Below, piece by piece: positions 1 through 64,000 of a DNA stretch of 64,000 nt. This DNA comes from Ectothiorhodospiraceae bacterium WFHF3C12 (lineage in GTDB: Bacteria > Pseudomonadota > Gammaproteobacteria > Nitrococcales > Nitrococcaceae), in contig JACDUA010000007.1 in assembly GCA_013519935.1 (NCBI GenBank), positions 1 to 64,000 on the forward strand, given 5' to 3'. The position numbers and the translations under genes are program-made. Below the pieces are notes generated by a model. That model was not told where the DNA came from. It saw nothing but the letters and a program-made list of their open reading frames with translations, and ran no database searches. Positions within the stretch are counted from its first letter, which is position 1. Each line of letters opens with the position of its first letter.

Positions 1-2
1 GG

Positions 3-593
3 CTGGCGCTGCCTCCGGCGGCGGATCTGGGGTGTGCGCCGTCCCTGCGGGACGGCGTGGTCCGGGCGCTGGACGCTGGGCTCAATTGCCCCTACACCAG
101 CGGTATGGGGCGTCTGTTCGACGCCGTGGCCAGCCTGCTGGGGCTGTGCCAGGTCTGCGACTACGAGGCGGAGGCCGCCATGGCGGTGCAGTACCAGGCC
201 GAAGCCGCGACCGGCGAAACGCGGGCCTATCCGCTGCCGCTGGTGGACGGCGATGGGATCCGGGAGCTCGACTGGCGGCCGACGCTGTCGAGCGTTCTGG
301 CCGATAGGGACGCCGGCGAGCCCGCAACGCGGATCGCGGCGCGCTTTCACAATGCCCTGGCGGAGGCGGTGCTGGCCGTCGCCGGCCTGGCGCGGCTCCG
401 GCGCGTGGTGCTCGGGGGCGGATGTTTCCAGAACCGTCAACTGTTGTCCGTCACAGTGGCGCGATTGCGCGCGGCGGGCTATGAGGTGTACTGGCCCCGG
501 GCGGTGCCCGCCGGCGATGGCGGCATCGCCCTCGGGCAGCTGACGGTGGCTGCGGCAAGGGAGGCAGGATATGTGTCTGGCCGTTCCGGGTAA
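3..593 (+). CDS. hypF: Carbamoyltransferase HypF, C-terminal part (5' end outside window)
   Basis: HypF makes the thiocarboxamide on HypE that becomes the cyanide ligands of [NiFe]-hydrogenase. Only the last ~196 codons are here, open from the window edge. Visible family landmarks are a TSGMGRLFDAVA stretch, the glycine-rich VVLGGGCFQN motif of the Kae1/YrdC-like carbamoyltransfer domain, and a GDGGIALGQ motif near the C-terminus. The 3' end overlaps the hypC start by 23 bp, so translation is probably coupled through a hypF-hypC-hypD-hypE operon. The ATG at 57 reported by the ORF track is internal. Confidence 0.93.
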   Translation: MALPPAADLGCAPSLRDGVVRALDAGLNCPYTSGMGRLFDAVASLLGLCQVCDYEAEAAMAVQYQAEAATGETRAYPLPLVDGDGIRELDWRPTLSSVLADRDAGEPATRIAARFHNALAEAVLAVAGLARLRRVVLGGGCFQNRQLLSVTVARLRAAGYEVYWPRAVPAGDGGIALGQLTVAAAREAGYVSGRSG

Positions 594-816
594 GCTCACG
601 AGCATGGACGGCGACGAGCCGATGTTCCGCACCGGGATCGTGGATTTCGGCGGCGTGCGCCGGGAGGTGTCCCTGGCCTGCGTGCCGGAGGCGGAGCTGG
701 GGGATTACGTGCTGGTGCACGTCGGCCTGGCCATCTCGGTCATTGACGAGGCCGAGGCGCGCCGGGTGTTCGAGTACCTGGCGGAGATGGACGAGCTCGG
801 GGAGCTGCAGCCATGA
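571..816 (+). CDS. hypC: Hydrogenase assembly chaperone HypC/HybG
   Basis: 81-residue protein starting MCLAVPGKL. The invariant Cys2 of HypC binds the Fe(CN)2CO precursor and the hydrogenase large subunit. Length is normal for the family (75-95 residues). It starts inside the end of hypF and its stop overlaps the hypD start (ATGA), which places it in the maturation operon. It acts in the cytoplasm with HypD to assemble the iron ligand set. Confidence 0.96.
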
Positions 817-1925
817 AGTACGTGGACGAATATCGCGGCCGGGACGAGGCAAGGAAGCTGGCGAACGCCATCCACCGCATGACCACCCGGCCGCACACGC
901 TGATGGAGGTCTGTGGCGGCCAGACCCATGCCATCGTCAAGTTCGGTATCGACACGCTGCTGCCCGATCAGGTGGAGCTGATTCACGGGCCCGGCTGCCC
1001 GGTCTGCGTCACGCCGGTGGAGATCATCGACAAGGCCCTGGAGGTCGCGGCCCGTCCCGAGGTGATCTTCTGCTCCTTTGGCGACATGCTGCGCGTGCCC
1101 GGCAGCGGATCGGACCTGCTCTCGGTCAAGGCCGACGGCGGCGACGTGCGGATGGTTTACTCGCCGCTGGACGCGGTGCGCATCGCCCGGCGCAATCCGG
1201 ACCGGGAAGTGGTCTTCTTCGCCGTGGGCTTCGAGACCACCGCGCCGGCCAACGCCATGGCCGTGCTGCAGGCGGAGTCGGCCGGGCTGGAGAACTTCTC
1301 GTTGCTGGTTTCCCATGTGCTGGTGCCGCCGGCGATCGAGTCCATTCTGGCGGCGCCGGAGAACCGCGTGCAGGGCTTTCTGGCCGCCGGTCACGTCTGC
1401 GCGGTGATGGGCTACGAGGCGTATCTGCCCATTGTCCGCCAGCACCGGGTCCCCATCGTGGTTACCGGTTTCGAGCCGCTGGACATTCTCGAGGGCATCT
1501 ACATGTGCGTGCGCCAGCTGGAAGCCGGCGAGGCGAAGCTGGAGAACCAGTACGCCCGCGCCGTGCGCTCCGGCGGCAACCGCCAGGCCCAGTCCATCGT
1601 CGAGCAGGTGTTTCACGTGGTCCCCCGCCGCTGGCGGGGGCTGGGGGATATCCCACGCAGCGGACTGGGCCTGCGCCCGAGCTACGAAAACTTCGATGCG
1701 GGCCGGCGGTTCGGTGAGGTGACGGCCCCGGTGCCGGACAGCGGAGTCTGCATCAGCGGCGCGATCATGCAGGGGCAGCGCAAGCCCGTGGACTGTCCGG
1801 CCTTCGGCGTGGGCTGCACCCCGGACCGGCCGCTGGGTGCGCCCATGGTCTCCTCGGAAGGGGCGTGCGCGGCCTACTACCGTTACCGCGGCCTCGCCGA
1901 ATCGCAAGAGCAGGCCAGCCCGTGA
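813..1925 (+). CDS. hypD: Hydrogenase formation protein HypD
   Basis: 370 residues, full family length. HypD is the [4Fe-4S] scaffold that, with HypC, assembles Fe(CN)2CO. The sequence shows the conserved [11 protein letters not shown] motif near residue 30, the [11 protein letters not shown] cysteine motif near residue 65, a GFETT motif, and C-terminal cysteines (around [10 protein letters not shown]) expected to hold the cluster. The start overlaps hypC by 4 bp and the stop overlaps hypE by 1 bp. Confidence 0.97.
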
Positions 1926-2965
1926 TGCAGACCCCGTCCGATCTGCCCGCCTGCCCGCTGCCGCTGGAGCGCTACCCGGCCGTCGTGATGGGCCATGGCG
2001 GGGGCGGGCGGCTCATGCGCGAGCTCCTGCAGTCGCTGGTATTCGAGGCCCTGGGCGCGGGCTCCGGCGGCCACGACGCGGCCGTTGTGGACATGGAAGG
2101 CGGCCGGATGGCCTTTACCACGGACTCCTTCGTCGTGCGGCCGCGTATCTTTCCCGGCGGCGATATCGGCGCCCTGGCCGTTCACGGCACCGTCAACGAT
2201 CTCGCCATGGCCGGTGCCCGGCCGCGCTGGCTGAGCGTGTCGCTGATCATCGAGGAAGGCCTCGCCATGGACGAGCTCTGGCGGCTGCTGCTCTCCCTGA
2301 GGCGGGCCGCCGACGAGGCCGGGGTAACGGTGGTCACCGGTGATACCAAGGTCGTGGACCGCGGTGCCGGCGACGGGCTGTTCATCAATACCGCCGGTAT
2401 CGGCACTGTGGCGCCGGGCGTGGATATCCGTCCCGGCCGTGTGGGCGAGGGCGATGCGGTGCTGGTCAGCGGCGATCTGGGGCGGCACGGCATTGCCGTG
2501 ATGGCCGAGCGGGAGAGCCTGGCCTTCGAGTCGGCCATCGAGAGCGACAGCGCCAACCTGGCGCCGGCGGTGGCGGCGCTGCTGGAGGCCGGCCTGGACA
2601 TTCATTGCCTGCGGGATCTCACCCGCGGCGGGCTGAGCAGCGCTCTGAATGAAATCGCCGCCGACGCCGGTCGCGGCATCCTGATTGACGAGGCCGCCGT
2701 GCCCGTGCGCGAGGACGTGGCCGCCGCCTGTGAGGTTCTGGGGCTGGATCCGCTGTACGTGGCCTGCGAAGGCCGCTTCGCGGTCTTTCTGCCCGAGGAC
2801 CAGGCGGGCCGGGCGCTGGAGATCCTGACGGCGTACACGCCGGAGGCGGCGATCGTCGGCCGGGTGGACGCGGGGCGGCCCGGTCGGGTGCGGCTCACCA
2901 GCCGCATTGGTGCCGAGCGGGTGCTGGACATGCTCAGCGGCGAGCAGCTGCCGCGGATATGCTGA
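1925..2965 (+). CDS. hypE: Carbamoyl-dehydrating protein HypE
   Basis: 346 residues. HypE dehydrates the C-terminal cysteine thiocarboxamide to thiocyanate and donates cyanide to the HypCD complex. The protein ends in the diagnostic LPRIC, whose last cysteine carries the cyano group. The N-terminal GHGGGGRLM and the central [10 protein letters not shown] match the PurM-like ATP-binding fold. The ATG at 1925 overlaps the hypD stop (TGATG); the longer ORF start at 1865 lies inside hypD and is rejected. It is the last gene of the hyp operon. No hydrogenase structural genes are in the window. Confidence 0.97.
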
Positions 2966-3046
2966 TTCACCGCGGGACGTTGAACTGCCGCTGCGCGCCC
3001 GCCATCTCTTTACGTGACAAGCCAGAACGATGCCCGGGAGGCGCAT

Positions 3047-3343
3047 ATGGCCGACAACCGACGTGACCAGTACGTGGAGCAGCTCAAGTCCAAGCTGGAC
3101 GAGTGGAACGCCGAGCTCGCCAGGCTGGAGGCGGAAGGGGAGCGCACCCAGGCGCAGCTCTCCAAAGGCCTGGAGGAGCAGCTGGTGGAGGCGCGAAAGC
3201 GCCGCGACGAGGCGTGGGAGTGGCTGCAGAAGCTGCAGAAGGCTAACGAGTCCGCCTGGGACGATATGGTGAAGGGGACCGAGCAGGCCTGGGACGCCTT
3301 CTCCGACGCCCTGAAGAACGCCCGCAACCGCTTCAATCAGTGA
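3047..3343 (+). CDS. Coiled-coil protein, sll1863 stress-response family-like
   Basis: 98 residues, highly charged and almost wholly helical. Heptad-like repeats (LKSKLDEWNAELARLEAE onward) indicate one long coiled coil with regularly spaced Trp residues. The pattern resembles small sll1863-type stress proteins, whose biochemical role is unknown. The ATG at 3047 has a GGGAG Shine-Dalgarno about 8 nt upstream, which I prefer to the GTG at 3014. It follows hypE by 81 bp and could be in the same transcript, but it has no evident link to hydrogenase. Confidence 0.75.
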   Translation: MADNRRDQYVEQLKSKLDEWNAELARLEAEGERTQAQLSKGLEEQLVEARKRRDEAWEWLQKLQKANESAWDDMVKGTEQAWDAFSDALKNARNRFNQ

Positions 3344-3392
3344 GACGGAACAACGGCGCGGCTGCGGGCTCTAAACAGGTGAGCCCACAACC

Positions 3393-3956
3393 GTGCCGAT
3401 CCGTATGCGCCTGACGTTTCTGCTCGCCGCCGCGCTTGTCCTGGCCGGCTGCGCCGGCACGGTGCCGGACCCGATAAGCGACGCCCCCGAAACGGTGCCG
3501 CAGCCGGGCGAGGTGCGCGCCGAGCCGGCACGGTTCGAGCAGGCCCGCGTGCGCTGGGGCGGAACCATAGTGGCGGTGAGCAACAGGGCGGAATTCACCG
3601 AGGTAGAGCTGGTGGCCCGGCCGCTGGATGATCGCGGCCGGCCCCGGGACGTGGACCGCAGCTATGGCCGCATCCTGGCCCGTGTCTCCGGCTTTCTGGA
3701 CCCGGCGGTCCACGCCGGGGGGCGGGAGCTGACCGTGACCGGCACCGTGACCGGCGTGGAGGAGCGGGCGATCGGGGAGTACCGCTACGACTACCCGGTG
3801 GTCGACGTCAGCGGGCATTACCTCTGGGCGCCGCGTCCCGTGGCCGTGGAACGCGGACCGTATCCCTACGACCCCTTCTGGTACGATCCCTGGTATCCGC
3901 GATCCATGTTCTATCCGTACTGCCCCTACGGGGTATCGCCCCGCTACTGCTGGTGA
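3393..3956 (+). CDS. Slp-family outer-membrane lipoprotein (first of two)
   Basis: 187 residues. A signal peptide ends in a lipobox (LVLAGC), so it should be lipidated and sorted to the outer membrane. The Slp core is visible: VRWGGTIVAV, LELVARPL-like strand, GRILARVSGFLDP, then RELTVTGTVTG and YPVVDVSGHYLW. The C-terminus is an unusual Tyr/Pro/Trp-rich tail (PYDPFWYDPWYPRS). Slp proteins respond to starvation and stress; the molecular role is unknown. GTG 3393 or ATG 3405 may be the start. Its stop overlaps the start of the next slp gene (TGATG). Confidence 0.85.
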   Translation: MPIRMRLTFLLAAALVLAGCAGTVPDPISDAPETVPQPGEVRAEPARFEQARVRWGGTIVAVSNRAEFTEVELVARPLDDRGRPRDVDRSYGRILARVSGFLDPAVHAGGRELTVTGTVTGVEERAIGEYRYDYPVVDVSGHYLWAPRPVAVERGPYPYDPFWYDPWYPRSMFYPYCPYGVSPRYCW

Positions 3957-4459
3957 TGTCGATGCTGTCGAGATGGCTTACTCCCTGCGTACTTTTGCTG
4001 ACGCTGGCGGGCTGCGCCAGCTCGCCCGAATTCGACGAAACCGGCGTGGATCGCTCGCTGACCCCCAAGCTGGCCGCCGATCGCGGCGAAGGCGTGGTCG
4101 GCGAACGGGTGATCTGGGGCGGCACGATCATCGACAGCCAGAATCTGGCCGAGGAAACCCGTCTGGAGGTGCTGGCCTATCCGCTCAACAGCTGGGAGCG
4201 GCCGCGGGAGTCGGGTACCGCCCAGGGCCGGTTCCTCGTGCTGAGGTCCGGCTACCTGGAAACCGCCGACTATGCGCCCGGCCGGCAAATCACCGTGGTG
4301 GGTCCCGTCGATGCGCTACAGGATGGGCGCATCGGCGAGACCAGCTATACGTATCCCGTGGTGCGCGCCGATACCCTGCACCTGTGGCGGGAGGAGTCCG
4401 CCGGCGCCAGCAGTGGCCCGCGGGTGAACTTCGGTATCGGCGTGATCTTCTCGAACTAG
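3956..4459 (+). CDS. Slp-family outer-membrane lipoprotein (second of two)
   Basis: 167 residues, paralogous to its upstream neighbour. It has a signal peptide with lipobox LAGCAS, then the Slp motifs VIWGGTIIDSQN, LEVLAYPLNSWERP, GRFLVLRSGYLE and YPVVRADTLHLW. It lacks the aromatic tail of the first copy and ends in a short hydrophobic strand. ATG 3956 shares a base with the previous stop, suggesting coupled translation. The two copies have diverged well beyond a recent duplication. Confidence 0.87.
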   Translation: MSMLSRWLTPCVLLLTLAGCASSPEFDETGVDRSLTPKLAADRGEGVVGERVIWGGTIIDSQNLAEETRLEVLAYPLNSWERPRESGTAQGRFLVLRSGYLETADYAPGRQITVVGPVDALQDGRIGETSYTYPVVRADTLHLWREESAGASSGPRVNFGIGVIFSN

Positions 4460-4470
4460 GTCACGGCGCC

Positions 4471-4806
4471 ATGAGCACGAACCAGGCCCGATGCCCGGAA
4501 TGCGCGGTGCCGCTCACGGTATGGCGCGTGGTGGCCGCGCCGCTGCCCAACCGCCTGCGCTGTGGCGCCTGCCGCGCCCGGTTGCGCTTCGAAGTCAATC
4601 TCCTGGCGCTGATCGCGCTCGCGGCCGCAGTGCTGGCCGGCGTGGTATGGCTGGCCCGGCCGTTCTACGCCCTGCTGGCCCCGCTGGGGATCGTCTCCGC
4701 CGCCGTGTTCGCGGCCGCGGCGGCGCTTGGGCTCTGGCTTGCCTTCGAATTCGGCCTGGCCTGGTTTCTGGTTCACCGGCGTCCGGTTCGGGCGGTCCAT
4801 GACTGA
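4471..4806 (+). CDS. Small membrane protein with N-terminal zinc ribbon
   Basis: 111 residues. Residues ~8-35 hold two CxxC pairs (CPEC and CGAC) spaced like a zinc ribbon. Two or three hydrophobic helices follow (LLALIALAAAVLAGVVWLA; IVSAAVFAAAAALGLWLAF). I do not recognise a named family; the cytoplasmic metal-binding head plus membrane anchor resembles several uncharacterised MJ0042-type small proteins. It lies 11 bp after the slp pair and overlaps the next small ORF by 8 bp, so it is likely cotranscribed. Confidence 0.65.
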   Translation: MSTNQARCPECAVPLTVWRVVAAPLPNRLRCGACRARLRFEVNLLALIALAAAVLAGVVWLARPFYALLAPLGIVSAAVFAAAAALGLWLAFEFGLAWFLVHRRPVRAVHD

Positions 4807-4972
4807 CCATCAACTACACCCGGATGGCGAGGGGCTGAGCAAGGCCGTGCGTTGGCTCTCCGACAACCGGCCGGTGACGCGCCCCCTGGTCGAGGAGGCG
4901 GCCAGGCGTTTCGATCTCTCGCCCCTGGAGGCGGAGTTCCTGTTCCGGGAGTACCTTCCGAAGCAGGATTAG
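4799..4972 (+). CDS. Small hypothetical protein (57 aa)
   Basis: Acidic 57-residue protein with an SKAVRWLSDN helix followed by a helix-turn pattern (RPLVEEAARRFDLSPLEAEFLFREYL). It resembles very small helix-turn-helix or UBA-like folds, but I cannot name a family. It overlaps the preceding membrane-protein gene by 8 bp in another frame, with codon usage like its neighbours, so it is probably the last gene of the slp-containing unit. Confidence 0.55.
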   Translation: MTDHQLHPDGEGLSKAVRWLSDNRPVTRPLVEEAARRFDLSPLEAEFLFREYLPKQD

Positions 4973-5023
4973 GAACCGGTGCGAACCGCCGCCTGAGCTG
5001 CGCGGCCCGCACCCGATACGCCC

Positions 5024-5794
5024 TCACTGGGCCAGCAGGCCGCCGTCCACCGGCAGCGCGATGCCGGTCATGAACGATGTCGCGTCCGAGAACAGCCAGG
5101 CAACGGTCTCCGCCACCTCGGCCAGGGTGCCAACCCGCCCAGCCGGGTACAGGGCGCGAACCTGGGCTTCGCGCTCGGGATTGTCGCCGTAAATGGCCTC
5201 GCTCATGACGGTCTCGTTGATAATCCCCGGGCAGATCGCGTTGACGCGAATGCCCTCGGCGGCATAGGTGAGCGCCGTTGCCCGTGTGAGCCCGACCACA
5301 CCGTGCTTGCTGGCGATGTAGGCCGGACCCACGATGCCGTTGCCGTAGAGGCCGGCGATGGAGGCATGGTTGACGATGACGCCCCCGCCCTGGGCCCGCA
5401 TCTGCGGCAACTCGTGCTTGAGGCAGAGCCAGACGCCCTTGAGGTTGACGTCGATGACCCGGTCCCAGACCGACTCGTCGCAGTCCACCGGTGACGTGAA
5501 CAGCCCTTCCAGAATGCCGGCATTGTTGAATGCGCCGTCCAGCCTGCCGTGATTACGCACCACGCAGTGCACTGCCGCTTCCACGTCCGCGCCGTCGCGG
5601 ACGTCGGCCCTGATAAACACCGCGTCGCCGCCCCGGGCGCGGATAGTCGCCACGGTTTCTTCGCCCCTGGCCATGTCGATGTCTGCAATCGTGATCATGG
5701 CCCCGGCCCGGGCCATGGCGAGGGCGGATGCCTGGCCGATGCCGGAGCTTCCGCCGGTGACGAGAATGGCTTTGCCTTCCAGTGAATGCATCAT
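5024..5794 (-). CDS. SDR-family oxidoreductase (short-chain dehydrogenase)
   Basis: 256 residues, classical SDR length. The cofactor motif TGGSSGIG lies at residues 13-20. An acidic residue after the second strand (D38 in IADID) favours NAD over NADP. NNAG is at 90-93 and the catalytic set is Ser145-Tyr159-Lys163 (YIASK). The PGxI segment and C-terminal VDGGLLAQ are typical. Substrate cannot be read. Its start overlaps the stop of the upstream GNAT gene (ATGA), so the two are probably cotranscribed. Confidence 0.9.
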   Translation of the reverse strand: MMHSLEGKAILVTGGSSGIGQASALAMARAGAMITIADIDMARGEETVATIRARGGDAVFIRADVRDGADVEAAVHCVVRNHGRLDGAFNNAGILEGLFTSPVDCDESVWDRVIDVNLKGVWLCLKHELPQMRAQGGGVIVNHASIAGLYGNGIVGPAYIASKHGVVGLTRATALTYAAEGIRVNAICPGIINETVMSEAIYGDNPEREAQVRALYPAGRVGTLAEVAETVAWLFSDATSFMTGIALPVDGGLLAQ

Positions 5795-6438
5795 TTCAGG
5801 ATCTCCGTCGTTGGATTGATCGACGTCCCAGGCCGGGCGGCGATGGGCCCCGCTCTGTACGGCGATTGACTGCCTGCCAGCGCCGCTACGTCGATCACGC
5901 CGGTCAACTGGCCCGACCCTCGGGACTGGGTCCTGCCCCGGGCCGCGAAGAGCCTCACCGCCGCGTCGTTGTCGGTCTGGATGGTGTAGACGAGGTGGGT
6001 GACGCCCTCGCGTCGTGCCCGCTCGCCAATGCGGTGCAGCAGTCGTGCACCGACGCCGTGGCCCTGGGCGCCGTCCGCCACCGTCACGGCTATCTCGGCG
6101 GTGGGTGCGTCGGACCGCACGCGCACCAGTCGACCGTCGCCGACGAGCTCGCCGTCGCGGAATGCGCCGAGGGCGATATGCTCGGTGCCGTCCATGGACA
6201 GTGCGAACCGCAACTGGTAGGGCCGCAGCACGGTGCAGGGGGTGTGAAAGCGGCGAGAGAGAGTTTGCGGGGAAAGCCCCGTGTAAAACGCCTCGATATC
6301 GGCGTGGTGCCGTGCGTCCAGCGAACGGACGATGACCCGCCCGCGGCTCCGAACGGCCCTGAGTGCCGCCAGGGCGCGGGGCACGGTTCGAGAGCGGCCC
6401 TGACCAGGATGGCTTCGGTATTCGGTTGCGATGTCCAT
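5791..6438 (-). CDS. GNAT-family N-acetyltransferase
   Basis: 215 residues. The acetyl-CoA binding loop of the GNAT fold is visible as AQGHGVGARLLHRIGERARREG, followed by the YTIQTDNDAAVRLFAARG strand/helix typical of these enzymes. The N-terminal VIVRSLDARHHADIEAFYTGLSPQTLSRRFH resembles the acetyltransferase domain found in Pat-type protein acetylases and in stand-alone regulators. The ORF-track start at 6921 runs through an antisense gene; ATG 6438 gives a normal domain. It precedes and overlaps the SDR gene. Confidence 0.82.
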   Translation of the reverse strand: MDIATEYRSHPGQGRSRTVPRALAALRAVRSRGRVIVRSLDARHHADIEAFYTGLSPQTLSRRFHTPCTVLRPYQLRFALSMDGTEHIALGAFRDGELVGDGRLVRVRSDAPTAEIAVTVADGAQGHGVGARLLHRIGERARREGVTHLVYTIQTDNDAAVRLFAARGRTQSRGSGQLTGVIDVAALAGSQSPYRAGPIAARPGTSINPTTEILK

Positions 6439-6602
6439 GTTTGACTCCCTGCCTGCAAGGCGTCCGGCGGACCGCGGTGCGCGGCCGTTGAGAAAGCAGA
6501 CTAGGGCCGCGCTGTATGGGTGGTGCGTCAGGCGGGTTTCGGTTTGTTGCGATTGTGTTGCCGGGTTTCGGGCAGCCGGCTCGGCAGGTCCCGTCCGGCG
6601 CG

Positions 6603-6878
6603 TCAGGAGGGCTTGGCCGCGTCGGTGACCGGTGACGAGTGCCTTGCCGCGCGGGCGTCGCGGCTGCGCTCGTAGAGCAGCCGCAGTACCCAGACCACGT
6701 TCAGCGCGCAGTAGAACGCGTTCCAGTAGACCAGGTGCATCAGCGGCTCGGGCAGCGTGTAGAAATACGCGAGCAGGCAGCTCGCCCCCGCCAGGGACAG
6801 GGCCCGGAGCAACAGCAGGTTGCGGACGAAGTACGAGGCGATGAAGAGCCCGTTTGCGGCGGTGACCAGGTGTTCCAT
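6603..6878 (-). CDS. Small membrane protein resembling the Popeye-type membrane region
   Basis: 91 residues with three hydrophobic helices (residues ~5-25, 28-47, 50-72) and a short basic tail. The pattern ANGLFIASYFVRNLLLLRAL... followed by PLMHLVYWNAFYCALNVVWVL recalls the three-helix membrane part of Popeye-domain proteins, but no cyclic-nucleotide-binding domain follows. ATG 6878 is chosen because residues encoded upstream of it do not look like a protein. Function is unknown. It is divergent from the diiron protein gene. Confidence 0.5.
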   Translation of the reverse strand: MEHLVTAANGLFIASYFVRNLLLLRALSLAGASCLLAYFYTLPEPLMHLVYWNAFYCALNVVWVLRLLYERSRDARAARHSSPVTDAAKPS

Positions 6879-7015
6879 GTGAGTGCTCCGGCGGTTGTTC
6901 CTCGGCGGGCAGTCTCGGCATGGGCCGTATCTGCTGTATTTCCGGCCTGTATCACCGCGTATTCGGCTTGTTGCGCGGGTGGCGCAGCGGTGGGGCGGGA
7001 CCCCGGAGAGGGCGC

Positions 7016-7031
7016 GAAACAGCCGCGAAAC
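7016..7031. promoter_or_regulatory. Tandem GAAAC direct repeat upstream of the diiron gene
   Basis: CGCGAAACA occurs twice, 11 bp apart (one helical turn), 116 bp upstream of the diiron gene start. This is the spacing OmpR-type regulators favour, and similar GAAAC repeats lie upstream of the histidine kinase gene. That it binds the nearby response regulator is an inference. Confidence 0.3.
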
Positions 7032-7146
7032 AAAACGCCGTGGAACGGACATGAGGCGGATACGTCCCCGGCGGAAAGTCTCTTCTTCCGGGCCAGCCCG
7101 TCACCGAGGCGGGCCCGGAACCGCAACCACAAATGGAGAGACAGCC

Positions 7147-8097
7147 ATGAATGCAGTCGTCAGCACCGAGGTCAACGCCGCCGCCCGGCAGAGCCGCTAT
7201 GCGAAGTGCGTCGAAGTATCCAAACGCATTCGCTGGGAGATCGAGCGGGACGTGTTCCGCGGCCGGCAGTTCGATTTCGGGAAGAAGTTCCTGCCCGACG
7301 GGCTCTCGCTGGTCCAGGAGATCCCGTTTCTCGGGGACGCCGACAAGCGCTTGCTGAGCCAGGTCCAGGGTCGCACCTACGCCTACGTCTTCGGCCTGGT
7401 GGAGCGATTCATCAACGCCAAGATCCTCGAGGTCAGCCGCGACCACTGGCTGGGCGATCAGACCGCGCTGGAAGCGCTGGTCCGTTTCAGTGACGAGGAG
7501 ATCAAGCATCAGGCGATGTTCCGCCGGATCGAGGCCATGATCGGCGCGGGCATGCCCGCCGGCTATGTCCAGACGGCCGACCCCGATGCCGTGGCCGGCG
7601 CGGTGCTGAGCAAGTCCACCTGGTCGGTGCTCGGGCTGACCTGCCACATCGAGCTGTTCACCCAGGCCCATTATCGCCAGAGCATCGATCGCGACCCGGA
7701 GGTCTCGGAGCTGTACAAGGACGTCTTCCTGTTCCACTGGCGCGAGGAGTCCCAGCACGCCATCCTCGACGAGCTTGAATGGGAGCGCGAGCACGAGCGC
7801 CTCGGCGAGGCGGAGCGCGATGCCGCGGTGGACGACCTCATCGCCCTGGTGGGGGCGGTGGACGGCATCCTGCAGGCGCAGTCCAGGGCCGATGCCGACT
7901 ACTTCGTTGCCATCGCCGGACGTGCGTTCACCGCTGCCGAGGCGCAGGCGCTGGCGGACCATCTGCTCCGGGCCTACCGCTGGCAGTACATCGTCTCGGG
8001 GGTCCAGGAGCCGCGTTTTCAGGAAGTGCTCGCGCGGCTGACCACGCCGGCCCAGCTCGAGCGTATCCAGTCGGCCCTGGCGCCGATCATGGCCTGA
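7147..8097 (+). CDS. AurF-like diiron (ferritin-like) oxygenase
   Basis: 316 residues, predicted four-helix diiron protein. Candidate metal ligands in order are E86 (LVERF), E118 and H121 (DEEIKH), E169 (CHIEL), E201 and H204 (EESQH), the paired Glu/ExxH layout of carboxylate-bridged diiron enzymes. Overall it resembles the AurF/CmlI-type N-oxygenase family, but the real substrate is unknown and no biosynthetic cluster surrounds it. ATG 7147 has a GGAGAG Shine-Dalgarno; the upstream part of the 6883 ORF is non-coding. It is convergent with the histidine kinase and separated from it by a terminator hairpin. Confidence 0.75.
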   Translation: MNAVVSTEVNAAARQSRYAKCVEVSKRIRWEIERDVFRGRQFDFGKKFLPDGLSLVQEIPFLGDADKRLLSQVQGRTYAYVFGLVERFINAKILEVSRDHWLGDQTALEALVRFSDEEIKHQAMFRRIEAMIGAGMPAGYVQTADPDAVAGAVLSKSTWSVLGLTCHIELFTQAHYRQSIDRDPEVSELYKDVFLFHWREESQHAILDELEWEREHERLGEAERDAAVDDLIALVGAVDGILQAQSRADADYFVAIAGRAFTAAEAQALADHLLRAYRWQYIVSGVQEPRFQEVLARLTTPAQLERIQSALAPIMA

Positions 8098-8113
8098 GCC
8101 GGTCCACCCTCCA

Positions 8114-8139
8114 CGGCCCGCCCGCTAGGCGGGCCGTTT
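8114..8139. terminator. Terminator-type hairpin between convergent genes
   Basis: Perfect 9-bp stem CGGCCCGCC / GGCGGGCCG with a 5-nt loop, followed by TTTG. The kinase stop codon lies in the loop. It probably ends the diiron gene transcript. Confidence 0.65.
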
Positions 8140-10209
8140 GCTGTCCAGCAGTGGGTCCAATGTGGCGAACAGGGCGCCCACGTCGATGGGTTTGCGCAGT
8201 ATCGCGGCGATGCCCAGACGCCGGGCCTCGCCGGTCGGGACGGACTCGTCATTGCCCGTATAGAGCACGATGGGCAGCGTCTCGCCGGTGTTCCGCAGAC
8301 GGTCCGCCAGTTCGAGCCCGCTCATGCCCGGCATGCTCTGGTCCGTGACCAGCAGATCGAAGGGCGGCGTGGCGTCGCTGAATCGTCGTAGCGCGCATTC
8401 GCCGGTGTCGCAGGCAACGACATTGAATCCCCGGCTGCTCAGCAGCTCCTCCATGAATGCGCGCACGGAAGCCTGGTCCTCGACCAGGAGAACCCGGGCG
8501 GCGACGGACCGACGCGGTTCGGGCGGGGCCTGATACTCGTCCGGCGGCGCGGTGACCGCCCCGCTGGCAGCCGGGAGCAGCACGCGCACGGCGGCGCCCT
8601 GTTCCTCGAGGTTCTCCACGAGGATGTGTCCACCGTGGTCGTGGACGATGCCGTGGGCGGTCGCCAGGCCCATACCACTGCCCTGACCCACTGCCTTGGT
8701 CGTGAAGAACGGCTCGAACATCCGTTCCTGGATGTCGGCAGGAATGCCGGGGCCGCTGTCGGCTACCGAAAGTGCCACGAACTCGCCCCGCACCGGCTGC
8801 CGGCAGGCCGCGCAGTGCCTGCCGCGTTCGCGCCGGGAGCCAACCTCGATGCGGATATGGCCCGCGCCGCCTATGGCGTCCCGTGCGTTGATGCACAGGT
8901 TCATCAGGACCTGCTCGATCTGGATGGGATCCGCGCGCACCGGCAAGGGAGCGTCATGGGTGGCCGTGAGCAGGTGCACGCTTGAGGGAAAGGTGGAGGT
9001 GAACAGCCTCACGGTTTCCTCCACCAGCTCTGGCAGTTGCAGCAGCCGGGGCGCGCCGCGCTCTCCGCGGCTGAAGGTCAGCATCTGGCGGATCAGGTCC
9101 CGGGCGCGCTCGCCGGCGGCCTGGATCTGGCCCAGGTGATTGGCGAGTCTGGGGTCGTCGGCTGCCGCCGGCTGTTCCTGGGCGAGCTGAGCGTAGCCGA
9201 GGATCGTGGTGAGGATGTTGTTGAAATCGTGCGCGATCCCGCCGGTGAGGTGTCCGATGGCTTCCATCTTCTGGGCCTGGCGCAGCTGTGCCTCCAGGGC
9301 GGCACGGTCGGCTTCCGCCTGGCGCCGGTCGGTAATGTCCCGGACGATGCCTAGCAGGTGCGGCGCCCCCTGGTAGACCATGCGCACGCCATGCACCTCC
9401 ACGGGGAAGACCGTTCCGTCGCGCCGGACGTCGTCCGCCTCGGCGTGGAAGGGCCTGCCGGTGCGCAACGTCTCCATGAAGGCGTCGAAGCGATGCCAGG
9501 AGTCCGGGTGGACCAGTAGCCTCGGGTCCATGGCCAGCAGTGCCTCCCGGCCGTATCCGTGCATGTCGGCGAAGGCCGGGTTCACGTCCACCAGCCGCCC
9601 GCCCGGGCTCCAGAGCACCAGGCCGTCCACGGAGGCGTCGAATATGGCCCGGTATTGCTCCTCCCTGGCGCTGACCGCCCGCTCGCCGCGCTGGCGCTCG
9701 ATCTCGGCCGCCGCGCGGATGGAGAAGATCCTCAGCGTCGCCTCGATGACCTCGCGGTTGCGCATGGGGCGGCGGTCGCTGACCGCGATGAGCCCCAGGG
9801 CTTCACCGGCGCTGTCGAACAGTGGATAGGCGGCGTAGCTGTGAAAGCCGAAGCTCGCCATCATCTCGTCCTCGGGGAAGCGCTCGGTCAACCGGTCGGG
9901 GACGAACTCGAAGGCCTTGCCGATGACGAACGCGCAGGGCGTGCCGTCCAGGGAGTACTCCACATTGTCGAGCATCTGGCCCTGATGGTAGACGGCGATG
10001 CTCTGTACCCAGTCGTCGCCGCGCTCGCTGAGCACGCCGATTAGGGCAAAGTCGACTTCCAGCGTCAGTGCGACGTGTTCCACCAGTTGCCGGAACACCT
10101 CCTCGCCTCGGGCGGCCGTCACGCCAAGGGCGACGTTGCGCAGGGCGGTCAGGATGCGCGGCGAGTCCAGCGGAAACGCCGGGGCCGCTTCGTGCTGCGA
10201 GTTGCCCAC
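8125..10209 (-). CDS. Hybrid sensor histidine kinase (GAF-PAS-HisKA-HATPase-REC)
   Basis: 694 residues with no membrane segment, so it is a cytoplasmic sensor. Order: GAF-like domain (~20-175), PAS (~185-295, ending GIVRDITDRR), HisKA with phospho-acceptor His327 in GGIAHDFNNIL, HATPase_c with N-box NLCINARDAI and DSGPGIP, and a C-terminal receiver (LLVTDQSMPG). A CxxC insertion (HCAACRQP) sits in the ATPase domain, as seen in a subset of these kinases. The neighbouring response regulator is the obvious partner. GAAAC repeats lie upstream of its start. Confidence 0.92.
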   Translation of the reverse strand: MGNSQHEAAPAFPLDSPRILTALRNVALGVTAARGEEVFRQLVEHVALTLEVDFALIGVLSERGDDWVQSIAVYHQGQMLDNVEYSLDGTPCAFVIGKAFEFVPDRLTERFPEDEMMASFGFHSYAAYPLFDSAGEALGLIAVSDRRPMRNREVIEATLRIFSIRAAAEIERQRGERAVSAREEQYRAIFDASVDGLVLWSPGGRLVDVNPAFADMHGYGREALLAMDPRLLVHPDSWHRFDAFMETLRTGRPFHAEADDVRRDGTVFPVEVHGVRMVYQGAPHLLGIVRDITDRRQAEADRAALEAQLRQAQKMEAIGHLTGGIAHDFNNILTTILGYAQLAQEQPAAADDPRLANHLGQIQAAGERARDLIRQMLTFSRGERGAPRLLQLPELVEETVRLFTSTFPSSVHLLTATHDAPLPVRADPIQIEQVLMNLCINARDAIGGAGHIRIEVGSRRERGRHCAACRQPVRGEFVALSVADSGPGIPADIQERMFEPFFTTKAVGQGSGMGLATAHGIVHDHGGHILVENLEEQGAAVRVLLPAASGAVTAPPDEYQAPPEPRRSVAARVLLVEDQASVRAFMEELLSSRGFNVVACDTGECALRRFSDATPPFDLLVTDQSMPGMSGLELADRLRNTGETLPIVLYTGNDESVPTGEARRLGIAAILRKPIDVGALFATLDPLLDSKRPA

Positions 10210-10293
10210 CTCAGGCCCTCCGATACTGCGTTGCCGTTTCCATCTTTCAAGCTAGCATCGCGCGGTCGACAGGGAAGGCATCGATACAAAGCC

Positions 10294-10318
10294 GAAACAA
10301 ACGAAACGTGCCGGAAAC
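10294..10318. promoter_or_regulatory. Three GAAAC direct repeats upstream of the kinase gene
   Basis: GAAAC occurs at 10294, 10303 and 10314 on the + strand, 9 and 11 bp apart, 85-110 bp upstream of the kinase start codon. The same motif is repeated upstream of the diiron gene. It is a candidate binding site for the adjacent OmpR-type regulator; this is inference. Confidence 0.3.
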
Positions 10319-10357
10319 ACCCCACGCACCGTGGTCCCGCTCGGGGGCGGGGCGGTC

Positions 10358-11089
10358 CTAGTCATCCGCCGGCGCGGTGGTTGTCTCCGGAACGAACATG
10401 TAGCCGACGCCGCGGACGGTGCGCAGCATTCGGGGCGACTCCGGGTTGCGCTCGATCTTCTTGCGCAGGCGGGCCACGCGAATGTCGACGCTGCGATCGT
10501 ACGGATTCCAGTCGCGGTTCTGGGTGAGGTCGAGGATGTCGTCGCGGCTGAGAACCCGGTTGGGCCGGGTGCCGAATACCTGGAGCAGATCGAACTCCAT
10601 CTGGGTGATGGGGATCTCGCGGCCATCCGCGTCGTGCAGGCAGCGCGCGTCCAGATCCAGCACGCAATCCCCGAAACGCAGGCTGCGGGCATGGCGGGCG
10701 GCAACCGCTGGCTCGCGTGGGCCCAGGCGCCGCAACACGCCCTTGACGCGCGCCAGCAGCTCCCGGTTGTCGAAGGGCTTCGCGATATAGTCGTCGGCGC
10801 CGACCTCCAGGCCGATGATGCGGTCCACGGTCTCGCCGGCGGCGGTGACCATGATGATGCCAATATCCAGGTGCTCGCGGATGTGCCTCGCCAGTGACAG
10901 GCCGTCCTCGCCCGGCATGTTCAGGTCGAGCAGCACCAGTTGGGGCGGGGCGGCCGCAAGCGCCCTTCGCGCGGAGTCGGCGTCCGCCGCGGTGTGCACG
11001 TCGAAGCCCTTGTCAGCCAGGTATTCGCTCAGCAGCGAGCGGATCTGGCTGTCGTCGTCCACGATCAGTATCGATGGGTTGCCGTCCAT
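10358..11089 (-). CDS. OmpR/PhoB-family response regulator
   Basis: 243 residues. The receiver domain has acidic pocket DDD at 11-13, phospho-acceptor D55 (VLLDLNMPG), the Thr switch in MVTAAG and Lys in IAKPFD. The C-terminal winged helix is OmpR-type (FDLLQVFGTRPNRVLSRDDILD ... RSVDIRVARLRKKIE ... RGVGYMF). It should act as a DNA-binding transcription factor phosphorylated by the adjacent hybrid kinase, whose start is 148 bp downstream of this gene's stop. The track start at 11155 adds 22 unlikely residues, so ATG 11089 is used. Confidence 0.94.
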   Translation of the reverse strand: MDGNPSILIVDDDSQIRSLLSEYLADKGFDVHTAADADSARRALAAAPPQLVLLDLNMPGEDGLSLARHIREHLDIGIIMVTAAGETVDRIIGLEVGADDYIAKPFDNRELLARVKGVLRRLGPREPAVAARHARSLRFGDCVLDLDARCLHDADGREIPITQMEFDLLQVFGTRPNRVLSRDDILDLTQNRDWNPYDRSVDIRVARLRKKIERNPESPRMLRTVRGVGYMFVPETTTAPADD

Positions 11090-11173
11090 GTCCCGTTTGC
11101 CCTGGGGCAGGCTGCCGTAAGTGCTTGTTATATCCCTACCAACCGAATCCGGCAAGGCCGGCGGCCGAATGGC

Positions 11174-11899
11174 TCAGGGCCTGGCGAGGGCGTCCCGGGC
11201 CAGTTCGCGCTCCAGCTCGCCGATACGCCGGATGCTGTCCCGGGCGCCGGCCGTGTCCCTGTCGGTAACTTGCCGGACGAGCTGGCGCATCCAGTCCAGG
11301 TGCTGATCCATCGCCGCCGCCCGCTGCGTCCAGGAGCGATAGAGCACGCGTCGCAGGGCCGGCTCCAGATCGGCGAAAAGCTCGTCGAGCAGGGGATTGT
11401 CCACTACTGGCGCGCAGGCTCGCGCAAAGGTGAAGTTGCGCTCGAAGTAGTCGCTCACGTCGCCACGGGCCGCGGCCCGGTTCAGGTCCTCGATGACCGT
11501 GTACAGCGGCGGCAGGTCCTCGGGGCGCCAGTGCTCGGCGGTCTTCTCCGCCAGCAGCTGGTAAAGCGGAATGACCACGTCGTAGAGCCGATCCACGTCC
11601 CGGGCCGACAGCTCGGTGACCACGGCGCCCCGGCGAGGGAGGATGCGCACCAGCCGCCTCTTCTCCAGCAGGCGCAGGGCCTCGCGAACCGGCCCGCGGC
11701 TGACGCCCAGGGATTCGGCGAGCTGGGTTTCCAGCAGCCGCGCGCCGGGGGCGAGCTCGCCGCGGATGACCCGCTCGCCCACGGTCTCGGCGATAGCCTC
11801 GTTGAGGTTCCGCCCATCGGACGACGCCTTGACGGTTGGTTTCCCGCCCATAGGTCTTTGATTGCCGGGGCGGTCTTCTAGGCTTGTCATACAGGTCAC
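11174..11899 (-). CDS. GntR-family transcriptional regulator, FadR subfamily (FCD domain)
   Basis: 241 residues. The N-terminal winged helix-turn-helix is clear (AIAETVGERVIRGELAPGARLLETQLAESLGVSRGPVREALRLLEKR), followed by an all-helical FCD ligand domain with the Asp/His-type metal-binding pattern (DVVIPLYQLLAE; NFTFARA; DQHLDWMRQL). It is divergent from fadI, with two matching dyads between them, so it most likely represses the fadIJ operon and itself in response to an acyl-CoA or organic acid. It is not a clear FadR orthologue. Confidence 0.9.
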   Translation of the reverse strand: MTCMTSLEDRPGNQRPMGGKPTVKASSDGRNLNEAIAETVGERVIRGELAPGARLLETQLAESLGVSRGPVREALRLLEKRRLVRILPRRGAVVTELSARDVDRLYDVVIPLYQLLAEKTAEHWRPEDLPPLYTVIEDLNRAAARGDVSDYFERNFTFARACAPVVDNPLLDELFADLEPALRRVLYRSWTQRAAAMDQHLDWMRQLVRQVTDRDTAGARDSIRRIGELERELARDALARP

Positions 11900-11936
11900 C
11901 GTGGTGCTTTGTCAGCAGTCCGGGGTAATGGCCGGC

Positions 11937-11950
11937 AATTGTTGACAATT
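11937..11950. promoter_or_regulatory. GntR operator, copy 1 (perfect dyad)
   Basis: AATTGT-TG-ACAATT: a perfect 6-bp inverted repeat with a 2-bp spacer in the fadI/gntR divergent gap. The length and symmetry match GntR/FCD operators. Confidence 0.65.
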
Positions 11951-11967
11951 TTATTGAGCGACGTTTG

Positions 11968-11981
11968 AATTGTCGACATTC
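11968..11981. promoter_or_regulatory. GntR operator, copy 2 (imperfect dyad)
   Basis: AATTGT-CG-ACATTC repeats the left arm of copy 1 exactly and the right arm at 4 of 6 positions. It begins 31 bp (three helical turns) after copy 1 and 49 bp upstream of the fadI start, so two regulator dimers could bind the same DNA face. Confidence 0.6.
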
Positions 11982-12016
11982 ATTCTGGCGTACTGCGTCC
12001 AAGGGGAGGCGTTGTC

Positions 12017-13636
12017 GTGGCGAAAGATCCCGAGTCCAAGGACAGCCCGGAAAAGACGGGGCAAAAAGGCGGGGGCGGCACCCGAAAGAAGACACCCGGG
12101 AAGACCGGCGCCACCGCGTCGAAAAGCGGGACTGCCGGGCGAACCACCCGCGGCACCAGCGGGGCGAAGCCCGCCGGCGGGGCTGCCAAGCGCTCGTCCG
12201 GTAAGGCGGCGAGCGGTTCGCAAAGCGCTTCGTCGACTCGCAAGGCGGCCAGCAGCTCGGCAGGATCCTCCACCCGCAAGACGACCGGCGGCGGCCGGGG
12301 CGGTTCCAGCCGAACGACGACCAAGGGCAGCACCAGCCGCAGCGCCACTCAGGCCGGCGATCGCCTGGCGGTCGTGGCGGGCCTGCGTACCCCGTTCGCC
12401 CGGCAGCTGACCGCGTTCAAGGGCGTCAACGCCATTGAGCTGGGCTGCATGGTCACCAACGAATTGCTCGCGCGCACGGACATCGATCCGTCCATCGTCG
12501 ACCGTGTGGTCTACGGCCAGGTCATTACCCTGCCCGAGGCGCCGAACATCGCGCGCGAGGTCGTCATCGGCTGCGGCATGGATCTGTCCACTGACGCCTA
12601 CAGCGTTTCCCGCGCGTGCGCCACCAGCTTCCAGTCCACCGTCGACATCGCCCAGGCCATCACCATGGGCGATATCGAGGTGGGCATCGCGGGCGGGGCC
12701 GATTCCAGCTCGGTGATCCCCGTGCAGGTCTCGCCGAAGCTGCGGGACGTGCTGGTGGAGATGACCAAGGCCAAGACCATGGGCGACCGGCTCAACCTGC
12801 TCAAGCGGTTGCGCCCGAAGGATCTGGCGCCGAACCCCCCGGCGGTGAAGGATTACAGCACCGGGCTGGGCATGGGCGACATCGGCGAGCAGATGGCCAA
12901 GACCCACGGCATCAGCCGCGAGGCGCAGGACGAGCTCACCCTGCGCTCGCATCAGCGGGCCAACCAGGCCTGGGAGGACGGCCGGCTCGACGCCGAGGTG
13001 ATGCACGCCTTCGCCGGCCCGAAGCAGACCCATATCCACAAGGACAACAACATCCGGCCGGATGCCTCCATGGAGTCGCTGGCCAAGCTCAAGCCGGCCT
13101 TCGACAAGAGACACGGGACCGTCACGGCGGGGAACTCCACGCCGCTGACCGATGGCGCCACCAGCCTGCTGCTGATGAAGGAGAGCCGGGCGCGGGCGCT
13201 GGGACTGGAGCCGCTGGGCTTCATCCGCTCCCATGCCTTCCAGGCGGTGAACCCGTTCCAGGACGGCCTGATCGGTCCGCTCTATGCCACGGCCAGGGTG
13301 CTGGACCGGGCGGGGATCGCCAGCACGGACGAGCTGACGCTGATCGACATTCACGAGGCCTTCGCGTCCCAGACACTCTCGGTGCTCAAGTATTGGGACG
13401 ATCCACAGTTCGCGAAGGACAGGCTGGGCCGCAGCAAACCCCTCGGCGAGGTGGACTGGGACCGGATCAACGTGCTGGGCGGCTCGGTCGCCTACGGGCA
13501 TCCATTCGCCGCCACCGGCGGCCGGATGATCGTCCAGACCCTCAACGAGCTGCGCCGCCGCGGCGGGGGCGTGGCGCTGAATACCGCCTGTGCCGCCGGC
13601 GGCCTGGCGGCGGCGATGATTCTGGAGGTGGCGTGA
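12017..13636 (+). CDS. fadI: 3-ketoacyl-CoA thiolase (FadI type) with a basic N-terminal tail
   Basis: 539 residues against ~430 for usual FadI. Residues ~114-539 are a complete thiolase: nucleophile Cys201 in [28 protein letters not shown] and C-terminal NTACAAGG. It cleaves 3-ketoacyl-CoA in the last step of beta-oxidation. The first ~113 residues are low-complexity Lys/Arg/Ser/Thr/Gly/Ala (about 23 basic, 4 acidic), like histone H1 or PhaF tails. The GTG start at 12017 has a strong GGGGAGG Shine-Dalgarno, so the tail is probably translated. The stop overlaps fadJ by 1-3 bp. Regulated by the divergent GntR, by inference. Confidence 0.93.
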
Positions 13637-15828
13637 TGGCGACGCAGCAGGAGAAGGGGACGGCCACGGACAGCGCGGAGCCCATGACGCTGGAGATCCG
13701 GGACGACGGCATCGCCGTCATCACCATCGACTGCCCCGGCGAGGCCCAGAACACGCTGGGCGAGGCCGTGATGGAGTCCGCCCGCAAGCACCTGGCGGAC
13801 GTGACACGGCGCAAGGACATCAAGGGTCTGATCTTCCGCAGCGCCAAGCCCGGCTCGTTCATCGCCGGCGCCGATATCCGCATGTTGCAGCGATGCGGCT
13901 CGGCGCAGGAGGTCAGCGAGCTCTCCCGCGCCGGTCAGCGGGCCTTCGACCAGATCGAGGACGCGGGGATCCCCGTGGTGGCGGCCGTGGACGGGGCCTG
14001 TCTGGGCGGCGGCCTGGAGCTGGCCATGGCCTGCCATGCGCGGGTCTGTACCGATTCCGAAAAGACCGTTCTGGGCCTGCCGGAAGTGCAGCTTGGCCTG
14101 CTGCCGGGCAGCGGCGGGACGCAGCGCCTCCCGCGCTACGTGGGCATCCCCGCCGCCCTGGACATGATGATGACCGGCAAGCACGTGCGGCCTGGCAAGG
14201 CCCGGCGCATGGGCCTGGTGGACGACGTGGTGCCCGCTTCGATCGTGATGGACGTGGCGGTGGAGCAGATCAACAGGCTTCAGGGCCGCCACCGCCGGGC
14301 GCGGGAGCCCGGGGCGGGGTCGACGATGGAGCGCGTCACCCGGTGGGCGCTTGAGAAGAACCCGCTGGGCCGCAGCGTGGTGTTCAAGCAGGCCGAGAAG
14401 CAGATGCTGGCCCAGACCAAGGGTAACTACCCGGCGCCGAAGCGCATTCTGGAGGTGGTGGAAGCCGGCCTCAGCCAGGGCATGCGCAAGGGGCTGGAAC
14501 TGGAGGCGAAGGCCTTTGGCGAGCTGGCCATGACGCCGGAAGCACGTCAGCTCATGGGGCTGTATTTCGCCACGACGGCCATGAAGAAGGACACCGGCGT
14601 CTCCGACCCGAAGGTCACGCCCCGCGAAGTGCACCGCGTGGGCGTGCTCGGCGCGGGCCTCATGGGAGCCGGCATCAGCTATGTCACCGCGGACAAGGCG
14701 GGCATCCCGGTGCGACTCAAGGACGTCAAGCCCGAGGGTCTGTCGGCGGGCATGAAACACGTCCACGACGAGGTCACCAAGAAGGTCAAGCGCAAGTCCA
14801 TCTCCGCCATCGAGGGCGACATCATCGCCCGGCGGGTGACAGGGACGCTGGATTTCTCCGGTTTCCGGAACCTCGACATGGTCATCGAGGCGGTGTTCGA
14901 AAAGCTGGATCTCAAACATCAGATGATCCGGGACATCGAGGCCAATTGCCGCGAGGACACGATCTTCGCGACCAATACGTCGTCCATCCCGATAACGGAT
15001 ATCGCCGGGGGGGCGAAGCGGCCGGAGAACGTCATCGGCATGCATTACTTCTCACCCGTGGAGAAGATGCCCCTGCTGGAGGTCATCGCCACCGACAGGA
15101 CCGCCCCGGAGGTCATCGCGACGGTGGTGGACGTGGGTCGCAAACAGGGCAAGACGCCCATAGTCGTCAAGGACGGTGCGGGCTTCTACGTCAACCGTAT
15201 CCTCTCGCCCTATATCAACGAGGCCATGCACCTGCTCGGCAGCGGTGTTGCCATCGACCGGATCGACAAGGCGCTGGTGCAGTTCGGCTTCCCGGTCGGT
15301 CCCTTCAAGCTTCTCGATGAAGTGGGCATCGACATCTCGGCCCATGTCGCGCCCATTCTTCACGAGGCCTTCGGCGAGCGCATGAAGCCGGTGAGCGAGG
15401 CGGGCAAGATGATCGATGACGGCCGGTTGGGCAAGAAGGCCGGCAAGGGCTTTTACGATTACAGCGGCAAGAGCTCCGGCAAGGACGTGGACGAGGCCGT
15501 GTACAAGCTGCTGGGCGTCGAGCCGACGGGCAGCATGAAGCCCGAGGAGATCGTTGACCGCACGGTGTTGATGATGCTCAACGAAGCCGCCATCTGTTAT
15601 CAGGAAGGGTTGATACGCAGCGCCCGGGACGGCGACATCGGCGCGGTGTTCGGCATCGGCTTTCCGCCGTTCCGCGGCGGCCCGTTCCGCTACATGGATT
15701 CGCTGGGCCTGGACACGGTGCTCAAGAAGCTCGAGACCCATCACCAGAACCAGGGCGAGCGCTACGCACCGGCCCGGATCATCAGCGAGATGGCGGAAAA
15801 AGGGGAGCGATTCCACAAAGAGGACTGA
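13636..15828 (+). CDS. fadJ: Fatty-acid oxidation complex alpha subunit (enoyl-CoA hydratase / 3-hydroxyacyl-CoA dehydrogenase, FadJ type)
   Basis: 730 residues. The N-terminal crotonase domain has SFIAGADIRM, the oxyanion-hole CLGGGLELAMA and catalytic Glu in GLPEVQLGLLPGSGGTQRLP. The NAD-binding domain begins GVLGAGLMGAGI (~residue 336), with the dehydrogenase His in GMHYFSPVEKMPLLEV and the C-terminal helical domain GFPPFRGGPFRYMD. It carries out steps two and three of beta-oxidation and should pair with the upstream thiolase. ATG 13636 overlaps the fadI stop. Confidence 0.96.
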   Translation: MATQQEKGTATDSAEPMTLEIRDDGIAVITIDCPGEAQNTLGEAVMESARKHLADVTRRKDIKGLIFRSAKPGSFIAGADIRMLQRCGSAQEVSELSRAGQRAFDQIEDAGIPVVAAVDGACLGGGLELAMACHARVCTDSEKTVLGLPEVQLGLLPGSGGTQRLPRYVGIPAALDMMMTGKHVRPGKARRMGLVDDVVPASIVMDVAVEQINRLQGRHRRAREPGAGSTMERVTRWALEKNPLGRSVVFKQAEKQMLAQTKGNYPAPKRILEVVEAGLSQGMRKGLELEAKAFGELAMTPEARQLMGLYFATTAMKKDTGVSDPKVTPREVHRVGVLGAGLMGAGISYVTADKAGIPVRLKDVKPEGLSAGMKHVHDEVTKKVKRKSISAIEGDIIARRVTGTLDFSGFRNLDMVIEAVFEKLDLKHQMIRDIEANCREDTIFATNTSSIPITDIAGGAKRPENVIGMHYFSPVEKMPLLEVIATDRTAPEVIATVVDVGRKQGKTPIVVKDGAGFYVNRILSPYINEAMHLLGSGVAIDRIDKALVQFGFPVGPFKLLDEVGIDISAHVAPILHEAFGERMKPVSEAGKMIDDGRLGKKAGKGFYDYSGKSSGKDVDEAVYKLLGVEPTGSMKPEEIVDRTVLMMLNEAAICYQEGLIRSARDGDIGAVFGIGFPPFRGGPFRYMDSLGLDTVLKKLETHHQNQGERYAPARIISEMAEKGERFHKED

Positions 15829-15951
15829 ATCGCTCGGTTCGGCGCCACCGGAAAAGGCCACGGATCGCTTCTACACTCCGGGCAACAGACGGCGGACGGG
15901 CTGCAGCAAGACGCCCCCTGCCGTCACTTTCGATGAGAAGGAGGAGCAGAC

Positions 15952-16164
15952 ATGTCAGGAAGCGTATACAGAGTCACGGAGATCATTGGTACCAGCGAGA
16001 AATCCTGGGAGGATGCAGCCAAGAATGCGGTTGAGTCCGCATCGCAGTCGCTGAAGCACATGCGCGTGGCGGAAGTAGTGGAGCTGGATATGACGGTCAG
16101 CGAAGAAGGCAAGGTCACCGCCTACCGCGCCAAGGTGAACATCTCGTTCAAGTACGAAGCCTGA
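15952..16164 (+). CDS. Dodecin (flavin-binding small protein)
   Basis: 70 residues, normal for dodecin. VYRVTEIIGTSEKSWEDAAKNAV followed by LKHMRVAEVVELDMTVSEEGKVTAYRAKVNISFKYE gives the beta-alpha-beta-beta fold and the Trp (W20) that stacks on flavin. It forms hollow dodecamers that store flavins in the cytoplasm. A very strong AGGAGG Shine-Dalgarno precedes the ATG. A stable hairpin follows the gene. Confidence 0.95.
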   Translation: MSGSVYRVTEIIGTSEKSWEDAAKNAVESASQSLKHMRVAEVVELDMTVSEEGKVTAYRAKVNISFKYEA

Positions 16165-16168
16165 ACCT

Positions 16169-16201
16169 GACGGCCGGCGCGTCACGCACGCGTCGGCCGT
16201 C
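16169..16201. terminator. Bidirectional terminator-type hairpin
   Basis: 14-bp stem GACGGCCGGCGCGT / ACGCGTCGGCCGTC with one G-T pair and a 5-nt loop, between dodecin (+) and the methyltransferase (-). Only a weak pyrimidine run follows. Confidence 0.55.
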
Positions 16202-16217
16202 TCCGTATTTCCTTTCC

Positions 16218-17039
16218 TCAATCGCGGCTTGCCAGCACCAGTACGACCGTAACCCCGCCCGCCTCCAGATTGCGTGTCAGATTCCGAGTCCGCTCGCTCA
16301 TGTCAGGGCCGACCAGCAGGTGCAAGCCCAGGCGGGGCGATGACGAGCCATCCTGGCGAGCGGCCATCCGCTGGAAGAATGCCAGCGCCGCTTCGGTGCG
16401 GTCCTGCCACTGCTCGATGCGCAGACCGGCATCGGCCAGACGCCGGCGCATACCCTCAACCGTGTCCAGGTGGCTGATGGCGGCGCTGTCCGCCCACGGC
16501 ACCGGGTAGTGCAGCTCGCCGCCCGTGTCTCCGGCGAGCACTTCGTAGCACACCAGCCGCCCGCCCGGACGGAGCACGCGGGCGAGCTCCGCGAACAGGG
16601 CGTCCTTGTCCGCCACGTTCATGGTCATGTGCTGGGTCCAGACCACGTCGAACGCACCTGGCTCGAAAGGCAGGGCCAGCGCATCTGCCTGGCGGAATCG
16701 GACCTGGCCCTCCAGGCCGACCCGGGCGGTGAGATCGTTGGCCACTTCGCAGTAGCTGCGGGCGAGGTCGACACCGGTGACGCGGCAGCCGGTTTCCGCG
16801 GCCATGGTCCGTGCCGGCCCGCCGATGCCGGCGCCCACGTCCAGCACGTGATCCGCGGGGCCGATGCCGGCGAGCTCGATCATTTCCTGGGTGGCCCGCC
16901 GGCCGCCGATGTGGAACTCGTCTAGCGGCGCCAGGTCCTCGGGATGCAGATCGTCTACGTCGAGTCCGGATTCCGCCAGCGCGTTCAGCAGCGACGCCAG
17001 CAGCTCGTCGCGCTCGTAATGGTTCGCCACGTTGGTCAT
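16218..17039 (-). CDS. Class I SAM-dependent methyltransferase
   Basis: 273 residues. Motif I is VLDVGAGIGGPARTMA (~residue 65), followed by VTGVDLA (motif post-I), FRQADALALPFEPGAFDVVWTQHMTMNV (motifs II-III) and LARVLRPGGRLVCYEVL, as in the UbiE/GSMT-type family. The extra N-terminal helix region resembles small-molecule methyltransferases such as glycine/sarcosine or tocopherol types; the substrate is not readable. Its start overlaps the DUF2189 gene stop (ATGA), so both are in one transcript. Confidence 0.88.
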   Translation of the reverse strand: MTNVANHYERDELLASLLNALAESGLDVDDLHPEDLAPLDEFHIGGRRATQEMIELAGIGPADHVLDVGAGIGGPARTMAAETGCRVTGVDLARSYCEVANDLTARVGLEGQVRFRQADALALPFEPGAFDVVWTQHMTMNVADKDALFAELARVLRPGGRLVCYEVLAGDTGGELHYPVPWADSAAISHLDTVEGMRRRLADAGLRIEQWQDRTEAALAFFQRMAARQDGSSSPRLGLHLLVGPDMSERTRNLTRNLEAGGVTVVLVLASRD

Positions 17040-17821
17040 CCCGAGTCCCCCTCTCGCTCCGTAGCCCCCGGGGCTTCAATCGTGTCCTGGTAGGCGTGCC
17101 AGGTCGCGTAGCCGATCACCGGCAACGTAATGACCAGGCCCAGGTACGCCGTTGCGAAGCCGACCAGCACCGAGATCAGGATCAGGGCCGCCCAGATCAC
17201 CATGACGCCCTTGTTTCGCAGCACCGCCATAAAGCTGGTGATGACCGCGGATATCACGTCGGCTCGGCGGTCCATCATCATGGGCAGGGAAAAGGCGCTG
17301 ACGGCGAAGGCGACGGCGGCGAAGACCGCGCCCACGGCGGTCCCGATACTGAAGAACGCCACCAGCTGGTAGAGGCTCGGGTCGCTCAGGGCGGGGAAGA
17401 AGACGTGCACCATGGCCGCGGCGCGCGCCCAGACGAGCAACACGATGAGCAGCACCACGGCGAAGATCAGCTCATTGCCGAAGTTGCTGCGCACGGCCTG
17501 CAGCGACCCGGCGATGCTCGGCGGTTGTCCCAGCTGGAGCCGTCGGCTGGTTTCGTACAGCGCGAAGGCCAGCACCGGGGCAATGAGCATGAAACCGGTG
17601 AGGAGGCTGAACATGAAAACCCAGTTGCCCGTGAGTATCATCACTCCCGTAATGGCGTAGCTGGCCAGCACCAGAATGGCGCCGTAGGCGAAGCTGTGTG
17701 CCGGGGCGCGCCGGAAATCCGCCCAGCCGGCCCGCAGCCAGCGCCAGGGGGCAGCGGGCGAGAGGTCCCGCACGCCGGGCAGCGGGACATGATCCTCCTC
17801 CGGGGGTGTCTGCTCGGTCAT
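17036..17821 (-). CDS. DUF2189-type multi-spanning membrane protein
   Basis: 261 residues with about six hydrophobic helices after a Pro/Glu-rich cytoplasmic N-terminus. The order PWRWLRAGWADFRRAPAHSFAYGAILVLAS, then GFMLIAPVLAFALYETSRRLQLGQPPS and a PMMMDRRADVISAVITSFMAVLRN loop, is the DUF2189 pattern. The role is unknown. ATG 17821 was chosen; a GTG at 17839 would add six residues. It is cotranscribed with, and overlaps, the methyltransferase. Confidence 0.82.
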   Translation of the reverse strand: MTEQTPPEEDHVPLPGVRDLSPAAPWRWLRAGWADFRRAPAHSFAYGAILVLASYAITGVMILTGNWVFMFSLLTGFMLIAPVLAFALYETSRRLQLGQPPSIAGSLQAVRSNFGNELIFAVVLLIVLLVWARAAAMVHVFFPALSDPSLYQLVAFFSIGTAVGAVFAAVAFAVSAFSLPMMMDRRADVISAVITSFMAVLRNKGVMVIWAALILISVLVGFATAYLGLVITLPVIGYATWHAYQDTIEAPGATEREGDSG

Positions 17822-17969
17822 AGTCGTTGTCGTAGACACGTGGGAGTCCGAATATCGCGCGGATTCGCGCGCGCTGGCAAGGCCCGGCCACATTTCGGAA
17901 CAAGGCACGGGCTGTCCGGCGCGTCCCCAGTGCTATGCTGTCGCCGCGCATCGCACCCGGGGAGGCCAC

Positions 17970-18812
17970 GTGACCGTATCCATCCGCCGCCTGGACCCCA
18001 GGCGATTCATCACCCTTTTGAGCCAGCTCCACGCCGAGTCTGGCGTGGCCAAGAATCCGCGCCGCTTCGACCCCCGCGCCGGCGTCGTATTGCTGACGGT
18101 AGCCGTCTGCCTGCTGATGCTGCACTACCTGAAATACCGCAGTAGCTTCCACGCCACCCTGGAATGGATCGCGCCGTGGTTCGATCTCTCGCCGCGTGAG
18201 CTGGTTACCATGGTGCGCCGGCATCCCTATGGCGATCTCTTTTCCCAGGCCTGGTGGGGCAGCTGGCACGTCATTACCTACGTCCTCATTCCGGTGCTGG
18301 TGCTCAAGCTGGTCCTGAAGGATCGGCTGCGGGACATGGGGCTCGGTTTGGGAAGCCTGTCCAGGCACTGGGGCTGGTACGTGCTGCTGGCCTCGCCGAT
18401 TCTGGTCTTCGTGGTGCTGGCCAGCTACCGGCCGGACTTCGTGAATTACTATCCGTTCTACCGCCAGGCCCATCTGAGCTGGATGGATTTGCTGCTCTGG
18501 GAAGCCATCTACCTCCTGCAGTTCGTGTGCCTGGAATTCTTCTTCCGCGGCTTCTTCATTCACGCCCTGCGCCCGGCGATGGGTGTGAACGCCGTGTTCG
18601 TCATGTGCGTGCCCTACCTGATGATCCATTTCCCCAAGCCCTGGCTGGAGGCCACCGGCGCGATCCTGTTCGGGCTCTTCCTCGGGGTGCTGTCCATGCG
18701 CTCGCGCTCCATCTGGGGCGGCGTCGGCGTGCATCTGGCCATCGCCGCGGGCATGGACATCGCCGCGTTGATCCAGGGGCCGGGGCTGCCGAAGACCCTG
18801 CTGCGTTTTTAG
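17970..18812 (+). CDS. CPBP-family intramembrane metalloprotease (first in window)
   Basis: 280 residues with several membrane helices. The family motifs are present: glutamate motif LEFFFRGFFIHAL, and histidine motif MIHFPKPWLEATGAILFGLFLG. CPBP (CAAX-protease-like) proteins act in the inner membrane; most bacterial members have unknown substrates. The GTG start has a GGGGAGG Shine-Dalgarno 6-7 nt upstream. Its stop codon is the first part of an inverted repeat (18811-19062), so an element appears to have inserted right at the gene end. Confidence 0.85.
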   Translation: MTVSIRRLDPRRFITLLSQLHAESGVAKNPRRFDPRAGVVLLTVAVCLLMLHYLKYRSSFHATLEWIAPWFDLSPRELVTMVRRHPYGDLFSQAWWGSWHVITYVLIPVLVLKLVLKDRLRDMGLGLGSLSRHWGWYVLLASPILVFVVLASYRPDFVNYYPFYRQAHLSWMDLLLWEAIYLLQFVCLEFFFRGFFIHALRPAMGVNAVFVMCVPYLMIHFPKPWLEATGAILFGLFLGVLSMRSRSIWGGVGVHLAIAAGMDIAALIQGPGLPKTLLRF

Positions 18813-19062
18813 CCACGGATGGACACAGATGAACACGGATAATTCCGGTGAGCCCGCGTAGCCGGTCCCTGGCACCCTTGGCACGAAGCCCAGCCGCGAC
18901 TTCTCGTAAGGTTGTGCGCGGCCAGGGGCCGCTCCTACACGATCGGGCGGCGACAGGAGAGCTCATACAAGGCCCGGCGCCTCGCGACACTCCTACGATA
19001 TGCGGTCTCGCCTCGCAGGATGACTTGGGGCCATCCGTGTTCATCCGTGTTCATCTGTGGCT
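18811..19062. repeat. MITE-like element bounded by 30-bp inverted repeats
   Basis: The left end begins AGCCACGGATGGACAC (18811-18840). The right end (19033-19062), read on the other strand, matches it at 27 of 30 positions. The ends are rich in a repeating GATGAACACG unit. The 190 bp between them carry two REP-like segments. There is no ORF of its own. This terminal sequence type recurs in many bacterial genomes. Confidence 0.6.
18914..18940 (-). repeat. REP-like hairpin inside the MITE-like element
   Basis: Read on the minus strand it is GTGTAGGAGCGGCCCCTGGC followed by CGCGCACA, the GTAGGAGCGG..CCGCG form seen elsewhere in the window. A second, degenerate GTAGGAG copy ends near 18996. Confidence 0.6.
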
Positions 19063-19120
19063 AAGAAAAACGGTTGTGGCAGAATCGAGCCTTCCGTGAG
19101 CAAGCAGGGTGGACGGCCGT

Positions 19121-19540
19121 ATGGTGGCCATGACCGTTGATGAGCTGCAGGCGTTTCTCGACGCGCACTTCCCCCATCACACCGGCAAGGTGGAGTCGGT
19201 GGGGCGACACACCGCCCGCATGAGACTGCCCGTGGGCGACGAGCACCTGCGCCCCGGCGGTACCGTCTCGGGTCCCACCATGATGGCGCTGGCCGATTCC
19301 TGCATGTACGTCGCCATCCTCGGGCAGATCGGCCCCGTGGCGCTGGCGGTCACCACCAACCTCAACATCAACTTCCTGCGCCGGCCCGAGCCGCGGGACA
19401 TGATTGCCGAGACCCGCCTGCTCAAGCTGGGCAAGCGCCTCGCCGTCGGCGAGGTCGGTCTCTATTCCGAGGGCGACGAGGAGCCGGTTGCCCACGTGAC
19501 CGCCACCTACTCCATACCGCCGGATCGTGGGGACGGCTGA
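19121..19540 (+). CDS. PaaI-family hotdog thioesterase
   Basis: 139 residues. The hotdog core is visible: LRPGGTVSGPTMMALADSCMYVAIL (central helix with catalytic acidic residue) followed by ALAVTTNLNINFLRRPEPRDMIAETRLLKLGKRLAVGEVGLYS. Such enzymes hydrolyse acyl-CoA thioesters in the cytoplasm. ATG 19121 has AGGGTGG upstream; GTG 19109 is an alternative. It is followed 2 bp later by the YdcF-type gene and then the isochorismatase-like gene, forming a likely operon. Confidence 0.88.
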   Translation: MVAMTVDELQAFLDAHFPHHTGKVESVGRHTARMRLPVGDEHLRPGGTVSGPTMMALADSCMYVAILGQIGPVALAVTTNLNINFLRRPEPRDMIAETRLLKLGKRLAVGEVGLYSEGDEEPVAHVTATYSIPPDRGDG

Positions 19541-19542
19541 AG

Positions 19543-20439
19543 TTGCGCCAGCGCATCAGCGGTTACCATCAGGATGAGCTTGGAGACTGGGTGGCGGAGC
19601 TGGCCTGCGGCCATCAGCAACATGTGCGCCACCAGCCGCCCTGGTTCAATCGCCCGTGGGCGGCCACGGAGGCCGGGCGCCGCGCCTACCTGGGGATGCC
19701 GCTGGACTGCCCGTACTGCGATCGGGAAGGTCCGCGGGTGCAGCCGCCCCGGCCGAATCGTTGGGGCCGGGTGCTGGAGCACGTCCGCAACATGCAGCTG
19801 GACGGCTTCTGGGCGCTATGCCTTGGCGTGCTGCTCACGGTGGTCACCGTCGGGTTGTCGTTGCTGCCGTTCCTCGTCCAGGTGCTCTGGGTCGCCGCCC
19901 GCACCCGTTGCCGGGTCGGGGCGGCACCCGTGGCCGCCGTGTTCGGCGTCTGCCTCACGGACAACCAGGTTGGTGCCGAGTATGCACGGCGGCTTGAGCG
20001 GGGCCTGGCGTTGCTGGAAGCGGGGGAGGTCGAGTACCTGCTGCTGCTCGGCGGGGTTACCGGGGACGCCGCGCGATCGGAGGCGGAGGCCGGGCGGGCG
20101 CTGCTGCAGGCGCGGGGTGTGGCCGGCGATCGTATCTTCACAGAGGATCTCTCCAGGCACACCCTGGAGAACCTGCGCAACGCCCGGGAGCTCGCCCGCG
20201 ACCGTGGTTGGCCGGAACTGGTGCTGGTCAGCAGCCGCTACCATCTTGCGCGCGTGGGCCTGACGGCGCGGGGGCTATCCCTGAGCTACCGCCTGTGCGC
20301 CGCCGAGAGCCGGTTGCGGCTCACCCCCGGCTTGATCGGTTGCGGCCTCCGGGAGGCCTTCTATCTTCAGTGGTACTGGTGCGGCAAGCTCTGGTCGGTG
20401 CTGACCCGCAACCACAAGAGCCTGGAGCGAATCAGCTAA
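19543..20439 (+). CDS. DUF3565-YdcF (DUF218) fusion protein
   Basis: 298 residues with a TTG start right after the thioesterase stop. Residues 1-60 (ISGYHQDELGDWVAELACGH, then QHVRHQPPW and PLDCPYCD) match the small DUF3565 domain, whose Cys/His residues could bind a metal. Residues ~86-112 are a membrane helix. Residues ~128-285 are a DUF218/SanA/YdcF-type domain (AAVFGVCLTDNQ, LLLLGGVTGD, EDLSRHTLENLRNAREL, LVSSRYHLARVGL). YdcF relatives act in the envelope. DUF3565 is normally free-standing, so the fusion is unusual. The stop shares a base with the next start. Confidence 0.8.
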   Translation: MRQRISGYHQDELGDWVAELACGHQQHVRHQPPWFNRPWAATEAGRRAYLGMPLDCPYCDREGPRVQPPRPNRWGRVLEHVRNMQLDGFWALCLGVLLTVVTVGLSLLPFLVQVLWVAARTRCRVGAAPVAAVFGVCLTDNQVGAEYARRLERGLALLEAGEVEYLLLLGGVTGDAARSEAEAGRALLQARGVAGDRIFTEDLSRHTLENLRNARELARDRGWPELVLVSSRYHLARVGLTARGLSLSYRLCAAESRLRLTPGLIGCGLREAFYLQWYWCGKLWSVLTRNHKSLERIS

Positions 20440-20984
20440 TGCTACTCAGCGCGAACGAGTCCTTCGTTCTGGCCATCGATTGCCAGGAGAAGCTGATGCC
20501 CGCCATCGACGGCGGCGAAGCCGTGGTCGATGCCATTCGCTGGCTGATGGATGTCGCCGGTGAGCTGTCGGTGCCGGTGCTGGCGTCGGAGCAGTATCCG
20601 AAAGGGCTCGGTAGGACGGTGCCGGCCCTCGCCGAGCGGCTGGATGCGGATCGGACCCTGGAGAAGACCTGCTTTTCCTGCTGCGCCGAGCAGGAATTCC
20701 GCGCCCGGCTGCATGCACTCGGCCGGCGGCAGGCGATTGTCGCAGGCGTTGAATCGCACGTGTGCGTGCTGCAGACCGTTCTGGGGCTGATCGGCGAGGG
20801 CTGGCAGGTGTTCGTAATGCGGGAGGGCATTTCCTCGCGCCGGCCCAGCGACCTGGAGCTGGCCATGGCCCGCATGCGCCAGTGCGGTGCGCAGATCGTC
20901 AGTCGGGAGATGGTCGCCTTCGAATGGATGCACCGGGCGGGCACGGACCAGTTCCGGCACATCACCCGGCAGTACATACGCTAG
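20439..20984 (+). CDS. Isochorismatase-family cysteine hydrolase (YcaC-like)
   Basis: 181 residues. The catalytic triad of the family is readable: Asp14 (AIDCQEKLM), Lys76 (TLEKTCFSC) and Cys109 (GVESHVCVLQT), with the cis-peptide ESHVC motif. It matches the YcaC-type branch, whose substrate is unknown. ATG 20439 overlaps the preceding TAA by one base, so it is in the thioesterase/YdcF transcript. Confidence 0.9.
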   Translation: MLLSANESFVLAIDCQEKLMPAIDGGEAVVDAIRWLMDVAGELSVPVLASEQYPKGLGRTVPALAERLDADRTLEKTCFSCCAEQEFRARLHALGRRQAIVAGVESHVCVLQTVLGLIGEGWQVFVMREGISSRRPSDLELAMARMRQCGAQIVSREMVAFEWMHRAGTDQFRHITRQYIR

Positions 20985-20992
20985 GCCCGGCG

Positions 20993-21538
20993 TCAGTAGA
21001 GGTCGTAGAAATAGCTTAGCGAGATGTACCAGGCGTCGGCGTTGAAGAAGCTCTGTTCGATCTCCAGGGCCCCTTCCGGCACCGTCCAGCCGACTCCGAG
21101 GCCTCCGGCGAAGTCTGTTCTTGTGCGGCTGCTGTCATCGTCATACAGGCGCTGGCGGCCGACGCCAGCGCGGGCCTTGAGATACGGCGAGCCGCCGCTT
21201 CGATAGACCGCGAACAGGGCCGACGAACGGTTGTTGGTGTTGTCCGAGGGGCCGGGCTCTTCTCCGGGCCGGGGCACGGCGCTGCCGGTCCAAAGGGCCT
21301 CAACCGACACGCCGTGGACGCCCGGAAGCCGCAGGCCGAAGCCGATACCGGCGTTGATGGCCACACCATCGTCCATCTGGAAGTATTTCGGTGACAGGGC
21401 GCCGGTCGTGACGCCCACGTAGCTCGCTGGTTCCCGCTCCGCGTGGGCGCATGGCACAGCGGCAAGCAGGGTCATCCCCAGGCAAACCGTACTCGGGCGT
21501 CGAAGCAAGGTGTCCGTCCCCCTGTCAATGCGGATCAC
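20993..21538 (-). CDS. Predicted outer-membrane beta-barrel protein
   Basis: 181 residues with an N-terminal signal peptide (TVCLGMTLLAAVPCAHA). Alternating-hydrophobicity strands end in the aromatic C-terminal signature YISLSYFYDLY, as needed for BAM insertion. Repeats of Gly-x-Gly strands (NAGIGFGLRL, AGGLGVGWTV) suggest a small 8-stranded OmpA/OmpW-like barrel. No specific function is recognised. It is convergent with the isochorismatase-like gene (8 bp apart). Confidence 0.7.
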   Translation of the reverse strand: MIRIDRGTDTLLRRPSTVCLGMTLLAAVPCAHAEREPASYVGVTTGALSPKYFQMDDGVAINAGIGFGLRLPGVHGVSVEALWTGSAVPRPGEEPGPSDNTNNRSSALFAVYRSGGSPYLKARAGVGRQRLYDDDSSRTRTDFAGGLGVGWTVPEGALEIEQSFFNADAWYISLSYFYDLY

Positions 21539-21618
21539 ACCCGGTATATCGGCAGGCCATGGCGCTATCTGAGGGAGAGAACGAACCCCGCGGCCGTTGA
21601 TTGCGGCGATTCAGAACG

Positions 21619-21660
21619 GGGCCCATGGGCGGTTTGGGGGAGGCGCCGCGCCATGGGCCC
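21619..21660. repeat. Perfect 10-bp inverted repeat between genes
   Basis: GGGCCCATGG at 21619-21628 and CCATGGGCCC at 21651-21660, separated by 22 bp. No T-run follows, so it is either a weak terminator for the minus-strand DUF2892 gene or a repeat remnant. Confidence 0.5.
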
Positions 21661-21675
21661 AAGGGCCGAGCCGGT

Positions 21676-21903
21676 TCAGGCCGCGTGGGCGGAACGGCCG
21701 GTGTCGCTATGCTGGTCGTCCCGGAGGCCGGCCTTGCGCAGGATGGCTATCATCGGGCACCACTTGGTGAAGGCCGACTGCATCAGGTTGATGCCCACGA
21801 AGCCCGTGAAAAGCAGCCATGCGGGATGGACGAAATAGGCCAGGGCGGCGCTCAGCAAGACGAATGCGCCGGCGATCAGGCGGAGTGCGTCATTGACGGT
21901 CAT
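21676..21903 (-). CDS. DUF2892 (YgaP-type) small membrane protein
   Basis: 75 residues with two membrane helices (LRLIAGAFVLLSAALAYFVH; WLLFTGFVGINLMQSAF) and the conserved cysteine motif TKWCPMIAILRKAGL after the second. This is the membrane domain that follows rhodanese in E. coli YgaP; here it stands alone. It is divergent from an ArsR regulator, the same arrangement as ygaP/ygaV, which suggests reactive-sulfur or sulfide handling (inference). Confidence 0.85.
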   Translation of the reverse strand: MTVNDALRLIAGAFVLLSAALAYFVHPAWLLFTGFVGINLMQSAFTKWCPMIAILRKAGLRDDQHSDTGRSAHAA

Positions 21904-21940
21904 GGTTCTCTGCTCCTCGTTGTTGCAGCTTGAGAATTAG

Positions 21941-21962
21941 TATATAACGATATAGTTATATA
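21941..21962. promoter_or_regulatory. Operator palindrome in the DUF2892/arsR divergent promoter
   Basis: TATATAAC-GATATA-GTTATATA: perfect 8-bp arms with a 6-bp spacer. The AT-rich dyad stands out in GC-rich DNA and resembles ArsR/BigR operators. It probably overlaps both promoters, which would allow control of both genes by the adjacent ArsR protein. Confidence 0.65.
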
Positions 21963-22016
21963 CGCAATAGATTTGATTGAGGTACAATAGGACCGTTGAG
22001 TCAGAGAGGTTCAATC

Positions 22017-22355
22017 GTGGAGCAGTTGAGCGACGACACCTTGCAGCTTATTGCCGGGCATTTCCGCGTGCTCAGCGAGCCCGTGCGGCTGAGGCTGCTG
22101 CATGTGCTGCGCGACGGGGAGGCGAGCGTCAATGAGCTCGCCGACGCGCTGGGCATCTCCCAGCCCAGTGCCTCGAAGCATCTCGCCGTGTTGCGGGATC
22201 AGGGTCTTGTAAAGCGCCGCAAGGAGGGGACATCGGCGCGCTTCAGCATTGCCGCCGACTTCGTGTTCGAAATCTGCGACATCGTCTGCGATGGTGTGAG
22301 AACCGAGCTGGAGCGACGCCAGTCGGTACTTCCCCCGCAACGCACCGCGAGCTAG
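22017..22355 (+). CDS. ArsR-family regulator (BigR/YgaV-like)
   Basis: 112 residues. The winged helix-turn-helix is clear (VRLRLLHVLRDGEASVNELADALGISQPSASKHLAVLRDQGLVKRRKEG). The only cysteines are Cys87 and Cys91 (FEICDIVCDGV) in the last helix. Persulfide-sensing BigR/SqrR proteins use one cysteine there and one near the second helix, so the sensing chemistry here may differ. GTG 22017 with an AGAGAGG Shine-Dalgarno 7 nt upstream is preferred over TTG 21996. Divergent from the DUF2892 gene with a palindrome between. Confidence 0.88.
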   Translation: MEQLSDDTLQLIAGHFRVLSEPVRLRLLHVLRDGEASVNELADALGISQPSASKHLAVLRDQGLVKRRKEGTSARFSIAADFVFEICDIVCDGVRTELERRQSVLPPQRTAS

Positions 22356-22397
22356 ACACGCTCCCGGAAGCCGGGTCCGCGAGTGCGATGGAAGAGC

Positions 22398-22419
22398 GGG
22401 GCCGTCGCGTGACGGCCCC
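22398..22419. terminator. Terminator-type hairpin between convergent genes
   Basis: Perfect 9-bp stem GGGGCCGTC / GACGGCCCC with a GCGT loop, between arsR and the FKBP gene. No strong T-run. Confidence 0.5.
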
Positions 22420-22430
22420 GACGCGGGCTA

Positions 22431-22895
22431 TCAGCCGTGGACGTGGCCGTGCTCCAGCTCTTCTTCGGTGGCGTCACGGACCTCGACGACATTGACGTCG
22501 AAGTTCAGCGTCACGCCGGCCAGCGGATGGTTGGCATCCACCAGCACCTGCTCGTCGCCGACCTCGGCGACCGTGATGATCTGCACGCCGCCCTCGGTCT
22601 GGGCCTGGAACTGCATGCCGGGCTCCAGCGTGTCGACGCCCTCGAAAAGGTTGCGCGGCACCTGCTGCTTGAGGTTCTCGTCGCGCTGGCCGTAGCCTTC
22701 ATCCGGCTGAACCGTCACGTTGACCTGTGAACCGCTCTCCTCGCCCTCCAGGGCGCGCTCCAGGCCGGGGATGATGTTGCCCGCGCCCTGGATGTACTTC
22801 AGCGGCTCCCGGTTGGCCGAGGTGTCCAGCGTGTTGCCATCGTCGTCGGTCAGCGTGTAGTCAATGGCAACGACCTTGTTCTTGCTGATCTGCAT
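22431..22895 (-). CDS. FKBP-type peptidyl-prolyl isomerase, SlyD-like
   Basis: 154 residues. The FKBP core (VVAIDYTLTDDDGNTLD, NIIPGLERALEGEESGSQVNVTVQPDEGYGQRDENL) surrounds the inserted IF chaperone domain (QVPRNLFEGVDTLEPGMQFQAQTEGG...VDANHPLAGVTLNFDV). The His-containing C-terminus (EELEHGHVHG) is a much shorter metal-binding tail than E. coli SlyD. It acts as a cytoplasmic folding catalyst and may handle nickel, but no hydrogenase gene is adjacent. Confidence 0.93.
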   Translation of the reverse strand: MQISKNKVVAIDYTLTDDDGNTLDTSANREPLKYIQGAGNIIPGLERALEGEESGSQVNVTVQPDEGYGQRDENLKQQVPRNLFEGVDTLEPGMQFQAQTEGGVQIITVAEVGDEQVLVDANHPLAGVTLNFDVNVVEVRDATEEELEHGHVHG

Positions 22896-23041
22896 GTAAT
22901 GATGCCCTCTGGTGGCGATTGATTTCGGGAAACTCAGCGGTTCCCTCGGAGTTGCCCCGGAACGCCGTCCGTCAGCGTCCGCGTTTCCGTCAGGGCGTCT
23001 TGGTCGTGTTCCAGCGCGCTTGAGGGACAGCGAAGTGCTTT

Positions 23042-23791
23042 ATGAGACAACATCTTACTATTCTAGGGGCCATGCCTGGCGCTTCCAAGGGCACACCCGA
23101 CGGGCTGCGCTGGCTGGCCGCCGTGTTGCCGGCTGCCTGCGTGCCCGTGCTGGCGTCGCTGCTGTATTTTCAATGGCTGAGCGACGCCGTCTGGGTGCAG
23201 ACCGTTTACCTGGCCGCCAAGGCCTTTACCGTGGTCTGGCCGGTTCTGGCGCTGGCTCTGCTGCTCGACCGCCGGCCGCTGCTGCCGGCGCCACATTGGC
23301 CCAGGGACCTGCGGGCATTGCCGATGGGGCTGCTCAGCGGCTTGCTGATCGTCGCGGCGCTCCTCGCGCTGCTGGCCACGCCCCTGAACGCGCTGCTGGA
23401 CACCGCGGCCCCGGCGGTCCGGGAAAAGGTGGCGACTTTCGGGATCGGAGAGCACTACTGGGCGTTCGCCGTGGGATTCTCGGTGATCCATGCGGGCATC
23501 GAGGAGTACTACTGGCGGTGGTTCCTGTTCGGGAGCCTGCGGCGGCGCCTGCCTGCCGGTGCCGCCCATGCCCTGGCCGCGGTGGCCTTCGCGGCCCATC
23601 ACGTCGTGGTGGGCGCCACGTTCTTTGGTCTTGCACTGGGGCTGCTGCTGGGCGCCTGCGTGGCCGCGGGCGGGGTCATCTGGAGTCTGATGCTGGCCCG
23701 CCAGGACACGCTGGCGGGGGCGTGGCTCTCCCACATCCTGGTGGATCTGGGACTCGCCTATGTCGGATACCGGCTGCTGACCGCGTACTGA
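23042..23791 (+). CDS. CPBP-family intramembrane metalloprotease (second in window)
   Basis: 249 residues with six or more hydrophobic helices. Motif 1 is IEEYYWRWFLFGSLRRRL, motif 2 the FAAHHVVVGATFFG segment, motif 3 WLSHILVDLGLAY. It is unrelated in detail to the copy at 18 kb. No clear Shine-Dalgarno; ATG 23042 or 23072 may be the start. It stands alone between the FKBP and PilZ genes. Substrate unknown. Confidence 0.82.
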   Translation: MRQHLTILGAMPGASKGTPDGLRWLAAVLPAACVPVLASLLYFQWLSDAVWVQTVYLAAKAFTVVWPVLALALLLDRRPLLPAPHWPRDLRALPMGLLSGLLIVAALLALLATPLNALLDTAAPAVREKVATFGIGEHYWAFAVGFSVIHAGIEEYYWRWFLFGSLRRRLPAGAAHALAAVAFAAHHVVVGATFFGLALGLLLGACVAAGGVIWSLMLARQDTLAGAWLSHILVDLGLAYVGYRLLTAY

Positions 23792-23801
23792 GCGCGCCGG
23801 C

Positions 23802-24149
23802 TTACTGAGTCATCAGGCGGTACCGTTCCGCCAGCTCGGCGATGCGGGCGCGATCGTCTTCGGAGACTTCCCGGAACTCGAAGCCCGAATTGTGGAAAAC
23901 CGCGTTGCGCTCCTTGCGGCACCACTTGCTTTCCGCCACCACGTCGATGTGGTTGCTGTCCTGGATCTGCTCGTCCAGCTCCATGCGCAGATTGTAGGTG
24001 CGGTTCTCATCGATGGGCTCCTCGCTCTGGAGCATGCCGCCGTCCACGGTCACATCGGTGAGGTAACCCACGAGCTCGTCGGTATCCCGATCGATGACGG
24101 GCAGGTATTGATCCACTACATCTCGCGGACGACGCCGGAAGTCCTTCAT
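23802..24149 (-). CDS. PilZ-domain protein
   Basis: 115 residues. MKDFRRRPRDVVDQYLPVIDRDTDELVGYLTDVTVDGGML contains the RxxxR and [D/N]xSxxG-type elements of PilZ, here with Thr-Val-Asp-Gly-Gly in place of the usual DxSxxG, so c-di-GMP affinity could be altered. ATG 24149 has an AGGGAGG Shine-Dalgarno 7 nt upstream; the longer 24176 start is less likely. A CRP-like dyad lies about 86 bp upstream. Convergent with the CPBP gene. Confidence 0.8.
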   Translation of the reverse strand: MKDFRRRPRDVVDQYLPVIDRDTDELVGYLTDVTVDGGMLQSEEPIDENRTYNLRMELDEQIQDSNHIDVVAESKWCRKERNAVFHNSGFEFREVSEDDRARIAELAERYRLMTQ

Positions 24150-24234
24150 AGTCGCCTCCCTGATACCTTTTCCCAAGGGGGATAGCCAAACTATGCGTCG
24201 CGCAGGCCGGTTTGTCTACTCGTTCTGCCAACTC

Positions 24235-24250
24235 CGTGAACTGGATCACG
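24235..24250. promoter_or_regulatory. CRP-like dyad upstream of the PilZ gene
   Basis: CGTGA-ACTGGA-TCACG has the GTGA-N6-TCAC core of CRP-family sites, 86 bp upstream of the PilZ start. A single match of this length can occur by chance. Confidence 0.3.
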
Positions 24251-24424
24251 GCCCGTGGCATAGCGAAGGCGAGGAAGCGCGTCATGCCCGACTGAGCAGC
24301 CAGTCACATTTCGCGGCGACCGCGTTTAGCACGCGTCCGTGCGCGGGCTAAGCTTGGACATCAGGACGATACCAACCCGCCCCGCGGATGTTTCATCGTC
24401 CGCAGGACGCAAGGAGGCCGGCCC

Positions 24425-24919
24425 ATGCAACTGGAGGGTTCCTGCCGCTGTGGCGCGGTTCGCTTCCGCGTTGAGGCGGACTGCCCGGCGCCTTACCAGC
24501 GGTGCTATTGCAGCATCTGCCGCAAGACCGCCGGTGGCGGCGGCTTCGCCATCAACCTGGGGGCTCTCGCCGAGACCCTGGCCGTGGATGGCGAGACGGC
24601 GGTAGCCCGCTACAGCGCCAGCATTCCGGGACCGCACGGCGAGAGCGCGGTCAGCCCTGCCCGCCGTGCCTTCTGCGGATACTGCGCCAGCGCGCTGTGG
24701 GTGTTCGATCCGCGTTGGCCCGAGCTGATTCATCCTTTCGCGTCCGCCGCTGACAGTGTTCTGCCAACGCCGCCGGAGGTCGTGCACATCATGTTGCGCC
24801 ATGCCGCGTCCTGGTGCGACGTGCCGCCGCGCGGCACGCCGGGGCACCGGCACTTCGACGGATACCCCGATGAGTCCCTGCGCGACTGGCACCAGCGGCA
24901 CGGCCTGCTGGAGAGGTGA
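24425..24919 (+). CDS. GFA-family (CENP-V/GFA) zinc protein
   Basis: 164 residues. Zinc-ligand motifs of the family are in order: GSCRCGAVRF, CYCSICRKTAGG and FCGYCASALWVF. Members include glutathione-dependent formaldehyde-activating enzyme, but most have no known substrate. The C-terminal RHAASWCDVPPRGTPGHRHFDGYPDESLRDWHQRHGL is typical of a proteobacterial subgroup annotated only as GFA family. No formaldehyde genes are adjacent. Confidence 0.87.
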   Translation: MQLEGSCRCGAVRFRVEADCPAPYQRCYCSICRKTAGGGGFAINLGALAETLAVDGETAVARYSASIPGPHGESAVSPARRAFCGYCASALWVFDPRWPELIHPFASAADSVLPTPPEVVHIMLRHAASWCDVPPRGTPGHRHFDGYPDESLRDWHQRHGLLER

Positions 24920-25031
24920 GCTGAAAAACAGGGCGGGGCGTACCCAAAACGGTCACAAACGCTATACTGGCCGAAATTTGCGTCCGGCTTACGTAAACGT
25001 CAATATGGAACCGGAGTACAAGGAGCGTTAC

Positions 25032-25385
25032 ATGTTTCCGGAGTCGGCAGGTACGGCTGAACGGCGGCGCGAAAACCGGACGCTGATCAGCGCTGAGCCC
25101 AACGTTTTCGACCGTCACACCCGGGAATCCCTGGGTCGGTTGGTGAATCTCTCCCGGGAAGGTTTTCTCGTCGTGGCTCATGAGCCCATGATGCCGCCTG
25201 CTGTGCACGAGGTGCGGATTGTCGTGGTCGACGACTACGGGCAGCTGCGGACCATCAACGCTACGGCGGAGCTCATCTGGTGCCGGCGCTCCCGATTCGA
25301 CGAGAGCTACGGCGCGGGTTTCCAGTTCAGTGGTCTCGACCCGGCCGACGAGATCATCGTCCAGCACCTGATCCAGGCGCTCTAG
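25032..25385 (+). CDS. PilZ-like domain protein
   Basis: 117 residues. RRRENRTLISAEPNVFDRHTRESLGRLVNLSREGFLVVAHEP follows the PilZ plan (R..R near the N-terminus, then NLSxEGF in place of DxSxxG), then beta strands ending GAGFQFSGLD. It probably senses or formerly sensed c-di-GMP. ATG 25032 is preceded by AAGGAG at 6 nt; ATG 25005 is an in-frame alternative. It is a second PilZ-type gene 0.9 kb from the first but only distantly similar. Confidence 0.75.
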   Translation: MFPESAGTAERRRENRTLISAEPNVFDRHTRESLGRLVNLSREGFLVVAHEPMMPPAVHEVRIVVVDDYGQLRTINATAELIWCRRSRFDESYGAGFQFSGLDPADEIIVQHLIQAL

Positions 25386-25482
25386 CATCGAGTCCCGGGC
25401 CCTGCGCCAGGGAACACCGCGCCGGTCCATAACGGCAACCGTGTTCATTTGACGCGCGCCCGCCCGCGCGCCCGACCCATTC

Positions 25483-26364
25483 ATGCCTGACACCCGTAAT
25501 AGCCACTCGTCACGCGGCCTAACGCTCGCCCTGGCCGGTATCGTTGTTCTCTCCTTCGACGCGCTGCTGGTGCGCCTGGCCGACGCGCCGCCCGCGGATG
25601 TCGCGTTCTGGCGCGGTGCCTTCATTGCGGTGTCGCTGGCGCTGGTGCAATGGGCCCGTTTCGGCCGCCTCCGGTTGCGCGGGGTCCGGTCCGGGCCTGG
25701 GCTTCTGGCCGTCCTGCTGTTCGGGGTCAACACGGCGCTGTTCGTGTTCTCCCTCGCTTACACCGCCGTCGCCAACACCATCATTCTGCTCTCCCTGGCC
25801 CCGCTGTTCGCGACGCTGATGAGCCGGTTCGCCACCACCGAGCGACCTGGCCCGGATACCTGGCTGAGCGCTGCGGCAACGGCCGCCGGCGTCGGGATCG
25901 TGGTCGGCGGCTCGCTGGAGAGCGGGCGCTGGGTGGGAGACGCCCTGGCGCTGGCGGCCTCCATGGTGCTGGCCGGGGCACTGACGGTGCTGCGCAGCCA
26001 GCCGGGCCTGGAACGCGTGCCGGTGGTGATGTGCAGCGGCGTCGTGACCGCCGCGCTGTGCGCCTTCGCGGCAACGCCCCTGGCCCTCGCCCCGGCCAGC
26101 TACGCGCCGCTGGCGGTGATGGGGCTGGTGCAGATCCCGCTCGCCATGGTGCTGCTGGCCGTCGCCACCCGATATGTGGGCGCGCCGGAGGTCAGCCTTA
26201 TTATGCTGCTGGAGATCGTGCTGGGGCCCCTGTGGGTGTGGTTCGTGCTGTCCGAAATCCCCCCGCAAGCGTCGGTCTATGGGGGTGTCGTGGTGGTCGG
26301 CACGTTGGTGCTCTACTTTGGCCGGCGGCTGCGCGCGGGAACGCTCCGGCGTCGAGCGGCCTGA
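25483..26364 (+). CDS. EamA/DMT-superfamily transporter
   Basis: 293 residues with ten hydrophobic helices in two EamA repeats (first LALAGIVVLSFDALLVRLAD..., second ALALAASMVLAGALTVLRS...). The second repeat ends in the family motif ATRYVGAPEVSLIMLLEIVLGPLWVWFVLSEIP. It is a predicted inner-membrane drug/metabolite exporter; the substrate cannot be predicted. No regulator adjoins. Confidence 0.88.
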   Translation: MPDTRNSHSSRGLTLALAGIVVLSFDALLVRLADAPPADVAFWRGAFIAVSLALVQWARFGRLRLRGVRSGPGLLAVLLFGVNTALFVFSLAYTAVANTIILLSLAPLFATLMSRFATTERPGPDTWLSAAATAAGVGIVVGGSLESGRWVGDALALAASMVLAGALTVLRSQPGLERVPVVMCSGVVTAALCAFAATPLALAPASYAPLAVMGLVQIPLAMVLLAVATRYVGAPEVSLIMLLEIVLGPLWVWFVLSEIPPQASVYGGVVVVGTLVLYFGRRLRAGTLRRRAA

Positions 26365-26443
26365 CCATCCGTCGGACGCGGATCGAAATTGCGAATTGGT
26401 TCTCAACTGCCCGCGAAGGTGGGGGGTAACGTATTGATCAAGT

Positions 26444-26540
26444 CACGATGACATGGGTTCTCCCCATCGTGGCTGGAGTGATGCAACCGTTGCTGCGAGT
26501 CGCTGTCTTACCCGATTCCAACCGGAGTCGGGTTTTTTTT
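26444..26540 (+). ncRNA. Candidate small RNA or orphan terminator
   Basis: In the 270-bp gap between the EamA transporter and the RAYT there is a 5' hairpin (CACGATG..GGG-TTCT-CCC..CATCGTG, 26444-26471), a linker and a strong terminator (26511-26540). Together they would make a ~100-nt structured RNA. I could not find a convincing promoter just upstream, so the terminator may simply end the transporter mRNA. Confidence 0.35.
26511..26540 (+). terminator. Strong Rho-independent terminator
   Basis: 9-bp stem CCCGATTCC / GGAGTCGGG (one T-G pair), AACC loop, then eight Ts. It lies 147 bp after the transporter stop and 95 bp before the RAYT start. Confidence 0.9.
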
Positions 26541-26634
26541 GCACGGCGTAACGGCGGCCGTCGCCCGGCCGAGTGGTGATCGCGACAACGATATGCGTTA
26601 GTGTATTGCCACGCATCAAACCACCATCGTTCAC

Positions 26635-27084
26635 ATGTCCAACCCTTCTCCACTGGCGGCACCCTCCGTTACGCGGCTGGGCCGGCGGCGCGTTCGTCTG
26701 CCGGATCAGGCCTTCGTGGTCACGTGGATGACGCGGGACCGGCGGCCGCGTTTCGAGGATTTGGCGCTGTCCCGGCGGGTGATAGGCACCATGCGCGAGC
26801 TGGAGGAGGCCGGCCATGTGCGGTCCATGGCCTGGGTATTGATGCCGGACCACCTTCACTGGCTGGTGCAGCCCGAGGGCCGGGGCGAGCTGGATGCGGC
26901 GTTGGACGCGCTTCGCCGGGCGAGCGGCGGCGCCGACCTCTGGGCCGGGGAATTCCACGTGGAGGCCGTCCCGGAAACGGCGGATATCCGGCAGGTGTCG
27001 CGGGACATCGTGGCGAATCCCCTGCGCTGGGGGCTGGCGGAGAGCCTGGCGGACTATCCCCACTGGGACGCCATCTGGATCTGA
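26635..27084 (+). CDS. REP-associated tyrosine transposase (RAYT), probably inactive
   Basis: 149 residues, shorter than the usual ~160-180. Y1-transposase landmarks are present: the HUH metal motif MPDHLHWLV (His73, His75), the RRPRFED region and a C-terminal IVANPLRWGLAESLADYPHWDAIWI typical of RAYTs. The position that is Tyr in the familiar RYIVANP motif, the expected nucleophile, is Asp124 (SRDIVANP; a TAC to GAC change). The substrate-binding region between residues 85 and 110 is also shortened. RAYTs mobilise REP hairpins, and REP-like repeats occur at several places in this window. Confidence 0.85.
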   Translation: MSNPSPLAAPSVTRLGRRRVRLPDQAFVVTWMTRDRRPRFEDLALSRRVIGTMRELEEAGHVRSMAWVLMPDHLHWLVQPEGRGELDAALDALRRASGGADLWAGEFHVEAVPETADIRQVSRDIVANPLRWGLAESLADYPHWDAIWI

Positions 27085-27144
27085 CCCGGCCCCGCGTATC
27101 CCGCAGCGACCGTGGCCGTGTATCGACGGGATAGGCGGCGGTGC

Positions 27145-27543
27145 TCAGGTCGGCGCGCGGCCGGTCATCAACCAGAACGTGATTGCCATCCCGAGCGCGG
27201 TCATCAACAGACTGCCCAGCAGGTGCGCGGCCATGCCCGCCACTGCCCAGAGGTAGTGGCCCTGCCGCATGGCGAAGACCATTTCTGCCGAGAACGACGA
27301 GAACGTCGTCAGTGCGCCCAGGAACCCCGTAACGAGCATCAGTCGCAGCTCCATCGGCACGTTGCCCAGCCGACCGAACCCCTCCACCAGGACACCCACC
27401 AGCAGTCCGCCGGCGAGATTCGCCGCCAGCGTACCCAGCGGTACGGTGGGGAAGACGGGGTTGAGCCAGTTGCTCAGACCCCATCGGCACAGGGCACCGG
27501 CGGCGGCACCGCCGGCTACGGCCAGGATGGACAGCCAGGGCAT
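27145..27543 (-). CDS. crcB: Fluoride exporter CrcB/Fluc
   Basis: 132 residues with four membrane helices. Motifs are GAAAGALCRWGLS, GTLAANLAGGLLVGVL and TGFLGALTTFSSFSAE, which form the dual-topology fluoride channel. It follows uppP by 31 bp in a corA-uppP-crcB unit, so it is transcribed from upstream. I see no fluoride riboswitch in the short gap. Confidence 0.95.
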   Translation of the reverse strand: MPWLSILAVAGGAAAGALCRWGLSNWLNPVFPTVPLGTLAANLAGGLLVGVLVEGFGRLGNVPMELRLMLVTGFLGALTTFSSFSAEMVFAMRQGHYLWAVAGMAAHLLGSLLMTALGMAITFWLMTGRAPT

Positions 27544-27574
27544 GGTTTACCGTCGTCGCTTCGTTCGCTCAAGA

Positions 27575-28387
27575 TCAGATGACACCCGTGGCCACAAGCG
27601 CGAGCAGGCCCGCACCCAGCCCCAGCCGGTAGATCACGTAGGGCATGAACCCGAAGCGCTCCAGTAGCGCCAGGAAGAAGTGGATTACTGCCAGCGCGAC
27701 CACGGCCGAGAGCAGATAACCCACCAGGAAACCGTCCCACGCCACCGGAGAGTCCTCGGTGAACGCCTCCACGAGCTTCAGCCCCGCCGCCAGGGCAGTT
27801 ACCGGAATGGCCAGGAGAAACGAGAACCGCGCGGCGGCCCGCCGCGAGAAATTGGCAAAAAGCCCCGCGGTCATGGTTATGCCGGAGCGCGAGGTCCCGG
27901 GTATCAGGGCCAGGGCCTGGGCGAGGCCGACGAGGACCGCGTCCCGCCAGGTCAATGTCTCCAGCGTCCGCGTGCTCCGGTCGGCGCGGCGGTCGGCGAT
28001 GCCCAGCAGTACGCCGAAGCCGAGCGTCGTCGCCGCGATGACCTCGGCGGAGCGCAGACTCGTCTCGATGAAATCGTCGAAGAACAGACCGGCCAGGCCG
28101 ACGGGAATGGTGCCGATGACCACCGCCCAGGCCAGCCGGCTCTGGCCGACGTGACGCCGCTGCGCGAGACTGCGCAGTCCGTCCGCCGTCAATACGCCCA
28201 CGTCGCGGTGAAAGTAGCCGACCACGGCGGTGAGCGTTCCGGCATGCACGGCCAGGTCGAAGGCGAGCCCCTGGTCCGGCCACTGGGTGAGCACCGGAAC
28301 CAGGATCAGGTGGGCGGAGCTGGAGATGGGCAGGAATTCGGTAATGCCCTGGATGAGGGCGAGCACCACGATCTGGAACAGCGTCAT
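27575..28387 (-). CDS. uppP: Undecaprenyl-diphosphatase UppP/BacA
   Basis: 270 residues, eight hydrophobic helices. Signature motifs are ALIQGITEFLPISSSAHLIL (catalytic Glu/Ser) and ALIPGTSRSGITMTAGL (phosphate-binding Arg). It recycles the undecaprenyl carrier for peptidoglycan and O-antigen synthesis in the inner membrane. It begins 48 bp after the corA stop and precedes crcB. Confidence 0.96.
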   Translation of the reverse strand: MTLFQIVVLALIQGITEFLPISSSAHLILVPVLTQWPDQGLAFDLAVHAGTLTAVVGYFHRDVGVLTADGLRSLAQRRHVGQSRLAWAVVIGTIPVGLAGLFFDDFIETSLRSAEVIAATTLGFGVLLGIADRRADRSTRTLETLTWRDAVLVGLAQALALIPGTSRSGITMTAGLFANFSRRAAARFSFLLAIPVTALAAGLKLVEAFTEDSPVAWDGFLVGYLLSAVVALAVIHFFLALLERFGFMPYVIYRLGLGAGLLALVATGVI

Positions 28388-28435
28388 GCCTGTTTACCGC
28401 CGGCGATAGTGCTCAGTGGGGCGTGCGCGGTCATT

Positions 28436-29374
28436 CTAGAGCCATCCCTTGAACTTGAAATAGAGATACGGTGCGACCCCGGCAACCACCATGAGGCCCA
28501 GGGCCATTGGATAACCCAGCAGCCAGTCAAGCTCCGGCATATGCGCGAAGTTCATGCCGTAGATGCTGGCCACCAGGGTCGGCGGCAGGAACACCACCGC
28601 GGCGATGGAGAAGATCTTGATGATCTGGCTTTGCTCCAGGTTGATGAAGCCGAGCGCCGCGTCCATGAGGAAGTTCACCTTGTCGAACAGGAAGCTGTTG
28701 TGGGGCAGCAGCGACTCGGTGTCCTGCAGCAGCTCGCGCACCCGGCGGCTGTCGTCGTCGTTCAGGCCGCCGCGGCGCTGCAGGAAAGTGAGCGCGCGTT
28801 GCGTGTCCATCAGGCACAGCCGCACCTTGCCGTTGATGTCCTCGAAGCGCGCCAGCTCGTCGATGGCCGCCTCCATGTCGGCGGACTCGTCCTCCAGCAC
28901 GGTGCCGCTGATGCGGTCCAGCCCGGCGTAGATCTCCTCGAGCATGTCGGCGAGGTCGTCGATCTTGATCTCGAAGACGCTGACGAGGATGCCCTGGGGG
29001 GATCGCGCCCAGCCCGTGAAGCGTCGGGCGCGCATGCGAAGCAGCCGGAACGCGGGAATGTCCCGGTCATGGACGCTGAGCAGCCGGTCTTCCCTCAGGG
29101 TGAAGCCGACGGATGCGTTCCGCGGCCGGCCGTCCGCCCGGTAGAGGAACAGCGAACGCAGGTGCAGCCCCATTTGGTCCTCATAGGCCCGGGAGCTGGC
29201 TTCGATTTCCTCGATGTCCTCCGACCCGGGCAGGGCATGACGGTAGAGCTCTTCGACCTCGGCGCGTTCCTCGGCCGTGGCGCCGTACAGGTCCAGCCAT
29301 TGGGCCTGGTCCAGCTGGTGGGTCGGGTCCACGTGCCTGAGCCGGCCCTCTTCGATGCGAAACGCGTGGAGCAT
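28436..29374 (-). CDS. CorA-family divalent cation transporter
   Basis: 312 residues. A long cytoplasmic alpha/beta and helical domain is followed by two C-terminal membrane helices with the pore motif YGMNFAHMPEL. The conserved LLPHNSFLFDKVNFLMDAALGFINLEQ stalk helix precedes it. It carries Mg2+/Co2+/Ni2+, or Zn2+ in ZntB-like members. The pore loop begins with HMPEL, close to the MPEL of the CorA group. First gene of the corA-uppP-crcB run. Confidence 0.93.
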   Translation of the reverse strand: MLHAFRIEEGRLRHVDPTHQLDQAQWLDLYGATAEERAEVEELYRHALPGSEDIEEIEASSRAYEDQMGLHLRSLFLYRADGRPRNASVGFTLREDRLLSVHDRDIPAFRLLRMRARRFTGWARSPQGILVSVFEIKIDDLADMLEEIYAGLDRISGTVLEDESADMEAAIDELARFEDINGKVRLCLMDTQRALTFLQRRGGLNDDDSRRVRELLQDTESLLPHNSFLFDKVNFLMDAALGFINLEQSQIIKIFSIAAVVFLPPTLVASIYGMNFAHMPELDWLLGYPMALGLMVVAGVAPYLYFKFKGWL

Positions 29375-29596
29375 GGCCTTTATTCCTTTTCACCGGCGGG
29401 CGATCCACGGGCGATTATATAGACCCGCGGCCGTGACGTCAGAGCGCCTTGCCCGCGCGGGACGCCCTGGCCGTGTTCGGCGGGAGCGGGCACGAGCTGC
29501 CAGTCCGGCCAGGGGGGGAGGCCGCGGTTGTTATCGGCGCGGTCCACCGCGCCGCGGATGCGGGGGCTGATACGGGGACGGCCCGCCGGACAGGTG

Positions 29597-30133
29597 CTAG
29601 CGGGCGGCTCGCTGGTCGCAGCAGGCGCCGTCGTGGAAACGGCCGGCGGAATCGAAGTGACGGGTCCAGAACCGTTCCTGCAGGTGGTCGTAACGCACCT
29701 GGCCGCCGCTGGACGGCGCATGGATGAACCGGCCCTGGCCTACGTATATCCCGACGTGGGACGGCTTCCAGCCGGAGAGGCGGAAGAAGACCAGGTCGCC
29801 GGGTCGCAGCGCGTCCGCGTCTACGGGGGTGGCCACGGCCTGCTGCCGCGCGACCGTTCGCGGTACGCTCAGGCCCGCCCGGGCATGGGTGTAGCGGACC
29901 AGGCCGCTGCAGTCGAAACCCGCGGGGTCGTCGCCGCCGTAGCGATAGGGCGTGCCCAGGGTGTTGCGGGCCGCGGTGACGATGACCGAGGCATCCTGGC
30001 CGTCCTCCGGTATGGCGGCGGGGGGCGTGTCGGCGGTTTCAGGACGCTCCGGAAACTGCGCGCAAGCGCCCACTGCGAGGGCCATCAGTGCGGCCAACGC
30101 GACCTTCAAGGATGCCGTGCAGGGTCTGACCAT
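29597..30133 (-). CDS. NlpC/P60-family lipoprotein endopeptidase
   Basis: 178 residues. A lipoprotein signal (ALMALAVGAC, Cys24) is followed by a linker and an NlpC/P60 domain with catalytic Cys75 (FDCSGLVRYTH), His126 (PSHVGIYVG) and His138 (RFIHAP). It should cleave cell-wall stem peptides in the periplasm, like Spr/MepS. The track start at 30229 adds implausible residues; ATG 30133 gives a proper signal peptide. REP repeats lie upstream, between it and metH. Confidence 0.9.
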   Translation of the reverse strand: MVRPCTASLKVALAALMALAVGACAQFPERPETADTPPAAIPEDGQDASVIVTAARNTLGTPYRYGGDDPAGFDCSGLVRYTHARAGLSVPRTVARQQAVATPVDADALRPGDLVFFRLSGWKPSHVGIYVGQGRFIHAPSSGGQVRYDHLQERFWTRHFDSAGRFHDGACCDQRAAR

Positions 30134-30253
30134 GGTCCGCGGGCTCGCCAATTCCGGATGTTCCCCGATGATGCCGCAATGCCGACTCCGACGGAACGTC
30201 GGCTTCACGGAACGCGTGATGGAGCACACAGTTTCGCAGTTGCCCGGGGCAGC

Positions 30254-30410
30254 TCATGGGAGGCCCGTTCTTGCGGTTGCGGCCGGCCGACGGAATCGCG
30301 CCGGGGACGGCGCTCCCACATCCTGCTGCCACACAGAGCGGCCTGTGGGAGGCGCGTCCTCGCGGCGACGGACGGCTCAGGGCAATCGCGGCCGGGACGG
30401 CCCTCCCACG
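30254..30410. repeat. Two inverted REP pairs (BIME-like cluster)
   Basis: Unit 1 has CATGGGAGGCCCGTTC and, inverted, GGGGACGGCGCTCCCAC. Unit 2 has TGTGGGAGGCGCGTCCTCGC and, inverted, GCCGGGACGGCCCTCCCAC. Each pair can fold into a long hairpin. The same GGGAGG(C)CCGTCCC family forms the 47.7 kb array. These fill most of the 385-bp NlpC-metH gap. Confidence 0.75.
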
Positions 30411-30463
30411 AATTCCTTCATACCGACGTGCCCGGCCGCGCAATGTGGGGGTTCAACATGAGA

Positions 30464-30485
30464 AAAGCGGGCCGTGGCCCGCTTT
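30464..30485 (-). terminator. metH terminator
   Basis: 8-bp stem AAAGCGGG / CCCGCTTT with a CCGTGG loop, ending in TTTTC when read on the minus strand, 34 bp after the metH stop. Confidence 0.7.
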
Positions 30486-30518
30486 CAATCCTGCTCGAGG
30501 CTTGCCGCCGGAAGGAGC

Positions 30519-34217
<3,699 letters not shown>

Positions 34218-34389
34218 GATGAGTGATTACACCTCCGGTAGCGTGAAGGGTCGTCGATTATAACGGATTGCAACGCGCGGCCGATTCAGCGCAAGAAAAC
34301 GGTAATAATGCCGAGCGTTTCGCTGGTGCGCCCGCGTCCCGGGCATCGGCGGCGCCGCCACCAGGGGGTCCGATTCTGGAGGAACCCGC

Positions 34390-35319
34390 TTGGACGACGT
34401 CCTGTTCGTGATCAATCCGCTGGCCGCTAGCGGCCGTGCAGACCGGGTCTGGATGCAGCTCGCGGCGCGTCATCCCGCGCTCCGACGAGCAGCCGTGATC
34501 CGTACCGCCGACCCGATTGCGGCGACCCGGTTGTTGATAGAAAGATTGAAACCTTCAATACGAAGAGTCGTCGCCATTGGCGGCGACGGAACCCTGCATC
34601 ATACGGCAAATGTCCTCCTAAGTCTTCCCGCGCCGGAGAAGCGCTCCCTGGGCCTGGTTCCGGCCGGAACGGGGTCGGACCTGGCACGGGGGCTGCGGCT
34701 GGCCCGGCAGCCGCAGCTGGCATTGGACCGTGCGCTGGACGGGGAGACGGTGGATCTCGACGTGCTCTCGCTAACCCATGGCGACACGCGGCGCTACGCG
34801 GTCAACGTGGCCTCGGCGGGGCTGTCGGTGCCCGTGGTGGCCGCGGTCAGCCAGCGCCGGCGACGCGGGCCGGTGGCTTACTTCCGCGCCGCGCTGGAGG
34901 CGGTGCGTCGCGAAACACCGCCCAACGCGCGGGTTATCGTGGACGGTGAGCCCTGGTACGAAGGCCCCCTGCTTCTACTGGCGCTGGCCAACGGCTGTCG
35001 CTTCGGGCGGGGAATGCGTATCGCGCCGGATGCACGGGCTGACGACGGCCGGCTTCAGGTAGTGCTGGTGGAGCCGGCACCCCTGGCTCGACTGCTGCCC
35101 TGGCTGCCGACGCTCTACGCGGGGTGGCATTACGCCGCGCCCTTCGTCCGTCATCGCGCCGCCCGGACGGTCCGGGTCGAGCCCGTGGACGGGACGCGTT
35201 CGCTCACGGAGGCCGACGGTGACCTCTCCCTGCCGCTGCCGGTGAATGTCAGCGTGGTGCCGGGGGCGCTTCGGCTGCGCGGTCTGACTCCGTCCGCCAC
35301 TGCGCGGCGGCGCCGATGA
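34390..35319 (+). CDS. Diacylglycerol/lipid kinase family protein (YegS-like)
   Basis: 309 residues. The catalytic-domain motifs are FVINPLAASGRAD, VVAIGGDGTLHHTANVL and GLVPAGTGSDLARGL, then a beta-rich C-terminal domain (NGCRFGRGMRIAPDARADDGRLQVVLV). Such enzymes phosphorylate lipids at the inner membrane. The TTG start at 34390 has GGAGG 7 nt upstream. Its 3' end overlaps the oppositely oriented amidotransferase gene by 71 bp. Divergent from metH. Confidence 0.9.
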   Translation: MDDVLFVINPLAASGRADRVWMQLAARHPALRRAAVIRTADPIAATRLLIERLKPSIRRVVAIGGDGTLHHTANVLLSLPAPEKRSLGLVPAGTGSDLARGLRLARQPQLALDRALDGETVDLDVLSLTHGDTRRYAVNVASAGLSVPVVAAVSQRRRRGPVAYFRAALEAVRRETPPNARVIVDGEPWYEGPLLLLALANGCRFGRGMRIAPDARADDGRLQVVLVEPAPLARLLPWLPTLYAGWHYAAPFVRHRAARTVRVEPVDGTRSLTEADGDLSLPLPVNVSVVPGALRLRGLTPSATARRRR

Positions 35320-36082
35320 GCGAGCGGAACAGCGCCCGCTGTTCGGGTCGCTGGGGCAGATATTCCGGGTGCCACTGAACGCCGACGACCAGCCGCGCCG
35401 CGGTATGCTCCACGCCCTGGATCACCCCTGAACGCTCATGGGCGACCGCGCGGATCGCCGTGCCCGGCGCCTTGATGGCCTGGCGGTGCATGGAGTTGAC
35501 CTCGCAGTCGGTCACGCCCATGACCTCGGCGAGCCGGCTCCCTTGAGCGATGACCACGTCCTTGTATGGGAGAATCGTATGGGCCTGCGGCGCCTCCCGG
35601 TAGAAGGCGCTGAGCTCCTGGTACAACGATCCACCGCAACGCACGTTAAGCAGCTGCGCGCCGCGGCAAATGCCAAGAGTCGGTATGTCCGCGGCCAGCG
35701 CGGCATCGATGAGCGCCGACTCCAGCTCATCCCGGCCGGCGTCCTTGCGCGGTCCCCGCTTGGTGCTCAATAGCCGGCGGCTGAGATAGATCAGCGGCGC
35801 CAGCAGCAGCGTCAGCAGGAAACGCCCCAATCGCCGCCGGCGCGGCCGCAGTTCCTCGAAAGTGAAATGCTCCTCGGTTTCGCCATAGAGCGTCGGGTCC
35901 ACGTCGGCGCCGCCGCCGATGATCAGGCCGTGGATGCCCTGAAGGCTCCGGGGCCGTTTCGGCGTCACGCGCACCGCCCGGCCGCCGGCCATCGTCACCG
36001 CCAGCCTGGTGGCCCACCAGGCGGCGAGGCCGCCCTGGTCCGGCCCCGTGACCGCGATTACGGGGTGGTTGCGTTCTGCCAT
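35249..36082 (-). CDS. Class-I glutamine amidotransferase / peptidase C26-like protein
   Basis: 277 residues. The GATase triad is visible: Cys139 (LGICRGAQLLNV), His238 and Glu240 (GVQWHPEYL). The LIIGGGADVDPTLYG segment resembles gamma-glutamyl hydrolases of the PuuD type. Residues ~73-112 are an unusual Arg-rich and hydrophobic insertion (RFLLTLLLAPLIYL), perhaps a membrane contact. ATG 36082 lies inside the amidoligase gene, overlapping it by 25 bp. Co-occurrence with an amidoligase suggests removal or editing of glutamyl-type amide adducts. Convergent overlap with the lipid kinase. Confidence 0.85.
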   Translation of the reverse strand: MAERNHPVIAVTGPDQGGLAAWWATRLAVTMAGGRAVRVTPKRPRSLQGIHGLIIGGGADVDPTLYGETEEHFTFEELRPRRRRLGRFLLTLLLAPLIYLSRRLLSTKRGPRKDAGRDELESALIDAALAADIPTLGICRGAQLLNVRCGGSLYQELSAFYREAPQAHTILPYKDVVIAQGSRLAEVMGVTDCEVNSMHRQAIKAPGTAIRAVAHERSGVIQGVEHTAARLVVGVQWHPEYLPQRPEQRALFRSLIGAAAQWRTESDRAAEAPPAPR

Positions 36083-37077
36083 AGGCTCAACTCGTGGGCC
36101 CAGCGCTCGTCGACCCCGGTGAGTGTCTCGCGGTGTTGTGCCAGATAGCGGCGGCCCAGCTCCTCCATGGCCTGCGGGTCGTGGGCCAGCTGCTCCACCG
36201 CCAGCCAACCGCGCCACTCCTCGGCGAGTGTCCAGTCCGGTTCGTCGATGGCGCAGTTGGGCAGCCGGTAGTGGAGCGTCGGCCGCGGACGAACCAGGGT
36301 ATTGGGCGGCAGCTGCCGGAACAGCCAGTCTCCGTCCAGGTGGGCGAACAGCGGGAGCATGTCCAGCGGGCGATTCCGGGTCGGGTTTGCGTCCAGGTAA
36401 TCGCGCATGAGCTGGCGCAGCCCGGGCCGGTAATCCGGATCCACCACCTGGCGTACGTAGGCTTCCGGAAAGTCGTTGATGAACGGTACCACCTGACGGG
36501 CGAAATCGATGCGGCTGCGCACCTTCAGCCAGTCCTCCAGCAGCAGGTAGGCCCGAAGATAGGCCAGGGCGGTCCCGCCGTCCGCGCGGGGCACTTCGGG
36601 ATTGAGATGCAGGCCGAACGCGTAAAGGGGAGAGGCCCGGGTACCGAGGGCGCTGTGCTCGCTCAGGGCGCGGCGGAGCTTCTCCAGCTCGCCGGCCTCG
36701 GTCATCGGCACCGGCGGGCAGGCGATTTCGTGGGGGACCACGGTGCCGGCAATACGCGCGAGGATGTCGTCCAGGCGCAGCTGCCATTCCTGGTCCAGCT
36801 CGAAGCCGAGCTTCTTGAGGTACTCGATGTAGGTGCGGTCCTTGAGCATGGCGGCGTCGATTTCGATGACGAAATCGCCCCACCGGGTCCCGGCCACGCG
36901 GTGCTCGAAATGGCTGTCGGCATAGTGGGTGCCCCCGTAGAGCCCCATGATGATGCGCGCGGCCTGGCCCAGCTCGACCCCGGCGAACTCCAGCTCGACA
37001 CCGAGCCTTCGCACCTCGCCCCGCTCGTTCGTCAGGTGTTCGGGGAGCGGGAACTGCTCATCCTGCTGATCGCGCAT
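36058..37077 (-). CDS. Amidoligase-family (COOH-NH2 ligase) protein
   Basis: 339 residues. The N-terminal RLGVELEFAGVELG, central DFVIEIDAAMLKD and YAFGLHLNPEVP match the glutamine-synthetase-fold amidoligase family, which is predicted to join carboxylates to amines on peptides or small molecules. Start is uncertain: ATG 37077 is used, while in-frame ATG 37158 or GTG 37155 would add 27 residues. None has a clear Shine-Dalgarno. It overlaps the downstream amidotransferase gene, so the two form a functional pair of unknown substrate. Confidence 0.85.
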   Translation of the reverse strand: MRDQQDEQFPLPEHLTNERGEVRRLGVELEFAGVELGQAARIIMGLYGGTHYADSHFEHRVAGTRWGDFVIEIDAAMLKDRTYIEYLKKLGFELDQEWQLRLDDILARIAGTVVPHEIACPPVPMTEAGELEKLRRALSEHSALGTRASPLYAFGLHLNPEVPRADGGTALAYLRAYLLLEDWLKVRSRIDFARQVVPFINDFPEAYVRQVVDPDYRPGLRQLMRDYLDANPTRNRPLDMLPLFAHLDGDWLFRQLPPNTLVRPRPTLHYRLPNCAIDEPDWTLAEEWRGWLAVEQLAHDPQAMEELGRRYLAQHRETLTGVDERWAHELSLWQNATTP

Positions 37078-37312
37078 CTGGCAAAAGGTCTGGTCTTCGA
37101 GGCGGCTTTCCTCAGTGGATTGGGTCGTGGCAAGGCCGGGAAAAGAGCATGTCACCATTCTAACCGGTCACCACCAGGATGGGGTGGGGCGTTCCGGCGT
37201 CCACAATGGGGCCCCTGGTTCCGGGCGGTCGCCGGTTGAAATGCCGGGGCGCGCTGCCAGATGAATAGACAGGCGCAAGCCATCCTCGAGCCATTCGCGT
37301 GTGAGGTGTGCT

Positions 37313-37831
37313 ATGGAGCTGCAAGGCAAGCGCGTGGCGGTTCTCGCCGAAGATCTCTACCAGGAAATGGAGCTGTGGGTGCCCTATTACCGCCTCAAGG
37401 AGGCGGGAGCGGACGTGGACATCCTCGGAACGGGCAAATCCAGCTACGCCAGCAAGAACGGCTACCCCGTCCATCCGGACGGGAATGTCGCCGATGCCGA
37501 GCCGCGGAACTACCACGGCGTGGTCATTCCGGGCGGCTACGCACCCGACAGGATGCGCGCCCACGAGCCGCTGGTGCGGTTCGTCCGAAGCCTCGCCGAG
37601 CAGGGCGGCATCGTCGCCTGGATCTGTCACGCCGGCTGGGTGGCCGTGTCCGCGAATATTATCCGCGGCAGAGCCGTGACGTCGGTCAAGGCCATCCAGG
37701 ACGATATGCGCAACGCTGGCGGCGAATGGCGCGACGAGCCGCTGGTGCAGGACGGCAACCTCATCAGCAGCCGCGTGCCGTCGGATCTGCCGCTCTTCTG
37801 CCGGGCGTTGGTGGCGGCCCTGGCCAAGTAG
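37313..37831 (+). CDS. PfpI/DJ-1-family protein (YhbO-like)
   Basis: 172 residues. The DJ-1/PfpI core has the acidic partner Glu13 (LAEDLYQEMELWVP), nucleophile elbow Cys105-His106 (WICHAGWV) and VIPGGYAPDRMR. Members act as deglycases, glyoxalases or proteases; the specific activity cannot be assigned. ATG 37313 has GAGGTG just upstream; GTG 37301 is an alternative. Divergent from the amidoligase gene. A 16-bp perfect hairpin follows. Confidence 0.88.
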   Translation: MELQGKRVAVLAEDLYQEMELWVPYYRLKEAGADVDILGTGKSSYASKNGYPVHPDGNVADAEPRNYHGVVIPGGYAPDRMRAHEPLVRFVRSLAEQGGIVAWICHAGWVAVSANIIRGRAVTSVKAIQDDMRNAGGEWRDEPLVQDGNLISSRVPSDLPLFCRALVAALAK

Positions 37832-37876
37832 ACAGCCGCCGCCAGGGCAGCGAACGGGCGCTTATCAAAGCCAGGC

Positions 37877-37912
37877 GCGCCCGTCGTCACCCAAATGGGT
37901 GACGACGGGCGC
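37877..37912. terminator. Very stable 16-bp hairpin
   Basis: Perfect 16-bp stem GCGCCCGTCGTCACCC / GGGTGACGACGGGCGC with an AAAT loop, 46 bp after the PfpI gene. There is no T-run, so it may be a Rho-independent-like stop, an mRNA 3' stabiliser or a palindromic repeat. Confidence 0.5.
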
Positions 37913-37995
37913 CGGCGGCTCCGGCAGTGTTCCCCCAGGACGTCCCATTTTTCCGCAGCGGATGCGTTGATCTTGGTTTCGAGGGGAGCACGACC

Positions 37996-39894
37996 ATGAA
38001 AATGACCAGAAAGACGGGCGCTTGGCGGCACCGGGGGGTGCTGACCGGCACGACGCTGTTGTTCTCGCTGGCCCTGGCGGGCTGTGGGGGCGGTTCCGGG
38101 TCCGACGAGAACACGGATAACACCGACAACACGGGCGATACGGAAACCACCTATACCGGCACGGTGGAGGCGCCGTCGGGACAAATCGCGCAGCTGCGCG
38201 AGCCCGGCATGCTGGAACGGCTCGGCGGCTTCGTCATGCCGACATCGGTGGCGGCGATTACCGGTCTCCAGCCGGTTCCCGACGTGGAGGTCGAGCTAGT
38301 CCGGTTGAACTCGGATGGCAGTGTCGCCGAGGTGGTGACCACCGTTACCGCCAATAGCAGCGGTGAGTTCACGCTGAACTCCGAGCTCGCGCCGAATTCC
38401 AACCACATCTTCCGCGTCAGCGCCTCCGGCGGCGCACAGATGCGCGTGCCCATGGCACGAAGCGAGGCGGACATCAATCCCGGCACCGAGATGGTGGTCC
38501 GGGCCATGGAAACCGCCATCAGCAGTGGTGCGACCCTGGACGACTGGACGCCCGAGGAGCTGGACAGCCTGGTGGTACAGGCGGTGGAGTCGGACGTGGA
38601 CCTGTCCAGCTGTAGCGATATCGACAGCTGCGTGACCAGCGCCAGCGATCAGGTTCCCACCGTTGAAGAGGATACCCAGACCCTGGCCGAGAACGACGGG
38701 GTGACGGGGCCGGAGGGCGAGTTCCGGTTCGCCGCGGTGGAGCTGGCGCATTCCCATCCCTTCTGGGAGGTCGGCCACTACTTCACGGAGCTGACCCTGA
38801 GCTTCTCCGGCAGCGAACTCGCCGGCAATACCACGAGTGCCTACGACGACTGGTGGAGGGAGAACACGACGGGGCTTGAGTTCGATACTTCAGCCGACGA
38901 GAGCCTGACCCTCGGCTACAGTCCGGGCGCGGACGGACGGCTGATTTTCAGCGACTCGACGCTCAGCGGCGGTTACAGCGCCGACGGCCAGGTGGCCGCG
39001 ATGCTTATCCGCAGAGCGGATGACTATGACGGAAGCGACTCTATGGAGCATGTCCGTGGATTCGTCCTTGGCGTGAAGGTCCCTTCGTCGGCACCGAGCC
39101 TGAGCGGCGATTACAACATCGTGACCTTCTCGGAGAACACCGGTGCGGTGGCCGCCGACTCCCAGGAGGGCCAGCGGGACTACGAGACCGGCGCGGTCAC
39201 GGCCAGTGTCAGCGGCGGCAACCTGAACCTGGGGGCCAATAGCGGCGAGAGCTCGGACATCGTCTTGCCGGCCGCCGGCTCCGGCGTCACCGGGACCGTC
39301 AATCACGAGTCCGTTTCCGACCCCTCGGAGACCATCGCCTACAGCCTGGGCTCGGACGGCGGCCTCAGTGTGGCCGGCCTCGATGGTCAGGTGACGTCCA
39401 GCGGCGACTTCTTCTACCTGATGGGGCGTAGCGAGCTGTCGGCACCACCCGAGTCGCTGGTGGACATGGTGCTAGCGACGCGTGCGGGCACCGGCATGGA
39501 CGTCAGCAGCCTTCAGGGCACCTATCGCTTCTACGGGGTGGAGGGGCAGTTGTCCGAGAATGAAGACGGCCTGATGTCCATGGTCCTCACGGCCGACTTC
39601 GATGGCAGCGGCAGCCTGGATCTCAGCGGCGTGGAATACGAGAGCGATGTCGACATGATCGATGAGCTCCAGGATGAAGTGTCCACCAGCTCCTTCTCGG
39701 AGAGTGGCATCAGCTATACCGTCAGTGCGTCGGGCGAGGTCTCGCTGGACGGGGGCGGCGCCGTGGGCGCGGTGACGCCGGATGGGGAGGTTATGGTCCT
39801 CATCAGCGCGGGGTCCGAGGACGACGACGGCGACGGCACCGACGACGGCTGGTGGCACGGCGTGCTTGTCGGCTTCAGGGAACCGGCGAACTGA
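37996..39894 (+). CDS. Large acidic lipoprotein of unknown function
   Basis: 632 residues. Signal peptide with lipobox LALAGCGGG, then a Ser/Gly/Asp-rich linker (GSGSDENTDNTDNTGDT). A region around residues 50-150 resembles a carboxypeptidase-regulatory-like beta fold (VEVELVRLNSDGS...TANSSGEFTL). The rest is beta-rich and strongly acidic, ending with EDDDGDGTDDGWW. The strong acidity suits a secreted or surface protein of a halophile. I recognise no enzyme motif. ATG 37996 has GAGGGGAG upstream. A clear terminator follows; it appears monocistronic. Confidence 0.75.
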   Translation: MKMTRKTGAWRHRGVLTGTTLLFSLALAGCGGGSGSDENTDNTDNTGDTETTYTGTVEAPSGQIAQLREPGMLERLGGFVMPTSVAAITGLQPVPDVEVELVRLNSDGSVAEVVTTVTANSSGEFTLNSELAPNSNHIFRVSASGGAQMRVPMARSEADINPGTEMVVRAMETAISSGATLDDWTPEELDSLVVQAVESDVDLSSCSDIDSCVTSASDQVPTVEEDTQTLAENDGVTGPEGEFRFAAVELAHSHPFWEVGHYFTELTLSFSGSELAGNTTSAYDDWWRENTTGLEFDTSADESLTLGYSPGADGRLIFSDSTLSGGYSADGQVAAMLIRRADDYDGSDSMEHVRGFVLGVKVPSSAPSLSGDYNIVTFSENTGAVAADSQEGQRDYETGAVTASVSGGNLNLGANSGESSDIVLPAAGSGVTGTVNHESVSDPSETIAYSLGSDGGLSVAGLDGQVTSSGDFFYLMGRSELSAPPESLVDMVLATRAGTGMDVSSLQGTYRFYGVEGQLSENEDGLMSMVLTADFDGSGSLDLSGVEYESDVDMIDELQDEVSTSSFSESGISYTVSASGEVSLDGGGAVGAVTPDGEVMVLISAGSEDDDGDGTDDGWWHGVLVGFREPAN

Positions 39895-39913
39895 CACCGA
39901 GGGCTCACCCGAG

Positions 39914-39955
39914 AAAAGGCCCGGTCCGCTGACGCGGTCCGGGCTTTTCTTTTTC
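39914..39955 (+). terminator. Rho-independent terminator of the lipoprotein gene
   Basis: Stem GCCCGG-T-CCGC / GCGG-T-CCGGGC with a TGAC loop, flanked by AAAA and TTTTCTTTTT. Confidence 0.9.
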
Positions 39956-40027
39956 GGGAGACCCGCGGGCCAGGGGCGGGAGCGAACCCCGGCGAAAATC
40001 CGCTACCCGATCGTGTCCTGGCGTCCA

Positions 40028-40097
40028 CCGGAGCGGCCCATGGCCGCGAACAACCGGCATCAACCGATGGCGGTGGCATACGCTTCGCCATTCCACC
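40028..40097. repeat. Two-part dispersed repeat (REP head plus TTCGC hairpin), copy A
   Basis: CCGGAGCGGCCCATGGCCGC at 40028 is a REP-like hairpin. GGTGGCATA-CGCTTCGC-CATTCCACC (40072-40097) is a near-perfect hairpin. Both parts recur at 58.4-58.5 kb in the opposite order. They occupy the 311-bp gap beyond the lipoprotein terminator; I see no gene there. Confidence 0.7.
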
Positions 40098-40266
40098 CCT
40101 GCCGTTTGGTGCCGCGGCCGGTTTCCCCCTGGTTTCGTTTCCGCATCCGGCTCGCATTGGGGCCGCGCTTCCCGAGAGGCTCCCAAAACCCCGGTTTTCC
40201 AGAGATTGCGGGCGCGGCGTCCCCGCCGTGATCGATCCGGGACGGGCCCGGTCGCAGCCCCTGTAG

Positions 40267-43200
40267 CTACGCCGGTGCCCGCACCCGCCGCCGGCCCGAC
40301 TGGGTCAAGCGCAGCACCGTGACTGTCAGCGCAGGCAGGAACGTCAGGGCGACCACGGCCGTGCCCAGCAAGCCGAACAGCACGATGGCGCCGACGCCCC
40401 GGTAGAGCTCTGAGCCCTCGCCGGGCAGGAACACCAGCGGGGCGAGGCCGCAGACGGTGGTCAGCGTGGACATGGCGATGGGCCGCAGCCGGGTCTCCAC
40501 GGCGTCGCGCACGGCCTCGTGAGCGTTCATGTCGCGCTCGCGCGCGTTCCGCATGGCCTGATGGACGATCAGGATCGGGTTGTTCACCACGGTGCCCATG
40601 AGGATCAGGAAGCCCAGCATGGAGATCATGTCGAAGGGCTGGCTGATGGCGGGCAGTCCGAGCATGGGCAGCAGCGAGCCGCCGGCGTTGAGCAGACCCA
40701 GGCCGACGATGCCGCTGGCGACACCCAGCGGGATGGTGGTCATGATCAGCAGCGGATAGCCCCAGTGGGTGAAGATGGCCACCAGCAGCAGGTAGATGAT
40801 GATGACGGCGACGGCGTAGTTGCCCGCCAGGGCCTGCTGGGTGGCCTGGAGCTGATCGCTGGCGCCTGAGATGCGCACCTTGACGTTGCTGGGGATCTCG
40901 CCGGTGCCGCGCAGGTGCCCCACCACGTCCTCCCGGACGACGTTGACCCCGGTCTCCAGCGCCACGTCGTCCGGCGGGATGATGTTCAGGGTCACAGTGC
41001 GGCGGCCGTCGAGACGGCGGATGGTGCTGGTGTCCACGGTTTCCTCGATGCTAGCCAGAGAGGACAGCGGCACCACCGCGCCCACCGGCGTGTAGATGGA
41101 GAGCTGGTCCAGGCTGTCCAGGGTGGCGCCGGTGCCGGCGTCGGAATAGACGTAGATGTCGATCTTGTCGTCGTCCTGGAAGAACTCGCCGACGAAGGCG
41201 CCGTCGGTCAGCGCGGCGACCGTGAAGCCGAGGTCGCCGGCGGTCATGCCCACCTCGGCGGCCCTGGCCCAGTCCGGCTCGATCTGCACCAGGGGCTGGG
41301 ACAGCGACAGCGTGGGCGGATTGGCGCGAATACGCGGATTGTCGAACACGGTTTCCGCGCGCCGGTAGGCGGTGAGGGCGACGTCGTAGATTTCCGCCAG
41401 CGAGGGTCCGGAAATGTCCAGGTTGACGCTGCGGGTGCCGCCGTCGTTGCTGGTGATGATGGAACCCCGCGAAACGAACGCGCGCATGCCCGGGTACTGC
41501 TCGAATTTGCGGCCCAGCGCGTCCATCAGCGGCAGGATATGCCCGGCGTCCTTGGGCTCGGAGATGATGCGCAGGCCCTGGGGCTCGATGCTCAGGTTCA
41601 CGTATTTCAGGGCCGGCACGTCGGTCTCGCCACGTTCGAACGCCGCCGGATCGTCGTCCAGATACTTCAGGAAGTAATCCTGCAGGTCCATGCCGATGCG
41701 GCTCATGGCGTCCAGGTTGTAGCCCGGCGGCGCGTTCATCCGGGCGAAGGTCTTGGGCTCCTCGCCCTCCGGCAGATACTCCGCGGGCGGCGTCAGCCAT
41801 ACGATGGTGGCGATGCTGGCCGCCGCCACGCCGACGATCACGGTGCCCCGCCGGGCCGGCCCGGCGCAGAGCCAGTTCACGCCGCCCAGCACGGCCTCGC
41901 GAATGCCGGTGCGGCTGCGCCCCTCGTCGCTGCCGTCGGTGCGGAAGCGCAGCCGGGCGCTGGCCGTAGGCAATACGGTGATCGCGACCAGCATGGAGGC
42001 CAGGATGGAGGCCGAAATGGCGATGGCGACATCGGAATAGAGCTGACCGGCCTCTTCCTCGATGAACACGATGGGCACGAACACCAGCACGGTGGTCAGC
42101 GTCGAGGCCAGCACCGCCGGCCAGACCTGCTGCACGCCCTCGATGGCGGCGCGGAAGCGGTCCCGTCCCTTGCGGCGCGCCAGCTCGATGCTCTCCAGCA
42201 CCACGATGCTGTTATCCAGGGTCATGCCGATGGCGAAGGCCACGCCGGCCAGGGAGATGACGTTGATGGTCCGCCCCATCAGCAGCAAACCGATGAAGGC
42301 GGCGATGGTGCACACCGGGATGCCCATGACGCCCACGGCCGTGGCCCGGACCGAGCGCAGGAACAGGAACATCACCAGGCTGGCGAATACCGCGCCGATG
42401 GCCAGGTTCTTCCAGACATTGGCGATGGAGGCCTCGACGTAGCCGGCGTCCTCCGCGGTCAGGCGCATGACCATGCCCGCGGGCCGGAGCACCTGCTCGT
42501 TGACCGCGGCCATTTCCTCGAGCATGGCGTACTTGATGTCGATGACATTGGAGCCGGTGACGCGCCGCACCGACAGCCCGATGACCGGGTTGCCGTTGAC
42601 GAAGGACTCCTCGCTGACCTCGGAGTGGTCCAGGCGCACCCGGGCCACGTCGCCCAGGCGGATCACCGAGTCCCCGCGGCGCTCGATGATGAGATCCTGC
42701 AGCGCCTGAACGTCGCGGAAGCGGCCCACGGTTCGCAGCAGATAGCGGCGCTTGCCGGACTCGATCTCGCCGGCGGAGACGTCCCGGTTGCGTAGCTGGA
42801 TGGCCCGGCGCACGTCCGCGATGGTGAGGTTGCGCTCGGCCAGGGCGTCGGAATCGAGCAGGATCTGCACCTGCCGCTCGGCGCCGCCGCCCACCCGGAC
42901 CTGGGAGACGCCCGGCACGGTCTCCATGCGGGTGCGGACGTTGTCCTCGATGAAATCCTTCATCAGGTCCATGTCCAGACCGCGCGGGTTCCCCTCGAGC
43001 GGCGCGATGCGGAAGTACATAAACGAGTTGCTGGAAAACGAGGCGGCGTAGATGCGCGGCTCGTCGACGTTCTCCGGATAGGAAGGCACCTGGCTCAGGG
43101 CGTTGTTGACCCGGATCAGCGTCTCGTTGAGGTCCACGCCGAAGGGGAACTCCAGCTCGATTTCCGCCTGGCCGAAGGACGCGGTGGACGTGATCTCCTC

Positions 43201-43425
43201 GAGCGTGGGGATGTTGCGCAGGTATTCCTCCTGCTCGATGAGGATCTCCTTTTCCACGTCCTGGGGCGTGGCGCCCGGCCAGGTGGTGCGTACGGTGACC
43301 GTGCGCACCTCCAGGTCCGGGATCATCTGAACCGGGATAGTAGTAGCGGCGACGATGCCGATGACGGTGAGAATCAGAACCACCACCGCCATCAGCGTGC
43401 CGCGACGGATTATCGCCTCGAACAT
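40267..43425 (-). CDS. RND-family efflux permease
   Basis: 1052 residues, typical RND length and topology: one N-terminal helix, a large porter loop (WPGATPQDVEKEIL, VPGVSQVRVGGG), six helices, a second porter loop and six more helices. The TM4 relay reads GMTLDNSIVVLES where AcrB has VDDA, and TM10 reads VVNNPILIVHQA where AcrB has AKNAILIVEFA. The second relay Asp and the Lys are therefore both Asn. This variant may use a different coupling residue (a nearby Glu or His). It works with the adaptor gene upstream; no outer-membrane channel is adjacent. Confidence 0.93.
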   Translation of the reverse strand: MFEAIIRRGTLMAVVVLILTVIGIVAATTIPVQMIPDLEVRTVTVRTTWPGATPQDVEKEILIEQEEYLRNIPTLEEITSTASFGQAEIELEFPFGVDLNETLIRVNNALSQVPSYPENVDEPRIYAASFSSNSFMYFRIAPLEGNPRGLDMDLMKDFIEDNVRTRMETVPGVSQVRVGGGAERQVQILLDSDALAERNLTIADVRRAIQLRNRDVSAGEIESGKRRYLLRTVGRFRDVQALQDLIIERRGDSVIRLGDVARVRLDHSEVSEESFVNGNPVIGLSVRRVTGSNVIDIKYAMLEEMAAVNEQVLRPAGMVMRLTAEDAGYVEASIANVWKNLAIGAVFASLVMFLFLRSVRATAVGVMGIPVCTIAAFIGLLLMGRTINVISLAGVAFAIGMTLDNSIVVLESIELARRKGRDRFRAAIEGVQQVWPAVLASTLTTVLVFVPIVFIEEEAGQLYSDVAIAISASILASMLVAITVLPTASARLRFRTDGSDEGRSRTGIREAVLGGVNWLCAGPARRGTVIVGVAAASIATIVWLTPPAEYLPEGEEPKTFARMNAPPGYNLDAMSRIGMDLQDYFLKYLDDDPAAFERGETDVPALKYVNLSIEPQGLRIISEPKDAGHILPLMDALGRKFEQYPGMRAFVSRGSIITSNDGGTRSVNLDISGPSLAEIYDVALTAYRRAETVFDNPRIRANPPTLSLSQPLVQIEPDWARAAEVGMTAGDLGFTVAALTDGAFVGEFFQDDDKIDIYVYSDAGTGATLDSLDQLSIYTPVGAVVPLSSLASIEETVDTSTIRRLDGRRTVTLNIIPPDDVALETGVNVVREDVVGHLRGTGEIPSNVKVRISGASDQLQATQQALAGNYAVAVIIIYLLLVAIFTHWGYPLLIMTTIPLGVASGIVGLGLLNAGGSLLPMLGLPAISQPFDMISMLGFLILMGTVVNNPILIVHQAMRNARERDMNAHEAVRDAVETRLRPIAMSTLTTVCGLAPLVFLPGEGSELYRGVGAIVLFGLLGTAVVALTFLPALTVTVLRLTQSGRRRVRAPA

Positions 43426-43464
43426 GGGATGCTCCTGTTCGCTCCGGGGTTGCGCGCCGGCCGC

Positions 43465-44547
43465 CTACCGGCGGCCGCGAACCTCGACGCGCTGGCCGGG
43501 CTGGAGGGCTTCGTTGCCTTCCACGACCACCGGCGTGCCGGCTGCCAGGCCGGCGACCACCTCCACGCGGCCGTCGAAGGCGACGCCGATGTCCACGTTG
43601 CGCTCGTCCACGGTCGCGGTATCGCCGCCGTTGTCGAGCACCCAGACCGTCGTGCGCCCGTCGGGGTAGCGCAGCAACGCGTCGCGGGAGATCACCACGC
43701 CTTCCTGACTGCGGGTCAGGCGCAGCTTGCCCGCGGCGGACATGCCGGGTGTCATGGGAATGCGCTTGTCATCGAGAGAGACCCGGACCAGAAACGTCCG
43801 CGCGCTGGGGTCGCTGACCGGCACCACCGCCTGGATGTGGCCGTCGAGATCCCGGCCGGGCAGTGCCTGCAGCGTGACGGTCATTGCCTGGTCCACGGAA
43901 ACGTCGGGGAAGTATTGCTGGGGTACGCGGAAATCCACGAGCAACCGGTCGGTGGCCACCAGCTCCACCACCGGGTCGCCGGGCGTGACCCACTCGCCCA
44001 CCTCGGCGTGGCGCTGGCTGACCACGGCGTCGAAAGGCGCCGTGAGCTCGTGCCGGCGCAGCCGCTCGGCGTGGCGCTGCTGCTCCGCTTCCAGGCGCCG
44101 CACGGCCGCCGTGTCGCGGCGAACCTCCGATTGCAGCGAGAGCACCTCGGTTTCGGCGATGCCGCGCTGCTCGGACAGGCGCTGGGCGTCGCGCAGGCGC
44201 CGGCGGGCGTCGGCGAGTTCCTCGCGCGCCTGCTCGGTGGCCGCCCGGGCGCTTTCCAGGGCCAGCCGCGCCAGCTCCCGGTCCATGCGCAGGACCGGAT
44301 CGCCCGCCCGGACCCTGTCGCCCACGTCCAGTGTGATCTCCTCCACCTGGCCGGCCACCGTGGGGGAGAGGTTGGTAACGCGGGCCGCGTTGACCGTGCC
44401 GGTCAGCGGAACAACCTTGATGACGGGGGCGCGCTCGGCGGTGGAGACCGTCACGGGCACGCCCGATTGCGCGGCCGCGCCGGTGGCGGCGAGGAGCAGG
44501 CCGATGGCGAGCTTGCGGGCGGCAGATCGAGCCAGATCTGTCAGCAT
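43465..44547 (-). CDS. RND efflux periplasmic adaptor (membrane-fusion protein)
   Basis: 360 residues. A signal peptide (RKLAIGLLLAATGAAAQ) is followed by the biotinyl-lipoyl half motifs (TNLSPTVAGQVEEITLDVGDRVRAGDPVLRMD and HELTAPFDAVVSQRHAEVGEWV), a coiled-coil hairpin with heptads (ARAATEQAREELADARRRLRDAQRL), and the beta-barrel and membrane-proximal domains. It links the inner-membrane RND pump to an outer-membrane channel. ATG 44547 is chosen; the longer track ORF runs into the divergent promoter. 39 bp separate it from the permease gene. Confidence 0.93.
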   Translation of the reverse strand: MLTDLARSAARKLAIGLLLAATGAAAQSGVPVTVSTAERAPVIKVVPLTGTVNAARVTNLSPTVAGQVEEITLDVGDRVRAGDPVLRMDRELARLALESARAATEQAREELADARRRLRDAQRLSEQRGIAETEVLSLQSEVRRDTAAVRRLEAEQQRHAERLRRHELTAPFDAVVSQRHAEVGEWVTPGDPVVELVATDRLLVDFRVPQQYFPDVSVDQAMTVTLQALPGRDLDGHIQAVVPVSDPSARTFLVRVSLDDKRIPMTPGMSAAGKLRLTRSQEGVVISRDALLRYPDGRTTVWVLDNGGDTATVDERNVDIGVAFDGRVEVVAGLAAGTPVVVEGNEALQPGQRVEVRGRR

Positions 44548-44869
44548 TGCTGCGGACCTCTCTGAACCATGGATTAGGGGCTGCCTGGCGGGCGCGGCCG
44601 CGGGCAGCCCGGCGCGGCCGGACGGGCCGCGAAAGACGGGGAGGCGGTCCCGGAGACGCAGGCCCGGCGTGGGGTTGATCTGCATCAGCATACCGCCACC
44701 GTGGAGATGCTGAACTGGGCCGCTGTAGCGTAAACGGTTTGCCGGGTGGCCGGCTGGCAGGGCCGGCTGATCACCTGACAGCGGCAGGCCTCTACGGTTC
44801 TGCGGGTTGCGCCCGCCCCACGTCCCGCTGGACTCGTTCAGCGTTTCCCCTGATGTTGATAAGGTCGAT
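44548..44869. other. Divergent intergenic region between the RND operon and the cation ATPase
   Basis: 322 bp without a gene. It contains one notable dyad, TCAGCAT-N15-ATGCTGA (44685-44713), with an inner CCAC-C-GTGG palindrome. This could be an operator for the RND operon, but no regulator gene is adjacent. Confidence 0.4.
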
Positions 44870-47656
44870 ATGCCCAATTGCAAGGAGAGCGGCCCCTTGA
44901 GCGCGACACCCCAATCCCGGACCAGCCCCTCGGAGAGCCCCGAGAGCCGGCCGTGGCATGCCCTCTCCGGCGAGGAGGCTGTCGCCGCCCAGGGCGTCGA
45001 TCGTGACGGCCTGGACCCATCCGGGGCGGCGGAGCGCCTCGCAACTCACGGCCCCAACACGTTACCCGAGGCGCCCCGGCGGGGGCCGCTGGCGCGTTTT
45101 CTCTCCCAATTCAACAACGTGCTCATCTACGTGCTGCTGGCGGCCGGCGTCGGCACGCTGGCGTTGAGGCACTGGGCGGACGCCGCGGTGATCTTCGGCG
45201 TCGTGATCATCAACGCCATCGTCGGCTTCGTGCAGGAGGGCAAGGCCGAGCACGCGCTGGACGCCATCCGCGGCATGCTCTCCCACCAGGCCACCGTCAT
45301 TCGCGGCGGTCAGCGCCGGCAGGTGCCTGCCGAGGAGCTCGTCCCCGGCGATATCGTGCTGCTGGAATCCGGCGATCGGGTACCCGCGGACATGCGCCTG
45401 CTGGAGACCCGCTCGCTGCGCGTGCAAGAGGCGGCGCTGACCGGCGAGTCCCTGCCGGTGGACAAGTCCCTGGAGCCGGTGGCGGAGAAGGCCGACCTGG
45501 GTGATCGCACCTCCATGGCCTATTCCGGCACGCTGGTGGCGGCCGGGCGCGGCACCGGCGTGGTCGTGGCCACCGGCGCCGAGACCGAAATCGGCCGCAT
45601 CAGTACCATGCTCTCCGAAGTGCGGACCCTGCAGACGCCGCTGCTGGCGCAAATGGCCCAGTTTAGCCGCTGGCTGACCGGTGCGATCGTGGTGCTGGCC
45701 CTCCTGGTGTTCGGCTTCGGTGTGCTGGTGCGCGACTACACCGCCACCGAGATGTTCCTGGCGGCGGTGAGCCTGGCGGTCGCGGCCATCCCCGAGGGGC
45801 TGCCCGCCATCATGACCATTACCCTGGCCATCGGTGTGCAGCGCATGGCCCGGCGCAACGCCATCATCCGGCGGCTGCCGGCGGTGGAGACCCTGGGCTC
45901 CGTGTCGGTGATCTGCACCGACAAGACCGGCACGCTTACCCGCAACGAGATGACGGTACAGAGCATCGCAACGGCGGGGCGGCTGTTCGACGTCTCCGGA
46001 ATCGGCTATGCCCCGGAGGGCGAGATTCGACTGCGGGACGAGCCCGTGGGCACCCACGACTATCCGCTGCTGGAGCAGATGGTGCGTGGCGCCCTGCTGT
46101 GCTCCGACGCCGTGCTGCGCGAGGTGGACGGCGACTGGACCGTCGAGGGCGATCCCACCGAGGGCGCCATAATCGCGCTGGCGGGCAAGGCCGGCCTGGA
46201 CGGGGAGGCGGAGGCGGCGGTCTGGCCGCGCATCGATGTCATCCCGTTCGAGTCCGAGCACCGCTTCATGGCGACCCTGCACCACCACAGCAAGAGCGAC
46301 TCGGGCACCATCTACGTGAAGGGTGCGCCGGAGAAGCTGCTGTCCATGTGCAGCCTGCAGGCCGGGGAGTCCGGCGATGAGCCGCTGGACGCCGACTACT
46401 GGCACGAGCGCGTCGACGAGATCGCCGGCCGCGGGCAGCGGGTCCTGGCGCTGGCGGCGCGCCATACCCATAACGGCCACCGCAACCTGGATTTCGAAGA
46501 CGTCAGCGACGGCATGGTGCTGCTGGGGCTGTTCGGCCTGGCCGACCCGCCGCGGGAGGAGGCCATCCGGGCCATCGAGCGCTGCCGCAGTGCCGGTATC
46601 CGCGTGAAGATGATCACCGGCGATCACGTCAACACGGCGCGGGCCATTGGCGAGAGCGTGGGCCTGGAGAGCACCCGTGCGCTGTCCGGCCACGAGCTCG
46701 ACGAGATCGACGACGAGGTATTGCCGAGGGAGGCCGCGAAGACGGACGTCTTCGCGCGGGCCAGCCCGGAGCACAAGCTGCGCCTGGTCAAGGCGCTGCA
46801 GACCGGTGGCCAGGTGGTGTCCATGACCGGTGACGGCGTCAACGACGCCCCCGCGCTGAAGCGCGCCGACGTGGGCGTTGCCATGGGCCGAAAGGGCACC
46901 GAGGCCGCCCGGGAGGCCGCCGAGATGGTCCTGGCCGACGACAACTTCGCCTCCATCGCACACGCCGTGGAGGAGGGGCGGACGGTCTACGACAACCTCA
47001 AGAAATCCATCGCCTTCATACTGCCCACCAACGGCGGTGAAGCGCTGATGATCATCGCCGCGATCGCCATGGGCCGGCTGCTGCCCATCACGCCGGTACA
47101 GATCCTGTGGATCAACATGATCACCGCCGTGACCCTGGCCCTGGCGCTGGCCTTCGAGCCCACCGAGCGCGGCGTCATGAAACGACCGCCCCGGGCCTCT
47201 CATGAGCCATTGCTCTCCGGGTTCCTGATCTGGCGCATCGTCTTCGTCTCCGTGATCCTGCTTACGGGGACCACGGGGCTGTTCCTCTGGGAACGGGGCG
47301 TCGGCACCGACCTGGAGACCGCCCGGACAGTGGCCCTGAACACCCTGGTGCTGTTCGAGGCCTTCTACCTGATCAGTTGCCGTCAGCTCCATGAGCCCGC
47401 TTTCGGGCCGCAGCTGTTGCGCGGCGCCATGCCCTCGGCCATCGCCATCGTCACGGTCCTGCTCATGCAGCTGCTGATGACCTATACCACGCCGTTCCAG
47501 GCGCTGTTCGACACCCGGGCCCTGGATGGGGCCCAGTGGCTGCGCATCGTCGCCGTGGCCGCCAGCGTCCTGGTGCTTGTGGAGCTGGAGAAATGGGTCA
47601 TGGGCCGACATCGGCACGGCCCGGCGGACGCCTCGGCTCATGCCGCGCAGTCATAG
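44870..47656 (+). CDS. P-type cation-transporting ATPase (P2 type)
   Basis: 928 residues from ATG 44870; a TTG at 44897 behind AAGGAG is a plausible shorter start. Motifs: actuator LTGESLPV, TM4 AAIPEGLPA, phosphorylation site ICTDKTGTLT, nucleotide-binding KGAPE, hinge MTGDGVNDAPALKRADVGVAMG and ten helices. TM5 has NGGEA as in calcium pumps, but TM6 reads WINMITAVTLALALAFEP, with Ala where SERCA has the calcium-binding Asp. The ion is therefore uncertain (Ca2+, Na+ or Mn2+). It stands alone, divergent from the RND genes. Confidence 0.93.
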   Translation: MPNCKESGPLSATPQSRTSPSESPESRPWHALSGEEAVAAQGVDRDGLDPSGAAERLATHGPNTLPEAPRRGPLARFLSQFNNVLIYVLLAAGVGTLALRHWADAAVIFGVVIINAIVGFVQEGKAEHALDAIRGMLSHQATVIRGGQRRQVPAEELVPGDIVLLESGDRVPADMRLLETRSLRVQEAALTGESLPVDKSLEPVAEKADLGDRTSMAYSGTLVAAGRGTGVVVATGAETEIGRISTMLSEVRTLQTPLLAQMAQFSRWLTGAIVVLALLVFGFGVLVRDYTATEMFLAAVSLAVAAIPEGLPAIMTITLAIGVQRMARRNAIIRRLPAVETLGSVSVICTDKTGTLTRNEMTVQSIATAGRLFDVSGIGYAPEGEIRLRDEPVGTHDYPLLEQMVRGALLCSDAVLREVDGDWTVEGDPTEGAIIALAGKAGLDGEAEAAVWPRIDVIPFESEHRFMATLHHHSKSDSGTIYVKGAPEKLLSMCSLQAGESGDEPLDADYWHERVDEIAGRGQRVLALAARHTHNGHRNLDFEDVSDGMVLLGLFGLADPPREEAIRAIERCRSAGIRVKMITGDHVNTARAIGESVGLESTRALSGHELDEIDDEVLPREAAKTDVFARASPEHKLRLVKALQTGGQVVSMTGDGVNDAPALKRADVGVAMGRKGTEAAREAAEMVLADDNFASIAHAVEEGRTVYDNLKKSIAFILPTNGGEALMIIAAIAMGRLLPITPVQILWINMITAVTLALALAFEPTERGVMKRPPRASHEPLLSGFLIWRIVFVSVILLTGTTGLFLWERGVGTDLETARTVALNTLVLFEAFYLISCRQLHEPAFGPQLLRGAMPSAIAIVTVLLMQLLMTYTTPFQALFDTRALDGAQWLRIVAVAASVLVLVELEKWVMGRHRHGPADASAHAAQS

Positions 47657-47681
47657 GGGCCAGCGGCGCCATCACTTGAAA

Positions 47682-47975
47682 GGAATCGCCCCGGGGACGG
47701 GCCTCCCACAACTTCGCTGATGGCACGGAGGTTTCCGCCCGGTTGAGGAGCCGCCCGTGGCCGCGCCCGGGCTGCAAAGGGATCGCCCCGGGGACGGGCC
47801 TCCCACAACTTCGTTGATGGCACGGAGGTTTCCGCCCGGTTGAGGAGCCGCCCCTGGGCCGCGCCCGGGCTGCAAAGGGATCGCGGCGGGGGCGGGGCTT
47901 CCGCAACGCCGCTCATGGCCCGTTGGTCGCCATCCGGTTGTAAGAGCGGCCCCTGGCCGCGAACCGGACGTCGAA
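47682..47975. repeat. 97-98-bp tandem repeat, three copies
   Basis: Units start at about 47685, 47782 and 47880 (ATCGCCCCGGGGACGGGCC..). The first two are nearly identical; the third has diverged. Each unit contains the GGGACGGGCCTCCCAC REP arm and a GAGGAGCCGCCC..GGCCGCGCC arm, so a REP pair has itself been amplified in tandem. It begins 26 bp after the ATPase stop. Confidence 0.85.
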
Positions 47976-48036
47976 GAAACCGCTTGGGAGGATGCCATTT
48001 CTGCAGCTTCGGCGGTGGCACGCAGGTCCCGAACGG

Positions 48037-48136
48037 TTGTGGGAGCGACGTCCTCGTCGCGAAATTGCTGAGCCCGCCGTCGCCGCGCAATTTCATCCAC
48101 CGCGCAACCCTTGTAGGAGCGCCGCAAGGCGCGATC
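48037..48136. repeat. Two further REP hairpins
   Basis: TTGTGGGAGCGACGTCCTCG..TCGCG (48037-48066) folds as GCGACG-TCCT-CGTCGC. TTGTAGGAGCGCCGCAAGGC..GCG (48111-48136) folds as GCGCC-GCAA-GGCGC. GAAATTGC / GCAATTTC arms lie between them. No gene is seen in the whole 47657-48412 gap. Confidence 0.75.
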
Positions 48137-48412
48137 ACCCGGCACCCGGCAACCCGCGTCGCGCCTGCAGGCGTTGTTGCCTGCACGGGTCAGCGTGCCC
48201 GCGGCCATTTGACCTGAGTGCGAGTCGGAGCTAGAAATCCCTACGAGCTGAATGGGGCCCTCAGGGTGAGGGGCGTCAGTGTGTCGAAGGGTCCTCGGAC
48301 GGACCGGCACATCGCCTTCAGGGCGCGGGCTGGACCGGAGGCAGCCCCATTGCTCCACACGTGCCCACTGCCGGGCGCGCGGACACCGACGAGCGATGGA
48401 GGAATCCACGAA

Positions 48413-49294
48413 ATGCGATTCGCCAATATTCTGCATGAAGGTGAGCCCACCTGGGCGGTGGTGGACGGGGATGAGCTGGTCGTCCCCGGGGCCCTGGCGC
48501 TGGGTTGCCGCTCCGTGTCAAAGCTCGCGGCCCGCGGCGTCGAGACCGCGGTGGCCTGGGGGCAGCGCGTTCTGGACGACAGTCGCAGCGTCCGCGTTCC
48601 GGTGGGTGATGCCAGGCTGCTGGCGCCGATCCCCCGCCCGCCGAAGAACGTGATGTGTCTCGGGCTGAACTACGCGGCTCACGCCCAGGAGTCCGCCGCG
48701 GCGAAGGGCGACGACTTCCAGGCGCCGGAAGCCCCCGTTGTTTTCACCAAGGCCACCTCGTCCGTCGTCGGGCCGCACGACGATATAACCCTGGACCCGC
48801 GCATCACCGAGCAGCTGGACTGGGAAGTGGAGCTCGCCGTGGTCATCGGTGAGGGCGGGGCGCATATCCCGGAGCAAAAGGCCCTCGATCACGTCTTCGG
48901 CTACACGGTGGTCAACGACGTCTCCGCCCGAGACCGGCAGTTCCGGCACAAGCAGTTCTACCTCGGCAAGAGCATGAACGGCGCCTGTCCCATGGGGCCA
49001 TGGCTGGTGACGCGGGATGCCGTCGCGGACCCGCACGACCTGGTGATGGAATGCAGCGTCAACGGCGAGACGAAGCAGAAGGGCTCGACCGGCGATCTGA
49101 TCTTCAAGATCCCCTATATCGTGCACGTCCTCTCCACCGTGCACCCGCTGGAACCGGGGGACGTCATAGCGACAGGAACGCCCGATGGCGTCGGTTTCGC
49201 CCGCAAGCCGCCGGAGTTCCTGGCCGCCGGCGATGAGGTGGTGTGCACCGTCGACGGCATCGGCAGCATCCGGAACCGGATCGTCGGTGTCTGA
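48413..49294 (+). CDS. Fumarylacetoacetate hydrolase (FAH)-family protein
   Basis: 293 residues. The N-terminal cap MRFANILHEGEPTWAVVDGDEL is followed by the FAH core: NVMCLGLNYAAHAQES, TKATSSVVGPHDDI, the metal-binding glutamates in DWEVELAVVIG, the GYTVVNDVSARDRQ segment and GDVIATGTPDGVGFARKPP. Relatives hydrolyse or decarboxylate acylpyruvates from ring cleavage, or act as oxaloacetate decarboxylase/hydratase. ATG 48413 has GGAGGAA upstream. It precedes the LysR regulator and the liv-type operon on the same strand and likely belongs to that pathway. Confidence 0.92.
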   Translation: MRFANILHEGEPTWAVVDGDELVVPGALALGCRSVSKLAARGVETAVAWGQRVLDDSRSVRVPVGDARLLAPIPRPPKNVMCLGLNYAAHAQESAAAKGDDFQAPEAPVVFTKATSSVVGPHDDITLDPRITEQLDWEVELAVVIGEGGAHIPEQKALDHVFGYTVVNDVSARDRQFRHKQFYLGKSMNGACPMGPWLVTRDAVADPHDLVMECSVNGETKQKGSTGDLIFKIPYIVHVLSTVHPLEPGDVIATGTPDGVGFARKPPEFLAAGDEVVCTVDGIGSIRNRIVGV

Positions 49295-49298
49295 GTAA

Positions 49299-49318
49299 CC
49301 GGGCGCCGTTTCGCCCGG
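49299..49318. terminator. Hairpin after the FAH gene
   Basis: CCGGGCG-CCGTTT-CGCCCGG, a 7-bp perfect stem 5 bp after the stop codon. There is no T-run on the + strand. It may partially separate the FAH gene from the lysR gene. Confidence 0.45.
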
Positions 49319-49426
49319 CAGAGCCCGGCGCGCCTGACCCCGGTCGCGGGCGGCGGCGCTCCGTGGGACATTGGCAGGTGACGCCGCCGGGCACCCGGCA
49401 CGGCTACCGCCAGGGGAGCGCCATTC

Positions 49427-50338
49427 ATGGAAATCGGGTACCTGTACTTCGCCGAGGTGGCGCGGTTCGGCTCGATACGCCAGGCCGCCGAGCGGCTGCA
49501 CGTGTCCGCCTCGTCCGTGAGCCGGCAGATCGTCAAGCTGGAACACGAGCTTGGCACGCCGCTGATTTCCCGCCACGCCCAGGGCATCAAGCTCACCGAG
49601 GCCGGCGTGATCGTCGCCGAGTACGTGCAGAGCCATTCCCGCGAGTTCCAGCGGCTGAAGGCGGCGATCGACGACCTGAGGGACCTGCAACAGGGCCACG
49701 TCATCGTGTTCACCGTCGAGGGCATGCTGGGCGGCGCGCTGCCCCGGGCCCTGGCGCACTTCTCGGCGACGTATCCGGCCCTGACCTACGAGGTCTACGT
49801 CTCCGGCGCCGACGACGTCATGCAGGCGGTTGCCCGGGACCGTTGCGATATCGGCATATCCTTCAATCCCAACCCGCGCAACGAGGTCGAGGCGGTGGCG
49901 CGGTTCTCCCAGCCCGTGCTGGCGGTGATGGGGCCCGAGCACCCGCTCGCCGGTAGTTCGCAGCTGAGCCTGGGCGATCTGCTCTCCACGCGGGTCGCGG
50001 TGCCGGACAAGGTGTTCGGCATACGTCATATCGTCGACCAGGCGGCCAAGGAGGAGGACGTCAGCCTCCCGGTTGCCCTGGAAACGAACTCCATCGACAT
50101 GTTGCGCCAGTTCGCCCTCTACGGGCTGGGGGTGACGTTCATGCCTGCGTTCGCGTTCGAGCGGGAACTGTCCGCGGGAAAGCTCGTCGGCGTTCCGCTG
50201 CATCACCGTCTCATGCGCACGGCGACGACGCAGATCTGCAAACACCGGGATCTTGCCTTGACCTTCTCCGCACGGGCCCTGGCCAGGGTTCTGGTGGAGA
50301 GCTTCGGTCCGGAGCGCTGCGACTTCCGGACCATCTAG
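49427..50338 (+). CDS. LysR-family transcriptional regulator of the catabolic/transport locus
   Basis: 303 residues. The N-terminal winged HTH is standard (MEIGYLYFAEVARFGSIRQAAERLHVSASSVSRQIVKLEHELGTPLISRHAQGIKLTEAG), followed by a periplasmic-binding-like effector domain (LTYEVYVSGADDVMQAVARDRCDIGISF; FALYGLGVTFMPAFAF). It lies between the FAH gene and the transporter operon, all on one strand. A large dyad with a T-N11-A core lies upstream of the next gene, a plausible target. The effector is unknown. Confidence 0.9.
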   Translation: MEIGYLYFAEVARFGSIRQAAERLHVSASSVSRQIVKLEHELGTPLISRHAQGIKLTEAGVIVAEYVQSHSREFQRLKAAIDDLRDLQQGHVIVFTVEGMLGGALPRALAHFSATYPALTYEVYVSGADDVMQAVARDRCDIGISFNPNPRNEVEAVARFSQPVLAVMGPEHPLAGSSQLSLGDLLSTRVAVPDKVFGIRHIVDQAAKEEDVSLPVALETNSIDMLRQFALYGLGVTFMPAFAFERELSAGKLVGVPLHHRLMRTATTQICKHRDLALTFSARALARVLVESFGPERCDFRTI

Positions 50339-50445
50339 CGTCCCACCCCGCAGCTCAGCGTTCCGTAAATGACCGCGGGGTCCCCGCCCGCCATCCTGTC
50401 GGCCGCCCCGCGTGCTTCCCGCCGGACGGGCGTTAACCGGGCCTT

Positions 50446-50479
50446 CCGCGGTGGCGTTGCAATCACCGCAACACCGCGG
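50446..50479. promoter_or_regulatory. Candidate LysR binding dyad upstream of the transporter operon
   Basis: CCGCGG..GTTGC-AATCACC-GCAAC..CCGCGG, with the inner arms giving TGC-N7-GCA (a T-N11-A box). It lies 82-115 bp upstream of the substrate-binding-protein gene and downstream of lysR. Confidence 0.5.
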
Positions 50480-50560
50480 AGCAGAATCTCTACTTCCCTG
50501 CCACGGTAACCGCTGCTATCACTGTTCTTGTAGCGACACCAAATGTGAAGGGGGAGAGCG

Positions 50561-51778
50561 ATGCTTAAGAATCCCGTCAAGAACGCTACGGCCATTCTCG
50601 GCGCCATGCTGATGAGCACCCTCCTCGGCGTGGCGTCCTCCGCTTTCGCCGAAGACGTCATCCGTGTTGGCGCGCCCTTGCCACTCACCGGACCGCTGTC
50701 GCCGGAAGGCGAGAAACAGAAACGCGGTTACGACCTCTGGGCCAAGACCGTCAACGCCGAGGGCGGTATAAGCGTCGGCGGCAAGAGCTACCAGGTCGAG
50801 ATCGAGTACGTCGACTACGAGTCCAACACGCCCCGGGCGGTTCAGACCGCGGAGCGTTTGATCTCGGAGAACGACGTGGACTTCCTGTTCTCGCCGTTCG
50901 GCTCCGGCGCCACCAAGGCGGCGAGCGGCGTCTCCGAGCGTTACGGTATTCCCACCATTGCCGCGACCGCATCCTCCACCGCGGTGTACAACCAGGGTTA
51001 TCGCTATCTGTTCGGCACCTTTACCCCGAACGCAACGCTGACCGACCCTCTCGCCCGGCTCGTCAAGAACTCGGACGAGGAGATCGAGACGGTGGCGATC
51101 TACGCCCGCAACGACCTGTTCCCGCTCGCCATCGCCGAGGAGATGGAGAAATCCGCCAAGAAGCACGGCTTCGAGGTGGTCTCCTTCAGCGAGTACGCGA
51201 TCGGCACCATGGACCACGCTTCGGCGCTTACCGTGATGCGCCGGGAAGAGCCGGACTGGGTGTTCGCCACCGGCTACATCAACGATCTCATCCTGGTTCG
51301 CAAGCAGATGAGCGATCTGGGCCTGTCCCCGAAGGTTCTGACCATGATCGCCGGCCCGGCTTACCAGGAGTTCATCGACGCCACGGGCGATCTGTCGAAC
51401 AATGTCTCCAGCGCTGCCTGGTGGCATCCCGCCGTGGACTATGACGGCGAGGGCACCTTCGGAACGACCGATGCCTACCTTGAGGCCTTCAAGGAGGAAT
51501 ACGGCGCCCGGCCGGACTACGCCGAGGCCTCCGCGAGCGCCGCCGGCGTGATACTGCAGCTGGCCATTCAGCAGGCCGGCACCCTCGACCCGAAGGCGGT
51601 CCGTGACGCGCTGGCGAACATGGACACCACCACCTTCTACGGGCCGATCCGCTTTGGTGACACCGGTCAGATCGTGTCCCTGGAGCCGCCGGTGTTCCAG
51701 ATCCAGGATCGCGAGGCCAAGGTCATCTATCCGGACAGCGTCAAGCAGACCGATCTGCAGTTCGGCGGCATCGAGTAA
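50561..51778 (+). CDS. ABC transporter substrate-binding protein, branched-chain amino acid (LivK) type
   Basis: 405 residues. Signal peptide ILGAMLMSTLLGVASSAFAE, then a type-I periplasmic-binding fold (DVIRVGAPLPLTGPLSPEGEKQKRGYDLW; YESNTPRAVQTAERLISENDVDFLFSPFGSGATKA; IPTIAATASSTAVYNQGYRYLFGTF). The family imports branched-chain amino acids, amides and aromatic or organic acids. The context of catabolic enzymes suggests a non-standard ligand. GGGGGAG Shine-Dalgarno precedes the ATG. A hairpin separates it from the permease genes. Confidence 0.93.
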   Translation: MLKNPVKNATAILGAMLMSTLLGVASSAFAEDVIRVGAPLPLTGPLSPEGEKQKRGYDLWAKTVNAEGGISVGGKSYQVEIEYVDYESNTPRAVQTAERLISENDVDFLFSPFGSGATKAASGVSERYGIPTIAATASSTAVYNQGYRYLFGTFTPNATLTDPLARLVKNSDEEIETVAIYARNDLFPLAIAEEMEKSAKKHGFEVVSFSEYAIGTMDHASALTVMRREEPDWVFATGYINDLILVRKQMSDLGLSPKVLTMIAGPAYQEFIDATGDLSNNVSSAAWWHPAVDYDGEGTFGTTDAYLEAFKEEYGARPDYAEASASAAGVILQLAIQQAGTLDPKAVRDALANMDTTTFYGPIRFGDTGQIVSLEPPVFQIQDREAKVIYPDSVKQTDLQFGGIE

Positions 51779-51800
51779 GCCCGCCGCCAAGCCGCTGGAG

Positions 51801-51827
51801 CCGGGCGGGGCGAAGCGTCCCGCCCGG
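51801..51827 (+). terminator. Intercistronic hairpin after the binding-protein gene
   Basis: Perfect 9-bp stem CCGGGCGGG / CCCGCCCGG with a 9-nt loop and no T-run. Such hairpins commonly stabilise the binding-protein mRNA relative to the permease part of the operon. Confidence 0.6.
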
Positions 51828-51852
51828 TTCACCCAACCGGACGGCCAAGCTG

Positions 51853-52719
51853 ATGCTCTATCTGCAAGTTCTGATTAACGGTCTTGTGCTGGGGGGGCTT
51901 TACGCCTGTATCGCGGTCGGCTTCTCCCTGGTCTGGGGCGTGCTGAACGTCATCAATATCCTGCACGGCAGCTTCGTGATACTGGGCTCGTACGTGGCCT
52001 ATTTCGCCTACGTGCACCTGGGCATTCATCCGTTCTATTCCATCATTCTGGCCGGCGCGGTGCTGTTCGCCCTGGGCTATGCATTGCAGCTGGGCCTCAT
52101 TAACCGTGTCGTCGGCGCCCCAGTGCTGACCACGCTGGTGCTGACGTTCGGTCTCGACCTGCTGCTCAACAACGCCATGCTGGTGGCGTTCTCCGCCGAC
52201 TACCGTTCCATTCAGCTGGCCAATCCCCTCGGCCGCATGGACCTTGGCGAGGTGACGCTGCCGCTGGACCGAGTCGCCTCGATGCTGTTCGCCCTCGGAT
52301 TGACCGGTCTGCTCTACCTGCTGCTCGGGCGTTCCCGGATCGGCCGCGCCATCGTCGCCGTGCGCATGGACCGGGAGGCCGCCGCGCTGATGGGCGTCAG
52401 GGTCCGCCGGGTCTATGCGATCACCTTCGGCGTCGGCGCCATGATGGCCGGCGCCGCCGGCAGCCTGCTGGCCCTGATCTTCCCGATATCGCCGCTCAAC
52501 AGCAGCGAATTCCTCGGCATAGCGTTCGTGGTCTGTGTCATGGGCGGCCTGGGCAGCATCACCGGAGCGATGATCGGCGGCCTGGCCCTGGGCGTGATCG
52601 AAAGCTTCGCGGCGCTGTTCATAGGGCCCGAGCACGGCCTGACCATCGCGTTCACGCTGCTCATTCTCCTGTTGATGTTCAAACCCACGGGCATCATGGG
52701 CAGGAGGGGCTACGAATGA
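51853..52719 (+). CDS. Branched-chain amino acid-type ABC permease (LivH type)
   Basis: 288 residues, about eight helices. It has the LivH signature: LYLQVLINGLVLGGLYACIAVGFSLVWGVLNVINILHGSFVILGSY at the start, and the EAA-like loop with GRAIVAVRMDREAAALMGVRVRRVYAITFGVGAMMAGAAG. It forms the inner-membrane channel with the LivM-type partner. Its stop overlaps the next start (ATGA). Confidence 0.94.
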   Translation: MLYLQVLINGLVLGGLYACIAVGFSLVWGVLNVINILHGSFVILGSYVAYFAYVHLGIHPFYSIILAGAVLFALGYALQLGLINRVVGAPVLTTLVLTFGLDLLLNNAMLVAFSADYRSIQLANPLGRMDLGEVTLPLDRVASMLFALGLTGLLYLLLGRSRIGRAIVAVRMDREAAALMGVRVRRVYAITFGVGAMMAGAAGSLLALIFPISPLNSSEFLGIAFVVCVMGGLGSITGAMIGGLALGVIESFAALFIGPEHGLTIAFTLLILLLMFKPTGIMGRRGYE

Positions 52720-53681
52720 ACAAGAAGGCCGTCGTATCCGTCGCCGTGGTCGTTGCGATCATCGCCGCGCTGCCGGTGCTCGGCGACAATTACCTGATGC
52801 GCCTCGGCACGATGTTCGGCATGTACGCGACCCTCGCGCTTTCCTGGAACATCATCGGCGGCTACGCGGGCTATCCCTCGTTCGCCACCGCCGCGTTCTT
52901 CGGCCTCGGCGCCTATACCGGCGCGCTGCTGCAGGGCGCGGGCGTGCCGATGCCGCTGGCCTGGGTGGCCGCATGCGCCAGCGCCGCGCTATTCGCGGCG
53001 CTGCTCGGCCTCGCGATCCTTCACCTCAAGGGGCACTACTTCGCCATTGCGAGCCTGATCGTCGGTGAAGTCCTGGTGGAGGTGGCCACCTCGTGGCGCA
53101 GCCTGACCGGCGGCGGCATGGGGCTGAACCTGCCCGTGCTCCGCATGGGCGTGGAGGCGCAGTCGCGGCTGTTCTTCTGGTCCATGTACACCCTCGGCGT
53201 CCTGGCGCTGCTGATGAACTGGCTCGTCGCGCGAAGCCGTCTCGGTTTCGGCCTCAACTGTATCCGCCAGAACGAGGACGCCTCGGCCATGGTCGGGATC
53301 AACACCAAGCGCTACAAGGTCATGGCCTTTACGTGCTCGGCGGTGCTGGTCGGTGGCGCCGGGGCGATGTACGCCTCCTGGGTCTATTACATCGAGCCGC
53401 CGGACGTCTTCGACGTGTTGACGTCGGTCAAGCCCATCGTCATGGCGCTGCTCGGCGGGGCCGGCACCGTCCTGGGGCCGGCGATCGGCGCGGGCGTATT
53501 CCTGGTCATGGAAGAGGTGGTCTGGCGGAACTTCCTAGATGTCCATTCGGCGATACTCGGCATCCTCATCGTCGCGCTCATCTTCCTGCTGCCCAACGGC
53601 CTGCTCGGCCTGGCCATCCGGCGCAGGAAGGCGGCTATCGTGGCCAGGCTGCCGACGCTCGCGAAGAGGCGGAAGGCATGA
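52716..53681 (+). CDS. Branched-chain amino acid-type ABC permease (LivM type)
   Basis: 321 residues, about ten helices. LivM-type features are LALSWNIIGGYAGYPSFATAAFFGLGAYTGALL and the cytoplasmic loop GFGLNCIRQNEDASAMVGINTKRYKVMAFTCSAVLVGGAGAMYA. Partner of the preceding permease; overlaps it by 4 bp and overlaps the next ATPase gene by 4 bp, so translation is coupled through the operon. Confidence 0.94.
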   Translation: MNKKAVVSVAVVVAIIAALPVLGDNYLMRLGTMFGMYATLALSWNIIGGYAGYPSFATAAFFGLGAYTGALLQGAGVPMPLAWVAACASAALFAALLGLAILHLKGHYFAIASLIVGEVLVEVATSWRSLTGGGMGLNLPVLRMGVEAQSRLFFWSMYTLGVLALLMNWLVARSRLGFGLNCIRQNEDASAMVGINTKRYKVMAFTCSAVLVGGAGAMYASWVYYIEPPDVFDVLTSVKPIVMALLGGAGTVLGPAIGAGVFLVMEEVVWRNFLDVHSAILGILIVALIFLLPNGLLGLAIRRRKAAIVARLPTLAKRRKA

Positions 53682-54436
53682 GCGATCTCCTCACACTCGA
53701 AGGCGTAAGCCGGCGCTTCGGCGGGCTGCTGGCCGTGGATAACGTCGATCTGTCGGTGGGTCGGGGCGAGATCGTCGGGCTGATCGGGCCCAACGGTGCC
53801 GGCAAGACAACGCTGGTCAACGTCATTACCGGCGTCTACCGCCCGAGCGCCGGCACCATCACTTACGACGGGCGCCGGATCGACGGCATGAAGACCTTCA
53901 GGATCAGTCGGATGGGCGTGGCCCGTACCTTCCAGACCGTGCAGCCGTTCCCGGCGATGACCGCGCGGGAGAACGTCATGGCGCCGGCCACGTTCGCCGG
54001 CAAATCCCAGGGCATCGCCGAGGCGCGGGAGCGGGCGGAGGAGGCGCTGGAGTTCGTCGGTCTCGGCGATGCCAGGGACGCGCTGGCCTCGGAGCTGACC
54101 CTGGCCGGACGCAAGCGCCTGGAGCTGGCCAAGAGCCTCGCCATGGAGCCCAAGGTGCTGCTGCTGGACGAGGTCAACGCCGGGCTCAACAGCACGGAGA
54201 TCGACGAGGCCCTGGACCTGATCCGCAAGGTGGCCGACTCCGGCGTGACCATCATCATCATCGAGCATCTCATGAAGGTCGTGATGTCGCTGTGCTCCCG
54301 GATCGTGGTGCTCCATCACGGAGGCAAGATCGCCGAGGGAACCCCTGACGAGGTCCGTAACGACCGCAGCGTCATCGAGGCCTACCTGGGCAACCGCTAT
54401 GCATCCAGATCCGCGGGAGAGGCGAGCGATGGCTGA
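53678..54436 (+). CDS. ABC transporter ATP-binding protein (LivG type)
   Basis: 252 residues. Walker A GPNGAGKTT, Walker B KVLLLDEVNAGLN and H-loop IIIIEHLMKVV are clear. The ABC signature is the LivG-type variant ELTLAGRKRLELAKSLA rather than LSGGQ. The Walker B flank reads DEVNAGLN, where many LivG proteins have DEPAAGLN. ATG 53678 overlaps the permease stop. It powers import together with the LivF-type ATPase. Confidence 0.94.
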   Translation: MSDLLTLEGVSRRFGGLLAVDNVDLSVGRGEIVGLIGPNGAGKTTLVNVITGVYRPSAGTITYDGRRIDGMKTFRISRMGVARTFQTVQPFPAMTARENVMAPATFAGKSQGIAEARERAEEALEFVGLGDARDALASELTLAGRKRLELAKSLAMEPKVLLLDEVNAGLNSTEIDEALDLIRKVADSGVTIIIIEHLMKVVMSLCSRIVVLHHGGKIAEGTPDEVRNDRSVIEAYLGNRYASRSAGEASDG

Positions 54437-55148
54437 GCCGCTGATGCAGATCCAGGGCCTGGAGAGCGGCTACGGCGAGATTCAGGTCCTGTGGGGCATC
54501 GACCTGGAGGTTCACGAACAGGAGCTGGTGTCTCTCATCGGCTCCAACGGTGCCGGCAAGACGACGCTGCTCAAGACGATTTCCGGGCTGGTCCCGCCGA
54601 CGAACGGCTCGGTCCTGATCGACGGCGAGGAATACGCCGGCCGGCGCCCGGACCAGATGCTGACCGCGGGCGTAGCCCAGGTGCCGGAGGGGCGCCGGCT
54701 GTTCCGGACCATGAGCGTGCGGGACAACCTGCTCATGGGCGCTTACATGCGCCCGCAGAACGATCCCGGCATCCGCGAGGACTACGAGCGCGTCATGGCC
54801 ATGTTTCCGCGCCTCGCCGAGCGGGCCCGCCAGGACGCGGGAACCCTCTCCGGCGGCGAGCAGCAGATGTGCGCCATCGGCCGGGGGATCATGGGCCGGC
54901 CGCGGCTGCTGATGATCGACGAGCTCTCCCTCGGGCTCGCGCCCAGGGCCGTGGAGATGCTGATCGAGAGCCTGCTCGAGCTCAATCGCGCCGGCGTGGC
55001 GATCCTCCTCGTGGAGCAGGATGTCGCCACGGCCCTCGACCTGGCCCACCGGGCCTATGTCGTCGACCGCGGGCGCATCGCGATGTCCGGCACCGCCAGG
55101 GAGCTGGCCGACGCCCCGGAGGTCCGTGAGGCCTACATGGGCATCTAG
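54429..55148 (+). CDS. ABC transporter ATP-binding protein (LivF type)
   Basis: 239 residues. Walker A GSNGAGKTT, PEGRRLF Q-loop region typical of LivF, signature TLSGGEQQMCAIGRGIM, Walker B LLMIDELSLGLAP and H-loop LLVEQDV. ATG 54429 with GGGAGAGG upstream is used rather than the track start 54399. It overlaps the LivG-type gene by 8 bp and is followed after 26 bp by the aldehyde dehydrogenase gene. Confidence 0.94.
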   Translation: MAEPLMQIQGLESGYGEIQVLWGIDLEVHEQELVSLIGSNGAGKTTLLKTISGLVPPTNGSVLIDGEEYAGRRPDQMLTAGVAQVPEGRRLFRTMSVRDNLLMGAYMRPQNDPGIREDYERVMAMFPRLAERARQDAGTLSGGEQQMCAIGRGIMGRPRLLMIDELSLGLAPRAVEMLIESLLELNRAGVAILLVEQDVATALDLAHRAYVVDRGRIAMSGTARELADAPEVREAYMGI

Positions 55149-55174
55149 AGATCGAATGGAGGATTTTGGGTGAA

Positions 55175-56656
55175 ATGACCGACCGAACAGATTCCAGTCA
55201 ACAGGCGGTGGAGTCGATTCTCTGCCCCTACGACGGTCATGTCGTGGGTGAGATGCCGGTGTCCGGGGAGGCCGACGTGGAGCGGGCCGTGGAAACGGCC
55301 CAGCGTGTATTCGGGCAGATGAAGCGGTTGCCCCGGTTCGTCCGCGCGGACATTCTCGACCGCACCGCCGACATCATCGAACGCCGCCGGGAGGAGTTCG
55401 TCCGGCTGATTGCCGCGGAGGCGGGCAAGCCGCTCTACGACGCGCGAGGCGAGCTGTCCCGTTCGCTGTTCAACCTGCGCAACGCGGCCCGCGAGGCGCG
55501 CGCGTTCGCCGGTCATGAAGTGCCGCTGGACGTGGACGGCGGCGTATTCGAGTACCAGACGGCCACAGCCGAAGGCGGCGCCCTGCATCTCGACGAGGTG
55601 GACCAGGACGCGCTGGCCAATCTGGGCCGGCGGATGGGTATCGCGCGGCGCTTTCCCATCGGTCCTGTGCTCGCCATCACGCCGTTCAACTTCCCGCTGA
55701 ATCTGGTGCTGCACAAGGTGGCCCCGGCCATCGCCGTGGGCAACCCGGTGATTCTCAAGCCGGCGCCCCAGACGCCGCTGACCGGGCGCCTGCTGGCCGA
55801 GGTCATGCGCGAGGCGGGCCTGCCGGAAGGCGGCCTGCAGGTGGTTCATTGCGACGTCACGCTGGCGGACCGGCTGGTGCGCGACGAGCGTATCGCCATG
55901 GTCAGCTTTACCGGCAGCGCCAAGGTGGGCTGGCACATCAAGGACGTGGCGGGCAAGAAGAAGGTCGCCCTGGAGCTGGGCGGCAACGGCGCCGTGGTCG
56001 TTGGCAACGATGCCGACGTGAACTTCGCCGCGGCCCGCTGCGTGCGCGGCGGCGTGGTCTATGGCGGACAGTACTGCATCGGCGTGCAGCGCATATTCGT
56101 GCACACCGACGTCTACGACGCGTTCGAGGCGGAGCTGGTGAAACGCGTGGCGGCCTGCCGTACCGGCAATCCGCTGGAGGAGGGCGTCGACGTCGGACCG
56201 GTCATCGATGAAGGCGCCGCGAAGCGCATCGAGAGCTGGATCCAGGAGGCGGTGGACAACGGCGCGCGGGTCCTCACGGGTGGCAAGCGGACCAGGGCGC
56301 TGGTGGAGCCCACTGTCCTCACCGATACCGGGGCGGACATGAAGGTGGAGTGCGAAGAGATCTTCGGGCCCGTAATGACCGTGACCCGTGTACAGGACGC
56401 CGACGAGGGCATCCGCCGTGCCGCGGACTCCCGTTATGGTCTGCAGGGCGGGTTCTTCACCAACGACCTCAGGCGGGCCATGCGGGCGCTGGAGGAGTGG
56501 GACGTGGGTGCCCTGATGATCAATGACGTGCCGATCTACCGGATCGACAACATGCCCTTCGGCGGCTGGCACGACTCCGGCTTCGGCCGGGAAGGCACCC
56601 GCTACGCCATGGAGAGCATGACCGATATCAAGTTCCTCGTCGTGAACTACGGATGA
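55175..56656 (+). CDS. NAD(P)-dependent aldehyde dehydrogenase
   Basis: 493 residues. Catalytic residues are Asn172 (TPFNFPLN), Glu267 (ALELGGNGAVV) and nucleophile Cys301 (GGQYCIGVQR), with EEIFGPVMTV and the PFGGWHDSGFGREG C-terminal motif. A ~25-residue insertion around residues 127-152 (TATAEGGALHLDEVDQDALA) is unusual compared with typical 475-residue enzymes. It oxidises an unknown aldehyde to the acid in the cytoplasm. ATG 55175 has GGAGGA 11 nt upstream. The stop overlaps the next start (ATGA), so it is coupled to the aspartate-dehydrogenase-like gene. Confidence 0.93.
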   Translation: MTDRTDSSQQAVESILCPYDGHVVGEMPVSGEADVERAVETAQRVFGQMKRLPRFVRADILDRTADIIERRREEFVRLIAAEAGKPLYDARGELSRSLFNLRNAAREARAFAGHEVPLDVDGGVFEYQTATAEGGALHLDEVDQDALANLGRRMGIARRFPIGPVLAITPFNFPLNLVLHKVAPAIAVGNPVILKPAPQTPLTGRLLAEVMREAGLPEGGLQVVHCDVTLADRLVRDERIAMVSFTGSAKVGWHIKDVAGKKKVALELGGNGAVVVGNDADVNFAAARCVRGGVVYGGQYCIGVQRIFVHTDVYDAFEAELVKRVAACRTGNPLEEGVDVGPVIDEGAAKRIESWIQEAVDNGARVLTGGKRTRALVEPTVLTDTGADMKVECEEIFGPVMTVTRVQDADEGIRRAADSRYGLQGGFFTNDLRRAMRALEEWDVGALMINDVPIYRIDNMPFGGWHDSGFGREGTRYAMESMTDIKFLVVNYG

Positions 56657-57471
56657 GGGCCACGATGCCGACGCGAGTCGCCGTAGCCGGACTGGGCTCC
56701 ATTGGCTGGAAAGTCGCCGTCGCCCTCGACGACGGCATTGAAGGCCTCGCGCTTGCCGCGGTAAGCGCGCGTGACCGCGAGGCGACCCGGGGCCGGGTCG
56801 CTCTGTTGAATCACCCGCCGGCTGTTTGCCCGCTCGCGGAGCTCGGCGATCGCGCCGACGTGATCGTGGAGTGCCTGCCGCCGGCGAGGTTCCGCGATGT
56901 GGCGGGCCCCGCGCTGGAGAAGGGGCGGATCCTGGTGCCGGCAAGTGTCGGCGCCCTGGTGGAGAACCATGACCTGGTGGCGGTGGCCCGGTCCCATGGC
57001 GGGCGCATCATGGCACCTTCCGGCGCCATCGTGGGCCTCGATGGTCTTCGCGCCGGCGCGGAAGCGGGCCTCGAAGCCGTGCGGCTGATTACGCGCAAGC
57101 CCCCTGGCGCATTCGGTGCCGAGGTGGCCGTGGACGGCAGGACCGTCGCCACCGACAGCATCCGCGAGGCCGTCTGCCTGTTCGAAGGCGACGCCCGGCA
57201 GGCGATCTCGCGCTTTCCCGCCAACGTCAACGTCGCCGCGGCCATCAGCCTGGCAGGCCTGGGCGTCGATGACACCACCGTGGAGATCTGGGCCGACCCG
57301 GGCGTCGACCGCAACGAGCACCGCCTCCTGGCGCGCTCGGTGTCCAACGAGCTCGAGACGCGGGTCGTCAACCTGCCCGACCCGGAGAATCCGAAGACCA
57401 GCGGCATCACGGCCTTCAGCATCCTCGCGTTGCTCCGCCGCCTGGTGGAGCCGCTCACCGTGGGCAGCTGA
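56653..57471 (+). CDS. Aspartate dehydrogenase-like protein (NadX/DUF108 family)
   Basis: 272 residues. A Rossmann start (VAVAGLGSIGWKVA), the ECLPPARF and PASVGALVENHDL segments, RIMAPSGAIVGLDGL, and the catalytic His223 in the DPGVDRNEHRL motif identify the L-aspartate dehydrogenase family. These enzymes interconvert aspartate and iminosuccinate/oxaloacetate with NAD(P). In a catabolic operon it may release or recapture ammonia from an aspartate-like intermediate rather than serve NAD synthesis. Start is ATG 56653 or 56665. It overlaps the aldehyde dehydrogenase gene by 4 bp. Confidence 0.9.
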   Translation: MRATMPTRVAVAGLGSIGWKVAVALDDGIEGLALAAVSARDREATRGRVALLNHPPAVCPLAELGDRADVIVECLPPARFRDVAGPALEKGRILVPASVGALVENHDLVAVARSHGGRIMAPSGAIVGLDGLRAGAEAGLEAVRLITRKPPGAFGAEVAVDGRTVATDSIREAVCLFEGDARQAISRFPANVNVAAAISLAGLGVDDTTVEIWADPGVDRNEHRLLARSVSNELETRVVNLPDPENPKTSGITAFSILALLRRLVEPLTVGS

Positions 57472-57534
57472 GCGGCCGCGTGCAGGCAGGAATGCGGTGA
57501 CAGGTATGGACCGGTAATAGATCAGGAGTATCCA

Positions 57535-58290
57535 ATGACCGAACTTGCGGAAATGGTGGCCGGGAATTACAGATTCGTCCCGGGCGTGTTTCAGTATTCG
57601 GCCGGCGTAGCCGCGATGCCGGGCTACGCCATCGAGCGGGTGCGCTTCTCGCACCCGGTACCCATGCGCGAGGGTTTCGACCGCATCGCCGAGCACCTCA
57701 AGGCCCGGGGCAGGCCGCTGACCGCGTTCTGCGCCTGCGAGATGCGCTCGCCCGAGCCCTTCACGGAATCGGGCTTCCGGTCATTCAACGAGACCTACGC
57801 CGGCGTACTATCGGACTGGGGGATCTTCGACGGCACGACCAACCCGGTGGCCCGGGCCAACGTCTGCCCGGACTACGACAAGCCGCCGGAGCCGAGCTTC
57901 CATGCCTTCTCGTTCACCGTGGAAGCGCCGGAGGCGCCTCACTCCTTCGTCATATCCGGCAGTGGCGAGGCGCCGGAAGGCAAGGGGAACTACAAGGACC
58001 ACATAGTCGCCCGGGGCGACCTCAGCCACGACGGCATGCGGCAGAAAGTGCAGTGGGTGCTGGGCGAGATGGAACGCCGTATGGGTGCCTTCGGCGCCGG
58101 CTGGAGCGAAACCACGGCCGTGCAGGTTTACACCGTGCATGATATCCATCCCCACCTGGAATCCGAGTTCGCCACGCGGGGCAACCTGCACAACGGCTTG
58201 ACCTGGTTCCTGAACCGCCCGCCGGTACAGGAGCTGGAGTACGAGATGGACTGCCGCCGCGTGCACCGGGAGCTGGTCCTTCCGGCCTGA
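57535..58290 (+). CDS. CnbZ-like protein (2-amino-5-chloromuconate deaminase family)
   Basis: 251 residues. The RFVPGVFQYSAGVAAMPGYAIERVRF start, PLTAFCACEMRSPEPFTESGFRSFNETY, NPVARANVCPDYDKPPEPSFHAFSF and GNYKDHIVARGDLS resemble the CnbZ protein, a deaminase acting on an aminomuconate in chloronitrobenzene degradation. I recall this family name from general knowledge and could not check it. No RidA-type motif is obvious. It is the last gene of the liv-aldehyde dehydrogenase-aspartate dehydrogenase run, 63 bp after its neighbour, and would deaminate an imported or derived amino-diacid. Confidence 0.7.
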   Translation: MTELAEMVAGNYRFVPGVFQYSAGVAAMPGYAIERVRFSHPVPMREGFDRIAEHLKARGRPLTAFCACEMRSPEPFTESGFRSFNETYAGVLSDWGIFDGTTNPVARANVCPDYDKPPEPSFHAFSFTVEAPEAPHSFVISGSGEAPEGKGNYKDHIVARGDLSHDGMRQKVQWVLGEMERRMGAFGAGWSETTAVQVYTVHDIHPHLESEFATRGNLHNGLTWFLNRPPVQELEYEMDCRRVHRELVLPA

Positions 58291-58426
58291 GCCCGGAGAC
58301 GCGGGAAGGAGCTGGCGCAAGTGGCCGGGTCAACCGGCTCGCGGCGAGGTCGCCGCGCCAGCAGCCATCATCGCCCACGCCGTGCATGCAGACCGGCCGG
58401 GCCGCCCTTTGGTTGAGCCCCGAAAA

Positions 58427-58498
58427 GGTGGAATACGCTTCGCTATTCCACCCTAGGCGCGGGAGCGGGCGATGTCGGAGCGGCCCATGGCCGCGAAC
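58427..58498. repeat. Two-part dispersed repeat, copy B
   Basis: GGTGGAATA-CGCTTCGC-TATTCCACC (58427-58452, perfect 9-bp arms) followed by TCGGAGCGGCCCATGGCCGC at 58475. Same two parts as copy A at 40.0 kb, in the opposite order. It lies between convergent genes. Confidence 0.75.
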
Positions 58499-58517
58499 GG
58501 GCCGGCGATAGGTCGAT

Positions 58518-58985
58518 TCAATATACCGGTTCCACCGTTACGGGAAAGTTCATCGAGTTGGCGATGAAGCACTTTTCGTGGGCTTCGTGATGGCACGCTT
58601 CCACGGCCGAGGGGTCCGCTTTACCGCCGAAGACGACCCGGGGCCGCAGCGTTACGGCACGGAAGCGGCCGCCGCCGGAATCATCCTCCACCATGATTCC
58701 CTCCGGATTGTCTTCATACGCCTCGACGATCAGCCCCTTCACGGCGCATAGGTGGAGGAACCAGAGCATGTGACAGGCGGACAGCGACGCGACCAGGAGA
58801 TCCTCCGGGTTGTATTCGCGGGCGTCCCCCCGGAACGCCGGATCAGCGGAGCCGGTCAGTGTCGGCTTGCCCTCGGCGGCGATCTCATGGGCACGGGAGA
58901 AGTCGCGATAGCCGCTGGTGCCGGTGCCGAGATTGCCCGTCCAGCGGACGGCCACGTGATACTCGTGCGTGCGATTTCCTGGCAT
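58518..58985 (-). CDS. OsmC-family peroxiredoxin-like protein
   Basis: 155 residues. The two redox cysteines of OsmC/Ohr proteins are present: Cys71 (VASLSACHMLWFLHL) and Cys139 (HHEAHEKCFIANSM). The N-terminal YHVAVRWTGNLGTGTSGYRDFSRAHEI and STADPAF-like loop are typical of the YhfA/OsmC-like group, which reduces organic hydroperoxides. ATG 58985 has AGGGAG upstream; the track start at 59192 is not supported. Oriented away from the MarR gene, 422 bp away. Confidence 0.92.
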   Translation of the reverse strand: MPGNRTHEYHVAVRWTGNLGTGTSGYRDFSRAHEIAAEGKPTLTGSADPAFRGDAREYNPEDLLVASLSACHMLWFLHLCAVKGLIVEAYEDNPEGIMVEDDSGGGRFRAVTLRPRVVFGGKADPSAVEACHHEAHEKCFIANSMNFPVTVEPVY

Positions 58986-59392
58986 TGCATGCTCCCTGGC
59001 GTGAGTTGGTGGGCAGTGGCGAATCCGGGGCGCCGCCCCGATCTCCAGGCCCCGTTGAAGGACCGGTTTCCCGGGATTCGGCCGAGGCCCGTCCTGAACG
59101 CCTCGACCCGTTACCAGATTACCGGGGATGCCGCGTTTACCTGCAAGCAAGCTTTTTGCATGAAAGGCCTGCGCCCCGGTCATGTGAGTCATTCCGGCCC
59201 AATGCCCCGTGCTGGCGATCTAAACCCGTCGTTTGCCTGGCTGCCCTTAGTAAAGCCTTGACGGGTAGGACGAACGAGCATCGAGAACGGCATGCCTGAC
59301 GGAGCGCAATTGCCAGGATCGAGCCCGGCGCTCCGGCCCGGCAAGGCAGGAGGCCGGGGGATCGGGGTGCAATTGACCGCCTACCTGCGAGA
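58986..59392. other. Gene-free region between osmC and marR
   Basis: About 400 bp with no convincing ORF on either strand. It must hold the osmC promoter (minus) and, at its right end, the marR promoter: TTGACC at 59373 with an AT-rich -10 region at 59397-59404. Nothing else is recognised. Confidence 0.4.
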
Positions 59393-59406
59393 TGTGAATA
59401 TACACA
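59393..59406. promoter_or_regulatory. MarR operator, site 1 (overlaps the marR start)
   Basis: TGTGAATATACACA, palindromic except at two positions, ending one base before the marR ATG and overlapping its -10 region. There is no Shine-Dalgarno between, so the mRNA may be leaderless. Fits autorepression. Confidence 0.55.
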
Positions 59407-59407
59407 A

Positions 59408-59860
59408 ATGACCGGTCCGGATCGAAACGATGCCAGCGTCGATGACGTGGTGAACGAGTGCCTGGCGCTGCGGACGAGAATGGCCGCGCGCGCCGTGACA
59501 CGCCGCTTTGACGAGGCGCTCCGGCCACTGAAGCTGCGAGTGACGCAATTCACTTTGCTCGTGGCGATCGAAAAGGGAGAGCCGGCGAAAATCCCTGACC
59601 TTGCACACCGGCTCGCCATGGAGCGTACGACTCTGATCCGCAACCTGAAGGTCATGGACAGGGCCGGATTGGTCGATGCGGGCCCGGAGGGTTACCAGCG
59701 CTCCCGGTCGTTGCGTCTGACGCAAAAGGGGCGGGATCTCCTCGGCCGTGCCTTGCCCCTATGGCGTCAGGTCCAGGCGCAGCTCGAGGCGGAAGTCGGC
59801 GCCAAGGATACGCCCGAGCTCAGAGCGCTTCTTGAGCGTCTCGCCCGGAGCCAGCCCTGA
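59408..59860 (+). CDS. MarR-family transcriptional regulator
   Basis: 150 residues. The winged helix-turn-helix core is LKLRVTQFTLLVAIEKGEPAKIPDLAHRLAMERTTLIRNLKVMDRAGLVDAGPEGYQRSRSLRLTQKGRDLLGRALPLW, flanked by dimerisation helices. These repressors release DNA on binding phenolic or other small ligands, or on oxidation. There is no Cys in the protein, so oxidation sensing is unlikely. Candidate operators with GTGTA..TACAC symmetry lie at its own promoter, at the hydrolase promoter and upstream of the second LysR gene. Convergent with the hydrolase gene. Confidence 0.9.
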   Translation: MTGPDRNDASVDDVVNECLALRTRMAARAVTRRFDEALRPLKLRVTQFTLLVAIEKGEPAKIPDLAHRLAMERTTLIRNLKVMDRAGLVDAGPEGYQRSRSLRLTQKGRDLLGRALPLWRQVQAQLEAEVGAKDTPELRALLERLARSQP

Positions 59861-59902
59861 AGGGGCGGCTTCGGGTACCTTGCGCTCCATCCCGTTCGCT
59901 TT

Positions 59903-60739
59903 TCATCCCGTCTTCAGGAATTCCACCGCGTGGGATATCACCGCATCGCTGCCGAGCATCTTGTTGTGGCCGCCGGTGTCGACGCTCACCAGCGTCCACC
60001 CGCTGAGCCTGGCGTTGGCGGTTGCGTCGGCCAGGGGGACGATCCGGTCATGCTTGTCGTGAATCAGCAGCCCCGGCGCATCCACGGCACGTAGCCCCTG
60101 ATCGACCCGGAAACGGCTGAGCGGCTCTTTCAACTCTGCGGAGATCATCTCCAGCATCCGGCCGAGCGATGCGGGCGCAAGGCCGCGGCTCTGTCCTTGT
60201 GCCATCGCGTAGTTAGCCGCCCCGATGGGCGTGCCCAGCAGAATCATTCTTCCCGGACGCAGTCCGTAACTCTCGGCCGCCAGCACGCTCATCGCGCCGC
60301 CGACGGAATGGGCGATGACCGCCTGTGGCTGACCGAAGACCCGGGACAGCGCCGAGATCGCCCGTGCCAGCAGCGGCAATGGTGCGTAGACGCCCTCGGC
60401 CTCCCCGTGCGCCGGCAGATCGGGCGCGACGACGCGAAACCCCGCCGCTAGCAGCGGCCGGACGAAGCCGCCCATCGCCCTGTGGTCGCGCTCCCAGCCA
60501 TGGATCAGAAAAACCGTGGGCCCCTCCCCGCGGGCCCAGGCCGGAACCGTGAGCGTGTCGACAGTGACCTCGTGGCGCGCGGAGCCATCGAACGCGCCCG
60601 TCCAGAGCTCGCGCTGCGGCAGCCGCCTGGGTTTGAGGAAACTGGCGGCGCCGACTCTGGCGAACGGGCCGGGCATCACGGTGGACATCAGGCGCACCAG
60701 GCCAATCTGCGCGCGGCTGGCGGTGTTCGGAATATTCAT
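59903..60739 (-). CDS. Alpha/beta hydrolase
   Basis: 278 residues. The fold is clear: TVFLIHGWERDHRAMGGF (oxyanion region), nucleophile Ser145 in AHSVGGAM, Asp in LLIHDKHDRIVPL and His in TGGHNKML. Resembles esterases/hydrolases with a HGW motif; the substrate is unknown. It may use carboxylic esters or ring-cleavage products, given the neighbouring enoyl-CoA hydratase. A perfect operator-like palindrome lies 69 bp upstream of its start. Confidence 0.88.
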   Translation of the reverse strand: MNIPNTASRAQIGLVRLMSTVMPGPFARVGAASFLKPRRLPQRELWTGAFDGSARHEVTVDTLTVPAWARGEGPTVFLIHGWERDHRAMGGFVRPLLAAGFRVVAPDLPAHGEAEGVYAPLPLLARAISALSRVFGQPQAVIAHSVGGAMSVLAAESYGLRPGRMILLGTPIGAANYAMAQGQSRGLAPASLGRMLEMISAELKEPLSRFRVDQGLRAVDAPGLLIHDKHDRIVPLADATANARLSGWTLVSVDTGGHNKMLGSDAVISHAVEFLKTG

Positions 60740-61172
60740 TGGCGTTGCCCTCCTGCACGGAAGCAGACCGAGTCATGCGAGCGATTTTCGCCTCGGTGTC
60801 CCTGAAAGTGTATATACACATTATGCTGCCGGCAAGCACTGGCTGCGCAGTACCCGCCGGCGGGACTGTCCCCAACGCTCCCGGCCTCCTGGTGCCGTGA
60901 CTATCGGCGGTCGAACGGAGCAGGCGAACGGGCCGGCGGGGTGAGGCGGCGCTGAATGTGGCCCATGTCGCATCATCATTCGTGTGCATTTCATCGAACG
61001 GCGGTGCAGTGCGTTCGGCAATAGGTCAGGCATCCATGTCAGGCCGCGTCGCATGATTTTTGTTCAAGCGAGAAGTGCAAATTCACCGTTTGAGCCCGGG
61101 CTCAAGGCGCAGCACGATCCGCCTGACGGGCCGACCACGGCCGGCAACGTGAATACCTGGGAGGAAGGCACA
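60740..61172. other. Divergent promoter region of hydrolase and enoyl-CoA hydratase genes
   Basis: 433 bp without a supported gene. The only strong signal is the palindrome at 60808. In-frame sequence upstream of the enoyl-CoA hydratase GTG (ORF from 60984) does not look like protein. Confidence 0.4.
60808..60819. promoter_or_regulatory. MarR operator, site 2 (hydrolase promoter)
   Basis: GTGTATATACAC, a perfect 12-bp palindrome matching site 1 except for one base. On the minus strand a TTGCCG -35-like hexamer lies 17 bp before TACACT, so the site overlaps the predicted -10. Confidence 0.6.
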
Positions 61173-61964
61173 GTGAGCTCACCGATCAATTGCGAGATTC
61201 AGGGGGATTTGGCGATCCTGACGCTCAACCGGCCGGAGAAACTGAACGCCCTGAATTACGCGCTGCTCGACAGGTTTCTGGAACTGCTGGACGAGTTGGA
61301 GGCTGACGATGCGGTTCGGGCGCTGGTGGTCACCGGAGCGGGTGAGCGAGCCTTCAGCGCGGGCGCGGACATAGCCGAGTTCGCTGACAGCGTTCACCGG
61401 GGCGTGGGCGTGGCGTTGCGCGAGTTCTGCCGCCGGGGCCAGAACGTCACCCGACGCCTGGAGGACTATCCGAAGCCGATTATCGCCGCCGTCAATGGGC
61501 TCGCCTGGGGTGGCGGGTGCGAGATAACGGAGGCAATGGCGCTTACCGTGGCCGCAGAGAATGCACAGTTCTGCAAGTCGGAGATCCGGCTCGGGCTCAT
61601 ACCCGATTTCGGCGGGACTCAGCGGCTGCCGCGCATCGTTGGCAGAAAGCGTGCGCTCGAGATGATTCTCTCCGGCGAGCCCGTCTCGGCGAAGCGCGCG
61701 CACGAGCTGTGTCTCGTCAATCGCCTGGCACCGGTCGGCGAAGCCGTAACGGTCGCCCTCGAAATGGCGCGCGAGATCACCCGCTATTCGGCCGTGGCCG
61801 TAGAAGCGGCACTGACCAGTGTGAATCGCGGCATCAACGTATCCATCGACGAGGGCCTTGCCATGGAGCGGGCGCAGTTCGCGCGAACCGCCGCGACGGA
61901 GGACATTCGCGAGGGCATCAGTGCGTTCCTGGATCGCCGGCCGGCACACTTCACGGGTCGCTAG
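61173..61964 (+). CDS. Enoyl-CoA hydratase/isomerase family protein
   Basis: 263 residues from a GTG with GGAGGAAGG upstream. Crotonase landmarks: LNRPEKLNALN, FSAGADIAEF, oxyanion and catalytic Glu117 (WGGGCEITEAM), and Glu137 (CKSEIRLGLIPDFGGTQRLPRIVG). Both catalytic glutamates are kept, as in true hydratases. It adds water to 2-enoyl-CoA; the exact substrate is unknown. Neighbouring MarR, hydrolase and isomerase genes suggest aromatic or unusual acyl-CoA degradation rather than general beta-oxidation, which fadIJ covers. Confidence 0.92.
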   Translation: MSSPINCEIQGDLAILTLNRPEKLNALNYALLDRFLELLDELEADDAVRALVVTGAGERAFSAGADIAEFADSVHRGVGVALREFCRRGQNVTRRLEDYPKPIIAAVNGLAWGGGCEITEAMALTVAAENAQFCKSEIRLGLIPDFGGTQRLPRIVGRKRALEMILSGEPVSAKRAHELCLVNRLAPVGEAVTVALEMAREITRYSAVAVEAALTSVNRGINVSIDEGLAMERAQFARTAATEDIREGISAFLDRRPAHFTGR

Positions 61965-62070
61965 GCCCAGCCGCCGGCACGCCGACGAACCCCAGGCAGT
62001 GCGGGGCCGGGAGAGTCGAGGCCGAGACTCCGGGCCGCTCGATCCCTGCAAGGTTTCGATCCACGCGTTC

Positions 62071-62082
62071 GTGTACGTACAC
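62071..62082. promoter_or_regulatory. MarR-type operator, site 3 (upstream of the second lysR)
   Basis: GTGTACGTACAC, a perfect 12-bp palindrome with the same GTGTA/TACAC arms as site 2, again ending in TACACT, 128 bp upstream of the lysR start. Confidence 0.5.
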
Positions 62083-62209
62083 TAATCCGGAGTGATCATT
62101 CGCGGCCCTTCGGCGGGATTGCGGCGCCGCCAGGGTGTTGGAATGGCCCCGGGGTTTGGCGGCCGGCGCAAAGCTCCCGGCGCCCCGCCCGGGCAAGTCG
62201 GGGGAAAAC

Positions 62210-63118
62210 ATGAGCAAGTCCAGGGTACGTCTGCCTCCCCTAGACGGCGTTCGCGGATTCGTGGCCGTGGGGCGGCGCATGAGCGTGACGCTCGCCGCTC
62301 AGGACCTGTTTCTGACCCAGTCCGCGGTCAGCCGCAAGGTGCGCAATCTGGAACAGATCTTGGGCTGCCAGCTGCTGGTGCGGGGGCATCGCTCGGTGGA
62401 TCTCACCCCCGAGGGCGAGCAGCTGTTCCGTGTGGCCGACGCCGCTATAGCTCAGCTCGAAGACGTCCTCGCCAAGCTGGCCCGGGCGAAGGTACGCGAC
62501 GTGGTCACCGTCACTGCCAGCATCGGCGTGGCGGGTTTGTGGCTGCTGCCCCGCCTGGGTGGATTGCAGGCGACCATGCCGGGCGTGAACGTGCGGGTCA
62601 TGGCGGAGAACAGAACGGTGGACCTGCGTGGCGAGGGCGTGGACCTGGCGGTGCGCTACTGCGCGGAAAGGGATACACCCCCCGGAGCAGTTCGGCTATT
62701 CGGGGAGAGGACCGTGCCGGTCGTTCATCCCTCACTGGACGTCAGGGCCCTGGACGCGGACACCCTGCCGGAGTTGGTGCTGCTGGAGTTCGACGATCCC
62801 GGCCGGCCGTGGCTGCAATGGTCGGAGCAGCTCAATGCGGCGGGTCTCGGGGGCGTGGAGCCAAAGGGCATCGTGCGCTTCAACCAGTACGATCAGGTCA
62901 TCCACGCCGCCGTCGCCGGGCAGGGCGTCGCGCTCGGGCGGGAGGCGCTCATCGGTCCCATGATCGCGGATGGCCGGCTCTCGACATTGGCCTGGGATGG
63001 ACCAGCGGCGGCAACAGACCATGCCTACTGGCTCGTACAGGCCGACTCGCAGCCGCGGCGCGAGGTCGCCGCCGTGCGGGACTGGATTCTGCAGCAGGCC
63101 GCGGAGCCGGGAGTCTAG
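62210..63118 (+). CDS. LysR-family regulator (GcvA-like)
   Basis: 302 residues. The HTH region is LPPLDGVRGFVAVGRRMSVTLAAQDLFLTQSAVSRKVRNLEQILGCQLLVRGHRSVDLTPEGEQLF, of the GcvA-like group, followed by an effector domain (VNVRVMAENRTVDLRGEGVDLAVRYC; ALGREALIGPMIADGRL). ATG 62210 with GGGGGA upstream replaces the longer track start. It lies between the hydratase and isomerase genes and may control the latter, 58 bp downstream. Confidence 0.9.
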   Translation: MSKSRVRLPPLDGVRGFVAVGRRMSVTLAAQDLFLTQSAVSRKVRNLEQILGCQLLVRGHRSVDLTPEGEQLFRVADAAIAQLEDVLAKLARAKVRDVVTVTASIGVAGLWLLPRLGGLQATMPGVNVRVMAENRTVDLRGEGVDLAVRYCAERDTPPGAVRLFGERTVPVVHPSLDVRALDADTLPELVLLEFDDPGRPWLQWSEQLNAAGLGGVEPKGIVRFNQYDQVIHAAVAGQGVALGREALIGPMIADGRLSTLAWDGPAAATDHAYWLVQADSQPRREVAAVRDWILQQAAEPGV

Positions 63119-63176
63119 CCGTCGGGTCGCATTGCCGCCCATTCCAGCCACCGCGGGCGGCATAGTGGAGGCCACC

Positions 63177-63815
63177 ATGAACCGCGTCATTCCCGCCGAC
63201 AACGGCCACTTCGGGCCTGCGCCAGGCCTCGAAATCTGGTTCGACTTCGGCAGCAACTACAGCTACCTGAGCGTGCTCCGGATCGAGGAGGCGGCGCGCG
63301 CCACGGGCGTTAATGTGGAGTGGCGGCCGTTTCTGCTGGGGCCGGTCTTCCGGGACCTGGGATGGAGTACGTCGCCGTTGCTGGCCCACGATGCAAAGGC
63401 GCGTTACGTCTGGCGCGACATGGAGCGCCAGGCCGCCAGGCATAACCTGCCCTGGACCAGGCCTTCCCGTTTTCCCCGCAGCTCCGTATTGCCCGCCCGC
63501 GTGGCCCTCATCGGCGCTGACCAGTGGTGGGCCGGCGACTTCTGCCGGCGCGTCATGCGGCAGAACTTCGTCGAGGACAGGGACATCGACAGTCCCGAAC
63601 CGGTCAGTGAGGCGTTGGAGGGGCTGGGGCTGGACTCCGCCCGGATTCTCGCGGAGGCGAACTCGGCGGACGTCAAGGCGCGCTTGCAGGCCCGGACTGA
63701 AGAAGCCCAGCGTCGCGGTGTGTTCGGCGCGCCGACGTTTTTCTGTGGTCCCGAGATGTTCTGGGGCAACGACCGGCTGGATGAAGCGATGGAATGGGCC
63801 GCTGCATCGACCTGA
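63177..63815 (+). CDS. 2-hydroxychromene-2-carboxylate isomerase-like protein (DsbA/GST-kappa fold)
   Basis: 212 residues. The family start IWFDFGSNYSYLSVLRIEEAAR has the glutathione-activating Ser26 in DFGSNYSY, followed by WRPFLLGPVF and the thioredoxin-fold end FGAPTFFCGPEMFWGNDRLDEA. The family isomerises a ring-opened intermediate of naphthalene/polyaromatic breakdown with glutathione. Relatives in non-degraders have other roles. It follows the LysR gene on the same strand. Confidence 0.9.
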   Translation: MNRVIPADNGHFGPAPGLEIWFDFGSNYSYLSVLRIEEAARATGVNVEWRPFLLGPVFRDLGWSTSPLLAHDAKARYVWRDMERQAARHNLPWTRPSRFPRSSVLPARVALIGADQWWAGDFCRRVMRQNFVEDRDIDSPEPVSEALEGLGLDSARILAEANSADVKARLQARTEEAQRRGVFGAPTFFCGPEMFWGNDRLDEAMEWAAAST

Positions 63816-64000
63816 TCTTTACAGGTGTCTGTCTTGAGTTTGTAGAGGGAGATGCCCGCCCGAGTCGGCACGAGCGTCCACCCCCGAAGCCTCGGGCGTA
63901 CTCGCACTCCAGGGCCCGCCAGGCGAACTCGCGCGGATGGCCGACCGCGCGGGCAGGACAGATCAATCTGCCATTGAGCTTGACATGAGACCTAACCTGG
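63816..64000. other. Unassigned window end
   Basis: 185 bp after the isomerase gene. A minus-strand frame is open from the window edge, and a plus-strand ATG at 63937 opens a frame running out of the window, but neither shows a recognisable domain or Shine-Dalgarno. It could be the flank of a mobile element or the next gene. Confidence 0.25.

Follow-up and report, generated by a model that had tools for sequence, protein, structure and literature searches.

A conserved gene block for the import and probable deamination of a small acid, with a CnbZ-family protein as a candidate imine hydrolase

We begin by considering the locus as it lies in the window, i.e., the whole stretch of 64,000 nucleotides that was analysed (Ectothiorhodospiraceae bacterium WFHF3C12, contig JACDUA010000007.1). 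An earlier note on this DNA had named a set of genes on a single strand, and this set stands: all ten reading frames are unbroken and each clearly matches a protein family, in the order listed here.

48413..49294, + strand: FAH-superfamily hydrolase (PF01557, 248.8 bits), adjoining the block but outside its conserved core
49427..50338, + strand: LysR-type regulator (PF00126 and PF03466), first gene of the conserved block
50561..51778, + strand: LivK/Peripla_BP_6 substrate-binding protein, SBP (PF13458, 188 bits)
51853..52719, + strand: LivH-like permease (PF02653; under the LivH cut-off)
52716..53681, + strand: LivM-like permease (PF02653; under the LivM cut-off)
53678..54436, + strand: LivG-like ATPase (PF00005 and PF12399)
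54429..55148, + strand: LivF-like ATPase (PF00005)
55175..56656, + strand: aldehyde dehydrogenase, ALDH, of the lactaldehyde/ALDH21-type clade (PF00171, 477 bits)
56653..57471, + strand: predicted NAD-dependent L-aspartate dehydrogenase, AspDH, of the PRK13302 subfamily (NF009825, 279.4 bits against a cut-off of 253; PF01958)
57535..58290, + strand: CnbZ-family deaminase with a predicted tandem YjgF/RidA fold (NF049982, 396.9 bits against a cut-off of 220)

The start of LivG is placed at 53678, the listed frame from the GTG at 53093 being over-extended. Overlaps of 4 bp join LivH to LivM, LivM to LivG and ALDH to AspDH, and one of 8 bp joins LivG to LivF when the ATG at 54429 is taken for LivF. 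These agree with the overlaps of 4 to 8 bp described earlier, while the 26 to 74 bp given for the other gaps is true only from SBP to CnbZ (SBP-LivH 74 bp, LivF-ALDH 26 bp, AspDH-CnbZ 63 bp); the gaps from FAH to LysR (132 bp) and from LysR to SBP (222 bp) are wider. A scan for promoters and terminators gave no signal exceeding that of shuffled sequences, no LysR box with at least 9 of 13 palindromic positions is found in the gaps on either side of LysR, and the base composition of the block is not distinct.

The next question is whether the same arrangement exists in other genomes. Neighbourhoods were gathered by CnbZ and by ALDH and were then compared gene by gene. The nine genes from LysR to CnbZ (49427-58290, + strand) recur complete and in identical order in L014/L077 (Pararhizobium) and in L085, L086 and L087 (family f49), where L077, from a second collection, is apparently the L014 genome over again and L085 and L086 belong to one genus. 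The recurrence of this order in four further genomes puts the arrangement beyond chance. Identity between the window proteins and their counterparts in the full blocks is mostly 52-80% (73-75% for SBP, 76-79% for ALDH, and 57-60% for LysR, which keeps the same place in L014 and L085-L087), and the DNA is ~71-74% identical to the window across ~8 kb, with flanks that differ and whose likeness is limited to common regulator types. An exact order kept at this level of DNA identity between unshared flanks argues for one function. This recurring order supports the idea that uptake and nitrogen release belong to a single conserved unit; the block is a real, conserved catabolic operon, and very probably one dedicated to import and deamination. 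Among the 23 genomes of its own family that were searched, CnbZ is present in the window genome and absent from the 22 others, so the block was likely acquired horizontally.

Co-conservation had been set beforehand as a test that could refute the proposed locus; the nine genes pass it and FAH does not. No FAH gene lies beside the block in any of the four full relatives (L014, L085, L086 and L087), and FAH was rejected as a core member. The protein scores under every NCBIfam equivalog cut-off and has a paralogue, 64.5% identical, elsewhere in the window genome. A loose link remains: in L089 an FAH gene stands with this ALDH-importer set, and at five further loci one is found with an ALDH-CnbZ set of a different kind.

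Shorter versions of the block also exist. The importer is followed by ALDH and CnbZ in L008, L009, L010 and L088 and by CnbZ in L006 and L046, none of which has a linked AspDH. In L007 an AspDH of the PRK13303 subfamily lies directly upstream of the importer-CnbZ genes, and the linked AspDHs are drawn from two subfamilies (PRK13302 and PRK13303). L089 reads FAH-LysR-importer-ALDH; a RidA gene and an aspartate-aminotransferase-like gene lie near its importer and ALDH in place of CnbZ and AspDH.

We turn our attention to the imported compound. The importer has five subunits in the K-H-M-G-F order of the LIV-I branched-chain amino acid importer, but all of them score far under the LIV equivalog cut-offs (in bits against the cut-off: LivK 97.5/477, LivH 120/379, LivM 92.8/366, LivG 225.7/362, LivF 210.8/441). 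The nearest solved structure to SBP, both by sequence and by fold, is SAR11_0655 with L-pyroglutamate (8wch, 23% identity); homology of SBP does not name the substrate, the closest structures being ~20-23% identical. Glu226 of the leucine-binding protein, which binds the ammonium group of leucine, aligns with an invariant Ala264. This replacement and the pyroglutamate-bound relative together suggest that the imported molecule may lack a free amino group.

Such a molecule could be a lactam, an amide or a ring acid (pyroglutamate-, ectoine- or N-acyl-amino-acid-like) that is opened by hydrolases encoded elsewhere, with ALDH, AspDH and CnbZ then working on the opened product. Beside the features of SBP just described, this alternative can draw on the amidohydrolases in L007-L009, the gamma-glutamyltranspeptidase in L006, the M20 hydrolase in L042 and an ectoine-binding-protein-like gene next to the ALDH of L089 (174.1 bits, not reaching the cut-off of 190.9). 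However, no ring-opening hydrolase is constant across the loci, the window block has none, and the identity of the SBP match is low; we consider this alternative somewhat unlikely. It is also conceivable, if improbable, that a broad-range amino-acid importer stands next to loosely associated detoxification genes and that there is no single substrate. The importer does fall far under every substrate-specific model and CnbZ is found in many contexts, but a loose association fits poorly with the exact nine-gene order and the unshared flanks.

The enzymes of the block give further information on the compound. ALDH lies below the cut-off of every curated NCBIfam ALDH model, and the closest solved structure by sequence is ALDH21. 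Two of its arginines, Arg99 and Arg459 (numbering from 55166), do not vary among 12 orthologues and align with R121 and R457 of ALDH21, which are presumably carboxylate-binding. Because the same arginines occur in other ALDHs of the clade, of other or unknown substrate, they suggest rather than establish a carboxylated aldehyde as the substrate. ALDH21 itself is a succinic-semialdehyde dehydrogenase (PMC7823795).

For CnbZ, the match to NF049982 covers the whole profile (1-239 of 239), while the Pfam Ribonuc_L-PSP and YjgF models do not match the window protein. A search of the solved structures by sequence gave no relative and insignificant matches alone. An AlphaFold model built with 36 homologues has a pLDDT of 93.8, and Foldseek relates it to chorismatase (E=1.6e-6), to RidA entries (from E 5.7e-4) and to AmnE (6izh), the 2-aminomuconate deaminase. 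On the basis of this model, each half of CnbZ is predicted to have the fold of the Rid/YjgF imine deaminases, which gives a tandem YjgF/RidA fold. CnbZ differs from these deaminases in having two domains in one chain, and 34 of its 36 members lie below Pfam recognition (the RidA model touches the other two, with a best E=0.0019). Arg107 of CnbZ is invariant in 39 sequences, and half-domain hhalign places it, in a weak match (E 0.026, probability <20%), on the catalytic arginine of the RidA 'PARS'/'ARS' motif (RidA Arg105); at the level of sequence, a relation of CnbZ to the Rid proteins is weakly supported and no more than suggested. The counterpart of this RidA arginine decides the deaminase activity of Rid proteins (PMC5619798), and the activities of the Rid family include chorismatase and 2-aminomuconate deaminase (PMC4433059).

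In a tree of CnbZ the neighbourhood types cluster, and the window protein is placed without support. Elsewhere CnbZ is found near a methylisocitrate-lyase-like gene and aconitase or near RND/two-component genes, and such unrelated settings indicate that the family may have several substrates. In L042, CnbZ, an amine oxidase, RidA, the M20 hydrolase and AspDH lie inside 6 kb. Literature on 'CnbZ', judged from titles and abstracts, gave unrelated material alone. The family name is probably too narrow for this enzyme, and away from ring-cleavage loci an annotation as "2-amino-5-chloromuconate deaminase" is likely to be over-specific.

That name comes from Comamonas testosteroni CNB-1, whose CnbZ (2-amino-5-chloromuconate deaminase, NF049982; plasmid pCNB) is of the same family and 52% identical to the window protein. 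An aminomuconate branch, resembling 2-aminophenol or chloronitrobenzene degradation, would have ALDH act on 2-aminomuconic semialdehyde, CnbZ on 2-aminomuconate and FAH on the resulting oxo-acid; CnbZ is named for that activity and passes the cut-off, and the FAH gene adjoins the block in the window. However, ALDH reaches just 276.2 bits on the model for aminomuconic/hydroxymuconic semialdehyde dehydrogenase (TIGR03216, cut-off 693) and is 32% identical to the hydroxymuconic semialdehyde dehydrogenase of pCNB. FAH, which is not conserved with the block, has no significant match to the two FAH-type or decarboxylase proteins of pCNB that were compared, and AspDH has no role in the route. Even on pCNB, cnbZ and the ring-cleavage operon are ~25 kb apart, and the latter has its own ALDH and RidA. 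The window neighbourhood has an importer and AspDH instead of ring-cleavage genes: no dioxygenase is among the ten genes, and a genome-wide search for 3-hydroxyanthranilate dioxygenase found none. That enzyme is absent in 13 of the 14 genomes checked, namely the window genome and 12 of the 13 others. The absence of a ring-cleaving gene from the block, reported in the earlier note, is confirmed, while its aminomuconate-type substrate finds no support from a block with neither ring cleavage nor an aminomuconic semialdehyde dehydrogenase; the aromatic route is disfavoured and we regard it as quite improbable.

AspDH passes the PRK13302 cut-off and has the motifs N-x-H and NPK-T/S in common with the solved L-aspartate dehydrogenases 1j5p and 2dc1, from which it is predicted to oxidise L-aspartate. 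It is a single copy in the window genome. That it is instead a NadX supplying iminoaspartate to NAD biosynthesis, with the neighbouring catabolic genes unrelated, is very improbable: the family includes NadX (TIGR03855, 172.9 bits) and genome G1037 has one AspDH 3.6 kb from a 3-hydroxyanthranilate dioxygenase, but the TIGR03855 cut-off of 206.55 is not reached, the gene lies in a catabolic import operon with no NAD-synthesis gene, it overlaps ALDH by 4 bp, and the arrangement around it holds in five genomes.

All 14 genomes checked that have the importer, ALDH or CnbZ have AspDH as well. In a sample of 399 Pseudomonadota genomes, it occurs in 14 of the 15 with CnbZ and in 30 of the 384 without it (Fisher p=7e-14). 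This association is confounded by ancestry, since 11 of the 15 genomes with CnbZ belong to family f49, where AspDH is common (145 of 250, 58%); with that family omitted AspDH is found in three of four genomes with CnbZ (p=0.002, small numbers). The association is partly phylogenetic, and we take it as supportive, not as proof. The fold of CnbZ together with this co-occurrence suggests that AspDH and CnbZ are the consecutive halves of one oxidative deamination, i.e., imine formation and imine hydrolysis. Of the earlier proposal that the CnbZ- and NadX-like enzymes release nitrogen, the release is retained, and it need not consist of two separate steps.

Combining this information, we infer, for the steps past gene content (the substrate, the direction and the reaction of CnbZ), the following mechanism, which is plausible but tentative and is the simplest in which all constant parts have a role. 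The LysR-controlled operon, probably acquired horizontally, would take up through its Liv-type ABC importer a small acid that is an amino acid with both a carboxylate and an aldehyde, or that is converted to one by enzymes encoded outside the block. The best guess for this amino-aldehyde would be aspartate-4-semialdehyde or a close homologue, although a substrate at the level of aspartate semialdehyde is on balance unlikely. ALDH would oxidise the aldehyde to an amino-dicarboxylate, the AspDH-family enzyme would convert the latter with NAD+ to a 2-imino-diacid, and CnbZ would hydrolyse this to a 2-oxo-diacid (oxaloacetate if aspartate is the substrate) and ammonium, which would draw the reversible AspDH reaction forward. 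As iminosuccinate also hydrolyses spontaneously, an enzyme for that step is not strictly needed; that CnbZ acts on the imine made by AspDH is conceivable at about the same strength as the mechanism as a whole. A more specific reading, in which CnbZ proteins form an unrecognised branch of the Rid imine deaminases, one with tandem domains, and CnbZ is here a dedicated 2-imino-dicarboxylate (iminosuccinate) hydrolase that drives the NAD-dependent AspDH degradatively, is possible but doubtful. The gene sets of L089 and L042 agree with the proposed mechanism, a fit that was spotted after the fact. A comparable pairing of an imine deaminase with an amino-acid dehydrogenase is known, where Rid2 and Rid3 hydrolyse the imine released by DauA (PMC5619798); DauA, however, is a flavin-dependent D-arginine dehydrogenase, and those Rid proteins are single-domain.

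The component families of the block are known. As far as our searches show, their combination is without a description: none was found in the literature searched, nor was a paper linking aspartate dehydrogenase, aldehyde dehydrogenase, ABC transporter, deaminase and operon together. If the proposed mechanism is true, a protein family that is now named after one chlorinated pollutant intermediate would gain a function, and the presence in many proteobacteria of an aspartate dehydrogenase unconnected with NAD synthesis would be explained. The mechanism would also mark out, for experimental study, an operon for nutrient scavenging that seems to move from one bacterial class to another.

CnbZ-family deaminase genes are found in other gene settings as well. 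In four neighbourhoods from other genomes (L021, L053, L073 and L074), a second CnbZ gene set combines an aldehyde dehydrogenase (ALDH), an FAH-superfamily hydrolase and CnbZ, with a sugar-type ABC importer close by and with amidohydrolase and GMC oxidoreductase genes; the domain check for this set covered L021. An oligopeptide importer lies close to CnbZ in the neighbourhoods L041, L043-L045 and L047-L052 (family f49, genus g115, Bradyrhizobium-like), several of which also have two-component or cyclase signalling genes near it. Orthologues of the block's ALDH (67%) occur in Rhizobium and Caballeronia (L056 and L057), where the neighbours are ferredoxin/FAD reductase and molybdopterin oxidoreductase genes, a setting unlike that of the block.

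Within the window, a tandem array of a 97-bp unit in 2.9 copies (47679-47961) lies a short way upstream of the FAH gene, and a putative amidoligase is encoded at 36058-37158 (PF12224 match, 203 bits). Past CnbZ there is a near-perfect 26-nt palindrome, GGTGGAATACGCTTCGCTATTCCACC, at 58427-58452. A second copy with two mismatches is located at 40072-40097; by chance none would be expected. The palindrome is possibly a dispersed intergenic repeat.
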